A stretch of DNA of 64,000 nt from Synechococcus sp. CC9616 (GTDB taxonomy: Bacteria; Cyanobacteriota; Cyanobacteriia; PCC-6307; Cyanobiaceae), in assembly GCF_000515235.1 (NCBI RefSeq), contig NZ_KI911558.1, forward strand, positions 1,897,466-1,961,465, given 5' to 3'. Below the pieces are notes generated by a model. That model saw only the letters and a list, made by a program, of their open reading frames with translations, was not told where the DNA came from and searched no databases. The first letter of the stretch is position 1. Each line of letters begins with the position of its first letter. This document shows positions 1-64,000 of this stretch, in pieces. A program made the position numbers and the translations under genes.

Positions 1-78
1 AACGGTCTCGGCTTCCTCAACCTTTGGGAAACCGATCACGATCAAATTGCTCATCGACTTGAAATGGCGATCAACTGA
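1..78 (+). CDS. C-terminal end of an unidentified gene (partial)
   Basis: The first 26 codons of the window are open on the plus strand and stop at TGA 76-78. The tail contains LNLWETDHDQIAHRLEMAIN. The start lies outside the window, and the tail is too short to recognise a family. It is the only open frame that explains the window edge, and the convergent minus-strand gene ends 27 bases downstream. Confidence 0.5.
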   Translation, partial: NGLGFLNLWETDHDQIAHRLEMAIN

Positions 79-104
79 AAACTAGGAACGGACCACAAAC
101 AGCG

Positions 105-563
105 TCAGGTACGACGACGACTCGACCGGGGCAACGACCGACGTGAGCTCTGATCCGAGCCACGACTCCAGCGCTCGACGCGAAAATTGTCATCATCCGG
201 CCAGCCTTCATCAGCGTTCGAATCAGCAGCTGCAACCTCGCCTGTCCCATCGGGGGTCTGACTTCGCCTGGAAATCGCATCAAGAGGACGCCTGACGGGA
301 CGACCTTCAGCAGCAGCAGGACGAACGGCGGAGGAAGCCTGCTCCTGCCATGGCTCGCGCCAATCCTCGTCATCCTCCAGGAGCCACTCCACCTTTTCAC
401 CGACCCAGCGGCCCACGGAATCAAGATCCAACGAGGTCCGGCGCTGTCCTGGCCGGCGACCAGACACCCCATCAACAAGCTGACGACCGGTCTCCAGCCA
501 TTGATCCATGCGTTGGTCCAAACCATCCCGACGGCGGGAGCCGCGCAAACGTTTGTCATCCAT
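105..563 (-). CDS. Conserved hypothetical protein, 152 aa
   Basis: This is a highly charged, low-complexity protein rich in Arg, Asp and Glu, with an N-terminal MDDKRLRGSRRRDGLDQRMD and an acidic middle (EWLLEDDEDWREPW). ATG at 563 is the only clear start. No membrane segment, signal peptide or catalytic motif is visible, and the second half looks disordered. The composition resembles accessory RNA-binding or assembly proteins, but I do not assign a function. A plus-strand frame over the same bases reads as arginine/proline-rich noise, so the minus strand is preferred. Confidence 0.6.
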   Translation of the reverse strand: MDDKRLRGSRRRDGLDQRMDQWLETGRQLVDGVSGRRPGQRRTSLDLDSVGRWVGEKVEWLLEDDEDWREPWQEQASSAVRPAAAEGRPVRRPLDAISRRSQTPDGTGEVAAADSNADEGWPDDDNFRVERWSRGSDQSSRRSLPRSSRRRT

Positions 564-671
564 GGTCTGACGTTACCGGCGGCGATGGCGCAACCAGTGT
601 TCCCGTCGCAGCCCAATCACAACAATCACAACGCCTGCACACTCCAGGGTCAGCAGAAAGGCATCCATGGA

Positions 672-1160
672 TCAAGGCGAAGGCTCAGCCGGTACGTAGT
701 CGAGCAGACAGCTGGCATGCCACTGTCCGCCATGCAGCCGTTCGCAGCAAGGCCGACAAGCCGCATTCCGCATACGACGCCGACACGCGGTGCGCTGGCA
801 ACAGATCGGACAAACCGCCCACCAGCGAGGTGGTTTTGACGGGACGGGGTAACTGTGACGGACACGAACTTCAAAACGCTGCTGATCCGCATTGATCTGG
901 GCCATCCGTTGCCGAAACCTGGGCCCATGGCCCTCCCGGCTCCTCAGAACCAGATCCACCCAGGCATGAATCATCTCGTGACAGAGGGTGCTCTCCGTCG
1001 CCTCCTGGGGCAGGGGCTCAAGCAGGGGGCGAGACAACACGATCTCGCAGCCGCGTGCTCCAGCGACACCAGGACCACGGCGATAAAACCCTGCCGTCCG
1101 GCTCATGCGGCCATCGCTCCAACGAACCGCAACACGTGGCTCCCCCGCACGGACGAGCAC
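672..1160 (-). CDS. SprT-like zinc metalloprotease-fold protein
   Basis: The protein carries the HExxH-type motif CHEMIHAWVD with a downstream His (GHGPRF), followed by a cysteine-rich zinc ribbon (CPICCQR...CRRRMRNAACRPCCERLHGG). This is the SprT layout of an active-site helix plus a C-terminal ribbon. SprT/Spartan family members are DNA-protein-crosslink proteases or uncharacterised peptidases; the bacterial role is unclear. The only standard start is GTG at 1160, but the frame stays open upstream to about 1247. The extra residues read LPLLPLLPLFHRLNREHFDG, typical of the SprT N-terminus, so translation probably begins at a non-canonical codon near 1220 (CTG). The gene is divergent from the 139-aa gene that follows. 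Confidence 0.75.
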   Translation of the reverse strand: MLVRAGEPRVAVRWSDGRMSRTAGFYRRGPGVAGARGCEIVLSRPLLEPLPQEATESTLCHEMIHAWVDLVLRSREGHGPRFRQRMAQINADQQRFEVRVRHSYPVPSKPPRWWAVCPICCQRTACRRRMRNAACRPCCERLHGGQWHASCLLDYVPAEPSP

Positions 1161-1295
1161 ACCATCGAAGTGTTCACGATTGAGGCGATGAAACAGAGGC
1201 AGCAGGGGTAAAAGCGGCAGCGGTCGGTCAGTGATTTGGTTGCCCCGTCATCCTGCCGCGGTCAGTCAGACTCGGCGCTGCTTCAAAGGCAAGCG

Positions 1296-3756
<2,461 letters not shown>

Positions 3757-3760
3757 AAAA

Positions 3761-3784
3761 ATCCCCACCAGTTAGAGCGGGGAT
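3761..3784 (-). terminator. Rho-independent terminator after the RTX/phosphatase gene
   Basis: A stem of ATCCCC with GGGGAT encloses a 12-base loop. Read on the minus strand it is followed by TTTTTT (plus-strand A run 3755-3760). It lies just past the minus-strand RTX open frame. ligA, which ends 5 bases before it on the plus strand, may use the same stem, but the plus-strand tail is less U-rich. Confidence 0.75.
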
Positions 3785-3832
3785 CGTATTTCTGTCCAGG
3801 ACGGTTAATGCACAACTAGCATGAACAAGATC

Positions 3833-4219
3833 TTAAAAATGCGCAATCGGCACCTCAGCCATGAAATCCTGATAGGAAACATTCAACACAGTTGTCTTGT
3901 AGCCGCCACCAACGATCTTCACGTGATCGCCCGTATCTTTGAACCGAAGATCAGCATCAGCGGGGATCGCGATGTGGTCCTTGCTGAGATCAAAGTCTGT
4001 GATTGAATCCTTGCCCTTGGACAGCACAAATCGATCCTGACCTTTGCCACCGGTGAGTTCATCAGATCCCTTACCGCCGTCCAGCACATCGTGACCCTTG
4101 CTGCCAGCCAATGAATCCTTGCCAGCTCCACCGTCAAGAACATCATGGCCACCTTTACCCACCAGGGTGTCCTTGCCCTTGAAGGCTGTGATCACATCGT
4201 TGCTTTTTTTGCCCTTCAA
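3833..4219 (-). pseudogene. RTX calcium-binding repeat tail of a secreted phosphatase, out of frame with its N-terminal part
   Basis: The frame encodes glycine/aspartate nonapeptide repeats (GKGGHDVLDGGAGKDSLAGS, GGKGSDELTGGKGQDRF) typical of haemolysin-type RTX domains, which fold with Ca2+ outside the cell after type I secretion. Lys is unusually frequent in the repeats. The apparent TTG start at 4219 overlaps the end of the 5'-nucleotidase-like frame. The same frame reads upstream as EITGDPKGAQTLKGKKSND, the expected junction between the enzyme domain and the RTX tail. This part therefore looks like the C-terminus of the 4216-5214 gene, separated by a one-base frameshift near 4250. Confidence 0.7.
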
Positions 4220-5214
4220 GGTCTGTGCCCCTTTGGGATCACCGGTGATCTCTTGATCAGATTGCCGTCGGCATCGAACTCAATCACCAAACGACCGATG
4301 TAGTCGTAATCGCCGGCTTCTGTGACCACCGCCGTTTGCGTTCCGCCAGCATTGGTCACCCAGGTTGGGTACTCCTCGGTTTTAACGTCTCCTTCACGGG
4401 GAACATCATTGGCGTCACCAGTCACCGGCTCTGAACCACCGGCGATGATCACATCCACATCCTTCAACTGGGCCGCCAGGGTTTCTTCGTAGTCGAACAC
4501 CTGCATGTGGGAGGTGAGAATGATCTTGTTCAGATCAGGATTGGCAGCCTTCAGCGCATCCACCTCGGTTTGAATCACAGCGGCGGTTGCTGCAAGTTCC
4601 GCATCCGTCAACAGCTGCGCACTGGCTGTGGGCGACACAACAACACCACCCGAACTGGTGAGATAAGGCAGGCCCGGTGCGGTTGCTCCAATCACGGCGA
4701 TCTTTTGATCATCTTTGGTGAAGATGACCGAGGAGGTCAGCGTCTTCGCTTGCGGTGCTTGACCACCGGGAACGACCAACGGAGAAAGAAATGTGTCTCC
4801 AGAAAAGTCAAGATTGGTAGACAAGAAGGGGAACGTTGCACCTGTATGTGGCGCACCAAAGATGTTGCCAACAGCCTCACCTTCATCGTCCTTTGCGCTG
4901 ATCAACTCAGCGAAGCCTTCCGACAGAATTGAAGAGTCAATCTCGTGATTACCGACGGCAATCGCATCAAGACCAAGTTCGTTCTGAATCTGCAATTCGC
5001 TCAAGCTACGGACACCATAGAGAGCATCACTAGCCTCACTGAAATTACCGGGAATGCAGGTATTTCCAGAACCAATAAATACGGATTGATTGGCACCAGA
5101 GTCTTTCTTTCGAAGAGCATTCAGAACAGCAGTCAAACCAGGAATATTATTGAGTACGGAATTGCTTGTAGTCTGCTGATCATTGATGTGAAATAGCTCA
5201 AGCTTGTAAGCCAT
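4216..5214 (-). pseudogene. 5'-nucleotidase/UshA-like metallophosphoesterase, degenerate
   Basis: The 332-residue frame keeps the calcineurin-like order: FHINDQQTT, GSGNTCIPG, AVGNHEID, TSHMQ and IIAGGSEP. Intact relatives have D-x-H or D-x-E in the first motif, Asp in the second (GD) and a second His in the last (GSH or GHSH). Here Asn replaces the Asp and Glu replaces the final His, so metal binding is doubtful. The usual C-terminal nucleotidase domain is absent: after GRLVIEFDADGNLI the protein ends within about 15 residues in a wrong frame. It was probably an extracellular phosphatase for organic phosphate, now decaying. ATG 5214 (MAYKLELFHIND) is the start. There is no signal peptide, as expected for an RTX protein. 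Confidence 0.7.
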
Positions 5215-5321
5215 GAAAAGAAAAATGACCTTCAGTAATTTAAAAGCATATGCAAAGAGAAAAGTTAATGCTCACTCAAGAACTGGCTAAAATGCAATTT
5301 TTTGATCAGCTAGAAATAAAA

Positions 5322-5343
5322 AACCTCCCCTTATGGGGAGGTT
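5322..5343 (-). terminator. Rho-independent terminator after the choice-of-anchor I gene
   Basis: A perfect 9-bp stem (AACCTCCCC with GGGGAGGTT) and a four-base loop are followed on the minus strand by TTTTTATTT. The terminator separates the two phosphatase-like genes, which therefore have independent transcripts. Confidence 0.85.
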
Positions 5344-5389
5344 ATTGTCTTCAAAAGTCGAACAACAGCATTTGGCTAATCGAAGTAGA

Positions 5390-6820
5390 TCAGAACAGAT
5401 CGTTATAGCTAGACGGGAAGGTGGAGACGGAGCCAGACATCTCACTCGCCACGAGCAGCGCGCCCTTGTCATCAGCCTCAGGCACGTAGTAGATACCCTC
5501 AGGTGACCATGCATTGGGTGACCAGAATGTCGCCAAATGCTTCACATCTTTGAGATCAGTGACATCAAAGACAGGAATGATGGAGCCAGCTGGCAAGCTG
5601 CCATCGGCGGTGCTGCTTGGGTCAAAGGCACGCTTAAGTCCAACCGCGACAAGGTGACGCTCGTTCTTGCCCTTTTTATTGGTCATGCTGAAGGAGACCG
5701 TGTGCTCCGGCTCGGTGCCTTTGTCGTCGCTGCGGCCATCGTCGTAATGGTTGAGACTTGCAGCAATCTCCTCAAGCATGTTGCCGGCGTGATAGAGGGT
5801 CTTCCCTTTCGCGTCGAAGATCGAGAAATCCCTGGTTCCCATCATGTAAAGATCACCAGTTTTAGGATCATTCATATCCTTCAGAGTCTTCAAACGACCT
5901 TCAGCCAAGATCGCAGAATCAAACTTAGATGCATCGCTGTATTCATCTTCTAAATCCTTAGAGCGAACTTCGTCGTAATAGAAGCCATCATCTTTGTTGG
6001 CGCCATGCTTAAGGGTAACAAATAGTTCGTCGTCATTCTCTACATCAAAGTCACCCTTGTTGCCGACTCCTCCTTGATCATAAATGTAGATAGTGGCATC
6101 TTCTTGCCAAGGATCGGCATCTGAGAAAACAGCGCCGCCTACATCATTCGTACCATAGGAGAAGGTTTTTTCTCCTTCAAAGGCATCGGTCAGTCCGTCT
6201 TCAATCAGGGCCTCGATTTCGAGGTTCACATCATCAGGACGGATTCTGCCATCTCCCTCACCGGGCGAGACATAGAGAAGCTTACCCGCCGAATTGACAT
6301 AGGAGCTGATGCCATCAGGTTGCGACAATCCAAAGAGATTCTGTTTCTCAGTCGGCGCAAAAATCTCATCCTCATTGTTGGTATCGATTGGGATACCATC
6401 AAAGCTCTTCGGCTCGAGGCCAAAAACTCGCTTGATTTTCTTTTTGGCAATATCGACCACGGCGATACCATTGTTCTCCTGGAGAGCAACAATCGCTTCG
6501 CTGTCACTTGAGGTCGCAACGTATTCAGGCTCAAGGTCAACAACGCCATAGTTCTTGTAATCACCCTTGTCCGGACCAGAGAGACGAACGCCGGCTTTTT
6601 CAAGCTTCTTGTTGGATTGATTGAACTCCAACGTCGTGACGTCAGATTTTGAGGGCTTTTTATTATCGACATCAATAATGGCAACCGAACCTTTCGGGTT
6701 GGTACCGATACCGTATTGCTTCTTTTCGATCCCGTAGAAATCAAGAGGCTGGCCTTCATTCGCCACAATCAAGGTGTTGCCATCGGGGGTAAACACCAAC
6801 TGGTCGGCCAGGTTGCCCAC
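5390..6820 (-). pseudogene. Choice-of-anchor I / atypical alkaline phosphatase-like protein, C-terminal frame
   Basis: This 476-residue frame is the main part of a secreted beta-propeller-like protein of the choice-of-anchor I family, related to atypical cyanobacterial alkaline phosphatases. Recognisable pieces are DQLVFTPDGNTLIVANEGQP, DLEPEYVATSSDSEAIVALQ, GIPIDTNNEDEIF and AWSPEGIYYVPEADDKG. The apparent GTG start (GNLADQ) has no good ribosome site. Upstream in the same frame is PVKEVATTKVV, which continues the protein encoded in the 6769-7197 frame. I read the two as one gene with a single-base frameshift near 6850. The rest of the frame is intact, so the event may be recent or a sequencing error. 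Confidence 0.7.
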
Positions 6821-7197
6821 AACCTTCGTTGTGGCGACTTCCTTGACTGGATTTTGCCACCAACAAGCTGAAAAAAGGTCACCTTTGACTCAGCTGTCTT
6901 CGGCGAGACAACAGTTGCAGCCGCAAGACCCTGGGAACTGATCGCGATATCTGTGGCATCACCTTTCAGGAAGGCTTCACCAATCACCTTTGGCTTTTTC
7001 TTGAATCCCTTGGAATAGTCGAGGACGATAACCTGACCGCCTTTTTCGTTATATTCACCGGTAATCAACCAGGCATGCTTATTAACTGGGTCGTAACTGA
7101 TTTTTTCTGCGCCACCAGGCTGAATATGGGTTTTAGCCTTTATAACCTTGCTTGAAATTTTGGCGTCACCGTTGGAATCAACGATTTTGTTGGCCAT
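6769..7197 (-). pseudogene. Choice-of-anchor I protein, N-terminal frame
   Basis: The true N-terminus starts at ATG 7197 (MANKIVDSNGDAKISSKV) and runs through beta-rich sequence (GGAEKISYDPVNKHAWLITG, VIVLDYSKGF, ATDIAISSQGLAAATVV). After about residue 116 (FFQLVGGKIQ) it turns into unrelated Arg/Trp-rich sequence, marking the frameshift into the 5390-6820 frame. There is no N-terminal signal peptide, which suggests export by a type I system. An AT-rich promoter region lies at 7198-7330. Confidence 0.65.
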
Positions 7198-7332
7198 GAG
7201 AGATGCCTATTTGATGTTAGGTGTTTAAAAATTTTGTACTTCACATGGTAAATCTGGGTTAAAAGTCAGCTAAATATTGTTTATCAACCGCGTAATGTAT
7301 TACGCATCACATTTATTCCAATCCCTAGAGAC

Positions 7333-7515
7333 ATGATTGATCGTTCGACCATTCACCGTTGGATCAAAACCGACTGCGGTCGTGCCAAATTTGCAGAACT
7401 GGCATCCCAGAGGGGCTGGCTCGCGTCAGCAAGGCTGCTGTGGTTCGTGGTGATCGCTGCCCTGCGGGACTGGCGCCTACCCAATCCCGATCAGAGCGAC
7501 GTCTCCACGTCCTGA
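7333..7515 (+). CDS. Small hypothetical protein, 60 aa
   Basis: ATG 7333 opens a frame (MIDRSTIHRWIKTDCGRAKF) with one possible membrane helix (ARLLWFVVIAAL). No clear ribosome site precedes it, and its last 25 bases overlap the end of the convergent TVP38 gene. It fills the otherwise empty space between divergent units. No family is recognised. Confidence 0.35.
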   Translation: MIDRSTIHRWIKTDCGRAKFAELASQRGWLASARLLWFVVIAALRDWRLPNPDQSDVSTS

Positions 7516-8120
7516 AGCGCTCGTCTGGCTGCACGGCTCACCAGCCAGACCACGGCCACCGTGGCAAGCACCCCAACCACCCGCAGCCCCCAGGTGCCGG
7601 CATCCGCCTCACCACCAAGGACGTCACCGAAACGGGCCACATCACCGGCCAACGCCCCCAACCCGCAGAACAGCACCGTGCCGGGCAGGATCGCGATCAA
7701 GCCAATGCAGTAGTCCCGCAGGCTCACCTCACTGAGGCCGTAGGCCAGGTTGAGCAGCGAAAAGGGAAAGGCTGGAGAGAGGCGCGTCAGCAGCACCAGC
7801 TTCAGCCCCTCCTTGCTGACGGCTCGCTCCACCGCCTGCAGCTTGGGGAGCTGCTCCAAGCGGCGCCGGGCCCAATCGCGCAGCACCGAACGCCCCAGCA
7901 GAAACACCACCACAGCACCAAGGCAGGCCCCGACGAACACCAGGCCGCTGCCGAGCCAGGTGCCGTAGAGCACCCCGGCCAGCATCGAGGCCCAAACCCC
8001 TGGCAGCAACAGGGTCACCCAAATGGCATACAACGGCATGAACAGCACCGCCCCGGCCGGTGAGCGCAAGAGCTCCAACACCTCCGGGAGCCAGTGCTGA
8101 ACCGAAGAGATCAAGCGCAA
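7491..8120 (-). CDS. TVP38/TMEM64 (DedA/SNARE-associated, VTT domain) membrane protein
   Basis: This 209-residue polytopic membrane protein has the VTT-domain hallmarks: LPGVWASMLAGVLYGTWLGS (re-entrant loop) and LTRLSPAFPFSLLNLAYGLS. Family members are linked to lipid scrambling or undecaprenyl-phosphate translocation; the substrate here is unknown. An in-frame TGA lies directly before TTG 8120, so the start must be this TTG or the TTG two codons later. It sits 29 bases after the ABC permease gene and may be the last gene of that transcript. Confidence 0.88.
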   Translation of the reverse strand: MRLISSVQHWLPEVLELLRSPAGAVLFMPLYAIWVTLLLPGVWASMLAGVLYGTWLGSGLVFVGACLGAVVVFLLGRSVLRDWARRRLEQLPKLQAVERAVSKEGLKLVLLTRLSPAFPFSLLNLAYGLSEVSLRDYCIGLIAILPGTVLFCGLGALAGDVARFGDVLGGEADAGTWGLRVVGVLATVAVVWLVSRAARRALQDVETSL

Positions 8121-8149
8121 TCACCCATGCATGGAGTGGAGCATTGCAC

Positions 8150-8938
8150 TCAACTGGACGCTGAGGTGTAAAAGCGCAGGGCAAACAACCAGAACGACCG
8201 CGCCGCAGCGAAGAAGATCACCGCCAAACCAAAGCCGGTCAGCAGCATTGGTGCTGCGGCTTCCCCGAGCAGCACCTGGGCGGGAACGGTGGTGAGAAAG
8301 GCCACCGGCAGCACCACGGTGAACAACAGGCGCAAGGCCGGGGGATAAGCATTGAGGGGATAACGACCGGAGGCCAGCAGGGCCCGCAACACCTCGGTGG
8401 CATTCCATGTCTTAACGAACCAGATGCTGGTGGCAGCAATCAGAAACCAGAGCGAATAGAGGATCAAGCCACCGGCCAGCAGCATCACCTGCACGGTGAG
8501 CAATGAGGAGAAGGTGAGCATCACGCCGGCCTGATGACAGCCCCAGGCCAGGAGCCCCAGGCCAAGGCCTATTTCTGGCAAACCTGCAGGAGAAAGCGTG
8601 CGCAACGACAGCCAGAACTGGCTGTCGATCGGCTTGAGCAGCACGAAATCCAGGGTGCCCTCGCGCACATGTGTGACGATCGCCCCAAGATTCGGGCGCA
8701 GCCAGGTGGTGGCCATGCCGTCGAACACGGTGTAAAGCCCTTGCACCATCAGGGCCTGGGCCCAGCTCCAGCCCCCCAGAGTCTGATCGGGGCCATAAAA
8801 CAGCGAGAGCAGAAACAGGCTGCCGCTGAGGCTCATCGCCACCGCCAACAGCTCGATCAACACATTGGCCTGATACTCCAGCTGCACCGCCACGGCCGTG
8901 CCCCAGAAGCGACGCAGGGTTCGCCAGTAGCGCCCCAT
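8150..8938 (-). CDS. ABC-2 type exporter permease (second subunit)
   Basis: The 262-residue protein has about six membrane helices (VLIELLAVAMSLSGSLFLLS, LLTVQVMLLAGGLILYSLWF, LFTVVLPVAFLTTVPAQVLL) and the loop VREGTLDFVLLKPIDSQFWL typical of the DUF990/ABC-2 permease family. ATG 8938 (MGRYWRTLRRF) overlaps the upstream permease stop by one base (TGATG), so the two are coupled. With the ATPase and the other permease it forms a complete exporter of unknown substrate in the inner membrane. Confidence 0.9.
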   Translation of the reverse strand: MGRYWRTLRRFWGTAVAVQLEYQANVLIELLAVAMSLSGSLFLLSLFYGPDQTLGGWSWAQALMVQGLYTVFDGMATTWLRPNLGAIVTHVREGTLDFVLLKPIDSQFWLSLRTLSPAGLPEIGLGLGLLAWGCHQAGVMLTFSSLLTVQVMLLAGGLILYSLWFLIAATSIWFVKTWNATEVLRALLASGRYPLNAYPPALRLLFTVVLPVAFLTTVPAQVLLGEAAAPMLLTGFGLAVIFFAAARSFWLFALRFYTSASS

Positions 8939-9735
8939 CAGGCCCCCATCGCGCTGTATCGGCGCACGCCGGCCCGCCAGAGCAGCAGCACCAGCGGCAA
9001 CAACAGGGCGATCCAGGCCAATTGCGCCCCGAAGCCCGCCATCAAATTCACCGGTTGCCCGGCCAGCACTCTGGCCGGGAAGTCGATCAGATACGGGAAG
9101 GGAGTCCACTGGGCCACAGTCCGCACCGCCGGCGGAAACGCCGTGAGCGGCGCCAACAGACCGGACAGGAACACAAAGGGAATGAACTGGAGCCGCTCGA
9201 GGGCGCTGGCCTTCTCACTCCAGAAACAGAGGGCCGCAATCAAGCTCTGGAACAGAAAGGCGATGGCAAAGGCCATCCAGGTGGCCAGCCAGGCCAGCAG
9301 GAAGCCCCCCAACGACGGCAGCCAGAAGGCCTGGGGCTGCACCGCAAAGAACACCACTGCGATCAGAGCCGCGAAGGGCAGACGGGTGAGCTGCTCGCCG
9401 AGGTGGGCCGCCACATAACGCCAGAGCGGATGCAGCGGCTGCAGCAGATAGGGCGAGAGCCGGCCCAGCAGGGCATCCTCCTCGAAGGCATAAACCACCC
9501 ACACAACCGAGAACTGGCGAACCAGAAAGGCGCTGAGGAAATAGCGATCCAGGGCCACACCATCCAGCCCCAGCCCCGAGCGCGCGTCACTACCGCTCCA
9601 GACGCTGAGCATGATGAACGGCAACACCCCTGAGAGCGCCCATAGGGCGATCTCGGCGCGGTACTCGAGCATGTGGGCGTACTGGGAGCCCAGCAGCACC
9701 CGAATGATCCGCCGGTTCAGCCCGAAGATCCGCAT
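8938..9735 (-). CDS. ABC-2 type exporter permease (first subunit)
   Basis: This 265-residue, six-helix ABC-2 family protein contains YRAEIALWALSGVLPFIMLS and the loop VYAFEEDALLGRLSPYLLQP, the conserved segment between early helices. It starts at ATG 9735, which shares one base with the ATPase stop, and ends in the start of the next permease. The tight order of ATPase, permease, permease indicates one heteromeric transporter. Confidence 0.9.
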   Translation of the reverse strand: MRIFGLNRRIIRVLLGSQYAHMLEYRAEIALWALSGVLPFIMLSVWSGSDARSGLGLDGVALDRYFLSAFLVRQFSVVWVVYAFEEDALLGRLSPYLLQPLHPLWRYVAAHLGEQLTRLPFAALIAVVFFAVQPQAFWLPSLGGFLLAWLATWMAFAIAFLFQSLIAALCFWSEKASALERLQFIPFVFLSGLLAPLTAFPPAVRTVAQWTPFPYLIDFPARVLAGQPVNLMAGFGAQLAWIALLLPLVLLLWRAGVRRYSAMGA

Positions 9736-10709
9736 CAGACGCGCCCCTGCCGGAACAACCCACCGATCAGCTCCTCGATCGGTGGATCGGTCACATCCAG
9801 ATCACGAACAGGAAAGCGATCCAACAGCTGCGCCACCACCGCGGTGAGCTGGTCGCGGGGAACCAACAGCCGCACGTCACACCCCTCCAGCTGCTCCAGC
9901 CGTCCCAACCCGGCCAGTGCTCCCGGCTCAATCGACGACTCCAATTTCAGCCGCACCTCACGCTCCGGCGCCAGCTGATCGGCCAGCACGTCCAGGGGAC
10001 CGTCATGGAACAACCGCCCCTGGTGGATCAACAGCACCCGGGGGCACAGGGCCGTGATGTCTGCCATGTAATGGCTTGTGAGCAGCACCGTTGCCCCCGT
10101 GCGGCGGTTGTAGTCCGCCAGGAACTGACGCACCCGGGCCTGGGCATTCACATCCAGGCCAAGAGTCGGTTCATCGAGAAACAGCACCTCCGGCTCATGG
10201 AGCAGGGCCGCCAGCAGTTCAGCCTTCATCCGCTGGCCCAGGGAAAGCTTGCGCACCGGCCGGGTGAGCTCCTCCCCCAGCTCCAGCAGATCGGCCAGCT
10301 CACTGATCCGCCGCCTGGCCACCCCATCGGGGATGCCGTACACCGCCGCATTCACCCGCAACGAATCCATCGGCGGCAAGTCCCAGAGCAGCTGCTGCTT
10401 CTGCCCCATCACCAGGGTGATCCGGCGCAGAAACTCCGCCTGGCGGCGCTGCGGCCGATAGCCCGCCACCTGCACCTCCCCGGCGCTTGGGTGGATCAAG
10501 CCGCAGAGCATCTTCAAGGTGGTGGTTTTGCCGGCACCGTTGGCTCCGAGAAAGCCCACCATCTCTCCGGGCTCAATCCGGAAGGTGACGTCCTGCACCG
10601 CCATCACATCCCTGGTGCGGCGGCGGACGAAATGGCGCAGGGTGCCGGCCAACCCGGGCTGCTTCTCGGCAACCCGGTAGATCTTGCTCAGCCCCTCAAC
10701 CTGAATCAC
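9735..10709 (-). CDS. ABC-2 type exporter ATPase
   Basis: The nucleotide-binding subunit has Walker A GANGAGKTTTLKML, Q-loop region TLVMGQKQQL, signature KLSLGQRMKAEL, Walker B VLFLDEPTLGLD and H-loop LTSHYM. An extended roughly 90-residue C-terminal domain (residues 235-324) is typical of the drug- and polysaccharide-export ABCA-like class. It begins with GTG 10709, four bases after the valS stop, so it is probably read with valS or from a promoter inside valS. The exported substrate is unknown. Confidence 0.93.
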   Translation of the reverse strand: MIQVEGLSKIYRVAEKQPGLAGTLRHFVRRRTRDVMAVQDVTFRIEPGEMVGFLGANGAGKTTTLKMLCGLIHPSAGEVQVAGYRPQRRQAEFLRRITLVMGQKQQLLWDLPPMDSLRVNAAVYGIPDGVARRRISELADLLELGEELTRPVRKLSLGQRMKAELLAALLHEPEVLFLDEPTLGLDVNAQARVRQFLADYNRRTGATVLLTSHYMADITALCPRVLLIHQGRLFHDGPLDVLADQLAPEREVRLKLESSIEPGALAGLGRLEQLEGCDVRLLVPRDQLTAVVAQLLDRFPVRDLDVTDPPIEELIGGLFRQGRV

Positions 10710-10713
10710 CGAA

Positions 10714-13458
10714 TCAGCTCAGATCCGCCAGGCGCTTACGCGCCAGATCCGCCTGGGCCTGCTTCTCATCCAGGTTGGCCTGGCATTCCGCCACCACCTC
10801 TGGCGGAGCCTTATCGGCGAAGTTGGGGTTGCCCAGCCGGCCCGCCAGGCCCTTGATCTCCTTCTCGGCCTTGGCGATGTCTTTCTCCAGGCGGCCCTTG
10901 AGCGCGTCGAGATCAACGAGGCCTTCGATTGGCAGCAGCACCTGAAGCTCTCCGCTCACCCCCGCCAGGGCCTTGGCCACCGGAGCGGCATCGGCCTCAG
11001 CCGGCGCCATCACCGCCACTGACTCCGCCCGGGTCAAGGCTGTGATGTCGGCCGCACCCTGAGTGAGCACCGCTGCCAGCGCGGCGCGGCCGGTGACGAA
11101 ACGCACCGGAACCGGTTGGGAAGGCTTGAGGCCCGCCACCGCCCGTAGGTTGCGCACCACCCGGATGGCACCGATCAGCTCAGCAAAAGAGACTTCCAAC
11201 GCATCATCCAAAGCGCTCTCCTCCAGTGCCGGCCAGGGCTGCAGGGCCAGGAACATGGTCTCCGGCTCACCGGTGACGCTGTGCCAGAGCTCCTCGGTGA
11301 GGTGGGGCATCAGCGGATGCAGCATCAGGTGCATCTGGCTGATCACCTTGGCCAGCACCTGCTTAGCGACCCGCTGATCGGCGAGGGCCTCCGCTGAGGG
11401 GTTCTCACCGAGATTCAACCGACGCTTGCTTAGCTCCACATACCAATCGCAGACATCGTTCCAAGCGAACTCATAGAGCCCCTTGGCCGCTTCACCCAGG
11501 CCGTAATTGCTGTACCGCTCAGCCGTCTCCCGATTCACCCGGGCCAGACGCGACAGGATCCAGCGATCTGCCAGCTGCAGAGCAGCGGGGTTGGCATCCC
11601 CCAACTGACCCGGCGTCTCGCCGCCCAGATTCATCAGGGCGAAGCGGGTGGCATTCCAGAGCTTGTTGGCGAAGTTGCGGGACGCCTCCACCGTGGCGGA
11701 GGTGTCCTTTTTGCGGTCGTAGTCCAGACGGATGTCCTGCCCCGCACCGGCCACCTCCCGCACCAGGGCGAAGCGCAGGGCATCGGTGCCGTAACGCTCG
11801 ATCAGCAGCAGCGGATCGATGCCGTTGCCGGCGCTCTTGCTCATCTTGCGGTTCTGCTCGTCCCGCACCAGGCCGTGGATGTAGACGTCCTGGAAGGGCA
11901 TCTCGCCGGTGAAGGCGCCGGCCATCATCGTCATCCGGGCCACCCAGAAAAAGATGATGTCGAAGCCCGTCACCAGGGTGCTGGTGGGGTACCAGCGCTG
12001 CAGGTCAGCGCTGTCGGCATCGGGCCAGCCCAAGGTGGAGAAGGGCCAGAGGCCGCTGGAGAACCAGGTGTCGAGCACGTCTTCGTCCTGCTCGATCTCC
12101 GCCAACGCGCCGTACTTCGCCTTGGCCTTCACAAGGGCTTCGGCGGCGTTGCGGGCCACCACGTAGGGCGTGGTGTCGGTGTATTTGCAGCCGGTCTCGC
12201 TGATGACGAACCAGGCGGGGATGCGATGGCCCCACCAGAGCTGACGACTGATGCACCAGTCGCGGATGTCGGTGAGCCAATCGCGGTAGACCTTCTCCCA
12301 ACGCTCGGGGATAAAGCGGGGGTCCTTGTTCTCGAGAGCCTCGCGACAGCGGGTTGCCAGTGGTTCTGTTTTCACGAACCACTGGGTGGAGAGCAGCGGC
12401 TCCACCGGCACCTTGCCGCGATCGGAATAGGGAACGCTGTGGCGGTACTCCTCCACCTTCACCAGCAGCCCCAGCTCATCCAGGCCAGCCACCACTGCCT
12501 TTCGGGCCTCAAAGCGATCCAGTCCTTCGAACTGACCAGCCTCCTTATTCATCGTGCCGTTCTTGCGCATCACCGTGATCTGGGGCAGACCGTGGCGCTG
12601 GCCGATGGCGAAATCGTTAGGGTCGTGAGCAGGCGTCACCTTGACGCAGCCGGTGCCGAAATCCTTCTCCACGTGGTCGTCGGCGACGATTGGAATCTCG
12701 CGCCCCACAAACGGCAGCGTGAGGGTCTGACCCACCAGATTGGCAAAGCGCTCGTCGCTGGGATTCACCGCCACCGCCGTGTCGCCCAGCATTGTTTCGG
12801 GCCGGGTGGTGGCCACCTCCAGGTGACCCTCGCCGCTGCTGAGGGGATAGCGGAAATGCCAGAGATGACCCTCCACCTCCTTCATCTCCACCTCGAGGTC
12901 GCTCACCGCCGAACCTGAGGCGGGGCACCAGTTCACCAGGTATTCACCGCGGTAGATCAGCCCCTGCTCATGCAGCCGCACGAAGGCCTCCTTCACCGCC
13001 TCACTCAGGCCCTCATCAAGGGTGAAGCGCTGGCGCTTCCAATCAACGGAATAACCCAAGCGCCGCAGCTGGTCCACGATGCGGCCACCGCTTTCGGCCT
13101 TCCACTGCCAGGCCCGCTCCAGAAATGCCTCACGGCCGAGGTCGTGACGGGTCTTGCCCTCCTGCTTGAGCTGCTTCTCGAGGATCGTCTGCACCGCAAT
13201 CGAGGCGTGGTCGGTGCCGGGCAGGCACAACACGTTCTTTCCCGCCAGACGTTGGTAGCGGACGATCGTGTCGATCAGAGCTGTGTTGAAGGCATGGCCC
13301 ATGTGCAGGCTGCCGGTCACGTTCGGTGGCGGGATCACCACCGAAAACGCTTCTCCCGGTGCTTTCGGATTGGGATGAAACGCTCCCTGGTCCTCCCAGG
13401 CCTGCTGCCAGCGGGCTTCCGTGCCAACCGGGTCGTAGGTCTTTGGGAGATCAGGCAC
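10714..13458 (-). CDS. valS: Valyl-tRNA synthetase
   Basis: This class I synthetase charges tRNA-Val. Visible are HIGH-type [13 protein letters not shown], the CP1 editing domain ([32 protein letters not shown]), the KMSKS loop [11 protein letters not shown], the anticodon-binding helical domain and a C-terminal coiled coil ([20 protein letters not shown]). The total of 914 residues is normal. I choose GTG 13458 ([17 protein letters not shown]), because the longer upstream extension reads as non-conserved sequence. Confidence 0.97.
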
Positions 13459-13544
13459 GAAACAAGGGCAGGATCCGAGCGGCCATGCTCGCAAAAGGGT
13501 GAACCAGGGAAACGCTCATAAAATCATCTCAATACTTGGAAAGA

Positions 13545-14801
13545 ATGCGGCGTTCTATCCAGTCCCTGGCAGCAGTGCTTCTTTGTTCGGGATTGCTGGC
13601 GTCTTGCTCCAACAACGAAGGAGTCAGCCTTCCCACGGTGCTGAGGGTGGCCAGAACCATTCCCAACGACTCCGGGGCTGAATATGACGACTACGAACGC
13701 ATGGGGGCACTGGTAGATGGCCTTGTCAAACAACTTCGAAGCGTAGACAGCTCGATTCAGATTCAAACCGCACTGTATGGACGGAGGAATTTTGTTGACG
13801 AAATTCAGAGGCAAACGAGCAGCGGATTCGGGCCAGATCTGATCATCACCGATAGCGAAACGACTCTGGAATTGTATTCCCGAGATCTCATCCATCCAAT
13901 TGGATCAGACGCCAAAGTTAGTGACAATATTCCAGGGTATATTTTCAATCTCGTTAGAGCTAAAGACGGACAACTTGTTGGCCAACCCGTCAGCCAATAC
14001 GTGCAGTTAGCATGTTACAACAAGGAAAAGGTACAAACGCCACCCGATTCGCTAGTCGATTTACCCAAAGACAATGACGACCTGACATTTGGCTTAGCCC
14101 TGCAACTCAAGGATTTGTACTGGACTGCAGAAGCTTTTCAAGCTGAGCAAGCTATTGAAATTGCCATGCAGGGCCAGAAACCATCGAAAGAACAGGCCCA
14201 GAAAGTCAGCACATGGTTGACATGGCTTAAAACAGCAAGTTATCAACAAAACATCCGTTTCCTCAATGATCAGAACAGCCTTCGCCGCGCGCTGATTTCC
14301 GGAGAGCTGGACTGGATTACTTGCTGGAGCACAAATCTCCCGGAACTACGCGAAACAATGAAAGACAAACTTGGGGTTGTAGGAATACCAAAGGGACCAT
14401 CCAAAAAGCTTCGTGCCATGACAAGACTTTCAGTTTGGTCTTTGGGACGAAACTCAAGCCCCAGACAAAGAGAGAAAGCTCTCACATTCATCGACTTTAT
14501 TACAAAGCCCTGGGCACAAAAAACCTATGCTCTCCGCAACAAAACATCCTTTCCGGTCGATAAAAATGCAGCCAAAATTGTGGCATCTAAAATCCCTGGC
14601 GGGCTATCCGCTTTATCGCAATATGAAAAATTAGCCATCAAGGTTTCGGCCGCAGCAAGCCGAACCAAAGCGATGGTGTTCAGAGACCCAGAACGCTATG
14701 ACACGATCTCTGAACATTTACTCGACACGATTTACGATATCGAAACCCCTGACGAAGCCAGCCAGAATATCCTCTCTGCGCTTCAGGAGGAAAGGAAATG
14801 A
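13545..14801 (+). CDS. Extracellular solute-binding family 1-like lipoprotein
   Basis: ATG 13545 gives MRRSIQSLAAVLLCSGLLASC, a lipoprotein signal with lipobox LASC. The mature part resembles family 1 ABC substrate-binding proteins: LRVARTIPNDSGAEYDDYER, DEIQRQTSSGFGPDLIITDS, and a C-terminal half with DFITKPWAQKTYALRNKTSF. No ABC permease or ATPase is adjacent. Instead the stop overlaps the start of an MscS channel by four bases (ATGA), implying coupled translation. It would be a periplasmic, membrane-anchored ligand-binding protein; the ligand is unknown. Confidence 0.85.
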   Translation: MRRSIQSLAAVLLCSGLLASCSNNEGVSLPTVLRVARTIPNDSGAEYDDYERMGALVDGLVKQLRSVDSSIQIQTALYGRRNFVDEIQRQTSSGFGPDLIITDSETTLELYSRDLIHPIGSDAKVSDNIPGYIFNLVRAKDGQLVGQPVSQYVQLACYNKEKVQTPPDSLVDLPKDNDDLTFGLALQLKDLYWTAEAFQAEQAIEIAMQGQKPSKEQAQKVSTWLTWLKTASYQQNIRFLNDQNSLRRALISGELDWITCWSTNLPELRETMKDKLGVVGIPKGPSKKLRAMTRLSVWSLGRNSSPRQREKALTFIDFITKPWAQKTYALRNKTSFPVDKNAAKIVASKIPGGLSALSQYEKLAIKVSAAASRTKAMVFRDPERYDTISEHLLDTIYDIETPDEASQNILSALQEERK

Positions 14802-16111
14802 TTAAAGAATTCCTGCGCGAAATCATCAGCTGGCTCGGCTATCTTCAACGTGGATCCGTTCTTCTTCAGATTTCTCTATTTGTTGTCGCTATTGCCCTAG
14901 AGCGACGCTTCCAAAACCGACTGCGATCAAAAATCCCCTCTGCAGCGGTTAGCCTGGTAACACCAATAATCTTGTTGATTATTGGTATAACTAGTATTGC
15001 TCTTGGCTTTCCAGGCGGCTTCCTCCGCTACCTTTCCGCCGTCTGGCTGACCTGGAAGCTTGTTAAACCTATCAAAGAAATTTTAAAGAAGCGCGCTCCC
15101 AATTTTCCAGCAGATGAAGTTGATAAATCTATTTTCAGACCAATTTTCTTGGTACTTTTACTTCTCACATTTTTCCAAATGATCGGAAGCCGTGAAGCAC
15201 TTTCAGTGATTCAAATCGGCACCATCTTTGGCGTTGTTCTCACCATCGGGAAACTATTCTCCGCTGTTGTCGTGGTCTACGCCATCTTTACTCTGGCGAG
15301 CCGTCCCGCCTCATTTCTCGCCTGGATCAGTGGAAAATTTTTCGGCATTTCAATTCAAGGTCGAAAAGCCCTGGAATTGATCCTTCGCTACTCGATGATC
15401 GGCCTCGGCATCATCGGAGTGAGTTACTACATCGGAATCAACGGAACAGCCTTGGTCGCCGTTGCCGGTGGACTTTCCGTTGGCATTGGCTTTGGCCTGA
15501 AGGAAATTATTTCCAACTTCATCAGCAGCATCTGGCTGCTGTTTGAAGGAACGGTACGTCCTGGCGAGGTGCTGATGGTGAACGGCGACCCCTGCACGGT
15601 TCGGAAACTTGGCATGCGTGCTACGCAGCTACGTCGCGGCAGGGATGGTGCCGAGTTGCTGGTTCCAAACCAGAATTTCTTCACGCAGGAAGCGGAATCC
15701 TTCACGGCGGAGGAAACCTCCAGACGCGGCAATGTAGATGTAGGCGCGGCATATCACCACGAACCCCAGCAGGTCATTGATGTTCTGGTGGACGTGGCCA
15801 AGAGCCATGAAAGAGTTTTGGAATACCCACCGCCAGCGGCATTCACAACGCAATTTGCCGACTCCTCAATCAACTACAAAGTGCTGTTCTGGGTCCGCAA
15901 TCCACTCGACGCGTTCGCCGTTGAAAGCGATCTTCGCCAGATGATCTGGGTGGCATTCGAAGAGCATGAAATCGGCATTCCATTCCCGCAGCAGCAGGTT
16001 TACCCGATGGAGTGGCCGCCCTCGAAGAACCAGACCCTGCGCATCGGATCAGCAGATCACAGCCTTCAAGCAGAACCTGCCAACGACGATTCAAGTGGAG
16101 AGACGGCGTAG
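14798..16111 (+). CDS. MscS-family mechanosensitive ion channel
   Basis: The 437-residue membrane protein has about five N-terminal helices, then the MscS pore helix and beta domain: LVAVAGGLSVGIGFGLKEII, FEGTVRPGEVLMVNGDPCTV and ELLVPNQNFFTQ. The C-terminal alpha/beta domain carries YHHEPQQVIDVLVDVAKSHE and SDLRQMIWVAFEEHEIGIPF. Such channels release solutes on hypo-osmotic shock. The coupled solute-binding lipoprotein upstream is unusual and may point to gated or ligand-modulated efflux (inference). Its 3' end overlaps the convergent oxygenase gene by about 21 bases. Confidence 0.92.
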   Translation: MIKEFLREIISWLGYLQRGSVLLQISLFVVAIALERRFQNRLRSKIPSAAVSLVTPIILLIIGITSIALGFPGGFLRYLSAVWLTWKLVKPIKEILKKRAPNFPADEVDKSIFRPIFLVLLLLTFFQMIGSREALSVIQIGTIFGVVLTIGKLFSAVVVVYAIFTLASRPASFLAWISGKFFGISIQGRKALELILRYSMIGLGIIGVSYYIGINGTALVAVAGGLSVGIGFGLKEIISNFISSIWLLFEGTVRPGEVLMVNGDPCTVRKLGMRATQLRRGRDGAELLVPNQNFFTQEAESFTAEETSRRGNVDVGAAYHHEPQQVIDVLVDVAKSHERVLEYPPPAAFTTQFADSSINYKVLFWVRNPLDAFAVESDLRQMIWVAFEEHEIGIPFPQQQVYPMEWPPSKNQTLRIGSADHSLQAEPANDDSSGETA

Positions 16112-16714
16112 ATAGTTGTTCTGGCTGCCGCCATTAATCCAACCGGTGGCAATCGTTTTGCTGAGACTGGCATTCACCCTGCCGCGATGAATGTGGGAGG
16201 GCCCAGCCGGAAAAATCACCAACTTGCCGCGTTCAGCAGGCTCGTGATGCTCTTGCCAGTGGAATTCGGTCCCGGCCTCATCGACGCTGTCGCAGTAAAG
16301 GATCCAGGCCAGAACGCGATGGACGGGCTCAGTGGCTTCCTCACCGATCGTCCAGTCGCAGTGCCATTGCCGGAATCCCTCCCCTGGTGCGTAACGCTGC
16401 AGGTTGAAGATCGGCATCACAAACAGGTCCTGATCAGGACAGACCGAGCGAAACAGCGGGCGTTCCTGGAGGTAATGCTCGAGCGCCGCGGACACGCCTC
16501 GAATCAGCACCTGCGAAAGGGCATAGGCATCAGGATCGCTTGGGTCGATGGCGACAAGACTGATATCGGTCGAGACCTTGGCAGGCTGATCGCCACCACC
16601 GGGGCCGAAGGCGATCCCCGGCCGCTGCAGATCCATACGACGGTCAAAAAACGCCATCACGCCATCGGCCACAGCCTCGAAGCCTGAATTGCGATAGCGA
16701 CCGATCAACCGCAT
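16091..16714 (-). CDS. 2-oxoglutarate/Fe(II)-dependent oxygenase-like protein
   Basis: The 207-residue protein has the facial triad pattern H-x-D (QWHCDWTIGEEA) and a distal His (GPSHIHRGRVNASLSKTIATGW), with the downstream basic residue expected to bind 2-oxoglutarate. This is the prolyl-4-hydroxylase-like jelly-roll family; the substrate is unknown. ATG 16714 overlaps the stop of the upstream 149-aa gene by one base, so the two are cotranscribed. A TTG one codon earlier is less likely. Confidence 0.85.
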   Translation of the reverse strand: MRLIGRYRNSGFEAVADGVMAFFDRRMDLQRPGIAFGPGGGDQPAKVSTDISLVAIDPSDPDAYALSQVLIRGVSAALEHYLQERPLFRSVCPDQDLFVMPIFNLQRYAPGEGFRQWHCDWTIGEEATEPVHRVLAWILYCDSVDEAGTEFHWQEHHEPAERGKLVIFPAGPSHIHRGRVNASLSKTIATGWINGGSQNNYLRRLST

Positions 16715-17163
16715 CAAGCCGTCTCCCGCCGGGGAACCACCACAACCGCATCCAGCTCCTGCCAGCGGTCCTGGTCCGTCACAACATCAGCCATGAGGCC
16801 AACCCGCTCGATCACGCTGCAGGCCCGTGACCGGTCCAGAGGGACTCCGGGACCCATGGGCAGGATCAACACCTGCTGCTCAGCGGGATCCGCCATCACT
16901 TTCAAATCGAGATCCTCCAGCTCACGCTCGAAGAACAGGCGCCGCATCCTGCCGGTCAAGGTGGGACCAAGTGCATCGGCGAAGGACGTCATGCCGGTCT
17001 CGTCGCCACGACACCCGCAATTGAGAGACAACCAGATCAACAGCTTGACCCAGCTTTCGACCGTCCAGGCCGGCTGAAAGCTGTCCCGGTGCTGACGCAC
17101 CAGTTCAGCGATCGCGAAATCAAACAAGGTGGCCTGGAGGCCGGTGGCATCAGCGGAATCCAT
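16714..17163 (-). CDS. Conserved cyanobacterial hypothetical protein, 149 aa
   Basis: The protein reads MDSADATGLQATLFDFAIAE, then helical sequence (WVKLLIWLSLNCGCRGDETG) and a beta-rich end (EQQVLILPMGPGVPLDRSRA). It has no signal peptide or membrane span. ATG 17163 follows a GAGG ribosome site by nine bases; ATG 17172 is too close to that site. Translational coupling to the 2OG oxygenase suggests a shared task. I recognise no enzyme motif. Confidence 0.75.
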   Translation of the reverse strand: MDSADATGLQATLFDFAIAELVRQHRDSFQPAWTVESWVKLLIWLSLNCGCRGDETGMTSFADALGPTLTGRMRRLFFERELEDLDLKVMADPAEQQVLILPMGPGVPLDRSRACSVIERVGLMADVVTDQDRWQELDAVVVVPRRETA

Positions 17164-17217
17164 GGCTGTCATCCTCTCCTTCAACGAGTCAGACTGAACC
17201 GACTGGCTGTATCCACC

Positions 17218-17475
17218 ATGGCCCTAGACCTCAACGACCCGGAACTGGAGTTTTCCGATCTGGTCTACGCCTACCAAAGCTGGGTGATGGCGGTGATCAA
17301 CGACGAGAAGCTCGGCAGTGAAGAGAAGCTGCTGAACGATGACATCGCTGAGGATGCGCTCAATTCGATGCGCTTCCTGCCCGGTGAAGTCACCAGCGCG
17401 ATCGAAACCAGCCTGGCGCGTGTCTACGACGTCGACGCGGACGAACTGGCCGAACTGCTGTTCCCGGAAGAGTGA
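17218..17475 (+). CDS. Conserved hypothetical protein, 85 aa
   Basis: This small acidic, helical protein starts at ATG 17218 (MALDLNDPELEFSDLVYAYQ) and ends ELAELLFPEE. It has no membrane segment. It is divergent from the 149-aa gene and ends seven bases before the SDR start, so it is likely cotranscribed with the SDR. The role is unknown; the composition suggests a protein-protein adaptor. Confidence 0.8.
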   Translation: MALDLNDPELEFSDLVYAYQSWVMAVINDEKLGSEEKLLNDDIAEDALNSMRFLPGEVTSAIETSLARVYDVDADELAELLFPEE

Positions 17476-17481
17476 TCCTTC

Positions 17482-18381
17482 ATGGGATGGACCGTTGCTG
17501 ACATTCCCTCCCAGGAAGGCCGCATCGCCTTGGTGACGGGAGCCAATATCGGCCTAGGGCTTGAAACAGTTCGCGCCCTGGCGATGAAAGGGGCAACCGT
17601 CTTGATGGCGTGTCGCTCGCATAGCAAAGCTGAATCAGCGCGCAGCGCCCTGCTCGAGCAAGGCCTGACGGGCCTGGACCTGATTGATCTCGACCTCGCG
17701 GATCTCGACAACGTGGGGCCTGCGGCCGAAACGGTGCAACGTCGTTACGGCCAGCTGGATCTGCTGATCAACAACGCCGGTGTGATGGCCCCGCCATACC
17801 AACGCAGCCGCCAGGGGCATGAACTCCAGTTCGGCGTGAATCACCTCGGACACATGGCGCTCACACAAGCGCTTCTACCGCTGCTGAAACAGGACGGCAG
17901 GGTGGTGACGGTGACGTCCGGTGCCCAGTATTTCGGGCGCATCCGCTGGCACGACCTCGCCTGGCAAGAGAATTACGACCGTTTCGGCGCCTACAGCCAG
18001 AGCAAACTCGCCAACGTGATGTTTGCCCTTGAACTGGATGCCCGCCTGAAGCGATCCGGTAGTGGAATCAGATCCTTGGCCGCCCACCCCGGTATGGCCC
18101 GCACCAATCTGCAACGCAGCAATCTCACCGCCGAGAGCAACCAGCTTGAGCACCTGGCGGTGAAGCTGTTTGATCCACTGCTGCAAAGCGCCTCGATGGG
18201 GGCTCTGCCGCAATTGCATGCCGCAACTGCAAGCTCGGCCGCAAGCGGTGATCACTTCGGACCGGATCGGCTGGGCGGTCTGCGGGGACACCCCACCCGC
18301 TGCCGTGTGGCACCGGCGGCACGCGATTCCAGCCAGCGGGAGCGGCTTTGGAGCGTGAGCGAAGAACTTATTCAGGCCTGA
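17482..18381 (+). CDS. Short-chain dehydrogenase/reductase
   Basis: A Rossmann-fold NAD(P) enzyme with TGANIGLG (cofactor loop), NNAGVM, a catalytic Ser in VTVTSGAQ and the YSQSK Tyr/Lys pair. At 299 residues, with the C-terminal LGGLRGHP and ERLWSVSEELI, it resembles the retinol-dehydrogenase/light-dependent protochlorophyllide reductase-like branch of SDRs common in cyanobacteria. The substrate is not predictable. It starts at ATG 17482. Confidence 0.92.
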   Translation: MGWTVADIPSQEGRIALVTGANIGLGLETVRALAMKGATVLMACRSHSKAESARSALLEQGLTGLDLIDLDLADLDNVGPAAETVQRRYGQLDLLINNAGVMAPPYQRSRQGHELQFGVNHLGHMALTQALLPLLKQDGRVVTVTSGAQYFGRIRWHDLAWQENYDRFGAYSQSKLANVMFALELDARLKRSGSGIRSLAAHPGMARTNLQRSNLTAESNQLEHLAVKLFDPLLQSASMGALPQLHAATASSAASGDHFGPDRLGGLRGHPTRCRVAPAARDSSQRERLWSVSEELIQA

Positions 18382-18388
18382 AACGGCT

Positions 18389-18907
18389 TTGGCTGAAGCG
18401 AACCAGCAGCTTCTGAAACTGGGGCCTTACGTGATGGGGCGAGTGCGCCGCGGTGTTGTCGGAGACAGCCGCTACGCCCGCCGCCTTCGCAGTGCCATCC
18501 ACGACGCAGCCCATGACCCGGATCATCGTCCCGTGCTGATCAGCGGTGAACCAGGGCTCGGCAAAGACAACCTTGCCGCCCTGATCCACTACGGCTCCGA
18601 TCAGCGCCGACAGTTGTTGTTGCGCTTCAACCACCGGGATCTTCAAGGCCCGGCTGGCGCGCTGCTCTGCGAACTGGGAGACAGCACTGTTCTGATTAAT
18701 GGGTTCGACCAGATCGATTCACCCCTGCGCCAGATGCTGATCGCGATGGCGCGTGGTGAGGTCAACACCTTTCATGGCCGGATGCTGTTCACCAGCGAAG
18801 CCAGTCAGCCTGATCTCGATGGCATCACCGTGCTGATCCGGGTCCCACCATTGCGCGTGCGGCGATCCGACCTGGGTGACTGGCTTCGCTACCACGTGCG
18901 CCTCTAG
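18389..18907 (+). pseudogene. N-terminal AAA (sigma-54-activator-like) part of a polyferredoxin gene, ended by an in-frame TAG
   Basis: From TTG 18389 the frame gives a degenerate sigma-54-interacting AAA module: GVVGDSRYARRLRSAI, P-loop VLISGEPGLGKDNLAALIHY and LLFRFNHRDL-like beta strands. The central GAFTGA loop is missing. It stops at TAG 18905-18907 after DWLRYHVRL. The same frame then continues without a break as CRELGWNQPPQLPDVVVRRL into the 18953-20362 frame, where the AAA lid (HDFPNNLQELETLV) is found. The two open frames are therefore one gene interrupted by a single amber codon, probably CAG changed to TAG. Confidence 0.75.
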
Positions 18908-18952
18908 TGCCGCGAACTCGGCTGGAACCAGCCCCCGCAACTACCAGATGTC

Positions 18953-20362
18953 GTGGTGCGTCGACTGCAGAATCACGACTTCCCCAACAATCTTCAGGAA
19001 CTCGAAACCCTGGTGGACAGGGCTCTGAGGCAAGCCCGCCAGCAACGTGGTGACCACTTACCGGTTGCCCTGCCAGAAGCCGTGTTCTGGACCGGAACGG
19101 AGCAAGGTCGTCATCGCTTCGACCTCTGGCGCTGGAAACCGCAGTGGCGCCATTGGATGAGAGCTCCAGCCCTGTGGAACAGCCTGCTCTACGGGCTGGT
19201 GAGCTGGTTGTTCATCGCCGTGAATCTTGCGCTCTGGCTTGGACCCCAAACCCGAGCGGACAACAGCGTGCTGAAGTTGTTCTGGGCCTGGTGGTGGCCC
19301 TTGATCCTGCTGACCTATCCCCTGGTGGGTCGCCTCTGGTGCGCTGTCTGCCCGTTCATGGTCTGGGGACGGTTAGCCCAGAAGCTGACACCATGGCGCC
19401 AAAGGGTTTGGCCCCATGGGGATACGGATCGCTGGGCAGCGCCCGCGCTGGCCGCTGGGTTCGCCGCGATCCTGTTGTGGGAAGAGGTCTGGAATCTGGA
19501 GGACACGGCCTGGCTGAGCAGCGCATTGCTGCTGCTGATCACCACCGGCGCCGTGATCGGATCGATGCTGTTCGAGAAGCGGTTCTGGTGTCGTTATCTG
19601 TGCCCGGTGGGTGGGATGAACGGCCTTTTCGCCAAGCTCGCCATCACCGAACTGAGAGCAGAGTCGGGAACGTGCAGCGGTAGCTGCAGCAGTTACGCCT
19701 GCTTCAAGGGCGGCCCCGCCGAGGGAGAAGGACTGGCCAGTGAAGGGTGTCCCTTGGGAAGTCACCCTGCCCAGCTCAGCGACAATCGCAACTGCGTGCT
19801 GTGCATGAGCTGCGTCCAGGCGTGTCCAAACCGGTCGGTACAACTGAGGCTGCGACCACCGGCTGCCGATCTCCAACGCAGGATGGATGCCCCTGCGGGT
19901 GAGCGGGGACTGATCCTCGTTCTTGCGGGGGGGGTCTGCCTGCATCACTGGCAACGGTTGCTGGGCTGGCTCCCTCTTGCGCCGATGTCACTGCATGAAG
20001 GGCCATTGCTCCCAAGATTGAGCTTTGCCGCCTTAGCCCTGGCCATACCGTCTGCCGCTGGAATCTGGTTCCAACGACGTTGGCTGTACGCCTGCTTGCC
20101 CCTGCTTTGGGCCCTGCTGCTGGCGCGACATCTACCCCTGGGGATGCAGGAAGCCGGCACAGTGCTGCCGGAAGGTTGGCCCCAATGGCAGGCAGACCGC
20201 CACGTGATCGCCTTCTGTCAGACGTTCGTGGTGGGAATCGGATGGATCGGAGCTGCCGTACTTCTGCGACGACTTGCGGATCTCAACCGTTGGAGCTGGC
20301 TGACTGGCACGATGATGCTGCTGATGATGGGTCTGGCCGGTCGCTGGCTAGTAGCCCTCTAA
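18953..20362 (+). CDS. Polyferredoxin (NapH/RdxA-like) membrane protein; C-terminal part of the interrupted gene
   Basis: The frame, open from 18908, encodes the AAA lid helix, then a membrane Fe-S protein with helices LYGLVSWLFIAVNLALWLG, WAWWWPLILLTYPLVGRLW, and others at about residues 165-200 and 310-460. Cys motifs are CAVCPF, CRYLCPVGG and the 4Fe-4S set CVLCMSCVQACPN. NapH/RdxA-type proteins pass electrons at the membrane; the partner here is unknown. GTG 18953 is only a formal start, because the sequence before it (18908-18952) is clearly part of the same protein. The Fur-family gene follows five bases after the stop. Confidence 0.8.
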   Translation: MVRRLQNHDFPNNLQELETLVDRALRQARQQRGDHLPVALPEAVFWTGTEQGRHRFDLWRWKPQWRHWMRAPALWNSLLYGLVSWLFIAVNLALWLGPQTRADNSVLKLFWAWWWPLILLTYPLVGRLWCAVCPFMVWGRLAQKLTPWRQRVWPHGDTDRWAAPALAAGFAAILLWEEVWNLEDTAWLSSALLLLITTGAVIGSMLFEKRFWCRYLCPVGGMNGLFAKLAITELRAESGTCSGSCSSYACFKGGPAEGEGLASEGCPLGSHPAQLSDNRNCVLCMSCVQACPNRSVQLRLRPPAADLQRRMDAPAGERGLILVLAGGVCLHHWQRLLGWLPLAPMSLHEGPLLPRLSFAALALAIPSAAGIWFQRRWLYACLPLLWALLLARHLPLGMQEAGTVLPEGWPQWQADRHVIAFCQTFVVGIGWIGAAVLLRRLADLNRWSWLTGTMMLLMMGLAGRWLVAL

Positions 20363-20367
20363 TCGTG

Positions 20368-20775
20368 ATGAACGATTCCTCCCCAAGGTTGAATGCACGC
20401 CAGAAACAACTGCTGGACGCACTGAAATCCAGCCTTGATGAGATGAGTGGCCAACAGCTGCATCGCAGTTTGATGGGAGGGCCAGGAGCCATGGGCCTGG
20501 CAACGGTGTATCGCAACCTGCGTCAGCTTCAGCAACGCGGGCTAGTGCGCTGCCGACATCTCCCCAATGGCGAAGCCTTATATGCACCGGTTGACCGTGA
20601 TCGCCACCACCTCACCTGTGTTGATTGCGGCATCACCAGACCCCTGGACCACTGCCCGATTCACAGCCTTGAAGTGCCCCCGGACGCGGGCCGCGACTTC
20701 GTTTTGCTGTTTCACACGCTTGAATTCTTCGGTGTTTGTAGCAGTTGCCGAAACCGGCAGGAGACCGCTTCATGA
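20368..20775 (+). CDS. Fur-family metalloregulator, possibly Zur
   Basis: This 135-residue winged-helix regulator has recognition helix GLATVYRNLRQLQQRGLVRC, a hinge with HHLTCVDCGITRPLDHCPIH, and a C-terminal CxxC (CSSCRNR) for a structural zinc. It would bind DNA in response to a metal, most likely Zn or Fe. Candidate Zur function rests on the metallothionein gene 3.2 kb downstream, not on a diagnostic motif. ATG 20368 is the start. Its stop overlaps the next gene's ATG (ATGA), and it follows the polyferredoxin gene closely. Confidence 0.88.
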   Translation: MNDSSPRLNARQKQLLDALKSSLDEMSGQQLHRSLMGGPGAMGLATVYRNLRQLQQRGLVRCRHLPNGEALYAPVDRDRHHLTCVDCGITRPLDHCPIHSLEVPPDAGRDFVLLFHTLEFFGVCSSCRNRQETAS

Positions 20776-21512
20776 CTCTGGCCGCCACCTATCTGGGAGC
20801 AAACGGCTGGTTGCTCGATTTCAACGGACTGCGGGTGCTTGTTGACCCATGGCTGAAGGGAGAGCTCAGCTTCCCACCTGGCGCCTGGCTGCTTCGCGGA
20901 GAACTCGGAGAGGAGCGGGACACGCCGGACAATTTGGACCTGCTGCTCCTGACCCAGGGGCTTGCCGATCACAGCCATCCAGCCACGCTCAAAACACTGC
21001 CAAAAGAGTTACCGGTTGTGGGGTCCACAGCGGCGGCACGGGTGGTGAAACGACTCGGATTTCAATCAATTTCTGCCTTGAAACCCGGCGAATCGCTGAC
21101 GCACAAGGGACTCTCGATTCGCGCCACCGCCGGAGCCCCGGTGCCGTCCATTGAAAACGGCTACCTGCTGAAGCACAGCTCCGGCAGCCTTTATCTCGAA
21201 CCCCACGGTTATCTGGACCCATCACTGGGCAAGGAGCAACTTGACGCGGTGATCACACCAATGGTCGATCTCGGACTGCCGTTGGCAGGTGCATTCGTGA
21301 GGGGGTGCACAGTCGTGCCCGAGCTGGTGGAACGGTTCCAACCAACGACCGTCCTGGCCAGCACATCCGGCGGTGACGTGCGCTTTGACGGAGCCCTGAG
21401 CCGGATGCTGCAACTGCATGGCTCTATCAGTGACGCGGAAAAACAGCTGCCAGCAGACACCCGCTGCATCGATTCAGAAGCAGGAGAGCGTTACGTACTC
21501 TCGGCACGCTGA
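20772..21512 (+). CDS. MBL-fold (UlaG-like) metallo-hydrolase-type protein
   Basis: The 246-residue protein starts TYLGANGWLLDFNGLRVLVD, as cyanobacterial MBL-fold proteins do, and continues with LLLLTQGLADHSHP and LYLEPHGYLDPSLG. The usual HxHxDH motif is reduced to QGLADHSH, so zinc binding may be altered. It is translationally coupled to the Fur-family regulator. Metal-linked function is an inference from that context; the substrate is unknown. Confidence 0.82.
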   Translation: MTLAATYLGANGWLLDFNGLRVLVDPWLKGELSFPPGAWLLRGELGEERDTPDNLDLLLLTQGLADHSHPATLKTLPKELPVVGSTAAARVVKRLGFQSISALKPGESLTHKGLSIRATAGAPVPSIENGYLLKHSSGSLYLEPHGYLDPSLGKEQLDAVITPMVDLGLPLAGAFVRGCTVVPELVERFQPTTVLASTSGGDVRFDGALSRMLQLHGSISDAEKQLPADTRCIDSEAGERYVLSAR

Positions 21513-21695
21513 CGCACCTGGAGGCGACGCTGAACCGAAGCCAGATCCTCAGCAAAGAATGAAGCTTGTTGCAGCCAGAACGGTCTCCAAAAGACCAGGC
21601 TCCCCCTGAATCCCTAGTCATAACGAGATCAGAACGAGCGCTCAGTGACAGAAGGTCAAGGTTGCGTTACATTTCGTATCAATCGCACTCGACGG

Positions 21696-21932
21696 ATGCA
21701 GTCCAATCAAGCCAACGACCAGTGGTTTCAGTCTGCTGCTGCACGCGATATCCACTTGGATCAACTCAAGAGAGTCGAGCGATTCAACGGGCGGGCAGCC
21801 ATGCTCGGGATCGTGATCGGCATCATCACCGAAGGTCTTACGGGAGCTGGAATCGCCCACCAGATCGGACTGGGAGCTCTCGTTGATGGCTATGCCGCCT
21901 GCCGGACCCAGTTCCTACCGTTCTGCTTCTGA
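21696..21932 (+). CDS. High-light-inducible protein (Hli/Scp)
   Basis: The 78-residue single-helix chlorophyll-binding protein carries the signature VERFNGRAAMLGIVIGIITE, whose Glu, Asn and Arg ligate chlorophyll, followed by LTGAGIAHQIGLG. Hli proteins protect photosystem II and chlorophyll synthesis under high light. The start chosen is ATG 21696 (MQSNQANDQWFQ); upstream in-frame codons look like leader. It is monocistronic with its own terminator. Confidence 0.95.
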   Translation: MQSNQANDQWFQSAAARDIHLDQLKRVERFNGRAAMLGIVIGIITEGLTGAGIAHQIGLGALVDGYAACRTQFLPFCF

Positions 21933-21948
21933 TTGATAGACAGGAATT

Positions 21949-21992
21949 TGCCCAGAAGTGCGGACTTGAATCCGTGCTTCTGGGCAGGTTTT
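21949..21992 (+). terminator. Rho-independent terminator of hli
   Basis: A 16-bp stem with two wobble-like mismatches (TGCCCAGAAG... with ...CTTCTGGGCA) and a six-base loop, followed by GGTTTT. It lies 17 bases after the hli stop. Confidence 0.85.
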
Positions 21993-22046
21993 CGATCAAA
22001 CAAGACGACTGAGACATCGTTGTTTCGCTGTGTACAGGAAACAGGC

Positions 22047-22262
22047 TCAGACGATCGGCGGATTCACCTCAGCCAGTTGCCGGCAGGGAGCCTCCAACCC
22101 TTGAGATGGCACTCTGCAATCCAGTGTTGGTTGCCGAGGACTGTCATTGGCTCCGTGCCCTGGGGTGGCAAGCAACGTTCCAGTCGTCAAGACAATGCCT
22201 GCCAAACCACAGAGCGTTGAAACGAGGATTTCACGAGTATGTGGGGAGATCATGCTGGTCAT
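22047..22262 (-). CDS. Small secreted or membrane-anchored hypothetical protein, 71 aa
   Basis: ATG 22262 is preceded by a near-perfect AAGGAG ribosome site five bases away. The protein begins MTSMISPHTREILVSTLCGL and has a hydrophobic helix or signal sequence (LAGIVLTTGTLLATPGHGA) ending at a possible signal peptidase site. The mature tail has two Cys (TLDCRVPSQGLEAPC). No family is recognised. Confidence 0.65.
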   Translation of the reverse strand: MTSMISPHTREILVSTLCGLAGIVLTTGTLLATPGHGANDSPRQPTLDCRVPSQGLEAPCRQLAEVNPPIV

Positions 22263-22464
22263 GCGAACTCCTTGGGTGGTGGAAAGGACGTCGACCTTTC
22301 TCGGTGAGTTCACCATCTCCCAGACGAGTGCTGGTTACATCCCCCAAAGGAGGGACATGTGGACTGCTGAGGCCATGTGAGCATTCCCTCTCAAAACAAG
22401 AGCGACTGACAACACAGCAGCCATTCGCACGGCAAAGATCCAGGGATCTGCGTACGTTGAATAA

Positions 22465-22665
22465 ATGGAACGGCTTTACGAACTCGACGTCATTGGCCTC
22501 GATGACGCTTGCTACCTGAAAAGGACGCTGAGAACAACCGGCGCCTCAGCAGTCATTGAATATCGCGTTCTGGGCGGCGCCCAGGAGATGTCCATGTTCA
22601 ATTACACCGTTGAAATCAACAATCACGCTCTTGATCGCTATCCCTGGTCTTCCGAAAAAATCTGA
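22465..22665 (+). CDS. Small hypothetical protein, 66 aa
   Basis: From ATG 22465 the frame reads MERLYELDVIGLDDACYLKR, then TTGASAVIEYRVLGGAQEMS. It is soluble and mixed alpha/beta, and its amino-acid composition is normal for a protein. No clear ribosome site or family was seen. It ends 26 bases before a convergent secreted-protein gene. Confidence 0.5.
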   Translation: MERLYELDVIGLDDACYLKRTLRTTGASAVIEYRVLGGAQEMSMFNYTVEINNHALDRYPWSSEKI

Positions 22666-22691
22666 ACTCAGCACTGTTTCCGACTGAACGT

Positions 22692-23012
22692 TCAACGACA
22701 AACCTGCTCAAGCATTGCTTCTCCAACCGAGCCCGGCGGCACAAGCAACCATCTCGCTTTCGTTCCATCGCTGTAAGTTGCCCTGGTGCGACCGCGTTCA
22801 CAATCGGCCTCAACCGTCCAGAGATCACCTTCAGACGATCGATGGAGAAAATACACAGGTGAGACAATCTTCACTGACTCGCAACGACCCTGATCACAAC
22901 TGATATCAACCCAGCGAGTCATGTTCCTCGCCTGCGCAGTACGATTGATGCCCATGAATGCCACAGACAAAAAACCGATCATTAGGAGTTTTTTCAAAAT
23001 CAAAGCGCGCAA
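22692..23012 (-). CDS. Secreted hypothetical protein, 106 aa
   Basis: TTG 23012 gives a signal peptide (MRALILKKLLMIGFLSVAFM) with a cleavage site after TAQA. The mature part has paired Cys (ISCDQGRCESVK, EADCERGRTRATYS) and a C-terminal Cys, suggesting disulphides. ATG 22982 would shorten the signal peptide. It is probably periplasmic; the function is unknown. Confidence 0.65.
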   Translation of the reverse strand: MRALILKKLLMIGFLSVAFMGINRTAQARNMTRWVDISCDQGRCESVKIVSPVYFLHRSSEGDLWTVEADCERGRTRATYSDGTKARWLLVPPGSVGEAMLEQVCR

Positions 23013-23252
23013 CTCGAGAGGATTTTCAAGATCTTAAACATCCGAACCAGTCGTTGAACGACACATTCACCAAGGTCAGATCATCGAAGAAGACAGATTG
23101 ACAGCAGGGATCCATATGCTATCAATCCCGACGACACTGCACGTCATATATTGAGCGATCGAGAAGGGCCATAGCAATCGATGGCTGACTTAAACCTTCA
23201 GGCTGGCTGATGCAACCAAGCTGCGCTTACTTGGTGCAACGGTTACGAGACA

Positions 23253-23345
23253 ATGACCCGCATTTTGAAGGATCAATGGCTGGCCATGTCGATTGCCTGT
23301 GTGGGCCTGGTGGCATTGCTTTGGGTTGAGTGGATCACCACATAA
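23253..23345 (+). CDS. Very small single-helix membrane peptide, 30 aa (candidate)
   Basis: ATG 23253 opens a 30-codon frame, MTRILKDQWLAMSIACVGLV then ALLWVEWITT. It has a positively charged N-terminus, one 18-residue hydrophobic helix and a stop at TAA 23343-23345. This fits the small membrane peptides common in picocyanobacteria. The ribosome site is weak, so this is a candidate only. Confidence 0.4.
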   Translation: MTRILKDQWLAMSIACVGLVALLWVEWITT

Positions 23346-23360
23346 CACTCGACTCAGCCG

Positions 23361-23597
23361 TCATCGTCTGCGTTGCACGCAATCGTCAGGGCCAAGCAAG
23401 CCGTCTCGACATGCCTCTGAAATCACCTGAATCCGTTGCTCAGGTGTCGTGGCACCACGACTGTTCAAGAGCTCATACACAGGCAGGCTGATCAAGCGCT
23501 CCTTGAGGAGCATGTCGTTGGTTTGAGCCGAGACCGGAATCGCAAGCAAACCGAGAGCTGTCAAAGCAACAACAGCCTGACCACAAGACATCAACAT
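23361..23597 (-). CDS. Small secreted hypothetical protein, 78 aa
   Basis: ATG 23597 gives a clear signal peptide (MSCGQAVVALTALGLLAIPV, cut after VSA). A short mature domain follows: LLKERLISLPVYELLNSRGA and a C-terminal pair of Cys (SEACRDGLLGPDDCVQ). It is a periplasmic protein of unknown role, convergent with the 30-aa candidate. Confidence 0.65.
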   Translation of the reverse strand: MLMSCGQAVVALTALGLLAIPVSAQTNDMLLKERLISLPVYELLNSRGATTPEQRIQVISEACRDGLLGPDDCVQRRR

Positions 23598-23712
23598 CGA
23601 TCAAGCGCAATCGCTGGAACCAACTTGCACGAAAGACGGCTGGAAACAAGCTGAGCATCGATGCTGATGGGCAAACATCAACCAACAGCAGCGAGATCGA
23701 TCAGAGCACTGC

Positions 23713-23949
23713 ATGACGCAAGCGAAATCCGTTCGTCAAACAAGAGTGAACTTGATGCGTGGGAATCAGTTGGCAGTCACGAGAGTCACTCAGATTCAGA
23801 TGGACCAAGCCAAACAGCTCCAACGCTTAAACCTTTTGGAAGACACCAACACGAACGGAGATGAGCTGGTCGGCCTCTCTGTGCAGTTGATTGAGGACCC
23901 CAGCGGTATCAGCGTTGCTCCCCTGGCGCAAAGAGGTTGGTGTGGCTGA
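23713..23949 (+). CDS. Hypothetical protein, 78 aa (weak candidate)
   Basis: The frame MTQAKSVRQTRVNLMRGNQL ... DELVGLSVQLIEDPSGISVA has ordinary composition and ends exactly one base before the stop of the convergent metallothionein gene. ATG 23755 is an alternative start. There is no family match or good ribosome site. Confidence 0.35.
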   Translation: MTQAKSVRQTRVNLMRGNQLAVTRVTQIQMDQAKQLQRLNLLEDTNTNGDELVGLSVQLIEDPSGISVAPLAQRGWCG

Positions 23950-24108
23950 TCAGCAGCATTCGCAACTGCTGCAGCACTGATCTTGGTCTGCATGTCCATC
24001 GGCGCAAGCCTGAGAGCAATACACCTTTCCTTCTCTCTCAACGGATGTTTGCGCAGAAACCTGGCAGCCACAGGGCTCACAGGCACATTCCAATTGGGTC
24101 GTGGCCAT
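23950..24108 (-). CDS. bmtA: Bacterial metallothionein, 52 aa
   Basis: Minus-strand ATG 24108 to TGA 23952-23950 encodes 52 residues that start MATTQLECACEPCGCQVSAQ. The centre is KVYCSQACADGHA and the end is QCCSSCECC. Ten Cys and one His (His39) match the cyanobacterial BmtA/SmtA family, which binds up to four Zn in a cluster with a zinc-finger-like YCSxxCAxGH core. It sequesters zinc or cadmium in the cytoplasm. The gene is below common ORF length cut-offs. A 20-base palindrome lies 12 bases before the start, and a Fur-family regulator lies 3.2 kb away. Confidence 0.95.
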   Translation of the reverse strand: MATTQLECACEPCGCQVSAQTSVEREGKVYCSQACADGHADQDQCCSSCECC

Positions 24109-24119
24109 GGTGAGAACAC

Positions 24120-24139
24120 TTCAATAACTTCTTATAGAA
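24120..24139 (-). promoter_or_regulatory. Inverted repeat in the bmtA promoter, candidate metalloregulator operator
   Basis: The site reads TTCnATAA-N4-TTATnGAA, with 16 of 20 positions palindromic, just upstream of the bmtA start. It includes TATAAG on the minus strand, which could be the -10 element. A regulator bound here would control access of RNA polymerase. Whether Zur, SmtB or another protein binds it cannot be told from sequence. Confidence 0.45.
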
Positions 24140-24701
24140 CTGAACCCCTCTTGATGCATTCACCCATCTGGGGGAGTTTTCAACAGGTCTCAAAGTTTGT
24201 CTCCGCAAACAACGCTGGACTGACTCCCCAGCAGTCAGGGAGTCAGATGCATCCCAAGCGCCCGACGACCCGGATTAGCCATCGGAATGAAGAGGCATCC
24301 GTCGATGAGGCCCTTCAATTCTCACGATGCATCACCTAAAGGGGATTGAGAGAGATCAATGACGCGACGCAGGCAATCAATTGATCGCAGGCAAAGTCGG
24401 CAACGATGCTTCCGCCAGCTCCGATCACGAAGCATCGCTCTGGCCTTCCAACCAGCAGGCCGTTGCGACATCCAGTGCAAACTTGCCATCAAACTCTTGC
24501 TAAAGGGCTGAGGTTTCGACACACAGACAATGGATCACCTGATCAAATAACACCAAGTCCTCGCAGGAGGAAGACCTTCGCGCAGGAAGCTTGTCAAAGC
24601 TATGCCCATAGACGGCCTCAGCAATCATCACAATGAAAGGATATCAACCAATCCAAATCGCTGATAAAATAAGCATTCGGCAAACGCTCCAAGCGCAGGA
24701 A
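24140..24701. other. Stretch without a supportable gene
   Basis: The bases between the bmtA promoter and the cupin gene hold short frames in several phases (for example an Arg-rich minus-strand frame at 24322-24522), but none has a ribosome site and a protein-like composition together. Part of it is presumably the 5' region of bmtA and of the cupin gene. I see no repeat or RNA gene. Confidence 0.4.
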
Positions 24702-24971
24702 ATGATTCAAATCACAAGCAACTGCCCGCAAAGCTTGATTGCGGATCTCGGAATCAAGCAATGGCCAATCTGGAGCTGCGAAGCAAGCACATTCCCCTGG
24801 ACATACGATGAAAAAGAAACATGCCTGATTCTTGAAGGAAGCGTGAGGGTGACTCCCAACGAAGGAGAGGAAGTTGAATTTTCAGCAGGGGATCTTGTTG
24901 AATTTCCAAAGGGATTAGCTTGCACCTGGCATGTCAAGCAAGCTGTCCGCAAACACTACAAATTTGGTTGA
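24702..24971 (+). CDS. Cupin-fold protein (DUF861/cupin_3 type), 89 aa
   Basis: ATG 24702 gives MIQITSNCPQSLIADLGIKQ. The single cupin barrel follows: WPIWSCEASTFPWTYDEKET, CLILEGSVRVTPNEGE and FSAGDLVEFPKGLACTWHV. Small cupin_3 proteins are often sugar or amino-acid derived metabolite binders; no substrate is implied here. It sits four bases before the PCP_red-like gene, so the two are probably cotranscribed. Confidence 0.85.
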   Translation: MIQITSNCPQSLIADLGIKQWPIWSCEASTFPWTYDEKETCLILEGSVRVTPNEGEEVEFSAGDLVEFPKGLACTWHVKQAVRKHYKFG

Positions 24972-24975
24972 GCCA

Positions 24976-25140
24976 ATGGATTGGCAGACGGAGGCACAAG
25001 CAGCCCTCAGAAAAGACGTGCCGTTCTTTGTCCGCGGCGCCGTCAAAAAAAGAGTTGAAGCAATGGCACTGGATGATGGCTTGACGAGCATCGATCTATC
25101 TTTTTATCTTTCAGTCAAAGAACGTATGGCACCCAAATAA
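24976..25140 (+). CDS. PCP_red-domain small protein, 54 aa
   Basis: ATG 24976 encodes MDWQTEAQAALRKDVPFFVR, then VKKRVEAMALDDGLTSIDLS. The VPFFVRGxVKKRVE pattern is the PCP_red domain found at the C-terminus of light-independent protochlorophyllide reductase subunit B and as free-standing small cyanobacterial proteins. A link to chlorophyll synthesis or Fe-S chemistry is possible but unproven. It is paired with the cupin gene. Confidence 0.8.
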   Translation: MDWQTEAQAALRKDVPFFVRGAVKKRVEAMALDDGLTSIDLSFYLSVKERMAPK

Positions 25141-25168
25141 AATTTAATCAGGTCTCAAAAAAATATAT

Positions 25169-25504
25169 CTATAACCCGTTAATCGTATCCCAAAACCCTG
25201 AACGCTGTATCGGCGGCTGATAAGAACAATATTTGCCGACGTAGGTCTGCCAATCGATTTCCAGCTGCATTAGGTCTTGAATCATCTTTTGAGGCGCCTG
25301 ACGCTGTTGCATCTCATAATTTTCTTCATTCATAAAGTGTGCAAGATTTGTTGCATGGCGACAAGCATAATCATGCCTACCAGCACGATTTTGCTGTTCA
25401 GCCATATCCATGACATTTTTCCACTTCTTAAGAGGAGGACCCTCTTCAGCATGAAGCGGCGCCGAAAGCAATAAACCCAAAGCCACAAAAAAGAATGGTT
25501 TCAC
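25169..25504 (-). CDS. Secreted hypothetical protein, 111 aa
   Basis: ATG 25504 gives a strong signal peptide (MKPFFFVALGLLLSAPLHA, cut before EEGPP). The helical mature part includes NRAGRHDYACRHATNLAHFM and DLMQLEIDWQTYVGKYCSYQ. It is likely periplasmic. It is convergent with the PCP_red gene. No family is recognised. Confidence 0.72.
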   Translation of the reverse strand: MKPFFFVALGLLLSAPLHAEEGPPLKKWKNVMDMAEQQNRAGRHDYACRHATNLAHFMNEENYEMQQRQAPQKMIQDLMQLEIDWQTYVGKYCSYQPPIQRSGFWDTINGL

Positions 25505-25829
25505 AAAGCATCTTATTAGAAACTCAAGATTAACAGATTCAAGGCATCAACCCTTCAAAAGAAGGAGTGTCCCTAAATCGAGGCGCCCTCCAACGCCGGA
25601 CTCAGGGATTGCACTGAATTCACCAATAATCACACTCAGATATCAATCGCCACTCTTTCGCAGCAAGAAATCAAGATCATGAACACCTGATCACAGATGT
25701 GATGACACTGCGCAAGAAAAAATGCTCGGAAGAAATTTATTTTCCCTGCTTTAGATGCATCAAAACACATCAAAAACTTCAACGGCGCGTGCAGGAAGAG
25801 CACTGTTTGAGACATGGACAGCAGCAACC
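25505..25829. other. AT-rich stretch without a convincing gene
   Basis: A 63-codon minus-strand frame (25636-25827) is hydrophobic and Cys/Phe-rich but lacks a ribosome site and a natural N-terminus. Nothing else was seen. The start-proximal part presumably holds the promoter of the secreted 111-aa protein. Confidence 0.35.
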
Positions 25830-26174
25830 CTAGCCCAAAATAAATTCATCTTCCAATGCAATCGCATCATGATATCTGCCAACATCCTGCAACAGCTCAA
25901 CTCTGCTATGGAGCCGTTGCGTGCCTTGCTGATCCAGAGGAGCTTCGTTAAATTGCATCACATCTCGATCAGTCCATGACGGATCATTGTCATGGCCGTC
26001 ATCATCTCGAGGAAAAGCAACATGCATGATTGTCGAGAGGCTTGGATGACCATAAAGTTCAAAGCTCTCCCATGACGTATCAAGATATATTCTTCCGAAA
26101 CTGATATTGATGATACAAAAATAAAGTGGCAATGCGCCGGGAAAAGACGCTCCTGTGTTGCAACTTCCTTGCAT
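25830..26174 (-). CDS. Hypothetical protein, possibly the frameshifted remnant of a longer gene
   Basis: The frame contains protein-like sequence (IINISFGRIYLDTSWESFEL, HVAFPRDDDGHDNDPSWTDR, VMQFNEAPLDQQGTQRLHSR). Its proposed start falls in the middle of another minus-strand frame that begins MIVDFLPPTDIIEWRVNVGD at 26260. The two frames overlap, which would fit one gene with a frameshift near 26110. No family is recognised. Confidence 0.35.
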   Translation of the reverse strand: MQGSCNTGASFPGALPLYFCIINISFGRIYLDTSWESFELYGHPSLSTIMHVAFPRDDDGHDNDPSWTDRDVMQFNEAPLDQQGTQRLHSRVELLQDVGRYHDAIALEDEFILG

Positions 26175-26398
26175 GACATTGGAACTTTCCTAAGGTTCAC
26201 GTCTCCAACATTCACCCTCCATTCAATGATATCTGTCGGCGGGAGAAAATCGACGATCAATCTGCATTGAAATCACGATCGACGCAATCAAATGGGATCA
26301 AAATGCATTGCTCTCTCGATCAAAAATCTTGGTTTTGCAGACCTCACTTCTTTTGATGCGAACTGGCTCGTGCAAGCCAGCAACCGCACAGTCATGAA

Positions 26399-26470
26399 TG
26401 GGCGATCACAGGATCGAACTGTGGACAGCCTGCTTGTAAGGCAGGTGCTCTACCGCTGAGCTAATCGCCC
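26399..26470 (-). tRNA. tRNA-Val (anticodon UAC)
   Basis: On the minus strand the acceptor GGGCGAT pairs with ATCGCCC, followed by discriminator A and no encoded CCA. The D arm is GCTCAGCGGTAGAGC. The anticodon stem CCTGC/GCAGG closes the loop CTTACAA, giving anticodon TAC for valine GUA/GUG codons. The T arm contains GTTCGATCC. All arms are complete. Confidence 0.95.
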
Positions 26471-26530
26471 TGATCTGGAGATTCTGCCTGAACACGGCAC
26501 GCTGAATCCAATCCTTCACCGATCGCCGTC

Positions 26531-27013
26531 ATGGCCTCCGGTCGCGACCACGATCGCGCCACATGCCTGAGCTGTCTCCCCTTCGGACTTCTGCTGGGCG
26601 TTCTGCTCGGCCATTGGTGCGGACTGATCGGCGCAGTGGCCTTCTTCGTGGGGGGCCTCTGGCTTTCACCTGATCTCGATACTCACTCCAACGCCTTGCG
26701 CCGCTGGGGGCCCCTGGCCTTCCTGTGGTGGCCCTACCGCCGACTGTTACGCCATCGTTCCGTTTGGTCCCATGGGCCTCTGCTTGGAACGATTGGACGT
26801 CTGTCGCTGTTGACAGCTTGGTTGTGGTGTCTTCTGGCTGTCATCCCTGGCGCAGATTGGAATACCTTCTGGTCCAGCGCGATCCAGTGGTTCAACGCTC
26901 AGCCCCAACAGGCTGTGGCCATGTTGGTTGGACTGGAAGCCAGCGTTTGGTTGCACCTGATCCTTGACGGGGATCCATTACCCGTTGAGTGGAACCGGAG
27001 TCGCCGGCAATGA
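26531..27013 (+). CDS. DUF2227 putative metal-binding membrane protein
   Basis: The 160-residue protein has several hydrophobic segments (FGLLLGVLLGHWCGLIGAVA, LLTAWLWCLLAVIPG, AVAMLVGLEASVWLHLI) and the family residues SPDLDTHSN, HRSVWSHG and HLILDGDPL, whose His and Asp would bind metal. This matches DUF2227, related to YdjM-like membrane hydrolases. The function is unknown. It ends 31 bases before mazG. Confidence 0.85.
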   Translation: MASGRDHDRATCLSCLPFGLLLGVLLGHWCGLIGAVAFFVGGLWLSPDLDTHSNALRRWGPLAFLWWPYRRLLRHRSVWSHGPLLGTIGRLSLLTAWLWCLLAVIPGADWNTFWSSAIQWFNAQPQQAVAMLVGLEASVWLHLILDGDPLPVEWNRSRRQ

Positions 27014-27044
27014 GAGGGTGGGCGCGCGTGTTCTCTGCTGATCC

Positions 27045-27848
27045 ATGGACGAAACCAGCGGTGCGGCGCTTCTGAAGCTGATCGATGTTGTTGCCCGTCT
27101 GAGAGATCCGATGAACGGCTGTCCATGGGATTTGGAACAGACCCACCGTTCGCTGGTGCCTTACGTCCTGGAAGAAGCCAACGAAGTTGCTGACGCCATC
27201 CGCCACGGTGATGACGACCATCTCTGCGAGGAACTCGGCGATCTCCTGCTCCAGGTGGTGCTGCATGCTCAGATCGCCAGCGAGAGCCAGCGTTTCAACC
27301 TCTCTCAGGTAGCAGACGGGATCACAGCCAAGTTGATACGCCGCCACCCGCACGTCTTCGGTGGTGAACTGCGCAGCTGGGATGCCATCAAGGCAGAAGA
27401 ACAGGGGCAAAACGAGGCTGCGTCAACGAGTCCGCTCAGTGATCTGCTGGCGAAAAAAGTGCGCGGTCAACCCGCTTTGGCCGGAGCCATGAGCATCTCC
27501 AAAAAGGCAGCGAAAGCTGGATTCGAATGGGACAACCTCGATGGGGTTTGGGAGAAAGTGCGCGAAGAGCTGGCTGAGCTTCAGGAAGCGATCGCCAGCG
27601 GAGACACCCAACACGCCCAGGAGGAACTCGGTGATGTGCTGTTCACATTTGTGAACGTGGCGCGCTGGTGCGGAATGGATCCGGAAGAGGGGCTGGCAGG
27701 AACCAATCGTCGCTTTCTCGACCGTTTTTCACGGGTGGAAGCAGCCCTGGGAGGAAATCTGCAAGGCAAGAGCATCAATCAATTGGAGGCTCTCTGGCAG
27801 GAGGCCAAAGCCCAGATTCGATCAGAAGGGACGCGCCCCGAACAATGA
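27045..27848 (+). CDS. mazG: Nucleoside triphosphate pyrophosphohydrolase MazG
   Basis: MazG hydrolyses NTPs to NMP and PPi and sanitises the nucleotide pool. The 267 residues carry two MazG repeats: RLRDPMNGCPWDLEQTHRSL with EEANEVADAI and EELGDLLLQVVLHA, and a second with VREELAELQEAI and EELGDVLFTFVNVARW. The acidic EExxE and ExxD clusters bind Mg2+. Start ATG 27045. No defects were seen. Confidence 0.95.
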   Translation: MDETSGAALLKLIDVVARLRDPMNGCPWDLEQTHRSLVPYVLEEANEVADAIRHGDDDHLCEELGDLLLQVVLHAQIASESQRFNLSQVADGITAKLIRRHPHVFGGELRSWDAIKAEEQGQNEAASTSPLSDLLAKKVRGQPALAGAMSISKKAAKAGFEWDNLDGVWEKVREELAELQEAIASGDTQHAQEELGDVLFTFVNVARWCGMDPEEGLAGTNRRFLDRFSRVEAALGGNLQGKSINQLEALWQEAKAQIRSEGTRPEQ

Positions 27849-27915
27849 TCACAAACACCGTTTGAAAAAGACGGCGGAACTGCCGTGAGGAGTGAAAATT
27901 CCGCGCCAATGTTAG

Positions 27916-27935
27916 AAAAACACCACCTGTGGTGT
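27916..27935 (-). terminator. Terminator of the dienelactone hydrolase unit
   Basis: The stem ACACCAC/GTGGTGT with a two-base loop (27920-27935) is followed on the minus strand by TTTTTC. A second, overlapping stem (GTGTCTG/CAGACAC, 27932-27953) would compete with it, so only one can form at a time. It lies in the convergent space with mazG. Confidence 0.65.
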
Positions 27936-27967
27936 CTGTCAATTCTCAGACACCAAATCTGTACATC

Positions 27968-28705
27968 TCAAATGTCGAACAATTCACGCTTCAGAAAACT
28001 GAGCATGTCAGCCCAGGCCCGATCGGCCAGCTCAGGATCCCAGCGCCAACCGTCATCACGCATGAAGGTGTGATTCGCTTCATAGAGATGGGTTTCATGA
28101 CGGAGGCCTGACAAGGCCTGAAGAATCTGGTCACGGGCATCTGAAGGAACGTGCGGGTCCTCCGTCCCGAACAACGTGAACAGTGCACCTTGAATCTCAG
28201 CGACCCGCTGCAGTGAATCGGCAACGCCGCGGCCAAGTTTTCCGTTCTGAAGACCCGTCGGATACAGGCAGGCCGTCGCCTTCACGTTGGCCCGGAACGC
28301 GGCACGAAGAGCGAGATGCCCACCGATGCAGAAACCCATCGCGCCAAGACGGCCGGCATCCACATCCCCGTCCGCTGCCAACCACTTCAATAGGGCGACG
28401 GCGTCGGCATCAAAAGCGGCGATGTCGGAACGGCGGGCATCATCGTTCCCCCGAAGACGGCCCATCGCATCCGGTTCGATCACCGTGCCCACAGGCTCGA
28501 GTCGATGAAAGATCTCTGGCGCCGCCACCACAAAGCCATAACCGGCGAGGCGATTCGCCAGACGCAGAATCGGGTCGCCTAGTTGATAGATATCGGAATA
28601 GAACAAAACACCCGGGTGGGGGCCACCAGCAACAGGCCTCGCCACATGGACTCGCATCAGGCTGTCATCGACAGTCATTCCGATGGTCTGCTGCTCGATC
28701 CGCAT
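27968..28705 (-). CDS. Dienelactone hydrolase family protein
   Basis: The 245-residue alpha/beta hydrolase has the nucleophile Cys in GFCIGGHLAL, Asp in FGTEDPHVPSD and His in YEANHTFMR, the Cys-Asp-His triad of the DLH family. The N-terminus from ATG 28705 is MRIEQQTIGMTVDDSLMRVH; longer starts read into arfB in another frame. Its physiological ester or lactone substrate is unknown. It follows arfB by 13 bases on the same strand. Confidence 0.92.
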   Translation of the reverse strand: MRIEQQTIGMTVDDSLMRVHVARPVAGGPHPGVLFYSDIYQLGDPILRLANRLAGYGFVVAAPEIFHRLEPVGTVIEPDAMGRLRGNDDARRSDIAAFDADAVALLKWLAADGDVDAGRLGAMGFCIGGHLALRAAFRANVKATACLYPTGLQNGKLGRGVADSLQRVAEIQGALFTLFGTEDPHVPSDARDQILQALSGLRHETHLYEANHTFMRDDGWRWDPELADRAWADMLSFLKRELFDI

Positions 28706-28718
28706 GAGAGGCGGCAAA

Positions 28719-29153
28719 TCACTCGTCGAGTCTTGGACGATCTCGCCGGCGCCGCTTGAGATCCCCACGTTTTTTCTTGGCCTCCAGACGTCGCCTGACT
28801 GCCCCACGACCAGGACGGGTGGCTTTGCGCTGAGCGGGCGGCGGCTGCAGAGCCTGACGCAAAAGAGTCGCCAGCCGAACCATGGCCAGCTGACGGTTCC
28901 GCCACTGGGAGCGCTCTTCCGCAGCCACAACTCGCAAACGACCATCGAGAAGGCGAGGAGCAAGCCTCTCTTTCAGCCGGGCCAGGCGGAAGGGCCCAAG
29001 GTCCGAACATGCATCCAGATCGAGCCACAGCTCAACACGAGAATCCGTGGTGTTGACACCCTGTCCGCCAGGGCCTGAAGCCCTGCTGAAACGCCACCGA
29101 AGGTCCCTGGCGGGAATAACAAGACGATCGTTAACGATCAAGTCCACATTCAT
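28719..29153 (-). CDS. arfB: Alternative ribosome-rescue factor ArfB (YaeJ family)
   Basis: ArfB hydrolyses peptidyl-tRNA on stalled ribosomes. The GGQ motif is present in RASGPGGQGVNTTDSRVELW, and the C-terminus is a basic tail (RRRLEAKKKRGDLKRRRRDR) that would enter the mRNA channel. The 144 residues match the family. Start ATG 29153. Confidence 0.93.
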   Translation of the reverse strand: MNVDLIVNDRLVIPARDLRWRFSRASGPGGQGVNTTDSRVELWLDLDACSDLGPFRLARLKERLAPRLLDGRLRVVAAEERSQWRNRQLAMVRLATLLRQALQPPPAQRKATRPGRGAVRRRLEAKKKRGDLKRRRRDRPRLDE

Positions 29154-29339
29154 ATCTACTCTTCACCTTGTTCATTAAAAACAAATGATCAATCGTTAAA
29201 TCACCTGTACCAAAACTACGTTTGCTTGCAACTCATTTGATTGTGAATTAAAAATAGTTCGCAAGTCGAGCAAATTGAATTCATAAAAAAGGTGGTGAAG
29301 CTGCGCTCTTCCGCCGCAACTCCCACCAATCACAGTCAA

Positions 29340-31141
<1,802 letters not shown>

Positions 31142-31148
<7 letters not shown>

Positions 31149-31591
31149 AAGTGGCAGGCGTCCACGCGCTGTTCCCGCAAACGGGCATGCTGGCGCCCCA
31201 GTAAATCCAGAACCAGAGTCGGATGTTTATGAATCAGGGTCAGGAAGCTGGCTCGATTGAGACGAATCAACGACAGCGGCGTCAAAGCCTTTGCATCGCA
31301 GCTGTGGAATTCGCTCGTTTCAACCAAATCGCGATAAAAAAACAATTCGCCCTGCCCGTAGCGAATCCTGTTTCTTAGCCCTGTGCTGAGTTCAACCAAA
31401 CCGAGCTGAACCACATACACAGCCTGGACCTGTTCACCTTGTCGGTAAACAAATGAACCGGTCGGAAGCGTGAGCCTGTCACCCTCGGGATGATCCAGAA
31501 ACAGCTGAAGAGGAGTTGCTTTGGTCGTTGAAGCCCGCAATGCAGAGGCTGAAATTAAAGAAGCATCTTGATCAAGGAAATCCCGATCCAC
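31142..31591 (-). CDS. Cyclic-nucleotide-binding-domain protein, 149 aa
   Basis: A CRP-type cNMP-binding barrel (RLTLPTGSFVYRQGEQVQAV, YVVQLGLVELSTGLRNRIRY) is followed by a helix (SFLTLIHKHPTLVLDLLGRQ) but no winged-helix DNA-binding domain. It may therefore be a stand-alone sensor domain or a truncated CRP-like regulator. GTG 31591 is the start. The last seven bases overlap the convergent speB. Confidence 0.82.
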
Positions 31592-31655
31592 AGTTGTTCA
31601 CGACACAAGATCGATCAATGGACCTGCCGTTGCGGAATGTTGCTGACGACAACAT

Positions 31656-31880
31656 TCACGCCAGAGCTCGATCCAGCTCCAGCTGACGGTCAAAATCAAC
31701 GGTTGCGGTTTCGCTTAAACGAGGAAGTTGCGGAGAGCGAGGCGTCCAGTGATGGCAGACCACGAGTTCCGCGACCTCGGCATGCACCTCAAGATCTCTC
31801 AGGCGACACCATCCGGATTGACCAGCGTCTCCGGAACAGTGCTGACAGGTTCGGCAACTGAGCCTGCTTGCCAAGAACAA
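31656..31880 (-). CDS. Small Cys-rich conserved protein, 74 aa
   Basis: The frame starts at TTG 31880 and has a CxxC-x8-10-C pattern (LSCRTCQHCSGDAGQSGWCR) then RLRDLEVHAEVAELVVCHHW. The four Cys and the CHHW suggest a metal-binding knuckle. No family is recognised. It is divergent from gcvT. Confidence 0.55.
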   Translation of the reverse strand: MFLASRLSCRTCQHCSGDAGQSGWCRLRDLEVHAEVAELVVCHHWTPRSPQLPRLSETATVDFDRQLELDRALA

Positions 31881-32001
31881 CTAGGAAGGACGCTCAGGGT
31901 AAGGACGGTTGAAGAAATGGACGACCCACAAACCCAGATCTGCCAAATCACTTCCATTTGCTGAAGACCTCCATAAGATTGCGCGTCCTCCCCTTTTGTT
32001 G

Positions 32002-33108
32002 ATGCCATTACTCCGCACTCCCCTGCATGACCTCTGTCTGGAGAGCGGCGGACGCATGGTGCCATTCGCAGGCTGGGAGATGCCTGTGCAGTTCAGCGGG
32101 CTGGTTCAGGAGCACGCCGCCGTTCGCAAAGGCATTGGGGTCTTCGACATCTCTCACATGGGAGTGCTGAGGTTGGAGGGTCCCAGCCCCAAAGACGCCC
32201 TGCAGCAGCTGGTGCCCAGTGACCTGCACCGGATCGGCCCTGGCGAAGCCTGTTACACGGTGATGCTGAATGCATCGGGGGGCATCCGCGACGATCTGAT
32301 CGTTTACGACCTTGGAGCCATCGACAGCAAGAGAGGTGCTCTGATCCTGGTGATCAATGCCGCCTGCGCTGAGAGTGATACAGCCTGGATCCGTGAACAG
32401 ATGGAACCCGCTGGCCTAACGGTCAGTGACATCAAGGACGGTGGCGTTTTGTTGGCCCTGCAAGGGCCAGGGGCCATCAGCCTTCTGGAGCGGCTCAGCG
32501 GCAGTGATCTCAGCGGTGTATCACGGTTCGGACATCGAGAGCTGAGGCTCGATGGGCTCAGCCATCCCGTCTTCACCGCCCGGACCGGCTACACCGGCGA
32601 AGACGGGGTGGAGATGCTGCTCAATGCGCAGGATGGTCGTCTGCTGTGGAAGCGACTGCTCGCAGAAGGGGTGACTCCCTGCGGACTTGGTGCCCGCGAC
32701 ACCTTGCGGCTTGAAGCGGCGATGCATCTTTACGGACAGGACATGGACGAGACAACCACCCCCTTTGAAGCGGGGCTCGGCTGGCTGGTGCACCTGGAAA
32801 TGCCAGCTGACTTCATTGGCCGGAAAGCCCTCGAAATCGCTGCCGAGCAAGGTCCTAACAAACGACTGGTTGGACTGAAACTGCCAGGCCGAGCCATCGC
32901 ACGGCATGACTATCCAGTACTGCACAACAACGAAACGGTCGGGTCGATCACCAGTGGCAGCTGGTCGCCCACCCTCTCCGAACCGATCGCTTTGGCCTTT
33001 GTTCCGGCCGCCCTGGCCAAGCTGGGCACGGAACTCAAGGTCGCGATCCGAGGGCGTGAGTCATCGGCTGTCGTAGTGAAACGACCCTTTTACAGGCGCT
33101 CGGCGTGA
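32002..33108 (+). CDS. gcvT: Aminomethyltransferase, glycine cleavage T protein
   Basis: GcvT transfers the methylene group from lipoyl-bound aminomethyl to tetrahydrofolate, a photorespiratory step. Visible are GGRMVPFAGWEMPVQFSG, GVFDISHMG, FTARTGYTGEDGVEMLL, RDTLRLEAAMHLYGQDMDE and PFEAGLGWLV. The 368-residue length is normal. ATG 32002 (MPLLRTPLHDLCLESGG) is chosen; upstream codons are non-conserved. No glycine-riboswitch pattern was seen in the leader. Confidence 0.97.
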   Translation: MPLLRTPLHDLCLESGGRMVPFAGWEMPVQFSGLVQEHAAVRKGIGVFDISHMGVLRLEGPSPKDALQQLVPSDLHRIGPGEACYTVMLNASGGIRDDLIVYDLGAIDSKRGALILVINAACAESDTAWIREQMEPAGLTVSDIKDGGVLLALQGPGAISLLERLSGSDLSGVSRFGHRELRLDGLSHPVFTARTGYTGEDGVEMLLNAQDGRLLWKRLLAEGVTPCGLGARDTLRLEAAMHLYGQDMDETTTPFEAGLGWLVHLEMPADFIGRKALEIAAEQGPNKRLVGLKLPGRAIARHDYPVLHNNETVGSITSGSWSPTLSEPIALAFVPAALAKLGTELKVAIRGRESSAVVVKRPFYRRSA

Positions 33109-33158
33109 TCCAGGCAGCCAAGAACTGATCAGACTGCAAGAGATCCCAGAACGGCGGA

Positions 33159-34109
33159 ATGGTTGAGCTGGTGATGGAGGAGATCGTTCCTCTGATCGCT
33201 CTTGCCTTGGCTGGAGTGGCGGCTGGTCGCTTCTTTGATTTCAAGCAGGGAAGCGAAAAAATACTCACGCATTTCGTTCTCTGGCTGGCAGGGCCATCGG
33301 CCCTCTTCCTGGCGATCCAGAACAGTTCGGCAGATTCACTGCTGGATGCCGGGCTCAGCTTGACGAGCCTGCTGGTGTTTTCCGTGACCTACCTGGGCAC
33401 GGTTCTTGTGCATCGCTTCTGGTTGGGCCACGCGGTCGCGGACGGCGCCGTCGCCGCCTGCTGCACCACCTCGATGAATTTGATCATGATCGGATTGCCG
33501 ATTTCGCTCAGCGTTGCCGGAGATCAGGCCGGAGCCGTTGTGGCCATCAACGCCCTCTTGTCGCTGGTGATCTTCGTCCCAGTAACGGTGGCCTTGCTGG
33601 ATCCTTCCAAGCCTGAGCAGAGGGATGACTCCTCGAGTTTGGGCAGTCATGTCGCCAGCTCGCTGGGCAACCCCCTGGTCGTTGGCACCTTGATCGGACT
33701 GGTTGTCCTCAGCCTTCACATCACCGTTCCCTCCACCATTGAGCTCACGCTTGGTCTCCTCAAGGAAGCAAGCGTCCCCGTTGGCATGGTGGCCCTCGGC
33801 CTCACCGTGAATTCCATCGGCCTGCGGTCCATCAACCGGGAAGTTCTACTGATGTGCGGAACCAAAATGGTGGTCGTGCCAGCGATCGCCCTCGGTGCGG
33901 CCGTTCTGTTCCGACTCCCCCCGGCCGCGGCCACCGCTCTTGTGGTGTTGTTCAGCTGCCCGCCCGCTCTTCACTCGTACATCCTCGCCAGCGAATACGG
34001 CACCTATGAGCAGGAGTCCGACGGCATCATCCTGCTCTCGATTCTGATTTCCGTTCTATCGATCCCCGCCTTCATTTATGCCTGCCAGATGATCTGGGTG
34101 ATCAGCTGA
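33159..34109 (+). CDS. AEC-family (auxin efflux carrier-like) transporter
   Basis: The 316-residue inner-membrane protein has ten predicted helices in two five-helix halves, for example LIALALAGVAAGRFFDF, SMNLIMIGLPISLSVAGDQA, ALLSLVIFVPVTVALL and MVALGLTVNSIGL. The layout is that of AEC/permease proteins, whose substrates in bacteria are mostly carboxylates or unknown. Start ATG 33159. It stands alone between gcvT and aspS. Confidence 0.88.
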   Translation: MVELVMEEIVPLIALALAGVAAGRFFDFKQGSEKILTHFVLWLAGPSALFLAIQNSSADSLLDAGLSLTSLLVFSVTYLGTVLVHRFWLGHAVADGAVAACCTTSMNLIMIGLPISLSVAGDQAGAVVAINALLSLVIFVPVTVALLDPSKPEQRDDSSSLGSHVASSLGNPLVVGTLIGLVVLSLHITVPSTIELTLGLLKEASVPVGMVALGLTVNSIGLRSINREVLLMCGTKMVVVPAIALGAAVLFRLPPAAATALVVLFSCPPALHSYILASEYGTYEQESDGIILLSILISVLSIPAFIYACQMIWVIS

Positions 34110-34181
34110 GAGGCGCGGCAACACTTCCACCGGAACCACGCTGCATGGGATCATCCGGTCTGACTAGGCCCTTCCCATCCC

Positions 34182-36011
34182 ATGCGCAGCAACGGTTGCG
34201 GCGACCTGCGCAAGCAGAACATCGACGATCAGGTGATGCTGTGCGGCTGGGTGGATCGGCGCCGCGACCATGGCGGGGTGATCTTCATCGACCTGCGCGA
34301 CCGCAGCGGCACGGTTCAGATCACCGTCGACCCGGACCTGGGGGCGGAAGCCTTCGCTGTTGCGGAACACCTGCGCAGTGAGACCGTGCTGCAGGTGAAT
34401 GGCAAGGTGCGGGCGCGACCCGCTGAATCCCTCAACGACAAGCTGGCCACCGGTGCCGTGGAGGTGCTGGCCAGTGGCATCACCGTGCTCAACAGCGTGA
34501 AGGGCAATCTCCCCTTCCCCGTGTCGGTGCATGACGAGGAGAACACGCGCGAAGAGCTGCGCCTTCGCCACCGCTATCTGGATCTGCGCCGCAAGCGCAT
34601 GAACGACAACCTGCGCCTCAGGGCACAAACCATCCAGGCAGCCAGGCGTTTTCTGGAGAAGGAAAGCTTCATCGAAGTGGAGACACCGGTGCTGACGCGC
34701 TCCACCCCGGAAGGTGCCCGCGACTACGTGCTGCCCAGCCGTGTCTGCGGCGGCGAATGGTTTGCCCTCCCCCAGTCCCCCCAGCTGTTCAAGCAGCTGC
34801 TGATGGTGGGCGGCATCGAGCGTTACTACCAGGTGGCCCGCTGTTTTCGCGACGAGGACCTGCGGGCCGACCGCCAGCCGGAATTCACCCAGCTGGACAT
34901 CGAAATGAGCTTCATGGATCAAGAGCAGATCCTGGAGTTGAACGAAGCATTGATCTGCGCCATCTGGAAGGCCGTGAAGGGCATCGAGCTACCGCGGCCC
35001 TTCCCCCGCATGACCTGGCATGACGCCATGGACCGCTACGGCACCGACCGGCCCGACACCCGCTACGGCATGGAGCTCAACAATGTGAGCGACATCGTCA
35101 AGGACATGGGCTTCAAGGTGTTCAGCGGTGCCGTGAAAGCAGGCGGATCGGTGAAGTGCATCGCCGTACCCGGCGGCAATGAGGCCATCTCCAACGTGCG
35201 GATCAAGCCCGGCGGCGATGTGTTCAGTGAAGCCCAGAAAGCCGGTGCCGGTGGCTTGGCCTTCATCCGCGTGCGCGACGGCGGCGAAATCGACACGATC
35301 GGCGCCATCAAGGACAACCTGAGCGATGAGCAGAAGCAGGAGCTGCTCAGCCGCACCGGCGCGGAACCCGGCACCCTGCTGCTGTTCGGCGCCGGCGACA
35401 CGGCAACAGTGAACAAGGCCCTCGACCGGGTACGTCAGTTCTTGGCCAAGGAGCTGGGCATGGTCAAGGCCGACCGGGACAACGACCAGTGGAACTTCCT
35501 CTGGGTGGTGGACTTCCCGATGTTCGAGTTCAACAGCGACGAGAACCGTTACGAGGCGCTGCATCACCCCTTCTGCGCTCCCAACGCCGAGGATCTCGGC
35601 AGCGATGCCTCGCAATGGGCTGAAACACTGCCGGGCGCTCGGGCCCAGGCCTACGACCTCGTTCTCAATGGTCTGGAGCTCGGCGGTGGATCCCTGCGCA
35701 TCCACGACTCCGCTCTGCAGCGCCAGGTGTTGCAGACCGTTGGCCTGCCACTCGAGGAGGCCCAAGAGCAGTTCGGTTTCCTGATGGACGCCCTCGATGT
35801 GGGCGCTCCGCCACATGGAGGCCTGGCATTCGGTGTGGATCGCATGGTGATGCTGCTGGCAGGAGAGGAATCCATCCGCGACACCATTGCCTTCCCCAAG
35901 ACCCAGCAAGCCCGCTGCCTGATGACCAATGCCCCTGGTGGCGTAGCCGACAAACAGCTGGAGGAACTGCATGTGGCCAGCACCTGGGTGGATCCAAGCG
36001 AGGAGGACTGA
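34182..36011 (+). CDS. aspS: Aspartyl-tRNA synthetase (probably non-discriminating type)
   Basis: A class II synthetase with an N-terminal OB anticodon domain ([20 protein letters not shown]), motif 2 ([20 protein letters not shown]), the bacterial GAD insert (residues about 290-430) and motif 3 ([20 protein letters not shown]). The 609 residues match the bacterial type. Cyanobacterial AspRS commonly also charges tRNA-Asn for later amidation, which is family knowledge rather than seen here. Confidence 0.97.
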
Positions 36012-36094
36012 CCTCTGCGAGTGGGCTGAGTCGGTGGTGTTCTTGCCAGTGATCAGCGTCTGATGCGACGGTTCGGCACCAGTCGCTGAGATCC

Positions 36095-37051
36095 ATGGAT
36101 CTAGCTCTTCCCTGTCCTCTGGAGGCCGGATGGGAGTTGATTCGCACGGTGGTCTTACCGAGGGAGGGGGCTGATGGCCTGCCCTTGGGCGGGTTCTCCG
36201 CAGCCGCTTACCAGCCGGAGTCGGACCGGCTTTGGCTGCTCAGTGATGCTCCCCATGGTCATCTCATGACGTGGGGTGGATTGGCCCAGCTGCTCAACGG
36301 CATGGCCACCGCGCTGACGCCCGGGCCAAGGCTGCTGCTTCGCGATGCGGATGGGCAACTATTGCCGGAAGGTTTTGATGGCGAGGCACTGGTGCTGGAG
36401 GGCAGCCGTGCCTGGATCACCAGCGAGGGCCGCCGCACGCCGGATCGCACTGCCCGGCTGATCAGAATTGATATGAACACAGGCCGGCAGCAGGAGGTGC
36501 TGCCGCTGCCGCCATCTTGGAGGGCGGCACCAGGGCGTGGTCTGGCGATCAATCAGGGGCCGGAATCCCTGACGGCGTTGGCCCCTTCCGAGCTGCTGGT
36601 CGCCGCTGAGCGACCTCTGCTACAGAGCGACGATCCATCACTGGTTCCGATGGCGCGCGTCAGCAAGGGAGCGGCGATGCGGGATGAGGGCGCGTTGCAG
36701 ATCCGACCTTTTGCCAAGACTGCTGGTCTCACCGACCTGCTGGCTCTGCCCCGGCAGCGACGTCTGCTGGCCCTTCTCCGCGGATTTCAACCACCACTGA
36801 GTTGGACCGCCCAACTGCTGCTGTATCCCTACCCCAACGGCAGGGCTGCCCCGCCGCTCAAGCCTTTGCACGGCTGGGATCTGCTCACAGCTGGGCTGCC
36901 GCCGGACAACTGGGAAGCCCTGGCCGTTGGCCCACGACTGCGCGATGGACGCACCACGTTGGTATTGGGGAGTGACGACAACTTCAACCCTCTCCAGTCA
37001 AGCTGGATCGCGGTGATGGCTCCTCGCCGCACCGACGCCTGTCCCGACTGA
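36095..37051 (+). CDS. Phytase-like esterase family protein
   Basis: The 318-residue protein is a predicted beta-propeller: GGFSAAAYQPESDRLWLLSD, GFDGEALVLEGSRAWITSEG and NWEALAVGPRLRDGRTTLVL with GSDDNFNP. These match the 'esterase-like activity of phytase' domain. No signal peptide is obvious. It ends four bases before phoX, so it probably belongs to the same phosphate-related transcript. Confidence 0.85.
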   Translation: MDLALPCPLEAGWELIRTVVLPREGADGLPLGGFSAAAYQPESDRLWLLSDAPHGHLMTWGGLAQLLNGMATALTPGPRLLLRDADGQLLPEGFDGEALVLEGSRAWITSEGRRTPDRTARLIRIDMNTGRQQEVLPLPPSWRAAPGRGLAINQGPESLTALAPSELLVAAERPLLQSDDPSLVPMARVSKGAAMRDEGALQIRPFAKTAGLTDLLALPRQRRLLALLRGFQPPLSWTAQLLLYPYPNGRAAPPLKPLHGWDLLTAGLPPDNWEALAVGPRLRDGRTTLVLGSDDNFNPLQSSWIAVMAPRRTDACPD

Positions 37052-37055
37052 TGCG

Positions 37056-39236
37056 ATGACCATGCGCCGCCGCTCTGTTCTCTCCATGCTCGGCCTCGGA
37101 AGCGTGGGCCTGCTCACGGCCAAAGGGTTGTCGGGGTATTCCTCCAACGGCATTGGATCCGTCCCCGGCAAGAAGGCCTTCCCCTTCACGCCGGTGCGTG
37201 TGGCCTTGCCGGTGAACAGCGATGGCCTGACGGCCGCGGAACAGCAGACCACCTACCGCGAGATCGCTGTTGAAGACCGGCTCGTCGTGCCGGAGGGGGT
37301 TCGTTCCGATCTTCTTGCCGCATGGGGGGATGCCCTGGGCAGCAGTCGCTTCGGGTTCAACAACGATCACCTCGGCTTCGTTCAGCACGATGCGAATCGG
37401 GCGTCGATGACGGTGAACTTCGAGTACATCAGCCCGAAACCCTGGGTGGATGGCTTCGAAGAGGTGGTGGGCCAACCTCTCCCCTACGCCGCCATGGTGC
37501 GGGCGCTGGCTGCCAGCGATGGCCTGATTGATTGCACGGCTTTGGCCGCCACGGACCCGCGTCTGGCTCAGATCCGTGCCATCGCAGATCAGGCGATGAC
37601 CGATCTCGGCGTTGGTGTGATGACCTTGAAACGGGACAGCCAGGGCCATTGGGTGCGTGCCAAAGCAGCCCAGGACCGGCGCATTGATGGCATCGCCGGC
37701 CTTGAGAATCCCGCAGAACGGCTGCGCTGCACGGGGCCGGCCACCAAGGTGTTCGAGGCGGCCAGCCGTCAGGGCTACGACGACGGACTGGGCAGCGCGG
37801 TGATCGGCACTTTCGCCAACTGCGGCGGCGGCACCACCCCCTGGGGCACGGTGCTCAGCGCGGAGGAGAACTTCCAGTCCCAGGTTCCGGAACCGGTGTT
37901 TGCCGACGGCAGTTCCTTGGCGCCCTCCCAGCGGCCTTTCCTCTGCCTTGAGAGCAAGTTGTACGGACTCGGCAACGTCTACGGACTGGCGGGCAACAAG
38001 TACGGCTGGATGGTGGAGGTGGATCCGGATGCCCCCGATCACCAAGCGGTGAAACACACGGCGCTGGGACGGTTTCGCCATGAGGCAGTGGCGGTGCGTG
38101 CAGAAGCGGGCCAACCCCTGCTCGTGTATTCAGGCTGCGACCGACGCGGAGGCCATCTTTACCGCTTCGTCAGCAGCAGGACGGTCACGGAAGTGAAAAA
38201 CAAGGCCAATTCCCGTCTGCTGGAGGAGGGCGAGCTGCAGGTGGCCCGGTTCCAGGCGGATGGCACGGGCGATTGGCTGCCGCTGCGCCCCGACACCGCG
38301 GTGGATCCTTTCCTACCCAGCCGGTTTGATCAAGCGGAGCTCGCCTGCCCCGTAGAGCTTCCCAACAGCGATCGCCAGCAGGCCGTTGCCGAGTTGTTCC
38401 GCGACGATGCGTCCGTTCAGGCCTACCGCAAGCGCTATCCAACCCTGGCCAGCCTTTATCGCGGGGATGGGGATGCCATGCAGGGGGCAATCCTGGTGGA
38501 TGCCCACCTGGCGTCCAGCGCCATCGGGGCCACGCCGACCGCCCGCCCGGAAGACACCAAGATCGATCCAATCAGTGGCGATCTGTTGATTGCCTTCACC
38601 TCCGGTTCGCCGGGGAGCACCGGTGGTGCTGATCCTGCGGTGTTTCAAGGGCCTGAGGGGCAGGCCAGCTGGCCCAATGGCTGGGTGATGCGTCTCAGCG
38701 ATCAGGGTGAGAACGGCTTTCGCTGGCGCATGGCGGTCACGGGGGGGACTCCCTGGGCCGGTGGTCTGGGGTTCACCAATCCCGACAATGTGGCCGTCGA
38801 CGCCAAGGGCAACCTCTGGATCGTCACGGATCGCTCGATGAAAGGGTCAGCCGGAGATGTCTTCGGCAACAACAGCTGCTGGTTTGTGCCGCGCAACGGT
38901 GGCCAAAACATTGGCCAAGACAGTAGCCAAGACGAAACGGCCGCCTGTTTTGCCATCGGTCCGATGGAGTGTGAGGTCACCGGCGTCTGCCTGGATCGTC
39001 CGGAGAAGACCCTGTTTCTGGCAATTCAGCATCCCGGTGAGGTGCATGGATCGCGCAAGCAAGGCGATGAGGAGTTCCAGACCCATGACCTGGTAGATCG
39101 TGAGGACACGGCGTTTCAGCAATTGCGTCAGTTGCCTCTGGGATCGAACTGGCCAGCGCAGGCCCCCGGTCGGCCCCCTCGCCCAGGGGTTGTCGCCGTC
39201 CGTCGCAGCAGTGGTGAACCTTTGCTGGGGGCCTAA
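37056..39236 (+). CDS. phoX: PhoX-family alkaline phosphatase (DUF839)
   Basis: The protein opens with a twin-arginine signal (MRRRSVLSMLGLGSVGLLTA). The PhoX/DUF839 fold follows: GFNNDHLGFV, NCGGGTTPWGTVLSAEENFQ, RFRHEAVAVR, SGCDRRGGHLYRFVS and GLGFTNPDNVAVDAKGNLWI. These are iron-calcium phosphatases that release phosphate from organic esters outside the cytoplasm. The 726 residues (or 724 from ATG 37062) are complete, unlike the two decaying phosphatase genes at 3.8-7.2 kb. Confidence 0.93.
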   Translation: MTMRRRSVLSMLGLGSVGLLTAKGLSGYSSNGIGSVPGKKAFPFTPVRVALPVNSDGLTAAEQQTTYREIAVEDRLVVPEGVRSDLLAAWGDALGSSRFGFNNDHLGFVQHDANRASMTVNFEYISPKPWVDGFEEVVGQPLPYAAMVRALAASDGLIDCTALAATDPRLAQIRAIADQAMTDLGVGVMTLKRDSQGHWVRAKAAQDRRIDGIAGLENPAERLRCTGPATKVFEAASRQGYDDGLGSAVIGTFANCGGGTTPWGTVLSAEENFQSQVPEPVFADGSSLAPSQRPFLCLESKLYGLGNVYGLAGNKYGWMVEVDPDAPDHQAVKHTALGRFRHEAVAVRAEAGQPLLVYSGCDRRGGHLYRFVSSRTVTEVKNKANSRLLEEGELQVARFQADGTGDWLPLRPDTAVDPFLPSRFDQAELACPVELPNSDRQQAVAELFRDDASVQAYRKRYPTLASLYRGDGDAMQGAILVDAHLASSAIGATPTARPEDTKIDPISGDLLIAFTSGSPGSTGGADPAVFQGPEGQASWPNGWVMRLSDQGENGFRWRMAVTGGTPWAGGLGFTNPDNVAVDAKGNLWIVTDRSMKGSAGDVFGNNSCWFVPRNGGQNIGQDSSQDETAACFAIGPMECEVTGVCLDRPEKTLFLAIQHPGEVHGSRKQGDEEFQTHDLVDREDTAFQQLRQLPLGSNWPAQAPGRPPRPGVVAVRRSSGEPLLGA

Positions 39237-39375
39237 CCCCAGGCTTCACGCTGCATAGAGAAGGAGCCCCAAGTCCATCAGCTGGTTTAAACAGATCCCG
39301 AAGGTAATCAGCGCATTTGTCGCACCGCAGTCTCTGGCGAGGAACCCTGAAGTTGGACTTCACAACGGTCAGCTT

Positions 39376-40509
39376 TTGCCCAGTAAGCCCCGACGGACAG
39401 GGGGAACCCGTGAGCGCCGCAGCAGCGGCACGACGGATCTGCTGCGGCTGTATCTCCAGGACATTGGCCGGGTCGACCTTCTCACCAACGAAGAGGAGGT
39501 CACGCTGGCGCGTCTAGTGCAGCGCCGCGAGGCCCTGCTGCAACAGCAACGGGATCTGGCCGAAAGCCATGCAGCCATTGGGGAATTGCATCGTCTCGAA
39601 GAACTGCAACGCCGCGAAGCGAACCAGCACAGCCACTGGCCGACCAAGCAGGAATGGGCTCGAGCGGCCGGACTGCCCTTGCCGGAGTTGCAGCAGCGAA
39701 TCGACGTGGGATACCAGAACTGGGCTGAGCAGGCACAACTGGAGGCCAAAGACCTGAAGATTGCCCTCCGCAACGGTCGGCGGGCAAAAGACCACATGAT
39801 CCAAGCCAACCTCCGGCTTGTGGTGGCGGTGGCCAAGAAATATCAGCAGCGGGGCATGGAACTCCTCGACCTTGTGCAGGAAGGGACGCTCGGGTTGGAA
39901 CGGGCGGTGGAAAAGTTCGATCCCACCCGGGGGTTCCGCTTCAGCACCTATGCCTACTGGTGGATCCGCCAGGGCATCACCCGTGCCATCGCCACCCAGA
40001 GCCGCACGATCCGGCTGCCAGTGCACGTCACCGAAAAGCTCAACCGGATCAAGCGTGTCCAACAGGACATCGCCAGCAATGAGGGCAGAATCGCCTCAAT
40101 GGCTGATCTGGCCCGTGAGTTGGGCATCAGTGAAGAGACCGTGCGCCAGACACTCGCCCGCGTTCCGCGTTCCGTGTCACTGGATACCCGTGTCGGCCGG
40201 GATCAGGACACCCAGCTCGGTGATCTGATCGAGGACGGCAAGGCCACGCCGGAGCAGACCCTGACCCACGATGAACTCCACAACGACCTTGAACATCTGC
40301 TGGATGAACTCACCAGCCGGGAAGCCTCCGTGCTGCGGCGCCGCTTCGGCCTGGAGGACGACATACCCCAAACGCTGGCTCAGATCGGAGAAGCGCTGAA
40401 ACTGTCGCGAGAACGGGTCCGTCAGATCGAAACCCGTGCCCTGCTCAAGCTGCGCCAGCCACAACGTCGCAGCAAGGTGCGCGACTACATCCAGGGGCTG
40501 GATTCTTGA
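39376..40509 (+). CDS. Group 2 sigma-70 family RNA polymerase sigma factor
   Basis: Sigma regions are 1.2 (DLLRLYLQDIGRVDLLTNEE), 2.1-2.4 (MIQANLRLVVAVAKKYQQRG, LIQ-like LVQEGTLGLERAVEKFDPTR, FSTYAYWWIRQGITRAIA), 3 and 4.2 (TLAQIGEALKLSRERVRQIE). It lacks the long region 1.1 of RpoD, so it is a non-essential group 2 factor, used in stress, circadian or nutrient responses in cyanobacteria. The start is TTG 39376; no ATG or GTG fits. The 377-residue length is slightly long owing to a linker at residues 45-105. Confidence 0.93.
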   Translation: MPSKPRRTGGTRERRSSGTTDLLRLYLQDIGRVDLLTNEEEVTLARLVQRREALLQQQRDLAESHAAIGELHRLEELQRREANQHSHWPTKQEWARAAGLPLPELQQRIDVGYQNWAEQAQLEAKDLKIALRNGRRAKDHMIQANLRLVVAVAKKYQQRGMELLDLVQEGTLGLERAVEKFDPTRGFRFSTYAYWWIRQGITRAIATQSRTIRLPVHVTEKLNRIKRVQQDIASNEGRIASMADLARELGISEETVRQTLARVPRSVSLDTRVGRDQDTQLGDLIEDGKATPEQTLTHDELHNDLEHLLDELTSREASVLRRRFGLEDDIPQTLAQIGEALKLSRERVRQIETRALLKLRQPQRRSKVRDYIQGLDS

Positions 40510-40608
40510 TTCGCGAACACTGAGCGCTCAGACCCCCCTGCCTGCTGACGAACTGACCAAACCCAGCGCAACAGCTCTGGAGCACCAGGCTGACGCCAGG
40601 TACCTTGA

Positions 40609-42872
<2,264 letters not shown>

Positions 42873-42900
42873 AACTAAAGCCAAGGCTTCTCAATCGACG

Positions 42901-43761
42901 ATGACGACAATTGCCCTCCTCGGTACCGGCCTGCTTGGACACGCCATCGGCCAACGCTTGCTGGAGCAGGGCCAGACGCTGAAGGTATGGAACCGAACCC
43001 CCGCACGAATCAGCGCGTTGATCCGTGCCGGTGCAACGCCGATTGAACGACTGAGCGAGATCAGCAAAGGATGCGATGCCGTCATCACCGTCCTGAAAGA
43101 CGGCCCAGTGACCAGCGACGTCGTGCAGACCCTGGGTGATCTCAAGGGACGGTGCTTGATTCCGATGGGAACGATGGGAATCACGGAAAGCCGCACCCTG
43201 GCGACGTTGATGAAAAGCCGGGGCGGGACCTATCTCGAGGCGCCTGTCCTGGGCAGCCGACCAGAAGCCCTAAGCGGATCATTGCTTGTGATGGCCGGCG
43301 GCGAACCGGAAGTGTTCAGCCGACATCAGGATCTGCTCGGCCTCCTGTCAGCTCAACCGATGCTCGTCGGACCCGTGGGAAGCGGAGCCGCCACCAAATT
43401 GGCTCTCAATCAACTCATCGCCAGCATGACCCACGCGTTTTCAATCTCGTTGCGCCTCGTGCAACAGGCCGAGGTACCAGTCGAGACGTTTATGAACATC
43501 CTGCGGCCATCCGCCCTCTACGCCCCCACCTACGACAAGAAACTGAAACGGATGATGGAGCGGCACTACGGCGACCCGAACTTCAGCACAGCCCTGCTTC
43601 GCAAAGACTTGGCGCTGTTCCTGCAGGAAGCCATCCATGCCGGATTGAACCCTGAAGGACTCAGGGGACTGTCAACTCTTTTGGCACAAGACAAAGCCCG
43701 CGATCTTGATGACCTGGATTACTGCTCCCTGCACGAATTGACGGCTCAAGACGAGAGCTGA
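42901..43761 (+). CDS. NAD(P)-dependent beta-hydroxyacid dehydrogenase family protein
   Basis: A Rossmann fold with the GxGxxG-type start ALLGTGLLGHAIGQRL, the substrate loop MGTMGITESRTLATLMKSRG and the catalytic Lys segment GSGAATKLALNQLI (Lys in xKxxxN). It belongs to the 3-hydroxyisobutyrate/6-phosphogluconate-type dehydrogenases. The substrate could be a small hydroxyacid or succinic semialdehyde; the sequence does not decide. Start ATG 42901. Confidence 0.93.
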   Translation: MTTIALLGTGLLGHAIGQRLLEQGQTLKVWNRTPARISALIRAGATPIERLSEISKGCDAVITVLKDGPVTSDVVQTLGDLKGRCLIPMGTMGITESRTLATLMKSRGGTYLEAPVLGSRPEALSGSLLVMAGGEPEVFSRHQDLLGLLSAQPMLVGPVGSGAATKLALNQLIASMTHAFSISLRLVQQAEVPVETFMNILRPSALYAPTYDKKLKRMMERHYGDPNFSTALLRKDLALFLQEAIHAGLNPEGLRGLSTLLAQDKARDLDDLDYCSLHELTAQDES

Positions 43762-44087
43762 GCAATCGCATTAAGCTATTTTTGAAACAACCACCTGCAG
43801 CCAATACGAATACAACTCCAGCACATTTAACTGATCAATCGAAGCATTGAGACTCAATAGAAAGATGCTCAGTGCACACTAAACCAACAAGGAAACGACA
43901 AGCAACTATGATGGATGGCAACACAATAGAAATCGATCGCTAAATCCAAACAATGGATAATGTCAGATTAATCATTTCCAAAAACCTAGCGATCTACTCC
44001 TGAAGCACTAAACGAAGCCAGCAAAATGTTGCCGCGATCTGGACCCCCAGCATTTCGACTGGATCAAGCCCGGCAGGTTCACCGACC
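43762..44087. other. AT-rich intergenic stretch without a gene
   Basis: Stops are frequent in all frames and no frame longer than about 30 codons has a start with a ribosome site. No strong hairpin or tRNA is visible. The tail probably contains the downstream region of the small minus-strand gene at 44088. Confidence 0.4.
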
Positions 44088-44246
44088 TCAGTTGCCCATG
44101 AAATGAAGCATGGCTTCCACAGCAGAGAGACCGATTAGAAACGTGCCCGCCAAGAGGGAGGCTTCCTTAAACGTTCTGGCCATCAGCAGCGCCGCAACAC
44201 CGGTGGAAAGCTCAATCAGAAATCTAAAGGAAATCTGAAGCGGCAC
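44088..44246 (-). CDS. Small membrane protein, 52 aa (candidate)
   Basis: GTG 44246 to TGA 44090-44088 encodes MPLQISFRFLIELSTGVAAL, then MARTFKEASLLAGTFLIGLS and a tail HFMGN. Two hydrophobic stretches suggest a one- or two-helix membrane peptide. The frame extends upstream to about 44285 with LPKPLRVFT, so a CTG start is possible. No family is recognised. Confidence 0.5.
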   Translation of the reverse strand: MPLQISFRFLIELSTGVAALLMARTFKEASLLAGTFLIGLSAVEAMLHFMGN

Positions 44247-44402
44247 TGTGAAGACCCGTAAAGGTTTTGGCAGCCTGGCACGGCAAGTTCACTCAAGTTC
44301 ATGAAAAGTGCTTTACAGAACTGAGTAAAACGGCTCAAATCTTTTTCTCTCAGCAAAGAAATCATCAATCGTCACATCACCGTGGACGTCTTGAATGAAG
44401 AG

Positions 44403-45071
44403 ATGGAATCCAGAACCGCCATCGCCCTGTTGTCCGGCGGCCTCGATTCCGCCACCGCAGCCGCGCTGGCGATTGAATCGGGTGATCGGGTGATCGGCCT
44501 GTCCTTCGACTATGGACAAAGGCACCGCCGTGAACTGAAAGCAGCGGAACAAGTGGCACAGAGTCTCGGCTTGGCCGAGCACCATCGGATCAGTGTGAAC
44601 CTCGCCGCCTGGGGCGGGTCTGCCTTGACCGATGACCAGGTCCGCATACCAACAGATGGCGTCAAAAACGACGGAATCCCGGCGACCTATGTTCCCGGCC
44701 GCAATACCGTCTTCATCTCCATCGGCCTGAGCCTGGCAGAGGCAAGAGCCGCTCAACGCCTCGTTCTGGGGGTGAATGCAGTGGACTACTCCGGCTATCC
44801 AGACTGTCGCCCCGACTATCTCGAGGCCTTTCAATCTCTGGCCGATCTCGCCAGCAAATCTGGACGCGAGGGACATGGCACCAAGCTTTGGGCACCACTG
44901 GTGACCTGGAGCAAAACAAAAATCGTCCAGGAAGCTCTACGACTGGGTGTCCCCATCGCAGACACCTGGAGCTGTTACAGCGGTGGAGACCATCCCTGCG
45001 GAGTCTGCGACAGCTGCCGCATCCGTGATGCCGCTCTCCAAGCCGCCGGCCGCTCGGATCTGTGCAGCTGA
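44403..45071 (+). CDS. queC: 7-cyano-7-deazaguanine synthase QueC
   Basis: ATP-dependent formation of preQ0 for queuosine. The PP-loop is [16 protein letters not shown], followed by LSFDYGQRH and [17 protein letters not shown]. The zinc site is [17 protein letters not shown] choose ATG 44403 ([13 protein letters not shown]) over GTG 44382. Its 3' end overlaps pabB by 10 bases. Confidence 0.95.
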
Positions 45072-46381
45072 ACGAACCCATCCGTCGCAGCCTGCCCTGG
45101 CGTCAACCCGCCACGGTGGCCAGGCGTCTTGCCCAGGAATGGGGAGAAGCTGGCCTGATTTGGCTGGATGGAGACGGCAGTGAACGGGGCCGTTGGGTGA
45201 CTCTGGCGGTCGATCCGGTTGAACAACGCTGCAGCCGCGGAGGCCCCGGCCAACCAGAGGCCCAAAACCCTTTTGAACTGCTGCGCCAGCTGGGACAAGG
45301 GCACTGGTGCGGCTGGCTCAGCTACGAAGCTGCTTGCTGGACAGAACCCGCCAACCCCTGGCCGATGGATGCCATGGCGAGCCTCTGGATCGCACGACAT
45401 GACCCGGTCCTGCGCTTTGACCTGCTGACTCAAAACCTGTGGATCGAAGGGACAGACCCACTTCGCCTCGAACGGATGTCGCGCTGGCTGACAGCCTCCA
45501 ATGAGGCAGCGGATGCGCAAGCGGAACCGATCGAGATCGCTCCGGAACAATGGCATTGGCATAGCGACCGAGCCTGCTTCACGGCAGGGGTGCAGCGGAT
45601 CAAAGAACTGATCGCTGCAGGCGATTTGTTCCAGGCCAACCTCACCGCGTGCTGCAGCACGCCCTGGCCAGCGGAACGATCCTGCCTGGACCTGTTCCTG
45701 AAACTGCGTCAGCGTTGCCCAGCACCCTTTGCAGGACTGCTGATCGGAGACGGAGACGCTCTCGAGGAAGCCGTGCTTTCCACGTCACCGGAACGGTTTC
45801 TACGGGTCAACTCCAAAGGCTGCGTCGAAACACGACCGATTAAGGGCACGAGGCCACGGGATCTGGATGAGCGACAGGATGCCGACCAGGCAGCTGATCT
45901 GGTCTGCAGTGACAAGGACCGGGCCGAAAACGTGATGATCGTGGATCTGTTGCGCAACGATTTGGGTCGGGTCTGCAAGCCAGGCTCGATCCAGGTCCCG
46001 CAACTGCTCGGGCTGGAGAGCTACTCAGCCGTTCATCACCTCACATCCGTCGTCCAGGGTGAACTGCAAAACGGTCTCTCCTGGGCCGATCTGCTGCAGG
46101 CCTGCTGGCCGGGAGGCTCGATCACAGGCGCCCCGAAACTCAGGGCCTGCCAACGCCTGGCAGAACTCGAACCCGTCAGCCGGGGGCCCTACTGCGGATC
46201 CATGATCCGGGTCGACTGGGACGGTCAATTCGACAGCAACATCCTGATCCGTTCCCTGATGCGGAAGGGCGATCGACTGAGAGCCCACGCCGGCTGCGGG
46301 ATTGTTGCCGACTCCGACCCGGAGAACGAAGCCGATGAACTCAACTGGAAACTGCGACCGCTCCTGGACGCCTTGCGATGA
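45062..46381 (+). CDS. pabB: Aminodeoxychorismate synthase component I
   Basis: Converts chorismate to 4-amino-4-deoxychorismate for folate. The chorismate-enzyme core has [11 protein letters not shown] (the Lys typical of PabB, where TrpE has Ala), [32 protein letters not shown] and [21 protein letters not shown] 45062 is the start and lies inside queC. The stop overlaps pabC (ATGA). Confidence 0.94.
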
Positions 46382-47190
46382 GCCAAGCGGTTGCCTGGAT
46401 GGATGGTGAGTGGAGCTCTCCCGATGAGCTCTCCATTCCGGTGAGCGATCGCGGCCTGCGACTGGCCGATGGCGTGTTCGAAACGATCCTGACGATCGGC
46501 AGCAAGCCACAGCTGCTGTCGCTGCATCTGGTGCGATGGCGAACAGGCGCCGAGCTCCTGGCCATGCAACCGCCACCGCAAGAAAACGACCTGGAACCGC
46601 TGCTAATGGACGCCATCACGCGGGCACAGCTGGGCCAGAGCACAGGTGCCTTGCGGTTGAACTGGAGCCGCGGATCGACAGGCGGTCGCGGCCTGGTTCA
46701 TCCAACCAGCGGCAAGGAACGTTTCTGGCTCACCCTTGACCCCTGCGAACCGGAGTTCAAGCCTGTCACGACGATCATCAGTAGCCATGAACGTCGCAAC
46801 GCCAACAGTCGTCTGAGTCGATGCAAAACCTTTGCCTATGGACAGGCGGTTCTGGCCCGTCGGGAAGCACTGGCCGCCGGGATGGACGACGCCCTCCTGC
46901 TCAACACCAACGGTGAACTCTGCTGCAGCACCAGCGCCAATCTGCTGGTGTGTCGTGATGGAGCCTGGCTGACACCCCCGCTCAGCAGCGGCTGCCTGCC
47001 AGGAGTGATGCGCGCCAGAGCCCTGGCTACAGGTCTGTGTCGGGAAGCCTGGATTGGGGCAAGCCTGAAACCAACGGATCAGGCCCTTCTGATCAACAGT
47101 CTGGGTTGTCGAGAGATTCAGTCCGTGAATGACAAAACTCTCATCAGGGCGAGCCAAAGCCAGACACTCTGGGGCAATCTTCTGCTCTGA
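46378..47190 (+). CDS. pabC: Aminodeoxychorismate lyase (class IV aminotransferase)
   Basis: A PLP enzyme that yields p-aminobenzoate. Features are SDRGLRLADGVFETI, the PLP lysine in SRCKTFAYGQAVLARREA, and DDALLLNTNGELCCSTSANL with SGCLPGVMRARAL. The 270 residues are typical. Coupling to pabB supports PabC rather than a branched-chain aminotransferase. Confidence 0.93.
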   Translation: MSQAVAWMDGEWSSPDELSIPVSDRGLRLADGVFETILTIGSKPQLLSLHLVRWRTGAELLAMQPPPQENDLEPLLMDAITRAQLGQSTGALRLNWSRGSTGGRGLVHPTSGKERFWLTLDPCEPEFKPVTTIISSHERRNANSRLSRCKTFAYGQAVLARREALAAGMDDALLLNTNGELCCSTSANLLVCRDGAWLTPPLSSGCLPGVMRARALATGLCREAWIGASLKPTDQALLINSLGCREIQSVNDKTLIRASQSQTLWGNLLL

Positions 47191-47200
47191 AGCAGCCCGA

Positions 47201-47989
47201 TCAGCCTGGCAGCAATCTCAGCACCGACTCGGCCCAGCCACGGCCATGAGGAGCTCGAGCCAATTGAAAACGACCGGCTTCGATGCCTTCGATCAGCTTT
47301 GGGTGGGGTCCCTTCATCCCAGGAACCACAACAGCGATATCCGCCACCTCAAGCAGTGGCAGATCATTGGGCGAGTCCCCGAGTCCCAGGACCTGAACAT
47401 CACCACAATCCTGTTGCTGCTTCAGTGCTTCGAGAGCCCGGCCTTTGCTGATGCCCTCACCAAGAAGGTGAGCCATGCGGTTGCCCTCGACAATCGTGAG
47501 TCGATACTCCTGAACCATCGCGATCAAGCGGTCCCGGCTTGAGCGAGCAGGAGCCACAAAGGGAACGCTGCAACGACGACGCTGAGCCATACGCAACGCC
47601 TCCCCACTCAGACCAAGCAATCGATCGCCTTCCGCATCACTGAGTTCATCCAGTGCGAGCAACGGCTCACCAAGCTTTGCCTCGATCTCTTTGAGCTTGG
47701 GTCTGAGCTCCTGCCAGCCAGGTCCAAGGCTGATCTCCCATTCCTCGCCATCGGGATGCTGTCCGTGGATCGCTCCACCGTTCTCCACAATGAAGGGATC
47801 GGACAGACAGGCATCTTGGCGGAAGCGACGCACTTCCTCCGCCGTCTTGCTGGTGCAGGGAATCACTGGGATTCGTTGCTCTTGCAACCAGCGAATCGCT
47901 TCAGCAGCGGGCGACCAGTCGTAGTGATGATCCAGCAGCGTGCCGTCGAGATCGGTCACGACCCACCAGGATGAAGGATCCTGAGTCAT
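47201..47989 (-). CDS. gpgP: Glucosyl-/mannosyl-3-phosphoglycerate phosphatase (HAD)
   Basis: The HAD-superfamily phosphatase removes phosphate from glucosyl-3-phosphoglycerate to give the compatible solute glucosylglycerate. The motifs are VVTDLDGTLLDHHYDWSPAA (DxDGT), PVIPCTSKTAEEV, and GLGDSPNDLPLLEVAD. The Cof-type cap holds FIVENGGAIHG. ATG 47989 overlaps the stop of the GH13 gene (ATGA). gpgS is nearby on the other strand. Confidence 0.92.
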   Translation of the reverse strand: MTQDPSSWWVVTDLDGTLLDHHYDWSPAAEAIRWLQEQRIPVIPCTSKTAEEVRRFRQDACLSDPFIVENGGAIHGQHPDGEEWEISLGPGWQELRPKLKEIEAKLGEPLLALDELSDAEGDRLLGLSGEALRMAQRRRCSVPFVAPARSSRDRLIAMVQEYRLTIVEGNRMAHLLGEGISKGRALEALKQQQDCGDVQVLGLGDSPNDLPLLEVADIAVVVPGMKGPHPKLIEGIEAGRFQLARAPHGRGWAESVLRLLPG

Positions 47990-49719
47990 CGGCTGACGAG
48001 CCATACCACCTGGTAGGGATCAAGTTGAAGCTGTTGTTGACCACTCTCCAGATCACTCGCCTGGAGGCAATCGTGCCACGACGATAAGGCGGCTTTTTCG
48101 CTCAAGGTGCTGAGGGGAAGGTTGAGTCGCGCACTCGTCATGTTGTGCACGGCATAGAGGGATTGTTGAGGAGTGCCGCGTTTCAGAACAACCAGATCAG
48201 AGCGCCCGTCACTGATCAAGGTCATGGGGGTATCGGGGTGCAGAGCTGGCATCAACGCACGTACGCGCATGGCATGGCGCAGAACGTTCAGCACAAGCGT
48301 GGGATCGCTCTCTGGATCATCGAGTCGACGTTCGAGGGAATCGGTTTTGAACTGCGGTCGGTTGAGATCACGACGCTGGCCGGTTTTTCGAAATTTCGAG
48401 ACGTCGTTGGGGGTGGCCAGCAAGGCGGGAAGGTAAAAGGCAGGCACACCCGGCAACACCATCACCAGCAGCTGCGTCAGCAGAAATCTCTCCAGTTGCA
48501 GATGGGAGGGATCAATGCCTCCGTCGGCCATCGCACTCCACCAGCTGATGTTGATCTCGTAAGGAACATCGTCTCCGCTGCTCAACCGGCGATGACTGAT
48601 CAATCCACCACGCTGTTCGCAGGCGATCAGGAACTGGAGCAGGCGTTTATCAGGCATCAAGCCTTCCAACGGCCGAAGTCCTACGCCGTCATGACAGGCC
48701 GTGAAATTGAGTAATCCGGTTTGATCCGGCAACGTCGGCCAGCGACTGAGCCAGGTGTTCAGCAGATCGGCGCGACCACTGATCGCTGCCTCCAGAAGCA
48801 GAGGAGGAAGAGGAAAGTTGTAAGCGAGATGAGCTTCCTGTCCGTTGCGGAGATAAGACAGATTCTCCTGCTCGGGAACATTGGTTTCGGTGACGACGAC
48901 GCCATCTGGACAGAGCGACTGAAGCAGCAGACGCAGAACCTGCACCAACCGATAAGCCTCCGGCCTGTGGATACAGGTGGTGTTCGGTTCCTTCCAGATG
49001 AAGCCGACGGCGTCGAGTCGAATCCAGCGGACACCATGACGTGACATCCGCCGCAACAGCTCCGCGAATCCGATCAGCACCTCAGGGCTTCGCCAATTGA
49101 GATCCACCTGATCCGGGCCGAAGGTCGTCCACACCTGACGTTTGGCGTTGGGAGGGCCCAGCTGAGTGAACAAGGCCGTGCTGCGCGGCCGGACTACATC
49201 GCTCCAGCAGGGATCGGGAGCGGCTTCAAGAACACAGGACTGACCGGGATCCTCCCGTCGCAGAAACTGCCGGACCCATGGATGAGAGGCGGAGACATGG
49301 TTCAGCACAAGATCCGCCATCAATCGACGTCCCTCCGCAAGAGCAGAGAGATCGGACCAGTCCCCATGACGCTCCTCCAGTTGCTCATAGTTCGCCACTG
49401 CAAAACCACCATCACTGGTGGATTTGAGGAACGGCAGCACATGAATCACTGCAGCGAATTCGGCCAGATGGGCATTGACGATCCTTCTCAGACTTCGCAG
49501 ACCAGAGCAGCCTGCATCCGCCACCGTGTCGGCGTAGGTGATCAGAACCGCATCCGCTCCACTCCAAAGCGCTGAAGCCTCCGAGGTGTCCCCGTTCCCT
49601 AACGAGCTCGAAGAAGATTGCAGCAATTGCGACGACAGTTCTTCGAGATCACAGGAAGAATCGACCGGGTACAAATTTCCCAGAAGCTTCCGCAACGTTC
49701 CCGCCTGCGGGTCATGCAT
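47986..49719 (-). CDS. GH13 sucrose-phosphorylase-like enzyme, likely glucosylglycerate phosphorylase type
   Basis: A 577-residue (beta/alpha)8 alpha-amylase superfamily protein of subfamily GH13_18: DLVLNHVSASHPWVRQFL, the nucleophile Asp in WIRLDAVGFIWKE, the acid Glu in VVTETNVPEQEN and the stabilising Asp in NFTACHDGVGLRPLEG. Members act on sucrose, glucosylglycerate or glucosylglycerol phosphate. Genetic coupling to gpgP and the divergent gpgS makes reversible phosphorolysis of glucosylglycerate the best guess. Start ATG 49719. Confidence 0.88.
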   Translation of the reverse strand: MHDPQAGTLRKLLGNLYPVDSSCDLEELSSQLLQSSSSSLGNGDTSEASALWSGADAVLITYADTVADAGCSGLRSLRRIVNAHLAEFAAVIHVLPFLKSTSDGGFAVANYEQLEERHGDWSDLSALAEGRRLMADLVLNHVSASHPWVRQFLRREDPGQSCVLEAAPDPCWSDVVRPRSTALFTQLGPPNAKRQVWTTFGPDQVDLNWRSPEVLIGFAELLRRMSRHGVRWIRLDAVGFIWKEPNTTCIHRPEAYRLVQVLRLLLQSLCPDGVVVTETNVPEQENLSYLRNGQEAHLAYNFPLPPLLLEAAISGRADLLNTWLSRWPTLPDQTGLLNFTACHDGVGLRPLEGLMPDKRLLQFLIACEQRGGLISHRRLSSGDDVPYEINISWWSAMADGGIDPSHLQLERFLLTQLLVMVLPGVPAFYLPALLATPNDVSKFRKTGQRRDLNRPQFKTDSLERRLDDPESDPTLVLNVLRHAMRVRALMPALHPDTPMTLISDGRSDLVVLKRGTPQQSLYAVHNMTSARLNLPLSTLSEKAALSSWHDCLQASDLESGQQQLQLDPYQVVWLVSR

Positions 49720-49791
49720 GGAGCTTCACCTGTTGGATTTCCCACAGGTATGGAGCAGGTCCCTTCGTCTTGTTGTCGCCTTCAACACTGC

Positions 49792-51069
49792 ATGGATTTT
49801 CAGCAAGGTCTGATCACCACGGTCCATGACTACAGCCTCGGGAATCTCGATGCCGTTGCCTTCAGAAAAGAGCTCTCGCAGAAACGAACGGCACTGCTGA
49901 TTCCATGTCTGATGGACGAGTTCAGTCGACCTGCCCTCGGATTGATCCGTGACGCTCTGAAGGAACTCGAAGGTCTCAGCAGCCTGGTGGTCGCTCTCTC
50001 CGCTGAAACAGCTGAAGACGTCGCTGCCGCGGAGGCGTTCTTCAACGGAATGCCCTTCCCTGTCCAGGTTCACTGGACCAACGGTCCAGCGGTTCGGGAA
50101 GTACTTTTGTCCGTTCAAGAGCTTGGCCTGGAAGTCACAGGACCACCAGGGAAAGGGTGGGCTGTCTGGCAGGGTCTTGGGGTGGCTTGCAGTCATGCAG
50201 AGGTTGTCGGATTGTTTGACGCTGACATCCGCACCTTCGGATCGTCTTACCCCGAACGCATGTTGCGTCCGCTGCTCGATCCGTCCCACGGCGTGGCGTA
50301 CGTCAAGGCGTTCTACAGCCGCCTCTCCCTGGAAACACAGGCATTGCAAGGTCGGGCAACACGCCTCTTCGTTGGCCCCCTTCTTGCCAGCTTGGAACAG
50401 ATCTTCGGGCCCCTTCCATACCTCCGCTACCTGCAGTCATTTCGCTACCCGCTGGCTGGGGAATTTGCCTTCACCACCGATCTGGCAATGAACCTGCGTA
50501 TCCCATCGGATTGGGGGCTGGAGGTAGGTCTGTTATCAGAGGTGTATCGACACGTGGCGTCCAGCCGGATTGCTCAGGTTGATCTTGGATTGTTTGATCA
50601 CAAGCACAAAGACCTGGGAAGCAAACCATCGGAAGGCCTGCAGAGAATGGCCGGAGAAATTTTCTGCACAGTGCTTCGCAGCCTGATGGAGCACGAAGGT
50701 TGTGTGGTTTCAACCGATCAATTACCCACCCTGGAAGTGCTGTATCGAAGGGTTGGAGAAGATCGCGTCCGACAATTCGGCCTCGATTCAGCCATTAACC
50801 GTCTGCCCTACGACAGACACAGAGAAGAACTTGCCGTACAAAGTTTTTCAAGCCTGCTCAGACCGGGTCTGAAACGATTCCAGGACACGCCGATAGCGCA
50901 TCAGCTACCCAGCTGGTCACGTCTGAACAGCTGCAACCCCATGCTTCAAAAAGATCTTGCTGAAGCAGGCCAGTCCGATCGCAGACACTCAAATCGTACG
51001 GCCATGATGCAACGCCCTCAATATCCAGCATACGTTTCTCAGGGTCTGCACAGTGAAACTGCAGCTTGA
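49792..51069 (+). CDS. gpgS: Glucosyl-3-phosphoglycerate synthase
   Basis: A GT81-type glycosyltransferase that joins glucose from NDP-glucose to 3-phosphoglycerate. Features are ALLIPCLMDEFSRPALGLIR, GPPGKGWAVWQGLGVA, the DxD metal site VVGLFDADIRTFGSSY and YPLAGEFAFTTDLAMNLRIP. ATG 49792 (MDFQQGLITTVHDYSLGNLD) is used; ATG 49750 is possible. About 70 bases separate it from the divergent GH13 gene, so the promoters probably overlap. Confidence 0.93.
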   Translation: MDFQQGLITTVHDYSLGNLDAVAFRKELSQKRTALLIPCLMDEFSRPALGLIRDALKELEGLSSLVVALSAETAEDVAAAEAFFNGMPFPVQVHWTNGPAVREVLLSVQELGLEVTGPPGKGWAVWQGLGVACSHAEVVGLFDADIRTFGSSYPERMLRPLLDPSHGVAYVKAFYSRLSLETQALQGRATRLFVGPLLASLEQIFGPLPYLRYLQSFRYPLAGEFAFTTDLAMNLRIPSDWGLEVGLLSEVYRHVASSRIAQVDLGLFDHKHKDLGSKPSEGLQRMAGEIFCTVLRSLMEHEGCVVSTDQLPTLEVLYRRVGEDRVRQFGLDSAINRLPYDRHREELAVQSFSSLLRPGLKRFQDTPIAHQLPSWSRLNSCNPMLQKDLAEAGQSDRRHSNRTAMMQRPQYPAYVSQGLHSETAA

Positions 51070-51078
51070 GTCTGCCTT

Positions 51079-51243
51079 TCAAAGCTCCTGCATTTGCTGA
51101 CGAATCACCCAGTCCGTTGCGGCACGCTGTGATTGCCATGCTTGTAACAATTGCTTGGCAATAATTTGAAGCTGATGAGGATCAGCCGTTGCCTCGATCG
51201 CCCGGTTCATCCTTTCAAGCTCGAATTGCTGAGTGATGCTCAT
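51079..51243 (-). CDS. Small conserved cyanobacterial protein, 54 aa
   Basis: ATG 51243 follows AAAGGA with good spacing. The peptide is wholly helical (MSITQQFELERMNRAIEATA, then HQLQIIAKQLLQAWQSQRAA), amphipathic and Gln-rich. This type is widespread in cyanobacteria, but I know no function. It is convergent with gpgS. Confidence 0.75.
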   Translation of the reverse strand: MSITQQFELERMNRAIEATADPHQLQIIAKQLLQAWQSQRAATDWVIRQQMQEL

Positions 51244-51449
51244 ACTGATTCCTTTGGTCACAGAAAAATCATCAACGCGAATCCTTTATCGCCGTGACCT
51301 ATAGAAATAAACGTCTCTGTTGCGACGAAATCCGACCAGTGTCAGGCCATTCGGATCTAACTGAAGATCACAAAATCTTTCGTCCTCACGCTGATATGCG
51401 CTTTGGATGATCCGTCTGGTTTAGAAAACAAGAACCCAACTTGTGTGAG

Positions 51450-51620
51450 ATGCACTACAACTGGGATCAACACCAACGACTGGCTCAAACTATCGCGTGC
51501 ACGCCGAAGGAGGATTTTGGCGTGGGCTTAGCCCTGATGGGCGTAGCGCTGCTCATGCTGACAAAAGACCTCGAAACGGACCTCGTGGATCAGTCAGTTG
51601 ATCGTGATGCAATCGTTTAA
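51450..51620 (+). CDS. Small single-helix membrane protein, 56 aa
   Basis: ATG 51450 to TAA 51618-51620 encodes MHYNWDQHQRLAQTIACTPK, the helix FGVGLALMGVALLMLTKDL and an acidic tail (ETDLVDQSVDRDAIV). The composition is clearly protein-like. It was found by reading short frames. The function is unknown. Confidence 0.6.
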   Translation: MHYNWDQHQRLAQTIACTPKEDFGVGLALMGVALLMLTKDLETDLVDQSVDRDAIV

Positions 51621-51758
51621 TGTTCTGCGAGGCACATTCCTTTTGAAAAAGTAGCGGTCGATATCGTTAAAATATTAAGGAAAATAGTATTGGTGTCGAT
51701 GCCTACAAAACAATCAAAAAAGTAAATCGATACTCCTACCACTGCTTTTAGCCTTTCC

Positions 51759-52007
51759 ATGCTCGAATGTTGGTACGAGAACAATTCCAGCAAAATGGTC
51801 ATTCTCAAATGCATTGGTCCCGATCGGTTTTACCGAGAGAAGGTCGTCATGCCGATGGAGACCTTTTGCTTTGAGGCTCCACCTCAAGCCCGGCTCGAGA
51901 TATGGCAGATGTCCTTAGAAGGGCAAATGCTTCATCTCCGCGCCGACGCCGCCGACTACGCCTCCGGTTGCGCTACCAACACGTACGACAGTAGCCTTGT
52001 AGCCTGA
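51759..52007 (+). CDS. DUF1830 domain protein, 82 aa
   Basis: The small cyanobacterial family is recognised by MVILKCIGPDRFYREKVVMP and FCFEAPPQARLEIWQM. It is a soluble beta-rich protein of unknown function. Start ATG 51759. Confidence 0.82.
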   Translation: MLECWYENNSSKMVILKCIGPDRFYREKVVMPMETFCFEAPPQARLEIWQMSLEGQMLHLRADAADYASGCATNTYDSSLVA

Positions 52008-52468
52008 TGAACAGCTGATCAAAACCTTTTAAGTTTAACGACAAATACTTTCAGGTTTCCCCGTCAACAATCAATTGTTTTGATGACGATTGGGAATAAT
52101 ATTTTTTGAGTTATCTAAACGCAAAACCATTGAAATAAAAAATTTTTTCACATTCATATCGCAAATCCTGCACGAATATTACAAACCAGTTAAAAGGTTT
52201 TACCTAATAGGCAGTCACATGCTCTATAGATTAAAACAGCTCTTTCATTGATTGGCTGCCAGGCTGTTGTTTCATTAAATAAATCAATTACAAATACCAA
52301 CACATTGAAATTATCTAAAGAAATTAGCATAAAAAATTAGTCAAAAAAATCATACATCCATTCAATAACTGGCTTTATGATGCCAACTTGAAAATGATTT
52401 CGGAAGAATTAATTTTACTCTGAAGATCAATAAGATCGATTAAACTCAATCAAGCACGAATAAAGATT
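52008..52468. other. AT-rich intergenic stretch
   Basis: About 460 bases, markedly AT-rich, with no frame above some 15 codons that carries a start and ribosome site. No strong terminator hairpin or tRNA is seen. It could contain a small RNA or the downstream region of the convergent genes, but I see no direct support. Confidence 0.4.
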
Positions 52469-52756
52469 TCAGGATTTGAAACCGCCAGGGGTGATGCCTA
52501 GCAATTCAGCCGTCAACCTTGAACGAATCACACCTCCAGGTTGGACGGGCTGCCGGAAACGGCTTGATAGCGACGAATCCACCTCGGACTGCTCGGGCTT
52601 TAGTTGAAGAAGTTCCGCTGTTTTGGCAGAACGGATGACCCCTGTGGACTCTTGCTTGAAGGCGGAGCGACGGTAAAGGAGCTGGGAGGTCTGAGACGAC
52701 GACTTTGCGTCCAGTGCCAGTCCAGCTCGCGTAGTCTTGGTGGGCAGATCGGTCAT
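52469..52756 (-). CDS. Unknown protein with an internal tandem motif, 95 aa
   Basis: ATG 52756 follows a GAGG site. The protein is polar and probably disordered at the start (MTDLPTKTTRAGLALDAKSS). It holds two copies of a motif: GVIRSAKTAELLQLKP and GVIRSRLTAELLGITP, about 37 residues apart, each preceded by a basic stretch (YRRSAF, SRFRQP). No family is recognised. A perfect GTA-N8-TAC lies 79 bases upstream, so NtcA control is possible. Confidence 0.7.
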   Translation of the reverse strand: MTDLPTKTTRAGLALDAKSSSQTSQLLYRRSAFKQESTGVIRSAKTAELLQLKPEQSEVDSSLSSRFRQPVQPGGVIRSRLTAELLGITPGGFKS

Positions 52757-52834
52757 GGTGGTTGCCTCTGTGATTGCAAGGCCGTCGGTTTCCACTCTGA
52801 ACAGAAACTGGACCTTGTATCGTAGTGAACATCT

Positions 52835-52848
52835 GTAGCCTTCGCTAC
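52835..52848. promoter_or_regulatory. Perfect NtcA-type box between divergent genes
   Basis: GTA-GCCTTCGC-TAC matches the NtcA consensus GTA-N8-TAC. It lies between the start of the 95-aa protein (minus) and that of a lipoprotein (plus). On the minus strand, 22 bases further on, is TCCAGT, a weak TAN3T-like -10; on the plus strand no TAN3T is at that spacing. Confidence 0.5.
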
Positions 52849-52983
52849 AATTTCATTGTGCCAACAACTACCGGCAAAAAACGTTCGGCCTGAAACTCAA
52901 CCTCCAAAAAGATAGATTTTTTAATGATTCAGAATTTCGATAAACGGCACTTCCGCCTCAATGCCTTACTGCATCTTGGAGCA

Positions 52984-53478
52984 ATGAAGGACATTCCTTG
53001 GAGAAAATGCTTCCTGGTATCAGCCGTCGTTCTGACGATGCCATTCCAGGGATGCAAATCCTTGCCCAAGGAGGTGAAATACCAAAACGCAGAGCCAGGA
53101 GATGCCCTGGTCGTCAGCGAAGGTACAACGATCGAGCTCTCTCACGCCTTTAAAGGTGGAGAGCCGAATGGCCTCTATGACGGCGGGGTGATCGTGGACG
53201 AGCCTGACAACGGCCGAAGGTTGATCGAAATCAATGCTGTCTGCAGCATGCCTGATCTACCTAACTGGCCTGAATACGACAACATTTACGGGCGATGGCT
53301 TGAAGCTGATGAAGAGCCTGGGGTTGATGGGGGCGACACCGATTGGCAACTGTTGATGTACTTCGATGGCCGTCTAGTTGATCAAGGGAAGCAAGGAGCA
53401 CCGTCATGGGCGAAGCGGCTTGCCGAAAATCTCTGCAGAAAAGGCGACTTCGAAGACGAGTCAGCAAAAAATAGGTAA
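52984..53478 (+). CDS. Predicted lipoprotein of unknown function, 164 aa
   Basis: ATG 52984 follows GGAG and gives MKDIPWRKCFLVSAVVLTMP, with lipobox FQGC. The mature domain is acidic and beta-rich (DALVVSEGTTIELSHAFKGG, WLEADEEPGVDGGDTDWQLL). It would be membrane-anchored in the periplasm. It lies just before amiF and its stop overlaps the NtcA box of amiF. The longer start at 52924 adds non-signal sequence. Confidence 0.68.
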   Translation: MKDIPWRKCFLVSAVVLTMPFQGCKSLPKEVKYQNAEPGDALVVSEGTTIELSHAFKGGEPNGLYDGGVIVDEPDNGRRLIEINAVCSMPDLPNWPEYDNIYGRWLEADEEPGVDGGDTDWQLLMYFDGRLVDQGKQGAPSWAKRLAENLCRKGDFEDESAKNR

Positions 53479-53488
53479 CACCGGTTAC
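53475..53488 (+). promoter_or_regulatory. Perfect NtcA box upstream of amiF
   Basis: GTA-ACACCGGT-TAC, embedded in a longer palindrome (GGTAAC...GGTTACC), lies 105 bases before the amiF start. At 22-23 bases downstream is GAAAAA, not a good TAN3T. NtcA activates nitrogen-scavenging genes when 2-oxoglutarate is high (family knowledge). Confidence 0.6.
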
Positions 53489-53592
53489 CAGCGACAGCGA
53501 TCTCTCGGGCGAAAAACTTGCAGACGGTCTCAGATGCAACAGTTCACCCCAAAACCGTGACGCACCATGGGAATGGTTCTCATTCTTGCCCT

Positions 53593-54639
53593 ATGGCCAG
53601 TACGGGTAGCGTCAGTTCCTGGGATGAATCGCTGCTTATTGCGATGATTCAGTATCCAGTTCCTGTGATCAAGGGACCGGAGGACATCCAGACGCAGGTC
53701 GATCAGATCTGCAAGGCTGTTGCCACAACGAAGGCCGGCTACCCAGAAGCCGATCTCATCGTGATGCCTGAGTACTCCACTCAGGGTCTGAACACGGCGA
53801 TCTGGACGTACGACGAGATGCTTCTCCGCATCGACTCTCCAGAAATTGATCGTTTCAAAAATGCTTGCAAGGAAAACGACGTCTGGGGCGTCTTCTCCTT
53901 GATGGAAGTGAACGACGATCCCAGCCTCCCACCGTTTAATTCAGCGATCATCATCAACTCAGATGGTGAAATTGCACTTCATTACAGGAAACTGCAACCA
54001 TGGGTTCCCATTGAGCCCTGGTCACCAGGCAACTATGGAATGCCTGTCTGTGATGGACCCAAAGGCTCAAAACTAGCTGTCTGCATTTGCCACGACGGCA
54101 TGTTCCCCGAACTCGCCAGGGAAGCCGCATACAAAGGGGCCAACGTTTACATCCGAATCTCAGGATATTCCACCCAGGTGAATGATCAATGGATCTGGAC
54201 GAATAGAACAAACGCTTGGCAGAATTTGATGTACACAATTTCTGTCAATCTGGCTGGTTACGATGGTGTCTTCTACTACTTTGGAGAGGGAACCGTCTGC
54301 AACTACGACGGCAATGTGATCCAACAAGGCCATCGGAATCCCTGGGAGATTGTGACAGCAGAACTCTTCCCCCGATTGGTGGATAAAGCCCGTGAGAACT
54401 GGGCACTCGAAAACAATATCTTTAATCTGGGATGTCGTGCCTACGTCGGTAAACCCGGCGGTGAAAGAGCTAACTACCTCACTTGGGTAGAGGATCTAGC
54501 CAACGGAGAATACAAACTGCCATGGGACAGCAGCATACGTATTCGCGATGGCTGGAAGTATTACCCCGACGGAGTCAAGCTTGGACCAATGCCAAAAACA
54601 GAAGCTCCTGCGGCTGAACCTGTAGCAACAACTGTTTAA
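53593..54639 (+). CDS. amiF: Formamidase (AmiF-type, nitrilase superfamily)
   Basis: Hydrolyses formamide to formate and ammonia in the cytoplasm. The nitrilase catalytic residues are visible: Glu in [13 protein letters not shown], Lys in [12 protein letters not shown] and Cys in [16 protein letters not shown] 53593 ([15 protein letters not shown]) gives the usual aliphatic amidase/formamidase N-terminus, and 348 residues is normal. It is followed by its own terminator and by a second, unrelated formamidase gene. Confidence 0.93.
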
Positions 54640-54649
54640 TCCATACACG

Positions 54650-54688
54650 ATCAGGCTTCAGGCAATACCTGAGGCCTGATTATTTCTT
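54650..54688 (+). terminator. Terminator of amiF
   Basis: A 13-bp stem with one wobble (ATCAGGCTTCAGG with CCTGAGGCCTGAT), loop CAATA and tail TATTTCTT, 10 bases after the amiF stop. Confidence 0.85.
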
Positions 54689-54728
54689 ATAAAGGAATTT
54701 CACATACCACAAAATATTTTTTTACACA

Positions 54729-54742
54729 GTAGGAATGGCAAC
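54729..54742 (+). promoter_or_regulatory. Possible imperfect NtcA box upstream of fmdA
   Basis: GTA-GGAATGGC-AAC differs from the consensus in one base and is followed after 22 bases by CATCTT, one change from TAN3T. It lies about 100 bases before fmdA and after the amiF terminator, so fmdA must have a promoter here. Confidence 0.35.
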
Positions 54743-54842
54743 AATATATTGATTTCAAAGCAGGCATCTTTTGTGGTGTGTATCAACTGCGACTTTTGAT
54801 TCCCCTTTGGATGGATTCAATGGATTTGTCGCAACTGCATCG

Positions 54843-56048
54843 ATGCCTGAAACCCTTTTCAAGGTTGATCTCACAAAACCGATGGATCAACAGGAGATGC
54901 CGGGTCATAACAGATGGCATCCCGATATTCCAGCCGTCGCTTCGGTGAATCCAGGTGACGTCTTCCGAATTGAATGCAAGGATTGGACAGACGGACAAAT
55001 CAAAGATGATGACAACCCGCAAGATATTGCCGATGTCAACCTAGAAGTTGTTCATGTATTGAGCGGACCTATTTGGGTCAACGGAGCACAACCAGGAGAC
55101 ATTCTCGTTGTCGATATTCTTGAAGTCGGCGCTCTACAAGGCGATGAATGGGGTTTTACTGGTATTTTTGCCAAAGAAAATGGTGGAGGTTTTCTCACTG
55201 ATCACTACCCAAAAGCAGCTAAAGCAATCTGGGATTTAGAGGGCGTTTACACATCTTCGAGACACATTCCAGGTGTGCGCTTCGCTGGTATTACACACCC
55301 TGGACTCATCGGATGCGCTCCTTCCATGGAGCTGCTGAATGAATGGAATCGGCGGGAAACTGAACTCGTTAATACTGCACCAGACCGCAGAACGTATGGT
55401 GCTGGTCTTTCTGGCAGTGAACCCGTTCTCGCAGCGCTTCCAAATCCAAACAGTGCAATCCTCGGCAATGTTGCAGCTGGCGACTTCGACCGTATTGCCA
55501 ACGAGGCTGCCCGCACAGTTCCGCCCCGTGAACATGGCGGCAACTGCGACATCAAAAACCTGACCAAAGGCACGAGAATTTACTTCCCTGTATACGTTGA
55601 AGGTGGAAAACTCTCAATGGGTGACATTCACTTTTCACAGGGTGACGGGGAGATTTCTTTCTGCGGTGCCATTGAGATGTCTGGCTACCTTGATTTACAT
55701 GTTGACGTGATAAAAGGTGGAATGGCGAAATATGGGATGGTTAATCCCATGTTTAAAACTAGTCCGGTTGAACCACATTACACAGATTACTTGGTCTTTG
55801 AAGGTATATCCGTTGATGAATTCGAGGGCAAGCAGTATTACATGGATGTTCACATAGCATATCGCCGAGCTTGCTTGAATGCAATTGAGTATTTGAAAAA
55901 GTTTGGTTATACCGGTGAACAAGCTTATTTGCTCCTCAGCTGTGCTCCTGTAGAAGGAAGGGTCAGCGGTATTGTTGATATCCCAAACGCATGTTGTACG
56001 CTTGCACTACCAACCTCAATTTTTGATCAGGATATACTCCCGTGTTGA
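54843..56048 (+). CDS. fmdA: Acetamidase/formamidase FmdA
   Basis: A metal-dependent amidase family unrelated to AmiF that releases ammonia from formamide and small amides. Typical segments are NRWHPDIPAVASVNPGDVFR, VHVLSGPIWVNGAQPGDILV, VPPREHGGNCDIKNLTKGTR and DIHFSQGDGEISFCGAIEMS. ATG 54843 (MPETLFKVDLTKPM) gives 401 residues, as in the family. The sequence is more AT-rich than that of ure genes nearby. It is followed by a strong terminator and then fmdB. Confidence 0.95.
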   Translation: MPETLFKVDLTKPMDQQEMPGHNRWHPDIPAVASVNPGDVFRIECKDWTDGQIKDDDNPQDIADVNLEVVHVLSGPIWVNGAQPGDILVVDILEVGALQGDEWGFTGIFAKENGGGFLTDHYPKAAKAIWDLEGVYTSSRHIPGVRFAGITHPGLIGCAPSMELLNEWNRRETELVNTAPDRRTYGAGLSGSEPVLAALPNPNSAILGNVAAGDFDRIANEAARTVPPREHGGNCDIKNLTKGTRIYFPVYVEGGKLSMGDIHFSQGDGEISFCGAIEMSGYLDLHVDVIKGGMAKYGMVNPMFKTSPVEPHYTDYLVFEGISVDEFEGKQYYMDVHIAYRRACLNAIEYLKKFGYTGEQAYLLLSCAPVEGRVSGIVDIPNACCTLALPTSIFDQDILPC

Positions 56049-56083
56049 TTCTTTAAATCAACCAAAATAGCCACAACGTCCTA

Positions 56084-56112
56084 AGCTTCCATCATTCTGA
56101 TGGAAGCTTTTT
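56084..56112 (+). terminator. Terminator of fmdA
   Basis: A perfect 11-bp stem AGCTTCCATCA/TGATGGAAGCT with a three-base loop and the tail TTTTTA. fmdB begins 15 bases later, so any read-through would reach it. Confidence 0.9.
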
Positions 56113-56127
56113 AACTTAAACTTCAAA

Positions 56128-56406
56128 ATGCCAGTTTACGAATTCGAATGCAAGTCTGATACTTGCGCAACCAGTTATGAGGTTTGGAGATCTATTGAAC
56201 AACGCTCCTACGATACGCAATGCCCCGAATGTGGCTGCGATGGCAAGAGGCTATTCTCTCCACCGATGATGCTATCCACAAGTATTCGATTGAAAACCGA
56301 AGATAAAAATCCAAAAGTCGTTCGACGAGAAGCACAGGAAAAAATCAACAAGCCAAGGTTGCGTTCGAGTGATTCCCGTCCATGGATGCTGAATAGAGGT
56401 TGTTGA
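56128..56406 (+). CDS. fmdB: FmdB-family zinc-ribbon protein
   Basis: The 92-residue protein starts MPVYEFECKSDTCATSYEVW, with the second Cys pair in QCPECGCDGKRLF, a CxxxxC/CxxC ribbon. FmdB proteins are small putative regulators or accessory factors found next to formamidase genes. It follows fmdA, but behind a terminator, and is convergent with urtE. Confidence 0.9.
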   Translation: MPVYEFECKSDTCATSYEVWRSIEQRSYDTQCPECGCDGKRLFSPPMMLSTSIRLKTEDKNPKVVRREAQEKINKPRLRSSDSRPWMLNRGC

Positions 56407-56456
56407 ACCGTCAGATCAACAACCTAAACAGCAAAGATTAAATTTTTGCCCTCAAA

Positions 56457-57203
56457 TCAAACCGTCAAGAACTCTTCGATAACCCGATCTGATAATTGTG
56501 AAGTTGGCCCACTAGACACGATACCGCCGCGTTGCATCGCATAATAGAAACTTGACTGTTTAACGAAATGGAGATGCTGTTCAACCAACAAGACACTGAT
56601 ACCTGTTTCTTTGATGATTCGCTGAACAGCTCTCTCAATATCAAGAATGATAGAAGGCTGAATCCCTTCTGTCGGTTCATCAAGTAAAAGGAGCTTTGGC
56701 TTTCCAAGCAACGCTCTCGCAATAGCAAGCTGCTGCTGTTGACCACCACTCAAATCGCCACCGCGACGATTTAAAAACTGCTCAAGGATGGGAAAAAGTT
56801 CAAAAACAATTGGATCGATATGCTTATTTTTTCCCATACCGCCTGGAAGTGATTCCATTCCAATCATCAAATTTTCTTTAACAGTGATCCTTGGAATAAT
56901 GTCACGTCCTTGTGAGACATAACCAATTCCACGTCGAGCACGCTTATAAGGGGCCTGATCAGCTAAAAATACTCCATCGTATTCAATAGAACCAGAGCGC
57001 TGCTCGAGCAATCCAATAATTGTTTTCAGAAAAGTAGTTTTACCAACACCATTACGACCAATGAGACAAATCATCTCTCCTTCAGGTATGTGGAGATCTA
57101 CATTCCTAAGGATATGGCTTTCTCCATAGTAGACGTTTATCCCACTTGCTTTGAGAATGGTTTTTGTGGCGGAAGGGTGTGATTTGGTTTGGATTTGAGT
57201 CAT
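56457..57203 (-). CDS. urtE: Urea ABC transporter ATPase UrtE
   Basis: The second ATPase of the high-affinity urea uptake system: Walker A LIGRNGVGKTTFLKT, signature DLSGGQQQQLAIARA, Walker B LLLLDEPTEGIQPS and His in LLVEQHLHF. The 248 residues match LivF-like UrtE. It is the last gene of urtABCDE on the minus strand. Confidence 0.96.
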   Translation of the reverse strand: MTQIQTKSHPSATKTILKASGINVYYGESHILRNVDLHIPEGEMICLIGRNGVGKTTFLKTIIGLLEQRSGSIEYDGVFLADQAPYKRARRGIGYVSQGRDIIPRITVKENLMIGMESLPGGMGKNKHIDPIVFELFPILEQFLNRRGGDLSGGQQQQLAIARALLGKPKLLLLDEPTEGIQPSIILDIERAVQRIIKETGISVLLVEQHLHFVKQSSFYYAMQRGGIVSSGPTSQLSDRVIEEFLTV

Positions 57204-57231
57204 GATAATTTAGAGAATTGAATAATAAAAG

Positions 57232-57975
57232 TTAGTCAGATTGGCCGAGATAAACTTCAATCACTTTTGGATCAGCTTTAACTTGCTCCAAAGTTCCTTC
57301 TGTTAACTTTTGACCTTGATGCAATACGGTGACTGGCGCTCCAAGATCGCGAATAAATTCCATATCATGCTCAATAACAACCACGGTATGTTCCCCGGCT
57401 AGAGATTTGATCAACTCGGCCGTTTTATTGGTTTCATCGTCTGTCAAACCAGCCACAGGTTCATCCAACAAAATAATGTCAGGAGACTGTGCAACCAGCA
57501 TCGAGATCGCCAACCACTGCTTCTGTCCGTGAGAAAGAGAACCTGCATCAGCCTTCGCAAATGGAGCCAGACCGACATAGTCCATCAAACGATGCACCTC
57601 ATCTTTCACAGTGCTATTGAGTTTTTCAAACATCAATTGGAATGGAGCCTTGTTAGGCGAAGCTGCTAATTCTAAATTTCTTGCGACTGTGAGATGTTCA
57701 AAAACACGTGGGGTTTGAAATTTACGTCCAACACCAAGATTTGATATTTTCTGCTCAGATAACCCTACAATACTGGAGCCACGTAATGAAACAGAACCCT
57801 TGGTTGGTTTTACTTTACCAGTGATTACATCTAGAAAGGTCGTTTTACCGGCACCGTTAGGACCAATAATCGATCGCAACTCACCATGCTCAAGAGCAAT
57901 CGATAGATCTGTGAGTGCGAAAAATCCATCGAAATCAACACTTACATCACTTAGTTCAAGGATTGGGGTGGACAT
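57232..57975 (-). CDS. urtD: Urea ABC transporter ATPase UrtD
   Basis: LivG-like ATPase: Walker A IIGPNGAGKTTFLDV, signature SLSHGQKQWLAISM (His in place of the usual Gly, as is common in UrtD), Walker B IILLDEPVAGLTD and VVVIEHDMEFI. It has 247 residues and pairs with UrtE. Spacers of 28 and 50 bases separate it from its neighbours. Confidence 0.96.
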   Translation of the reverse strand: MSTPILELSDVSVDFDGFFALTDLSIALEHGELRSIIGPNGAGKTTFLDVITGKVKPTKGSVSLRGSSIVGLSEQKISNLGVGRKFQTPRVFEHLTVARNLELAASPNKAPFQLMFEKLNSTVKDEVHRLMDYVGLAPFAKADAGSLSHGQKQWLAISMLVAQSPDIILLDEPVAGLTDDETNKTAELIKSLAGEHTVVVIEHDMEFIRDLGAPVTVLHQGQKLTEGTLEQVKADPKVIEVYLGQSD

Positions 57976-58025
57976 AGTTTTGGGTGCAAAGTAAGAGCGG
58001 AAAAGATAATGTTAAAAATTTGAAA

Positions 58026-59138
58026 TCATCCTGTATACCCCTGATCTAAATCAGCCTTGGGATATGTTGGTGATTTTTTGGCAATACCGAAGGCAGCAAG
58101 CATTGTTTGTAAACCTCCATTCTTAAACCATCCGTAGATTCCGTCAGGCATCAGTGTGACGACAAAGATAAACAACCCACCCTGAACAAACAACCATGCT
58201 TCTGGCAATGCTTCACTCACAAGGCTACGGAGATAGTTAACAAGAACAGCTCCAATAATCGGACCAATCAAGGTACCTCTTCCTCCGACAGCAACCCAGA
58301 TCACCATTTCAATAGACATTGAAATGGCCATGTACTGCGGTGAAACAATGCCGGATTGGATGGTATACAAAGCACCGGAAACACCAGCCAAACCTCCAGC
58401 AACCAAGAAAACAATGACCTTAAAAGGAACAGGGTTAAAGCCACTGGAACGTAAGCGAGCTTCGTCGTCTCGAATACCGATGAGGGCATCACCAAAACGG
58501 CCACTAGTAAGGAACTTGCAAAGCAGATAAGCAAACGGAAGTAAGATTAAAGTAATTCTATAAAAAATAATTTGAGCATCATCAGAACCCACAATTAATC
58601 CAAAAATTTCAGTCGTACTTGTTTTCAGCCCATTGGTACCATTAACAAGTTTTTGTTGACCATTGAAGAAATGGTAAAACACCATCAACGATGCCTGTGT
58701 GATGATCGAGAAATACACACCTTTGATGCGGTTTCTGAAAATCAAGTAGCCAACCAAACCAGCCACAATTGCTGGTATGAGCCAAATCGCAATCAGAGTC
58801 CAGGGAAAAGACCAGAATGGCTGCCAGAAGAAAGGCAGATTGTCGACACCGTAATTCTCAAAGAATTTAGGAAGCCCATTGGCACCCGTCGTGAAATCGT
58901 TCTGGGTGACGAGCAACAGGTGCATACCAATCGCATACCCGCCAAGAGCAAAGAAGATTCCTTGACCCAGACTGAGGAGACCTGTATATCCCCAGATCAA
59001 ATCGATACCTAGAGCAACAATCGCTAGTGAAAAATATCTACCAAAGAGATTCAAGCGAAATTGTGAAAGAATTGCAGGTAAAACGAAAAAGGCAAAAGCA
59101 AGAAGGAGCCAGGGAATTAGCTTTTTAAAGAGTTTCAT
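58026..59138 (-). CDS. urtC: Urea ABC transporter permease UrtC
   Basis: LivM-like inner-membrane permease of 370 residues with about ten helices (FSLAIVALGIDLIWGYTGLL, IAIWLIPAIVAGLVGYLIF, LIGPIIGAVLVNYLRSLV) and the conserved cytoplasmic loop GRFGDALIGIRDDEARLRSS. It forms the channel with UrtB. Confidence 0.96.
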   Translation of the reverse strand: MKLFKKLIPWLLLAFAFFVLPAILSQFRLNLFGRYFSLAIVALGIDLIWGYTGLLSLGQGIFFALGGYAIGMHLLLVTQNDFTTGANGLPKFFENYGVDNLPFFWQPFWSFPWTLIAIWLIPAIVAGLVGYLIFRNRIKGVYFSIITQASLMVFYHFFNGQQKLVNGTNGLKTSTTEIFGLIVGSDDAQIIFYRITLILLPFAYLLCKFLTSGRFGDALIGIRDDEARLRSSGFNPVPFKVIVFLVAGGLAGVSGALYTIQSGIVSPQYMAISMSIEMVIWVAVGGRGTLIGPIIGAVLVNYLRSLVSEALPEAWLFVQGGLFIFVVTLMPDGIYGWFKNGGLQTMLAAFGIAKKSPTYPKADLDQGYTG

Positions 59139-59158
59139 GGTGATTTAGAAGATAAAGA

Positions 59159-60316
59159 TCAGGATTCAACAGATCGTCCCTTCTGGGGGAACATACCTGT
59201 AGGCTTGAATTGAAGGAACGAAATAATAAAGATGAATATCAGCACATAAGACATACTTGTGGTGGCGAAGAACTCAATAACTGCAGATGCAGGATTAGGA
59301 ATATCAGGGAATGCAATCAAGATGGCACCTGAGCCGATAATTGATTGAATAATGCCCAACATCATGGATGCGATCACCGTTCCCACCAAGTTGCCAACTC
59401 CTCCCAAAACAATCACCATGAAGCAGGAAACGATATAAGCAGCTCCAAGATTTGGGCCAACTGATCCAAGCAAAGTGATTGCACATCCAGCAACTCCTGC
59501 CAGGCCAGAACCAATACCAAACGTGATGCTGTCAACACTATCTGTAGGAATGCCCAGACAATTACTCATCTGCCTGTTCTGAGTCACCGATCGTATACGC
59601 AGTCCCCAAACGCTTTTGGTTAAGAACCAAGCAACAAAAGCCAGAAGAAGTGCTGAAAGGATAATGATAAAAATTCTGATGCCTGGTAGCTCAATACCGG
59701 CAATGGAACCCCAACTTCCCTGCAACCATTTCGGTGCAGTCACATCAATATTTCGTGGTCCAAACCAGGGCTTTGCTAATGCTTTTGAACCAGATAAGGC
59801 GGTAATGGTTACGAATCCAATAATTGCAGAAACAACCCAAAAAATTCCAGAAAGATATGGATAAAAAGCAGCACGTTTGAGCGCTTTTGGTGAAAAACGT
59901 GACGCTAAGAATCCAAGTACAACAGCCACAACGATTCCAATCGTCATGCTCGTAGAAACACTACGGATGAACTGAATCAAAACCAAACTCACACCCCAGG
60001 TTGCAAGGAGCGTTTCGAGAGGGCGCCCATACAACTGGCGAATCAACGTGCGCTCCAGCAAAACACCGACGATTGCTGTAATCACAAAGGAAAAAACCAA
60101 TGCAAATAGGTAGTACAGCTGAAAAACACCCTCGCCTAACGGACGAAACATGTTCTGCGTGACAAATGTCACATAGGCTCCAACCATCATCAACTCGCCG
60201 TGGGCGAGGTTGATAACGCCCATCAAACCGAAGACAATGGCAAGACCTGTCGCTGCTAAGAGGAGTACCGATCCAATACTCAGGCCATCAAGGAGTTGAG
60301 AGAAAATTAATTCCAT
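59159..60316 (-). CDS. urtB: Urea ABC transporter permease UrtB
   Basis: LivH-like permease, 385 residues: GLAIVFGLMGVINLAHGELM, the ABC-coupling region SVTQNRQMSNCLGIPTDSVD, and VLGGVGNLVGTVIASMMLG. About ten helices. It follows urtA after a 103-base spacer that contains a terminator-like hairpin, so its dose is probably lower than that of UrtA. Confidence 0.96.
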   Translation of the reverse strand: MELIFSQLLDGLSIGSVLLLAATGLAIVFGLMGVINLAHGELMMVGAYVTFVTQNMFRPLGEGVFQLYYLFALVFSFVITAIVGVLLERTLIRQLYGRPLETLLATWGVSLVLIQFIRSVSTSMTIGIVVAVVLGFLASRFSPKALKRAAFYPYLSGIFWVVSAIIGFVTITALSGSKALAKPWFGPRNIDVTAPKWLQGSWGSIAGIELPGIRIFIIILSALLLAFVAWFLTKSVWGLRIRSVTQNRQMSNCLGIPTDSVDSITFGIGSGLAGVAGCAITLLGSVGPNLGAAYIVSCFMVIVLGGVGNLVGTVIASMMLGIIQSIIGSGAILIAFPDIPNPASAVIEFFATTSMSYVLIFIFIISFLQFKPTGMFPQKGRSVES

Positions 60317-60328
60317 CGGTTCATAGAG

Positions 60329-60362
60329 AAAAAAAGTGGGCCTACATGTAATTGTGACCCAC
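60329..60362 (-). terminator. Terminator-like hairpin between urtA and urtB
   Basis: On the minus strand the stem GTGGGTC/GGCCCAC with a 13-base loop is followed by seven U residues and CTCT. It is preceded by a second perfect hairpin (AGATGTAA/TTACATCT, 60378-60396). It would stop part of the transcripts after urtA. Confidence 0.65.
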
Positions 60363-60419
60363 TCGAGAAACTATTTCAGATGTAAAAATTACATCTTGGA
60401 CTTTCCGGTGCCTGGACGA

Positions 60420-61748
60420 TCAGGTGTCCATTTTGAACTTTCCAGCGTCAGGGCGATCAAGAGTCCAGTCGCACTTGAAGCCTTTGGTTTCAGGCACGTA
60501 CTGGTTCCAGGTGATCGGTGCAACGGGGGTTTTGCTATCCCAGAGGATCTCAAACTGACCATTCTCTTTTGCTTGTCCGATACGAACCGTCTGAGAGATG
60601 TGGTGATTGGGATACATCTCAATCGGGCCCTGAGGAGCATCGAGTTTGATACCGATCAGTGCATTTCTGACAGCATCAAGATCCTCGAAGGTACCTGCTT
60701 TCTCAACGGCAGCCTTCCACAGATAAACCATGTTGTAGGCCGATTCCATCGGGTCGTTGGTCACCCGTTCGTCGCCATACTCCGCAAGGAATGCATCGTT
60801 GAACGTATTGGAAGCCTCGGTTCCGAGGGACATGAAGTAGTTCCAGGCGGCATACGTGTCACCCACATACTCAGGTCCGATCTGACGGATCTCCTCTTCT
60901 GCGATGGAGAAGGACATGATCGGGTACTTATCAGGAGTGATACCCGCAGCCTTGAACTGCTTGAACAGTGCGACGTTGGAGTCGCCGTTCAATGTATTGA
61001 TGATGATTCCGCCATCAGGGAACTCCTTCTTGATCTTGGCGATGATCGGAGCAACTTCTGTGTTGCCAAGAGGAATGTAGTCCTCACCGACGGTTTCACC
61101 ACCGAGGCTCTTCACCTGTTCTTTGATGATGGTGTTTGCTGTGCGTGGGTAGACGTAGTCGGAGCCCACGAGGTAAACCTTCTTGCCGTATTTGTCGGCA
61201 AACTGCTCGAAGAGCCAATCCACAGCAGGTTCTGCCTGCTGGTTCGGAACTGCACCTGTATAGAAGATGTTCTTGGAGCACTCCTGACCTTCGTACTGAA
61301 TCGGGTAGAAGAGGAAGTGATCTTTTGCTTCATACACGGGAAGCATGGCCTTACGGCTGGCAGACGTCCAACCACCGAAGACAACGGCGACACCATCAGC
61401 GTCGATCAGCTTCTGAGATTTCTCAGCGAAGGTGGGCCAATCAGAGGCACCGTCTTCAGAGGTGTAAACGATCTTGTAGCTCTTGCCGTCAACGGAAACA
61501 CCGCCTGACTCGTTGATCTCCTTGATGGCAAGTTCCTCGACCTCTTTCAAGGTTGTTTCGGAGATGGCCATCGTTCCACTGAGGGAATGAAGGATGCCAA
61601 CTTTGATCTCTCCATCAAATTCGGCGCCACCGCCGCCATCGCTAGCGGTGTCACCGCCGCCGCCACCTCCGCCACAGGCGGTGATGGTTACGCCAACTGC
61701 TGTCGCAGCAAACGCTGCCAGCAAACGCTTTGATAGTGCAGAAGTCAT
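60420..61748 (-). CDS. urtA: Urea ABC transporter substrate-binding protein UrtA
   Basis: Periplasmic urea receptor with a lipoprotein signal (MTSALSKRLLAAFAATAVGV, lipobox ITAC) and an unusual glycine run after the lipid Cys. Core features are IKVGILHSLSGTMAISET, GGWTSASRKAMLPVYEAKDH and YFMSLGTEASNTFNDAFLAE. ATG 61748 gives 442 residues. The last codons (DRPDAGKFKMDT) are repeated, diverged and out of frame, just past the stop. Confidence 0.96.
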   Translation of the reverse strand: MTSALSKRLLAAFAATAVGVTITACGGGGGGGDTASDGGGGAEFDGEIKVGILHSLSGTMAISETTLKEVEELAIKEINESGGVSVDGKSYKIVYTSEDGASDWPTFAEKSQKLIDADGVAVVFGGWTSASRKAMLPVYEAKDHFLFYPIQYEGQECSKNIFYTGAVPNQQAEPAVDWLFEQFADKYGKKVYLVGSDYVYPRTANTIIKEQVKSLGGETVGEDYIPLGNTEVAPIIAKIKKEFPDGGIIINTLNGDSNVALFKQFKAAGITPDKYPIMSFSIAEEEIRQIGPEYVGDTYAAWNYFMSLGTEASNTFNDAFLAEYGDERVTNDPMESAYNMVYLWKAAVEKAGTFEDLDAVRNALIGIKLDAPQGPIEMYPNHHISQTVRIGQAKENGQFEILWDSKTPVAPITWNQYVPETKGFKCDWTLDRPDAGKFKMDT

Positions 61749-61794
61749 AAATAAGAACACACACTGTGGTGAATGCGCCGTGAGGCGAAACGTG

Positions 61795-61836
61795 ACGGTA
61801 TGAACCAGATATGACAGCCTTTGTATCATCAGCAAC
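61795..61836 (-). promoter_or_regulatory. NtcA-type class II promoter of urtA
   Basis: On the minus strand GTT-GCTGATGA-TAC (61836-61823) differs by one base from GTA-N8-TAC. Exactly 22 bases later is TACCGT (61800-61795), a perfect TAN3T -10. The start of transcription would fall near 61788, about 40 bases before the urtA ATG. This spacing is the canonical NtcA-activated layout. Confidence 0.75.
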
Positions 61837-61855
61837 CTTTTGGCAACTGCCGCGC

Positions 61856-62467
61856 TCAAGCGGCTGTATTCGGTAACTGTTGCAACACAAACGCGACGAC
61901 TTTTTCGAAACCCTCACCATTCGACAGATTTGTGAAGCACCACGGCCTGTTGCCTCTCATTCGGTCGGTATCCCGTTCCATCACAGACAAATCAGCCCCA
62001 ACCATGGGAGCCAAATCAATCTTGTTGATGACCAGCAGATCGGATTTGGTGATTCCCGGTCCACCTTTTCGGGGAATCTTGTCACCGGCAGCCACGTCAA
62101 TGACGTAAATGCACAAATCCACCAGCTCTGGACTGAAGCTGGCGGCGAGATTGTCGCCACCGCTTTCCACTAACACCACATCCAGGTGGGGGAACTGTGT
62201 TTCGAGTTCCGCCACGGCGGCACGATTAATAGAACAGTCCTCGCGAATCGCGGTGTGAGGACAACCACCTGTCTCCACGCCTCGGATGCGATCCGGCTCC
62301 AGAGCACCGGCTCGCGTCAAAAAGAGGGCATCCTCCTGGGTGTAGATGTCGTTGGTGACAACGGCGAGCTGAAGCTGGTTTCGCAAGCGGCGGCAAAGAG
62401 CCTCCACAAGAGCCGTCTTTCCAGATCCCACAGGACCAGCCACACCGAGACGCAGCTTGCTGCTCAT
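61856..62467 (-). CDS. ureG: Urease accessory GTPase UreG
   Basis: SIMIBI-class GTPase that supplies energy for nickel insertion. P-loop [28 protein letters not shown] with the metal-binding CPH in [13 protein letters not shown], and [11 protein letters not shown] (NKxD). ATG 62467 overlaps the ureF stop by one base. 203 residues. Confidence 0.97.
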
Positions 62468-63138
62468 CAACTTCGAAACAAACGTGAGTACAACTCAGCA
62501 TGGGCAAGCTGAGCCATCGATGCACCGACCCCGTGGCTCCAGAGCTGCCTGGGGTCCTGCAACTGCAGCCAGACAGCCTGCTCAGAGATGAGCGGCAGCA
62601 GGCGTTGCTGCACGACCTGCGCCCTGGAGGGACCCAGTGGCAGCAACCGCACCGCCGCACTGAGCTGATTGGCCACCCATCCGTAGAGATAACCCTCAAC
62701 CATGTCGGACTGGGAGACGTCCAGCGCGACTGCGGACCAGGCCCATGCTGATGGCCAGCTCAGCGGCGTCGCCTGGGGCAGCGGATGCCCCATCTCCTTG
62801 ATCAGCTGAAACAGCGATGCACCCATCTGGGTCTGCTGCGAGCGCACCTCAGAAGACTCACGGTTCGCCAGCAACCAGGAGTCCTGATCGATCAGCCACT
62901 GCCGTGCTTGCTGATCACCGTGAGCCCTCCATTGCCGCAGGGCATCCGACAGGCCCTTAAGCGCTGCCGCCTCGAGGCGAAGCGCCCCATGCCGCAGTTC
63001 AGCTTCCAGCCAGTCCTGAATCTGACGCTCATCGCTGAGAGTGGCGGCCTGAATCAGTACCTCCAGACCTTCGGAGTAACTGAAGGCACCAACCGGCAAG
63101 GCCGGACTCACAAGCTGCAGCAGGGACAGTGCCGACAT
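62467..63138 (-). CDS. ureF: Urease accessory protein UreF
   Basis: All-helical chaperone that links UreD and Ure[21 protein letters not shown] at the N-terminus and [20 protein letters not shown] near the centre. 223 residues. It is coupled at both ends (ureE stop at 63138, ureG start at 62467). Confidence 0.95.
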
Positions 63139-63590
63139 CAGTGATAGTGCTGTTCATAGGCTCCGCCCTCCGGCTGGAATGGCTGCTCACAGGAGCGCAC
63201 TTGCAGGCCTCGTCCCAGCAGCATCGACGCCAGTACGGGATCATCCAGAAGCAGCAGTCGATCCGGCTGCAGGTCCAGCGCCACGTGGCGATTGCCCAGG
63301 TGATAGGCAGCTTGAAGCAATTGCAGAGGCGACTCCGCCCTCACCTCCAGAAGCTTCTCCTTCGCAGCCATCACACGAACAAGATTGAAATCCTGACTGT
63401 CGGAAAGAAGATCACCGGGAGCCAAAGGGCCCTGCCTTGGCAATTGCAACAACACCTCCTGACCACAGAGCGTGCGACGACGACCTCGCAACGACGTGCG
63501 CTGCTCAGCCGTAAGCGGCAGCTGCATGCCATGTGCAGCGCCCGAGCGCTGACCGTGACACCGCTCAAGCACAATCACCGTCTCGCCCAT
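63138..63590 (-). CDS. ureE: Urease accessory nickel chaperone UreE
   Basis: 150 residues: the N-terminal domain (LTAEQRTSLRGRRRTLCGQE) and the metal-binding domain with AAYHLGNRHVALDL, whose His binds Ni, plus a short tail EGGAYEQHYH. It heads the ureEFG transcript, divergent from ureD. Confidence 0.94.
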   Translation of the reverse strand: MGETVIVLERCHGQRSGAAHGMQLPLTAEQRTSLRGRRRTLCGQEVLLQLPRQGPLAPGDLLSDSQDFNLVRVMAAKEKLLEVRAESPLQLLQAAYHLGNRHVALDLQPDRLLLLDDPVLASMLLGRGLQVRSCEQPFQPEGGAYEQHYH

Positions 63591-63640
63591 TCCCGTCGAT
63601 CCAGGTTCCGTGAGCCTGCCCAGCTCGACCCTCTCATTTG

Positions 63641-63654
63641 GTATGGATCGCTAC
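63641..63654. promoter_or_regulatory. Perfect NtcA box in the ureE-ureD intergenic region
   Basis: GTA-TGGATCGC-TAC lies 50 bases before ureD and 51 bases before ureE. On the plus strand GAATGT at 63678-63683 follows after 23 bases as a possible -10. One box could serve the ureD side, or both sides. Confidence 0.6.
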
Positions 63655-63703
63655 CGATTGGTGCGATCGACCGTGCCGAATGTGGTCTCCACACAACACG
63701 TCG

Positions 63704-64000
63704 ATGAACGGCCCTGACCCGTGGCATGGCTCCTGCCAGCTGCAGTTCCTCAGAACAGAGCATGGAACCATCCACCAAGGTGGCTGCAGCGCACCTTTCA
63801 AGTTGCTCAGGTCAGATCAGGGGGACGATGGCCGCTGCGAACTGCCGTTGCTCCACACGGCCGGCGGACTGGTCGGCGGTGATCGTCTCAACATCGATCT
63901 GACGCTCAGGCCCAACAGCCGAGCACTGATCACCAGCGTTGCCGCTCAAAAGGTGTACGGCTCAGTGGGACGCAGCCAGCTGCATCCGCAAGGCGCTTGG
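63704..64000 (+). CDS. ureD: Urease accessory protein UreD (partial)
   Basis: The frame from ATG 63704 is open to the window end (99 codons). It reads MNGPDPWHGSCQLQFLRTEH, then APFKLLRSDQ, HTAGGLVGGDRLNIDLTL and ITSVAAQKVYGS. The GGLVGGD motif and the TSVAAQKVY segment identify UreD/UreH, the scaffold for the urease activation complex. ureABC are expected just downstream. Confidence 0.95.
   Translation, partial: MNGPDPWHGSCQLQFLRTEHGTIHQGGCSAPFKLLRSDQGDDGRCELPLLHTAGGLVGGDRLNIDLTLRPNSRALITSVAAQKVYGSVGRSQLHPQGAW

Follow-up and report, generated by a model that had tools for sequence, protein, structure and literature searches.

An in-frame amber codon in the gene for a predicted AAA+/membrane polyferredoxin protein of Synechococcus sp. 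CC9616: probably an early step of recurrent gene loss

The closest described counterparts of the protein encoded at this locus are the NtrC/NifA/PspF-type sigma-54 activators (bEBPs), with which it has an AAA+ core and lid in common, and the NapH/MauN membrane polyferredoxins, with which it has in common a Fer4_5 motif and membrane helices. For the interruption itself, the closest described cases are the bacterial genes analyzed by Belinky et al. (2021; PMC7918605), in which, as here, a single in-frame stop lies at a CAG/TAG column of an otherwise open frame with low dN/dS. According to that study, in-frame stops are widespread in bacteria, those with dN/dS below 1 are common, and most are short-lived, lasting about as long as polymorphisms within populations. 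The stops described there are common to at least two species, whereas the stop described here is present in one genome only.

The window, that is, the whole stretch of DNA that was analyzed, comprises 64,000 nucleotides of the genome of Synechococcus sp. CC9616 (contig NZ_KI911558.1, positions 1,897,466 to 1,961,465 of the forward strand), and all positions given below are those of the window. The genome is complete in one contig of 2,645,910 bp, and the interrupted gene is present in single copy. Gene content of the window, together with relatives in Synechococcus, Prochlorococcus and Cyanobium, is that of a marine picocyanobacterium. Gene order around it is fixed, running from a short-chain dehydrogenase (SDR) gene through the interrupted gene to a fur gene, and the features are as follows.

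17482–18381, + strand: short-chain dehydrogenase (SDR), the upstream neighbor and left border of the slot.
18389–18904, + strand: N-terminal part, with a sigma-54-interaction-like AAA+ core and the start of the lid (172 aa, start codon TTG; PF00158 at 26.1 bits, cut-off 20.2).
18863–18916, + strand: first lid helix (residues 159–176), which holds the amber codon (AlphaFold2 model m1be185f6992b, pLDDT about 80; PF25601 AAA_lid_14 in homologs).
18905–18907, + strand: in-frame TAG, from codon alignment with homologs.
18908–20362, + strand: C-terminal part in the same frame, with the remaining lid, membrane helices and 4Fe-4S motifs, ending in TAA (Fer4_5 at 34.3 bits).
19157–19159, + strand: in-frame ATG (Met257) at a conserved Met directly 5′ of the first long membrane helix, the sole candidate restart at a conserved Met.
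19526–19639, + strand: Fer4_5 (NapH-like) 4Fe-4S motif, from the domain search.
19793–19828, + strand: second 4Fe-4S motif, CVLCMSCVQACP, with cysteines invariant in 23 homologs.
20368–20775, + strand: Fur-family regulator, the downstream neighbor and right border of the slot.

The sequence predicts a protein in which an AAA+ domain resembling that of sigma-54 activators is joined to a membrane polyferredoxin of NapH-like type. Homologs carry Sigma54_activat, AAA_lid_14 and either Fer4_5 or Fer4 domains, with a cyclic-nucleotide-binding domain in addition in a filamentous cyanobacterial homolog (L077). Searched against PDB sequences with hmmsearch, a profile of 23 sequences matched NifA (9qq6, at 7.9e-26 with the alignment profile), NtrC-type proteins, FleQ and PspF, and the AlphaFold2 fold model gave structural matches to NtrC1, PspF and FleQ. 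In contrast to the NtrC/NifA/PspF-type activators, the protein contains no GAFTGA motif and no DNA-binding domain found by Pfam, has a C-terminal membrane domain instead, and is encoded in a genome in which a whole-genome search that detected its positive controls found no sigma-54 (PF04552). The protein is therefore no typical sigma-54 activator: it has an AAA+ domain of that family, but GAFTGA and a genomic sigma-54 are both missing. Compared with NapH/MauN, the polyferredoxin part is fused to an AAA+ domain, and its best NCBIfam match, TIGR02163, scored 35.6 bits, below the cut-off of 213. A literature search returned nothing specific on this AAA+/ferredoxin domain architecture.

The Walker A segment (18545–18568) reads GEPGLGKD here and GEPGLEKD in the family consensus, and because of this sequence ATP binding by this branch of AAA+ proteins is uncertain. 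A Fur-family gene lies beside intact copies in the genus and in Synechococcus UW140, and in Prochlorococcus MIT 0701 the intact copy adjoins a ZnuA-type ABC transporter. A role of the protein as a redox regulator, which is putative, is plausible; any connection with metal or redox state is a guess based on the neighboring genes.

The first-pass annotation had described two frames in the same phase separated solely by TAG 18905–18907, and this was confirmed: the frame 18389–20362 (+) has stops only at codon 173 (the TAG) and at codon 658 (TAA 20360–20362). The GTG at 18953, from which the second frame had been counted, is merely the first GTG 3′ of the TAG, the frame being open already from 18908, and the start TTG at 18389 corresponds to TTG or GTG at the same place in close relatives. 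When the genus and 300 genomes of the family were searched, 12 members of the genus and more than 100 of the family had a single uninterrupted ORF across the site (658–870 aa in relatives), and in no relative was the locus occupied by two separate genes, one ending and one starting here. Because the ORFs of intact relatives cross the site, the two halves are not a chance match of phase, and the proposal that one gene was split by one nonsense change stands.

In an alignment of 42 homologs, none has TAG at the column of codon 173. Most of the genus has a Gln codon there (CAG or CAA), the closest relative (G005) has the Lys codon AAG, and outside the genus many homologs have CGN (Arg) and others CAG. 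With Gln codons prevailing in the genus, a single CAG-to-TAG transition is the simplest history, and the C-to-T change proposed at first pass is likely; it is not proven, as G005 has AAG and a change from AAG to TAG is also possible. The sequence after the TAG had also been read as continuing the AAA lid, in agreement with the fold model, in which codon 173 is located towards the end of the first lid helix. A product ending at this codon would, according to the model, be without two lid helices and the whole membrane part.

The slot between the dehydrogenase and fur genes was compared in the 27 members of the genus whose dehydrogenase locus was read. It contains the intact gene in 12, the amber allele in one (G000, the strain studied), a copy with one frameshift in one (G024), decayed copies with several lesions in two (G016 and G018) and a remnant of about 70 bp in one (G003); the gene is deleted in nine, and the locus is cut by a contig end in one. 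On the SDR tree, at least five changes are needed for the intact state. Given this repeated loss from the slot, single-lesion copies such as the amber allele are to be expected. Outside the usual slot, G007 has another, diverged copy (L121), whose neighbors are a phosphite/phosphonate-type ABC transporter, a 2-hydroxyacid dehydrogenase and a phosphoketolase-like frame.

Pairwise dN/dS against G005 was 0.134 before the TAG and 0.151 in codons 461–657. The G005 copy is a mosaic, in which codons about 165–460 are 84–93% identical to the G021/G022 group and the ends go with the G000 lineage, and it was therefore left out of the test of codons 174–460. On the terminal branch leading to G000, a codon likelihood in which this branch had its own free rate, with one rate assumed across sites and recombination outside codons about 165–460 of G005 ignored, gave a dN/dS of 0.114 before the TAG, of 0.047 in codons 174–460, which is not raised over the background of 0.075, and of 0.265 in codons 461–657 (p = 0.035, uncorrected; several other branches deviate as much). 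When the last part of the G000 branch was allowed to be neutral, codons 174–460 left room for no more than about 0.1 length units of neutral evolution; the whole branch since the divergence from G005 measures about 0.6–0.7. The frame 3′ of the TAG was thus under purifying selection during most of the terminal branch, and the lesion, if real, is young. Constraint after the stop fits a young lesion, an error or read-through alike and so does not separate them.

We conclude that the amber codon is probably a recent nonsense allele and an early step of ordinary recurrent gene loss, rather than a case of recoding. A fresh nonsense mutation was one of three options offered at first pass and is the best supported of them, the same slot holding both intact and variously broken copies and constraint being near normal. 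In the proposed history, an ancestral single gene would have encoded an AAA+ ATPase domain akin to that of sigma-54 activators together with a membrane polyferredoxin, and its AAA+ lid would recently have been hit by a single nonsense change, of which CAG to TAG is the likeliest form. The product would be a truncated ATPase core of 172 aa, without the lid and the membrane part, the gene would have little or no activity, and the allele may represent an early stage of the loss that is seen complete in nine other genus members.

A second broken gene was observed in the same window. This gene, of the choice-of-anchor I family (5393–7206, − strand), lacks one A of an A-run near 6855, which puts it out of frame; this stretch reads GGCAAAA here and GGCAAAAA in G005. 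Lesions of this type are also produced by errors of assembly. In G005 the gene is cut by a CAG-to-TAG change instead, and single nonsense changes do therefore occur in the lineage. Other, weaker interruption flags were raised in the same scan, and some of these were wrong-frame ORFs or upstream extensions, which were set aside.

The main rival to a recent nonsense allele is a base-call or assembly error, with the strain having a sense codon and an intact gene, and we regard this as possible but rather unlikely. It would account for the lack of a second lesion in the frame and for the near-normal constraint, and the one-base homopolymer deletion in another conserved gene of the window indicates that the assembly may hold small errors. 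However, the amber gene and the choice-of-anchor I gene are the only two convincing interruptions among about 50 window genes compared with G005, so that small errors are infrequent; in closed genomes, erroneous substitutions occur less often than homopolymer indels; and the gene affected is one that relatives have often lost.

Recoding or suppression of the amber, the remaining option of the first-pass annotation, is not supported. No CUA anticodon, as expected of an amber suppressor tRNA, was found among the 41 tRNA genes of the genome (RF00005; 40 anticodons read, with a model that may miss pyrrolysine tRNA), and RF1 is present (473.5 bits, cut-off 423). TAG is seldom used here, but as a normal stop: the conserved mscS gene ends in TAG (16109–16111), with TAG likewise in three relatives and TAA in others. 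Stop usage is strongly skewed, the window genes with ends alignable to G005 having 39 TGA, 4 TAA and 2 TAG stops, TGA ending about four fifths of the genes compared in the window. The sole tRNA-Gln (L131, G000:C1:2492774-2492845) has G-U for G-C at the anticodon-stem pair 30:40 (G30-U40) and differs from that of G005 at two positions, this pair included, while nearly all other compared tRNAs are identical. Suppression through a mutated tRNA-Gln was considered and dropped, as the G-U form occurs in 18 of the 29 tRNA-Gln copies of the genus (the other 11 having the other form), among them copies from species with an intact gene.

It is accordingly very improbable that a near-cognate tRNA reads the amber through at some level, with full-length protein made and the gene working. 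The downstream frame is still constrained, and in-frame stops with dN/dS below 1 are common in bacteria (PMC7918605), but a young mutation equally predicts the constraint signal, the TAG is found in no other genome, and the short persistence of most such stops (PMC7918605) also argues against a working read-through gene. We give as little credence to a TAG that is real, maintained and leaky, at which a near-cognate tRNA would yield a low dose of full-length protein, the stop serving as a dosage switch that precedes gene loss. Least probable of all is that two functional proteins now come from the locus, the ATPase core from its first part and, by a restart at GTG 18953 or at ATG 19157, a membrane ferredoxin, since, despite the position of this ATG at a conserved Met just 5′ of the first long membrane helix, neither codon is preceded by a Shine-Dalgarno-like sequence, the cut lies inside the AAA+ lid rather than at a domain border, and no relative has two genes at the locus.

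With a recent nonsense allele as the probable reading, the amber itself is ordinary, and the modest value of the finding lies in the slot. Many marine picocyanobacteria can dispense with the membrane iron-sulfur/AAA+ protein encoded beside the Fur-family gene, and the locus provides, within one genus, a small natural series of gene erosion that runs from intact copies through single-lesion and multiply broken copies and a remnant to clean deletion.
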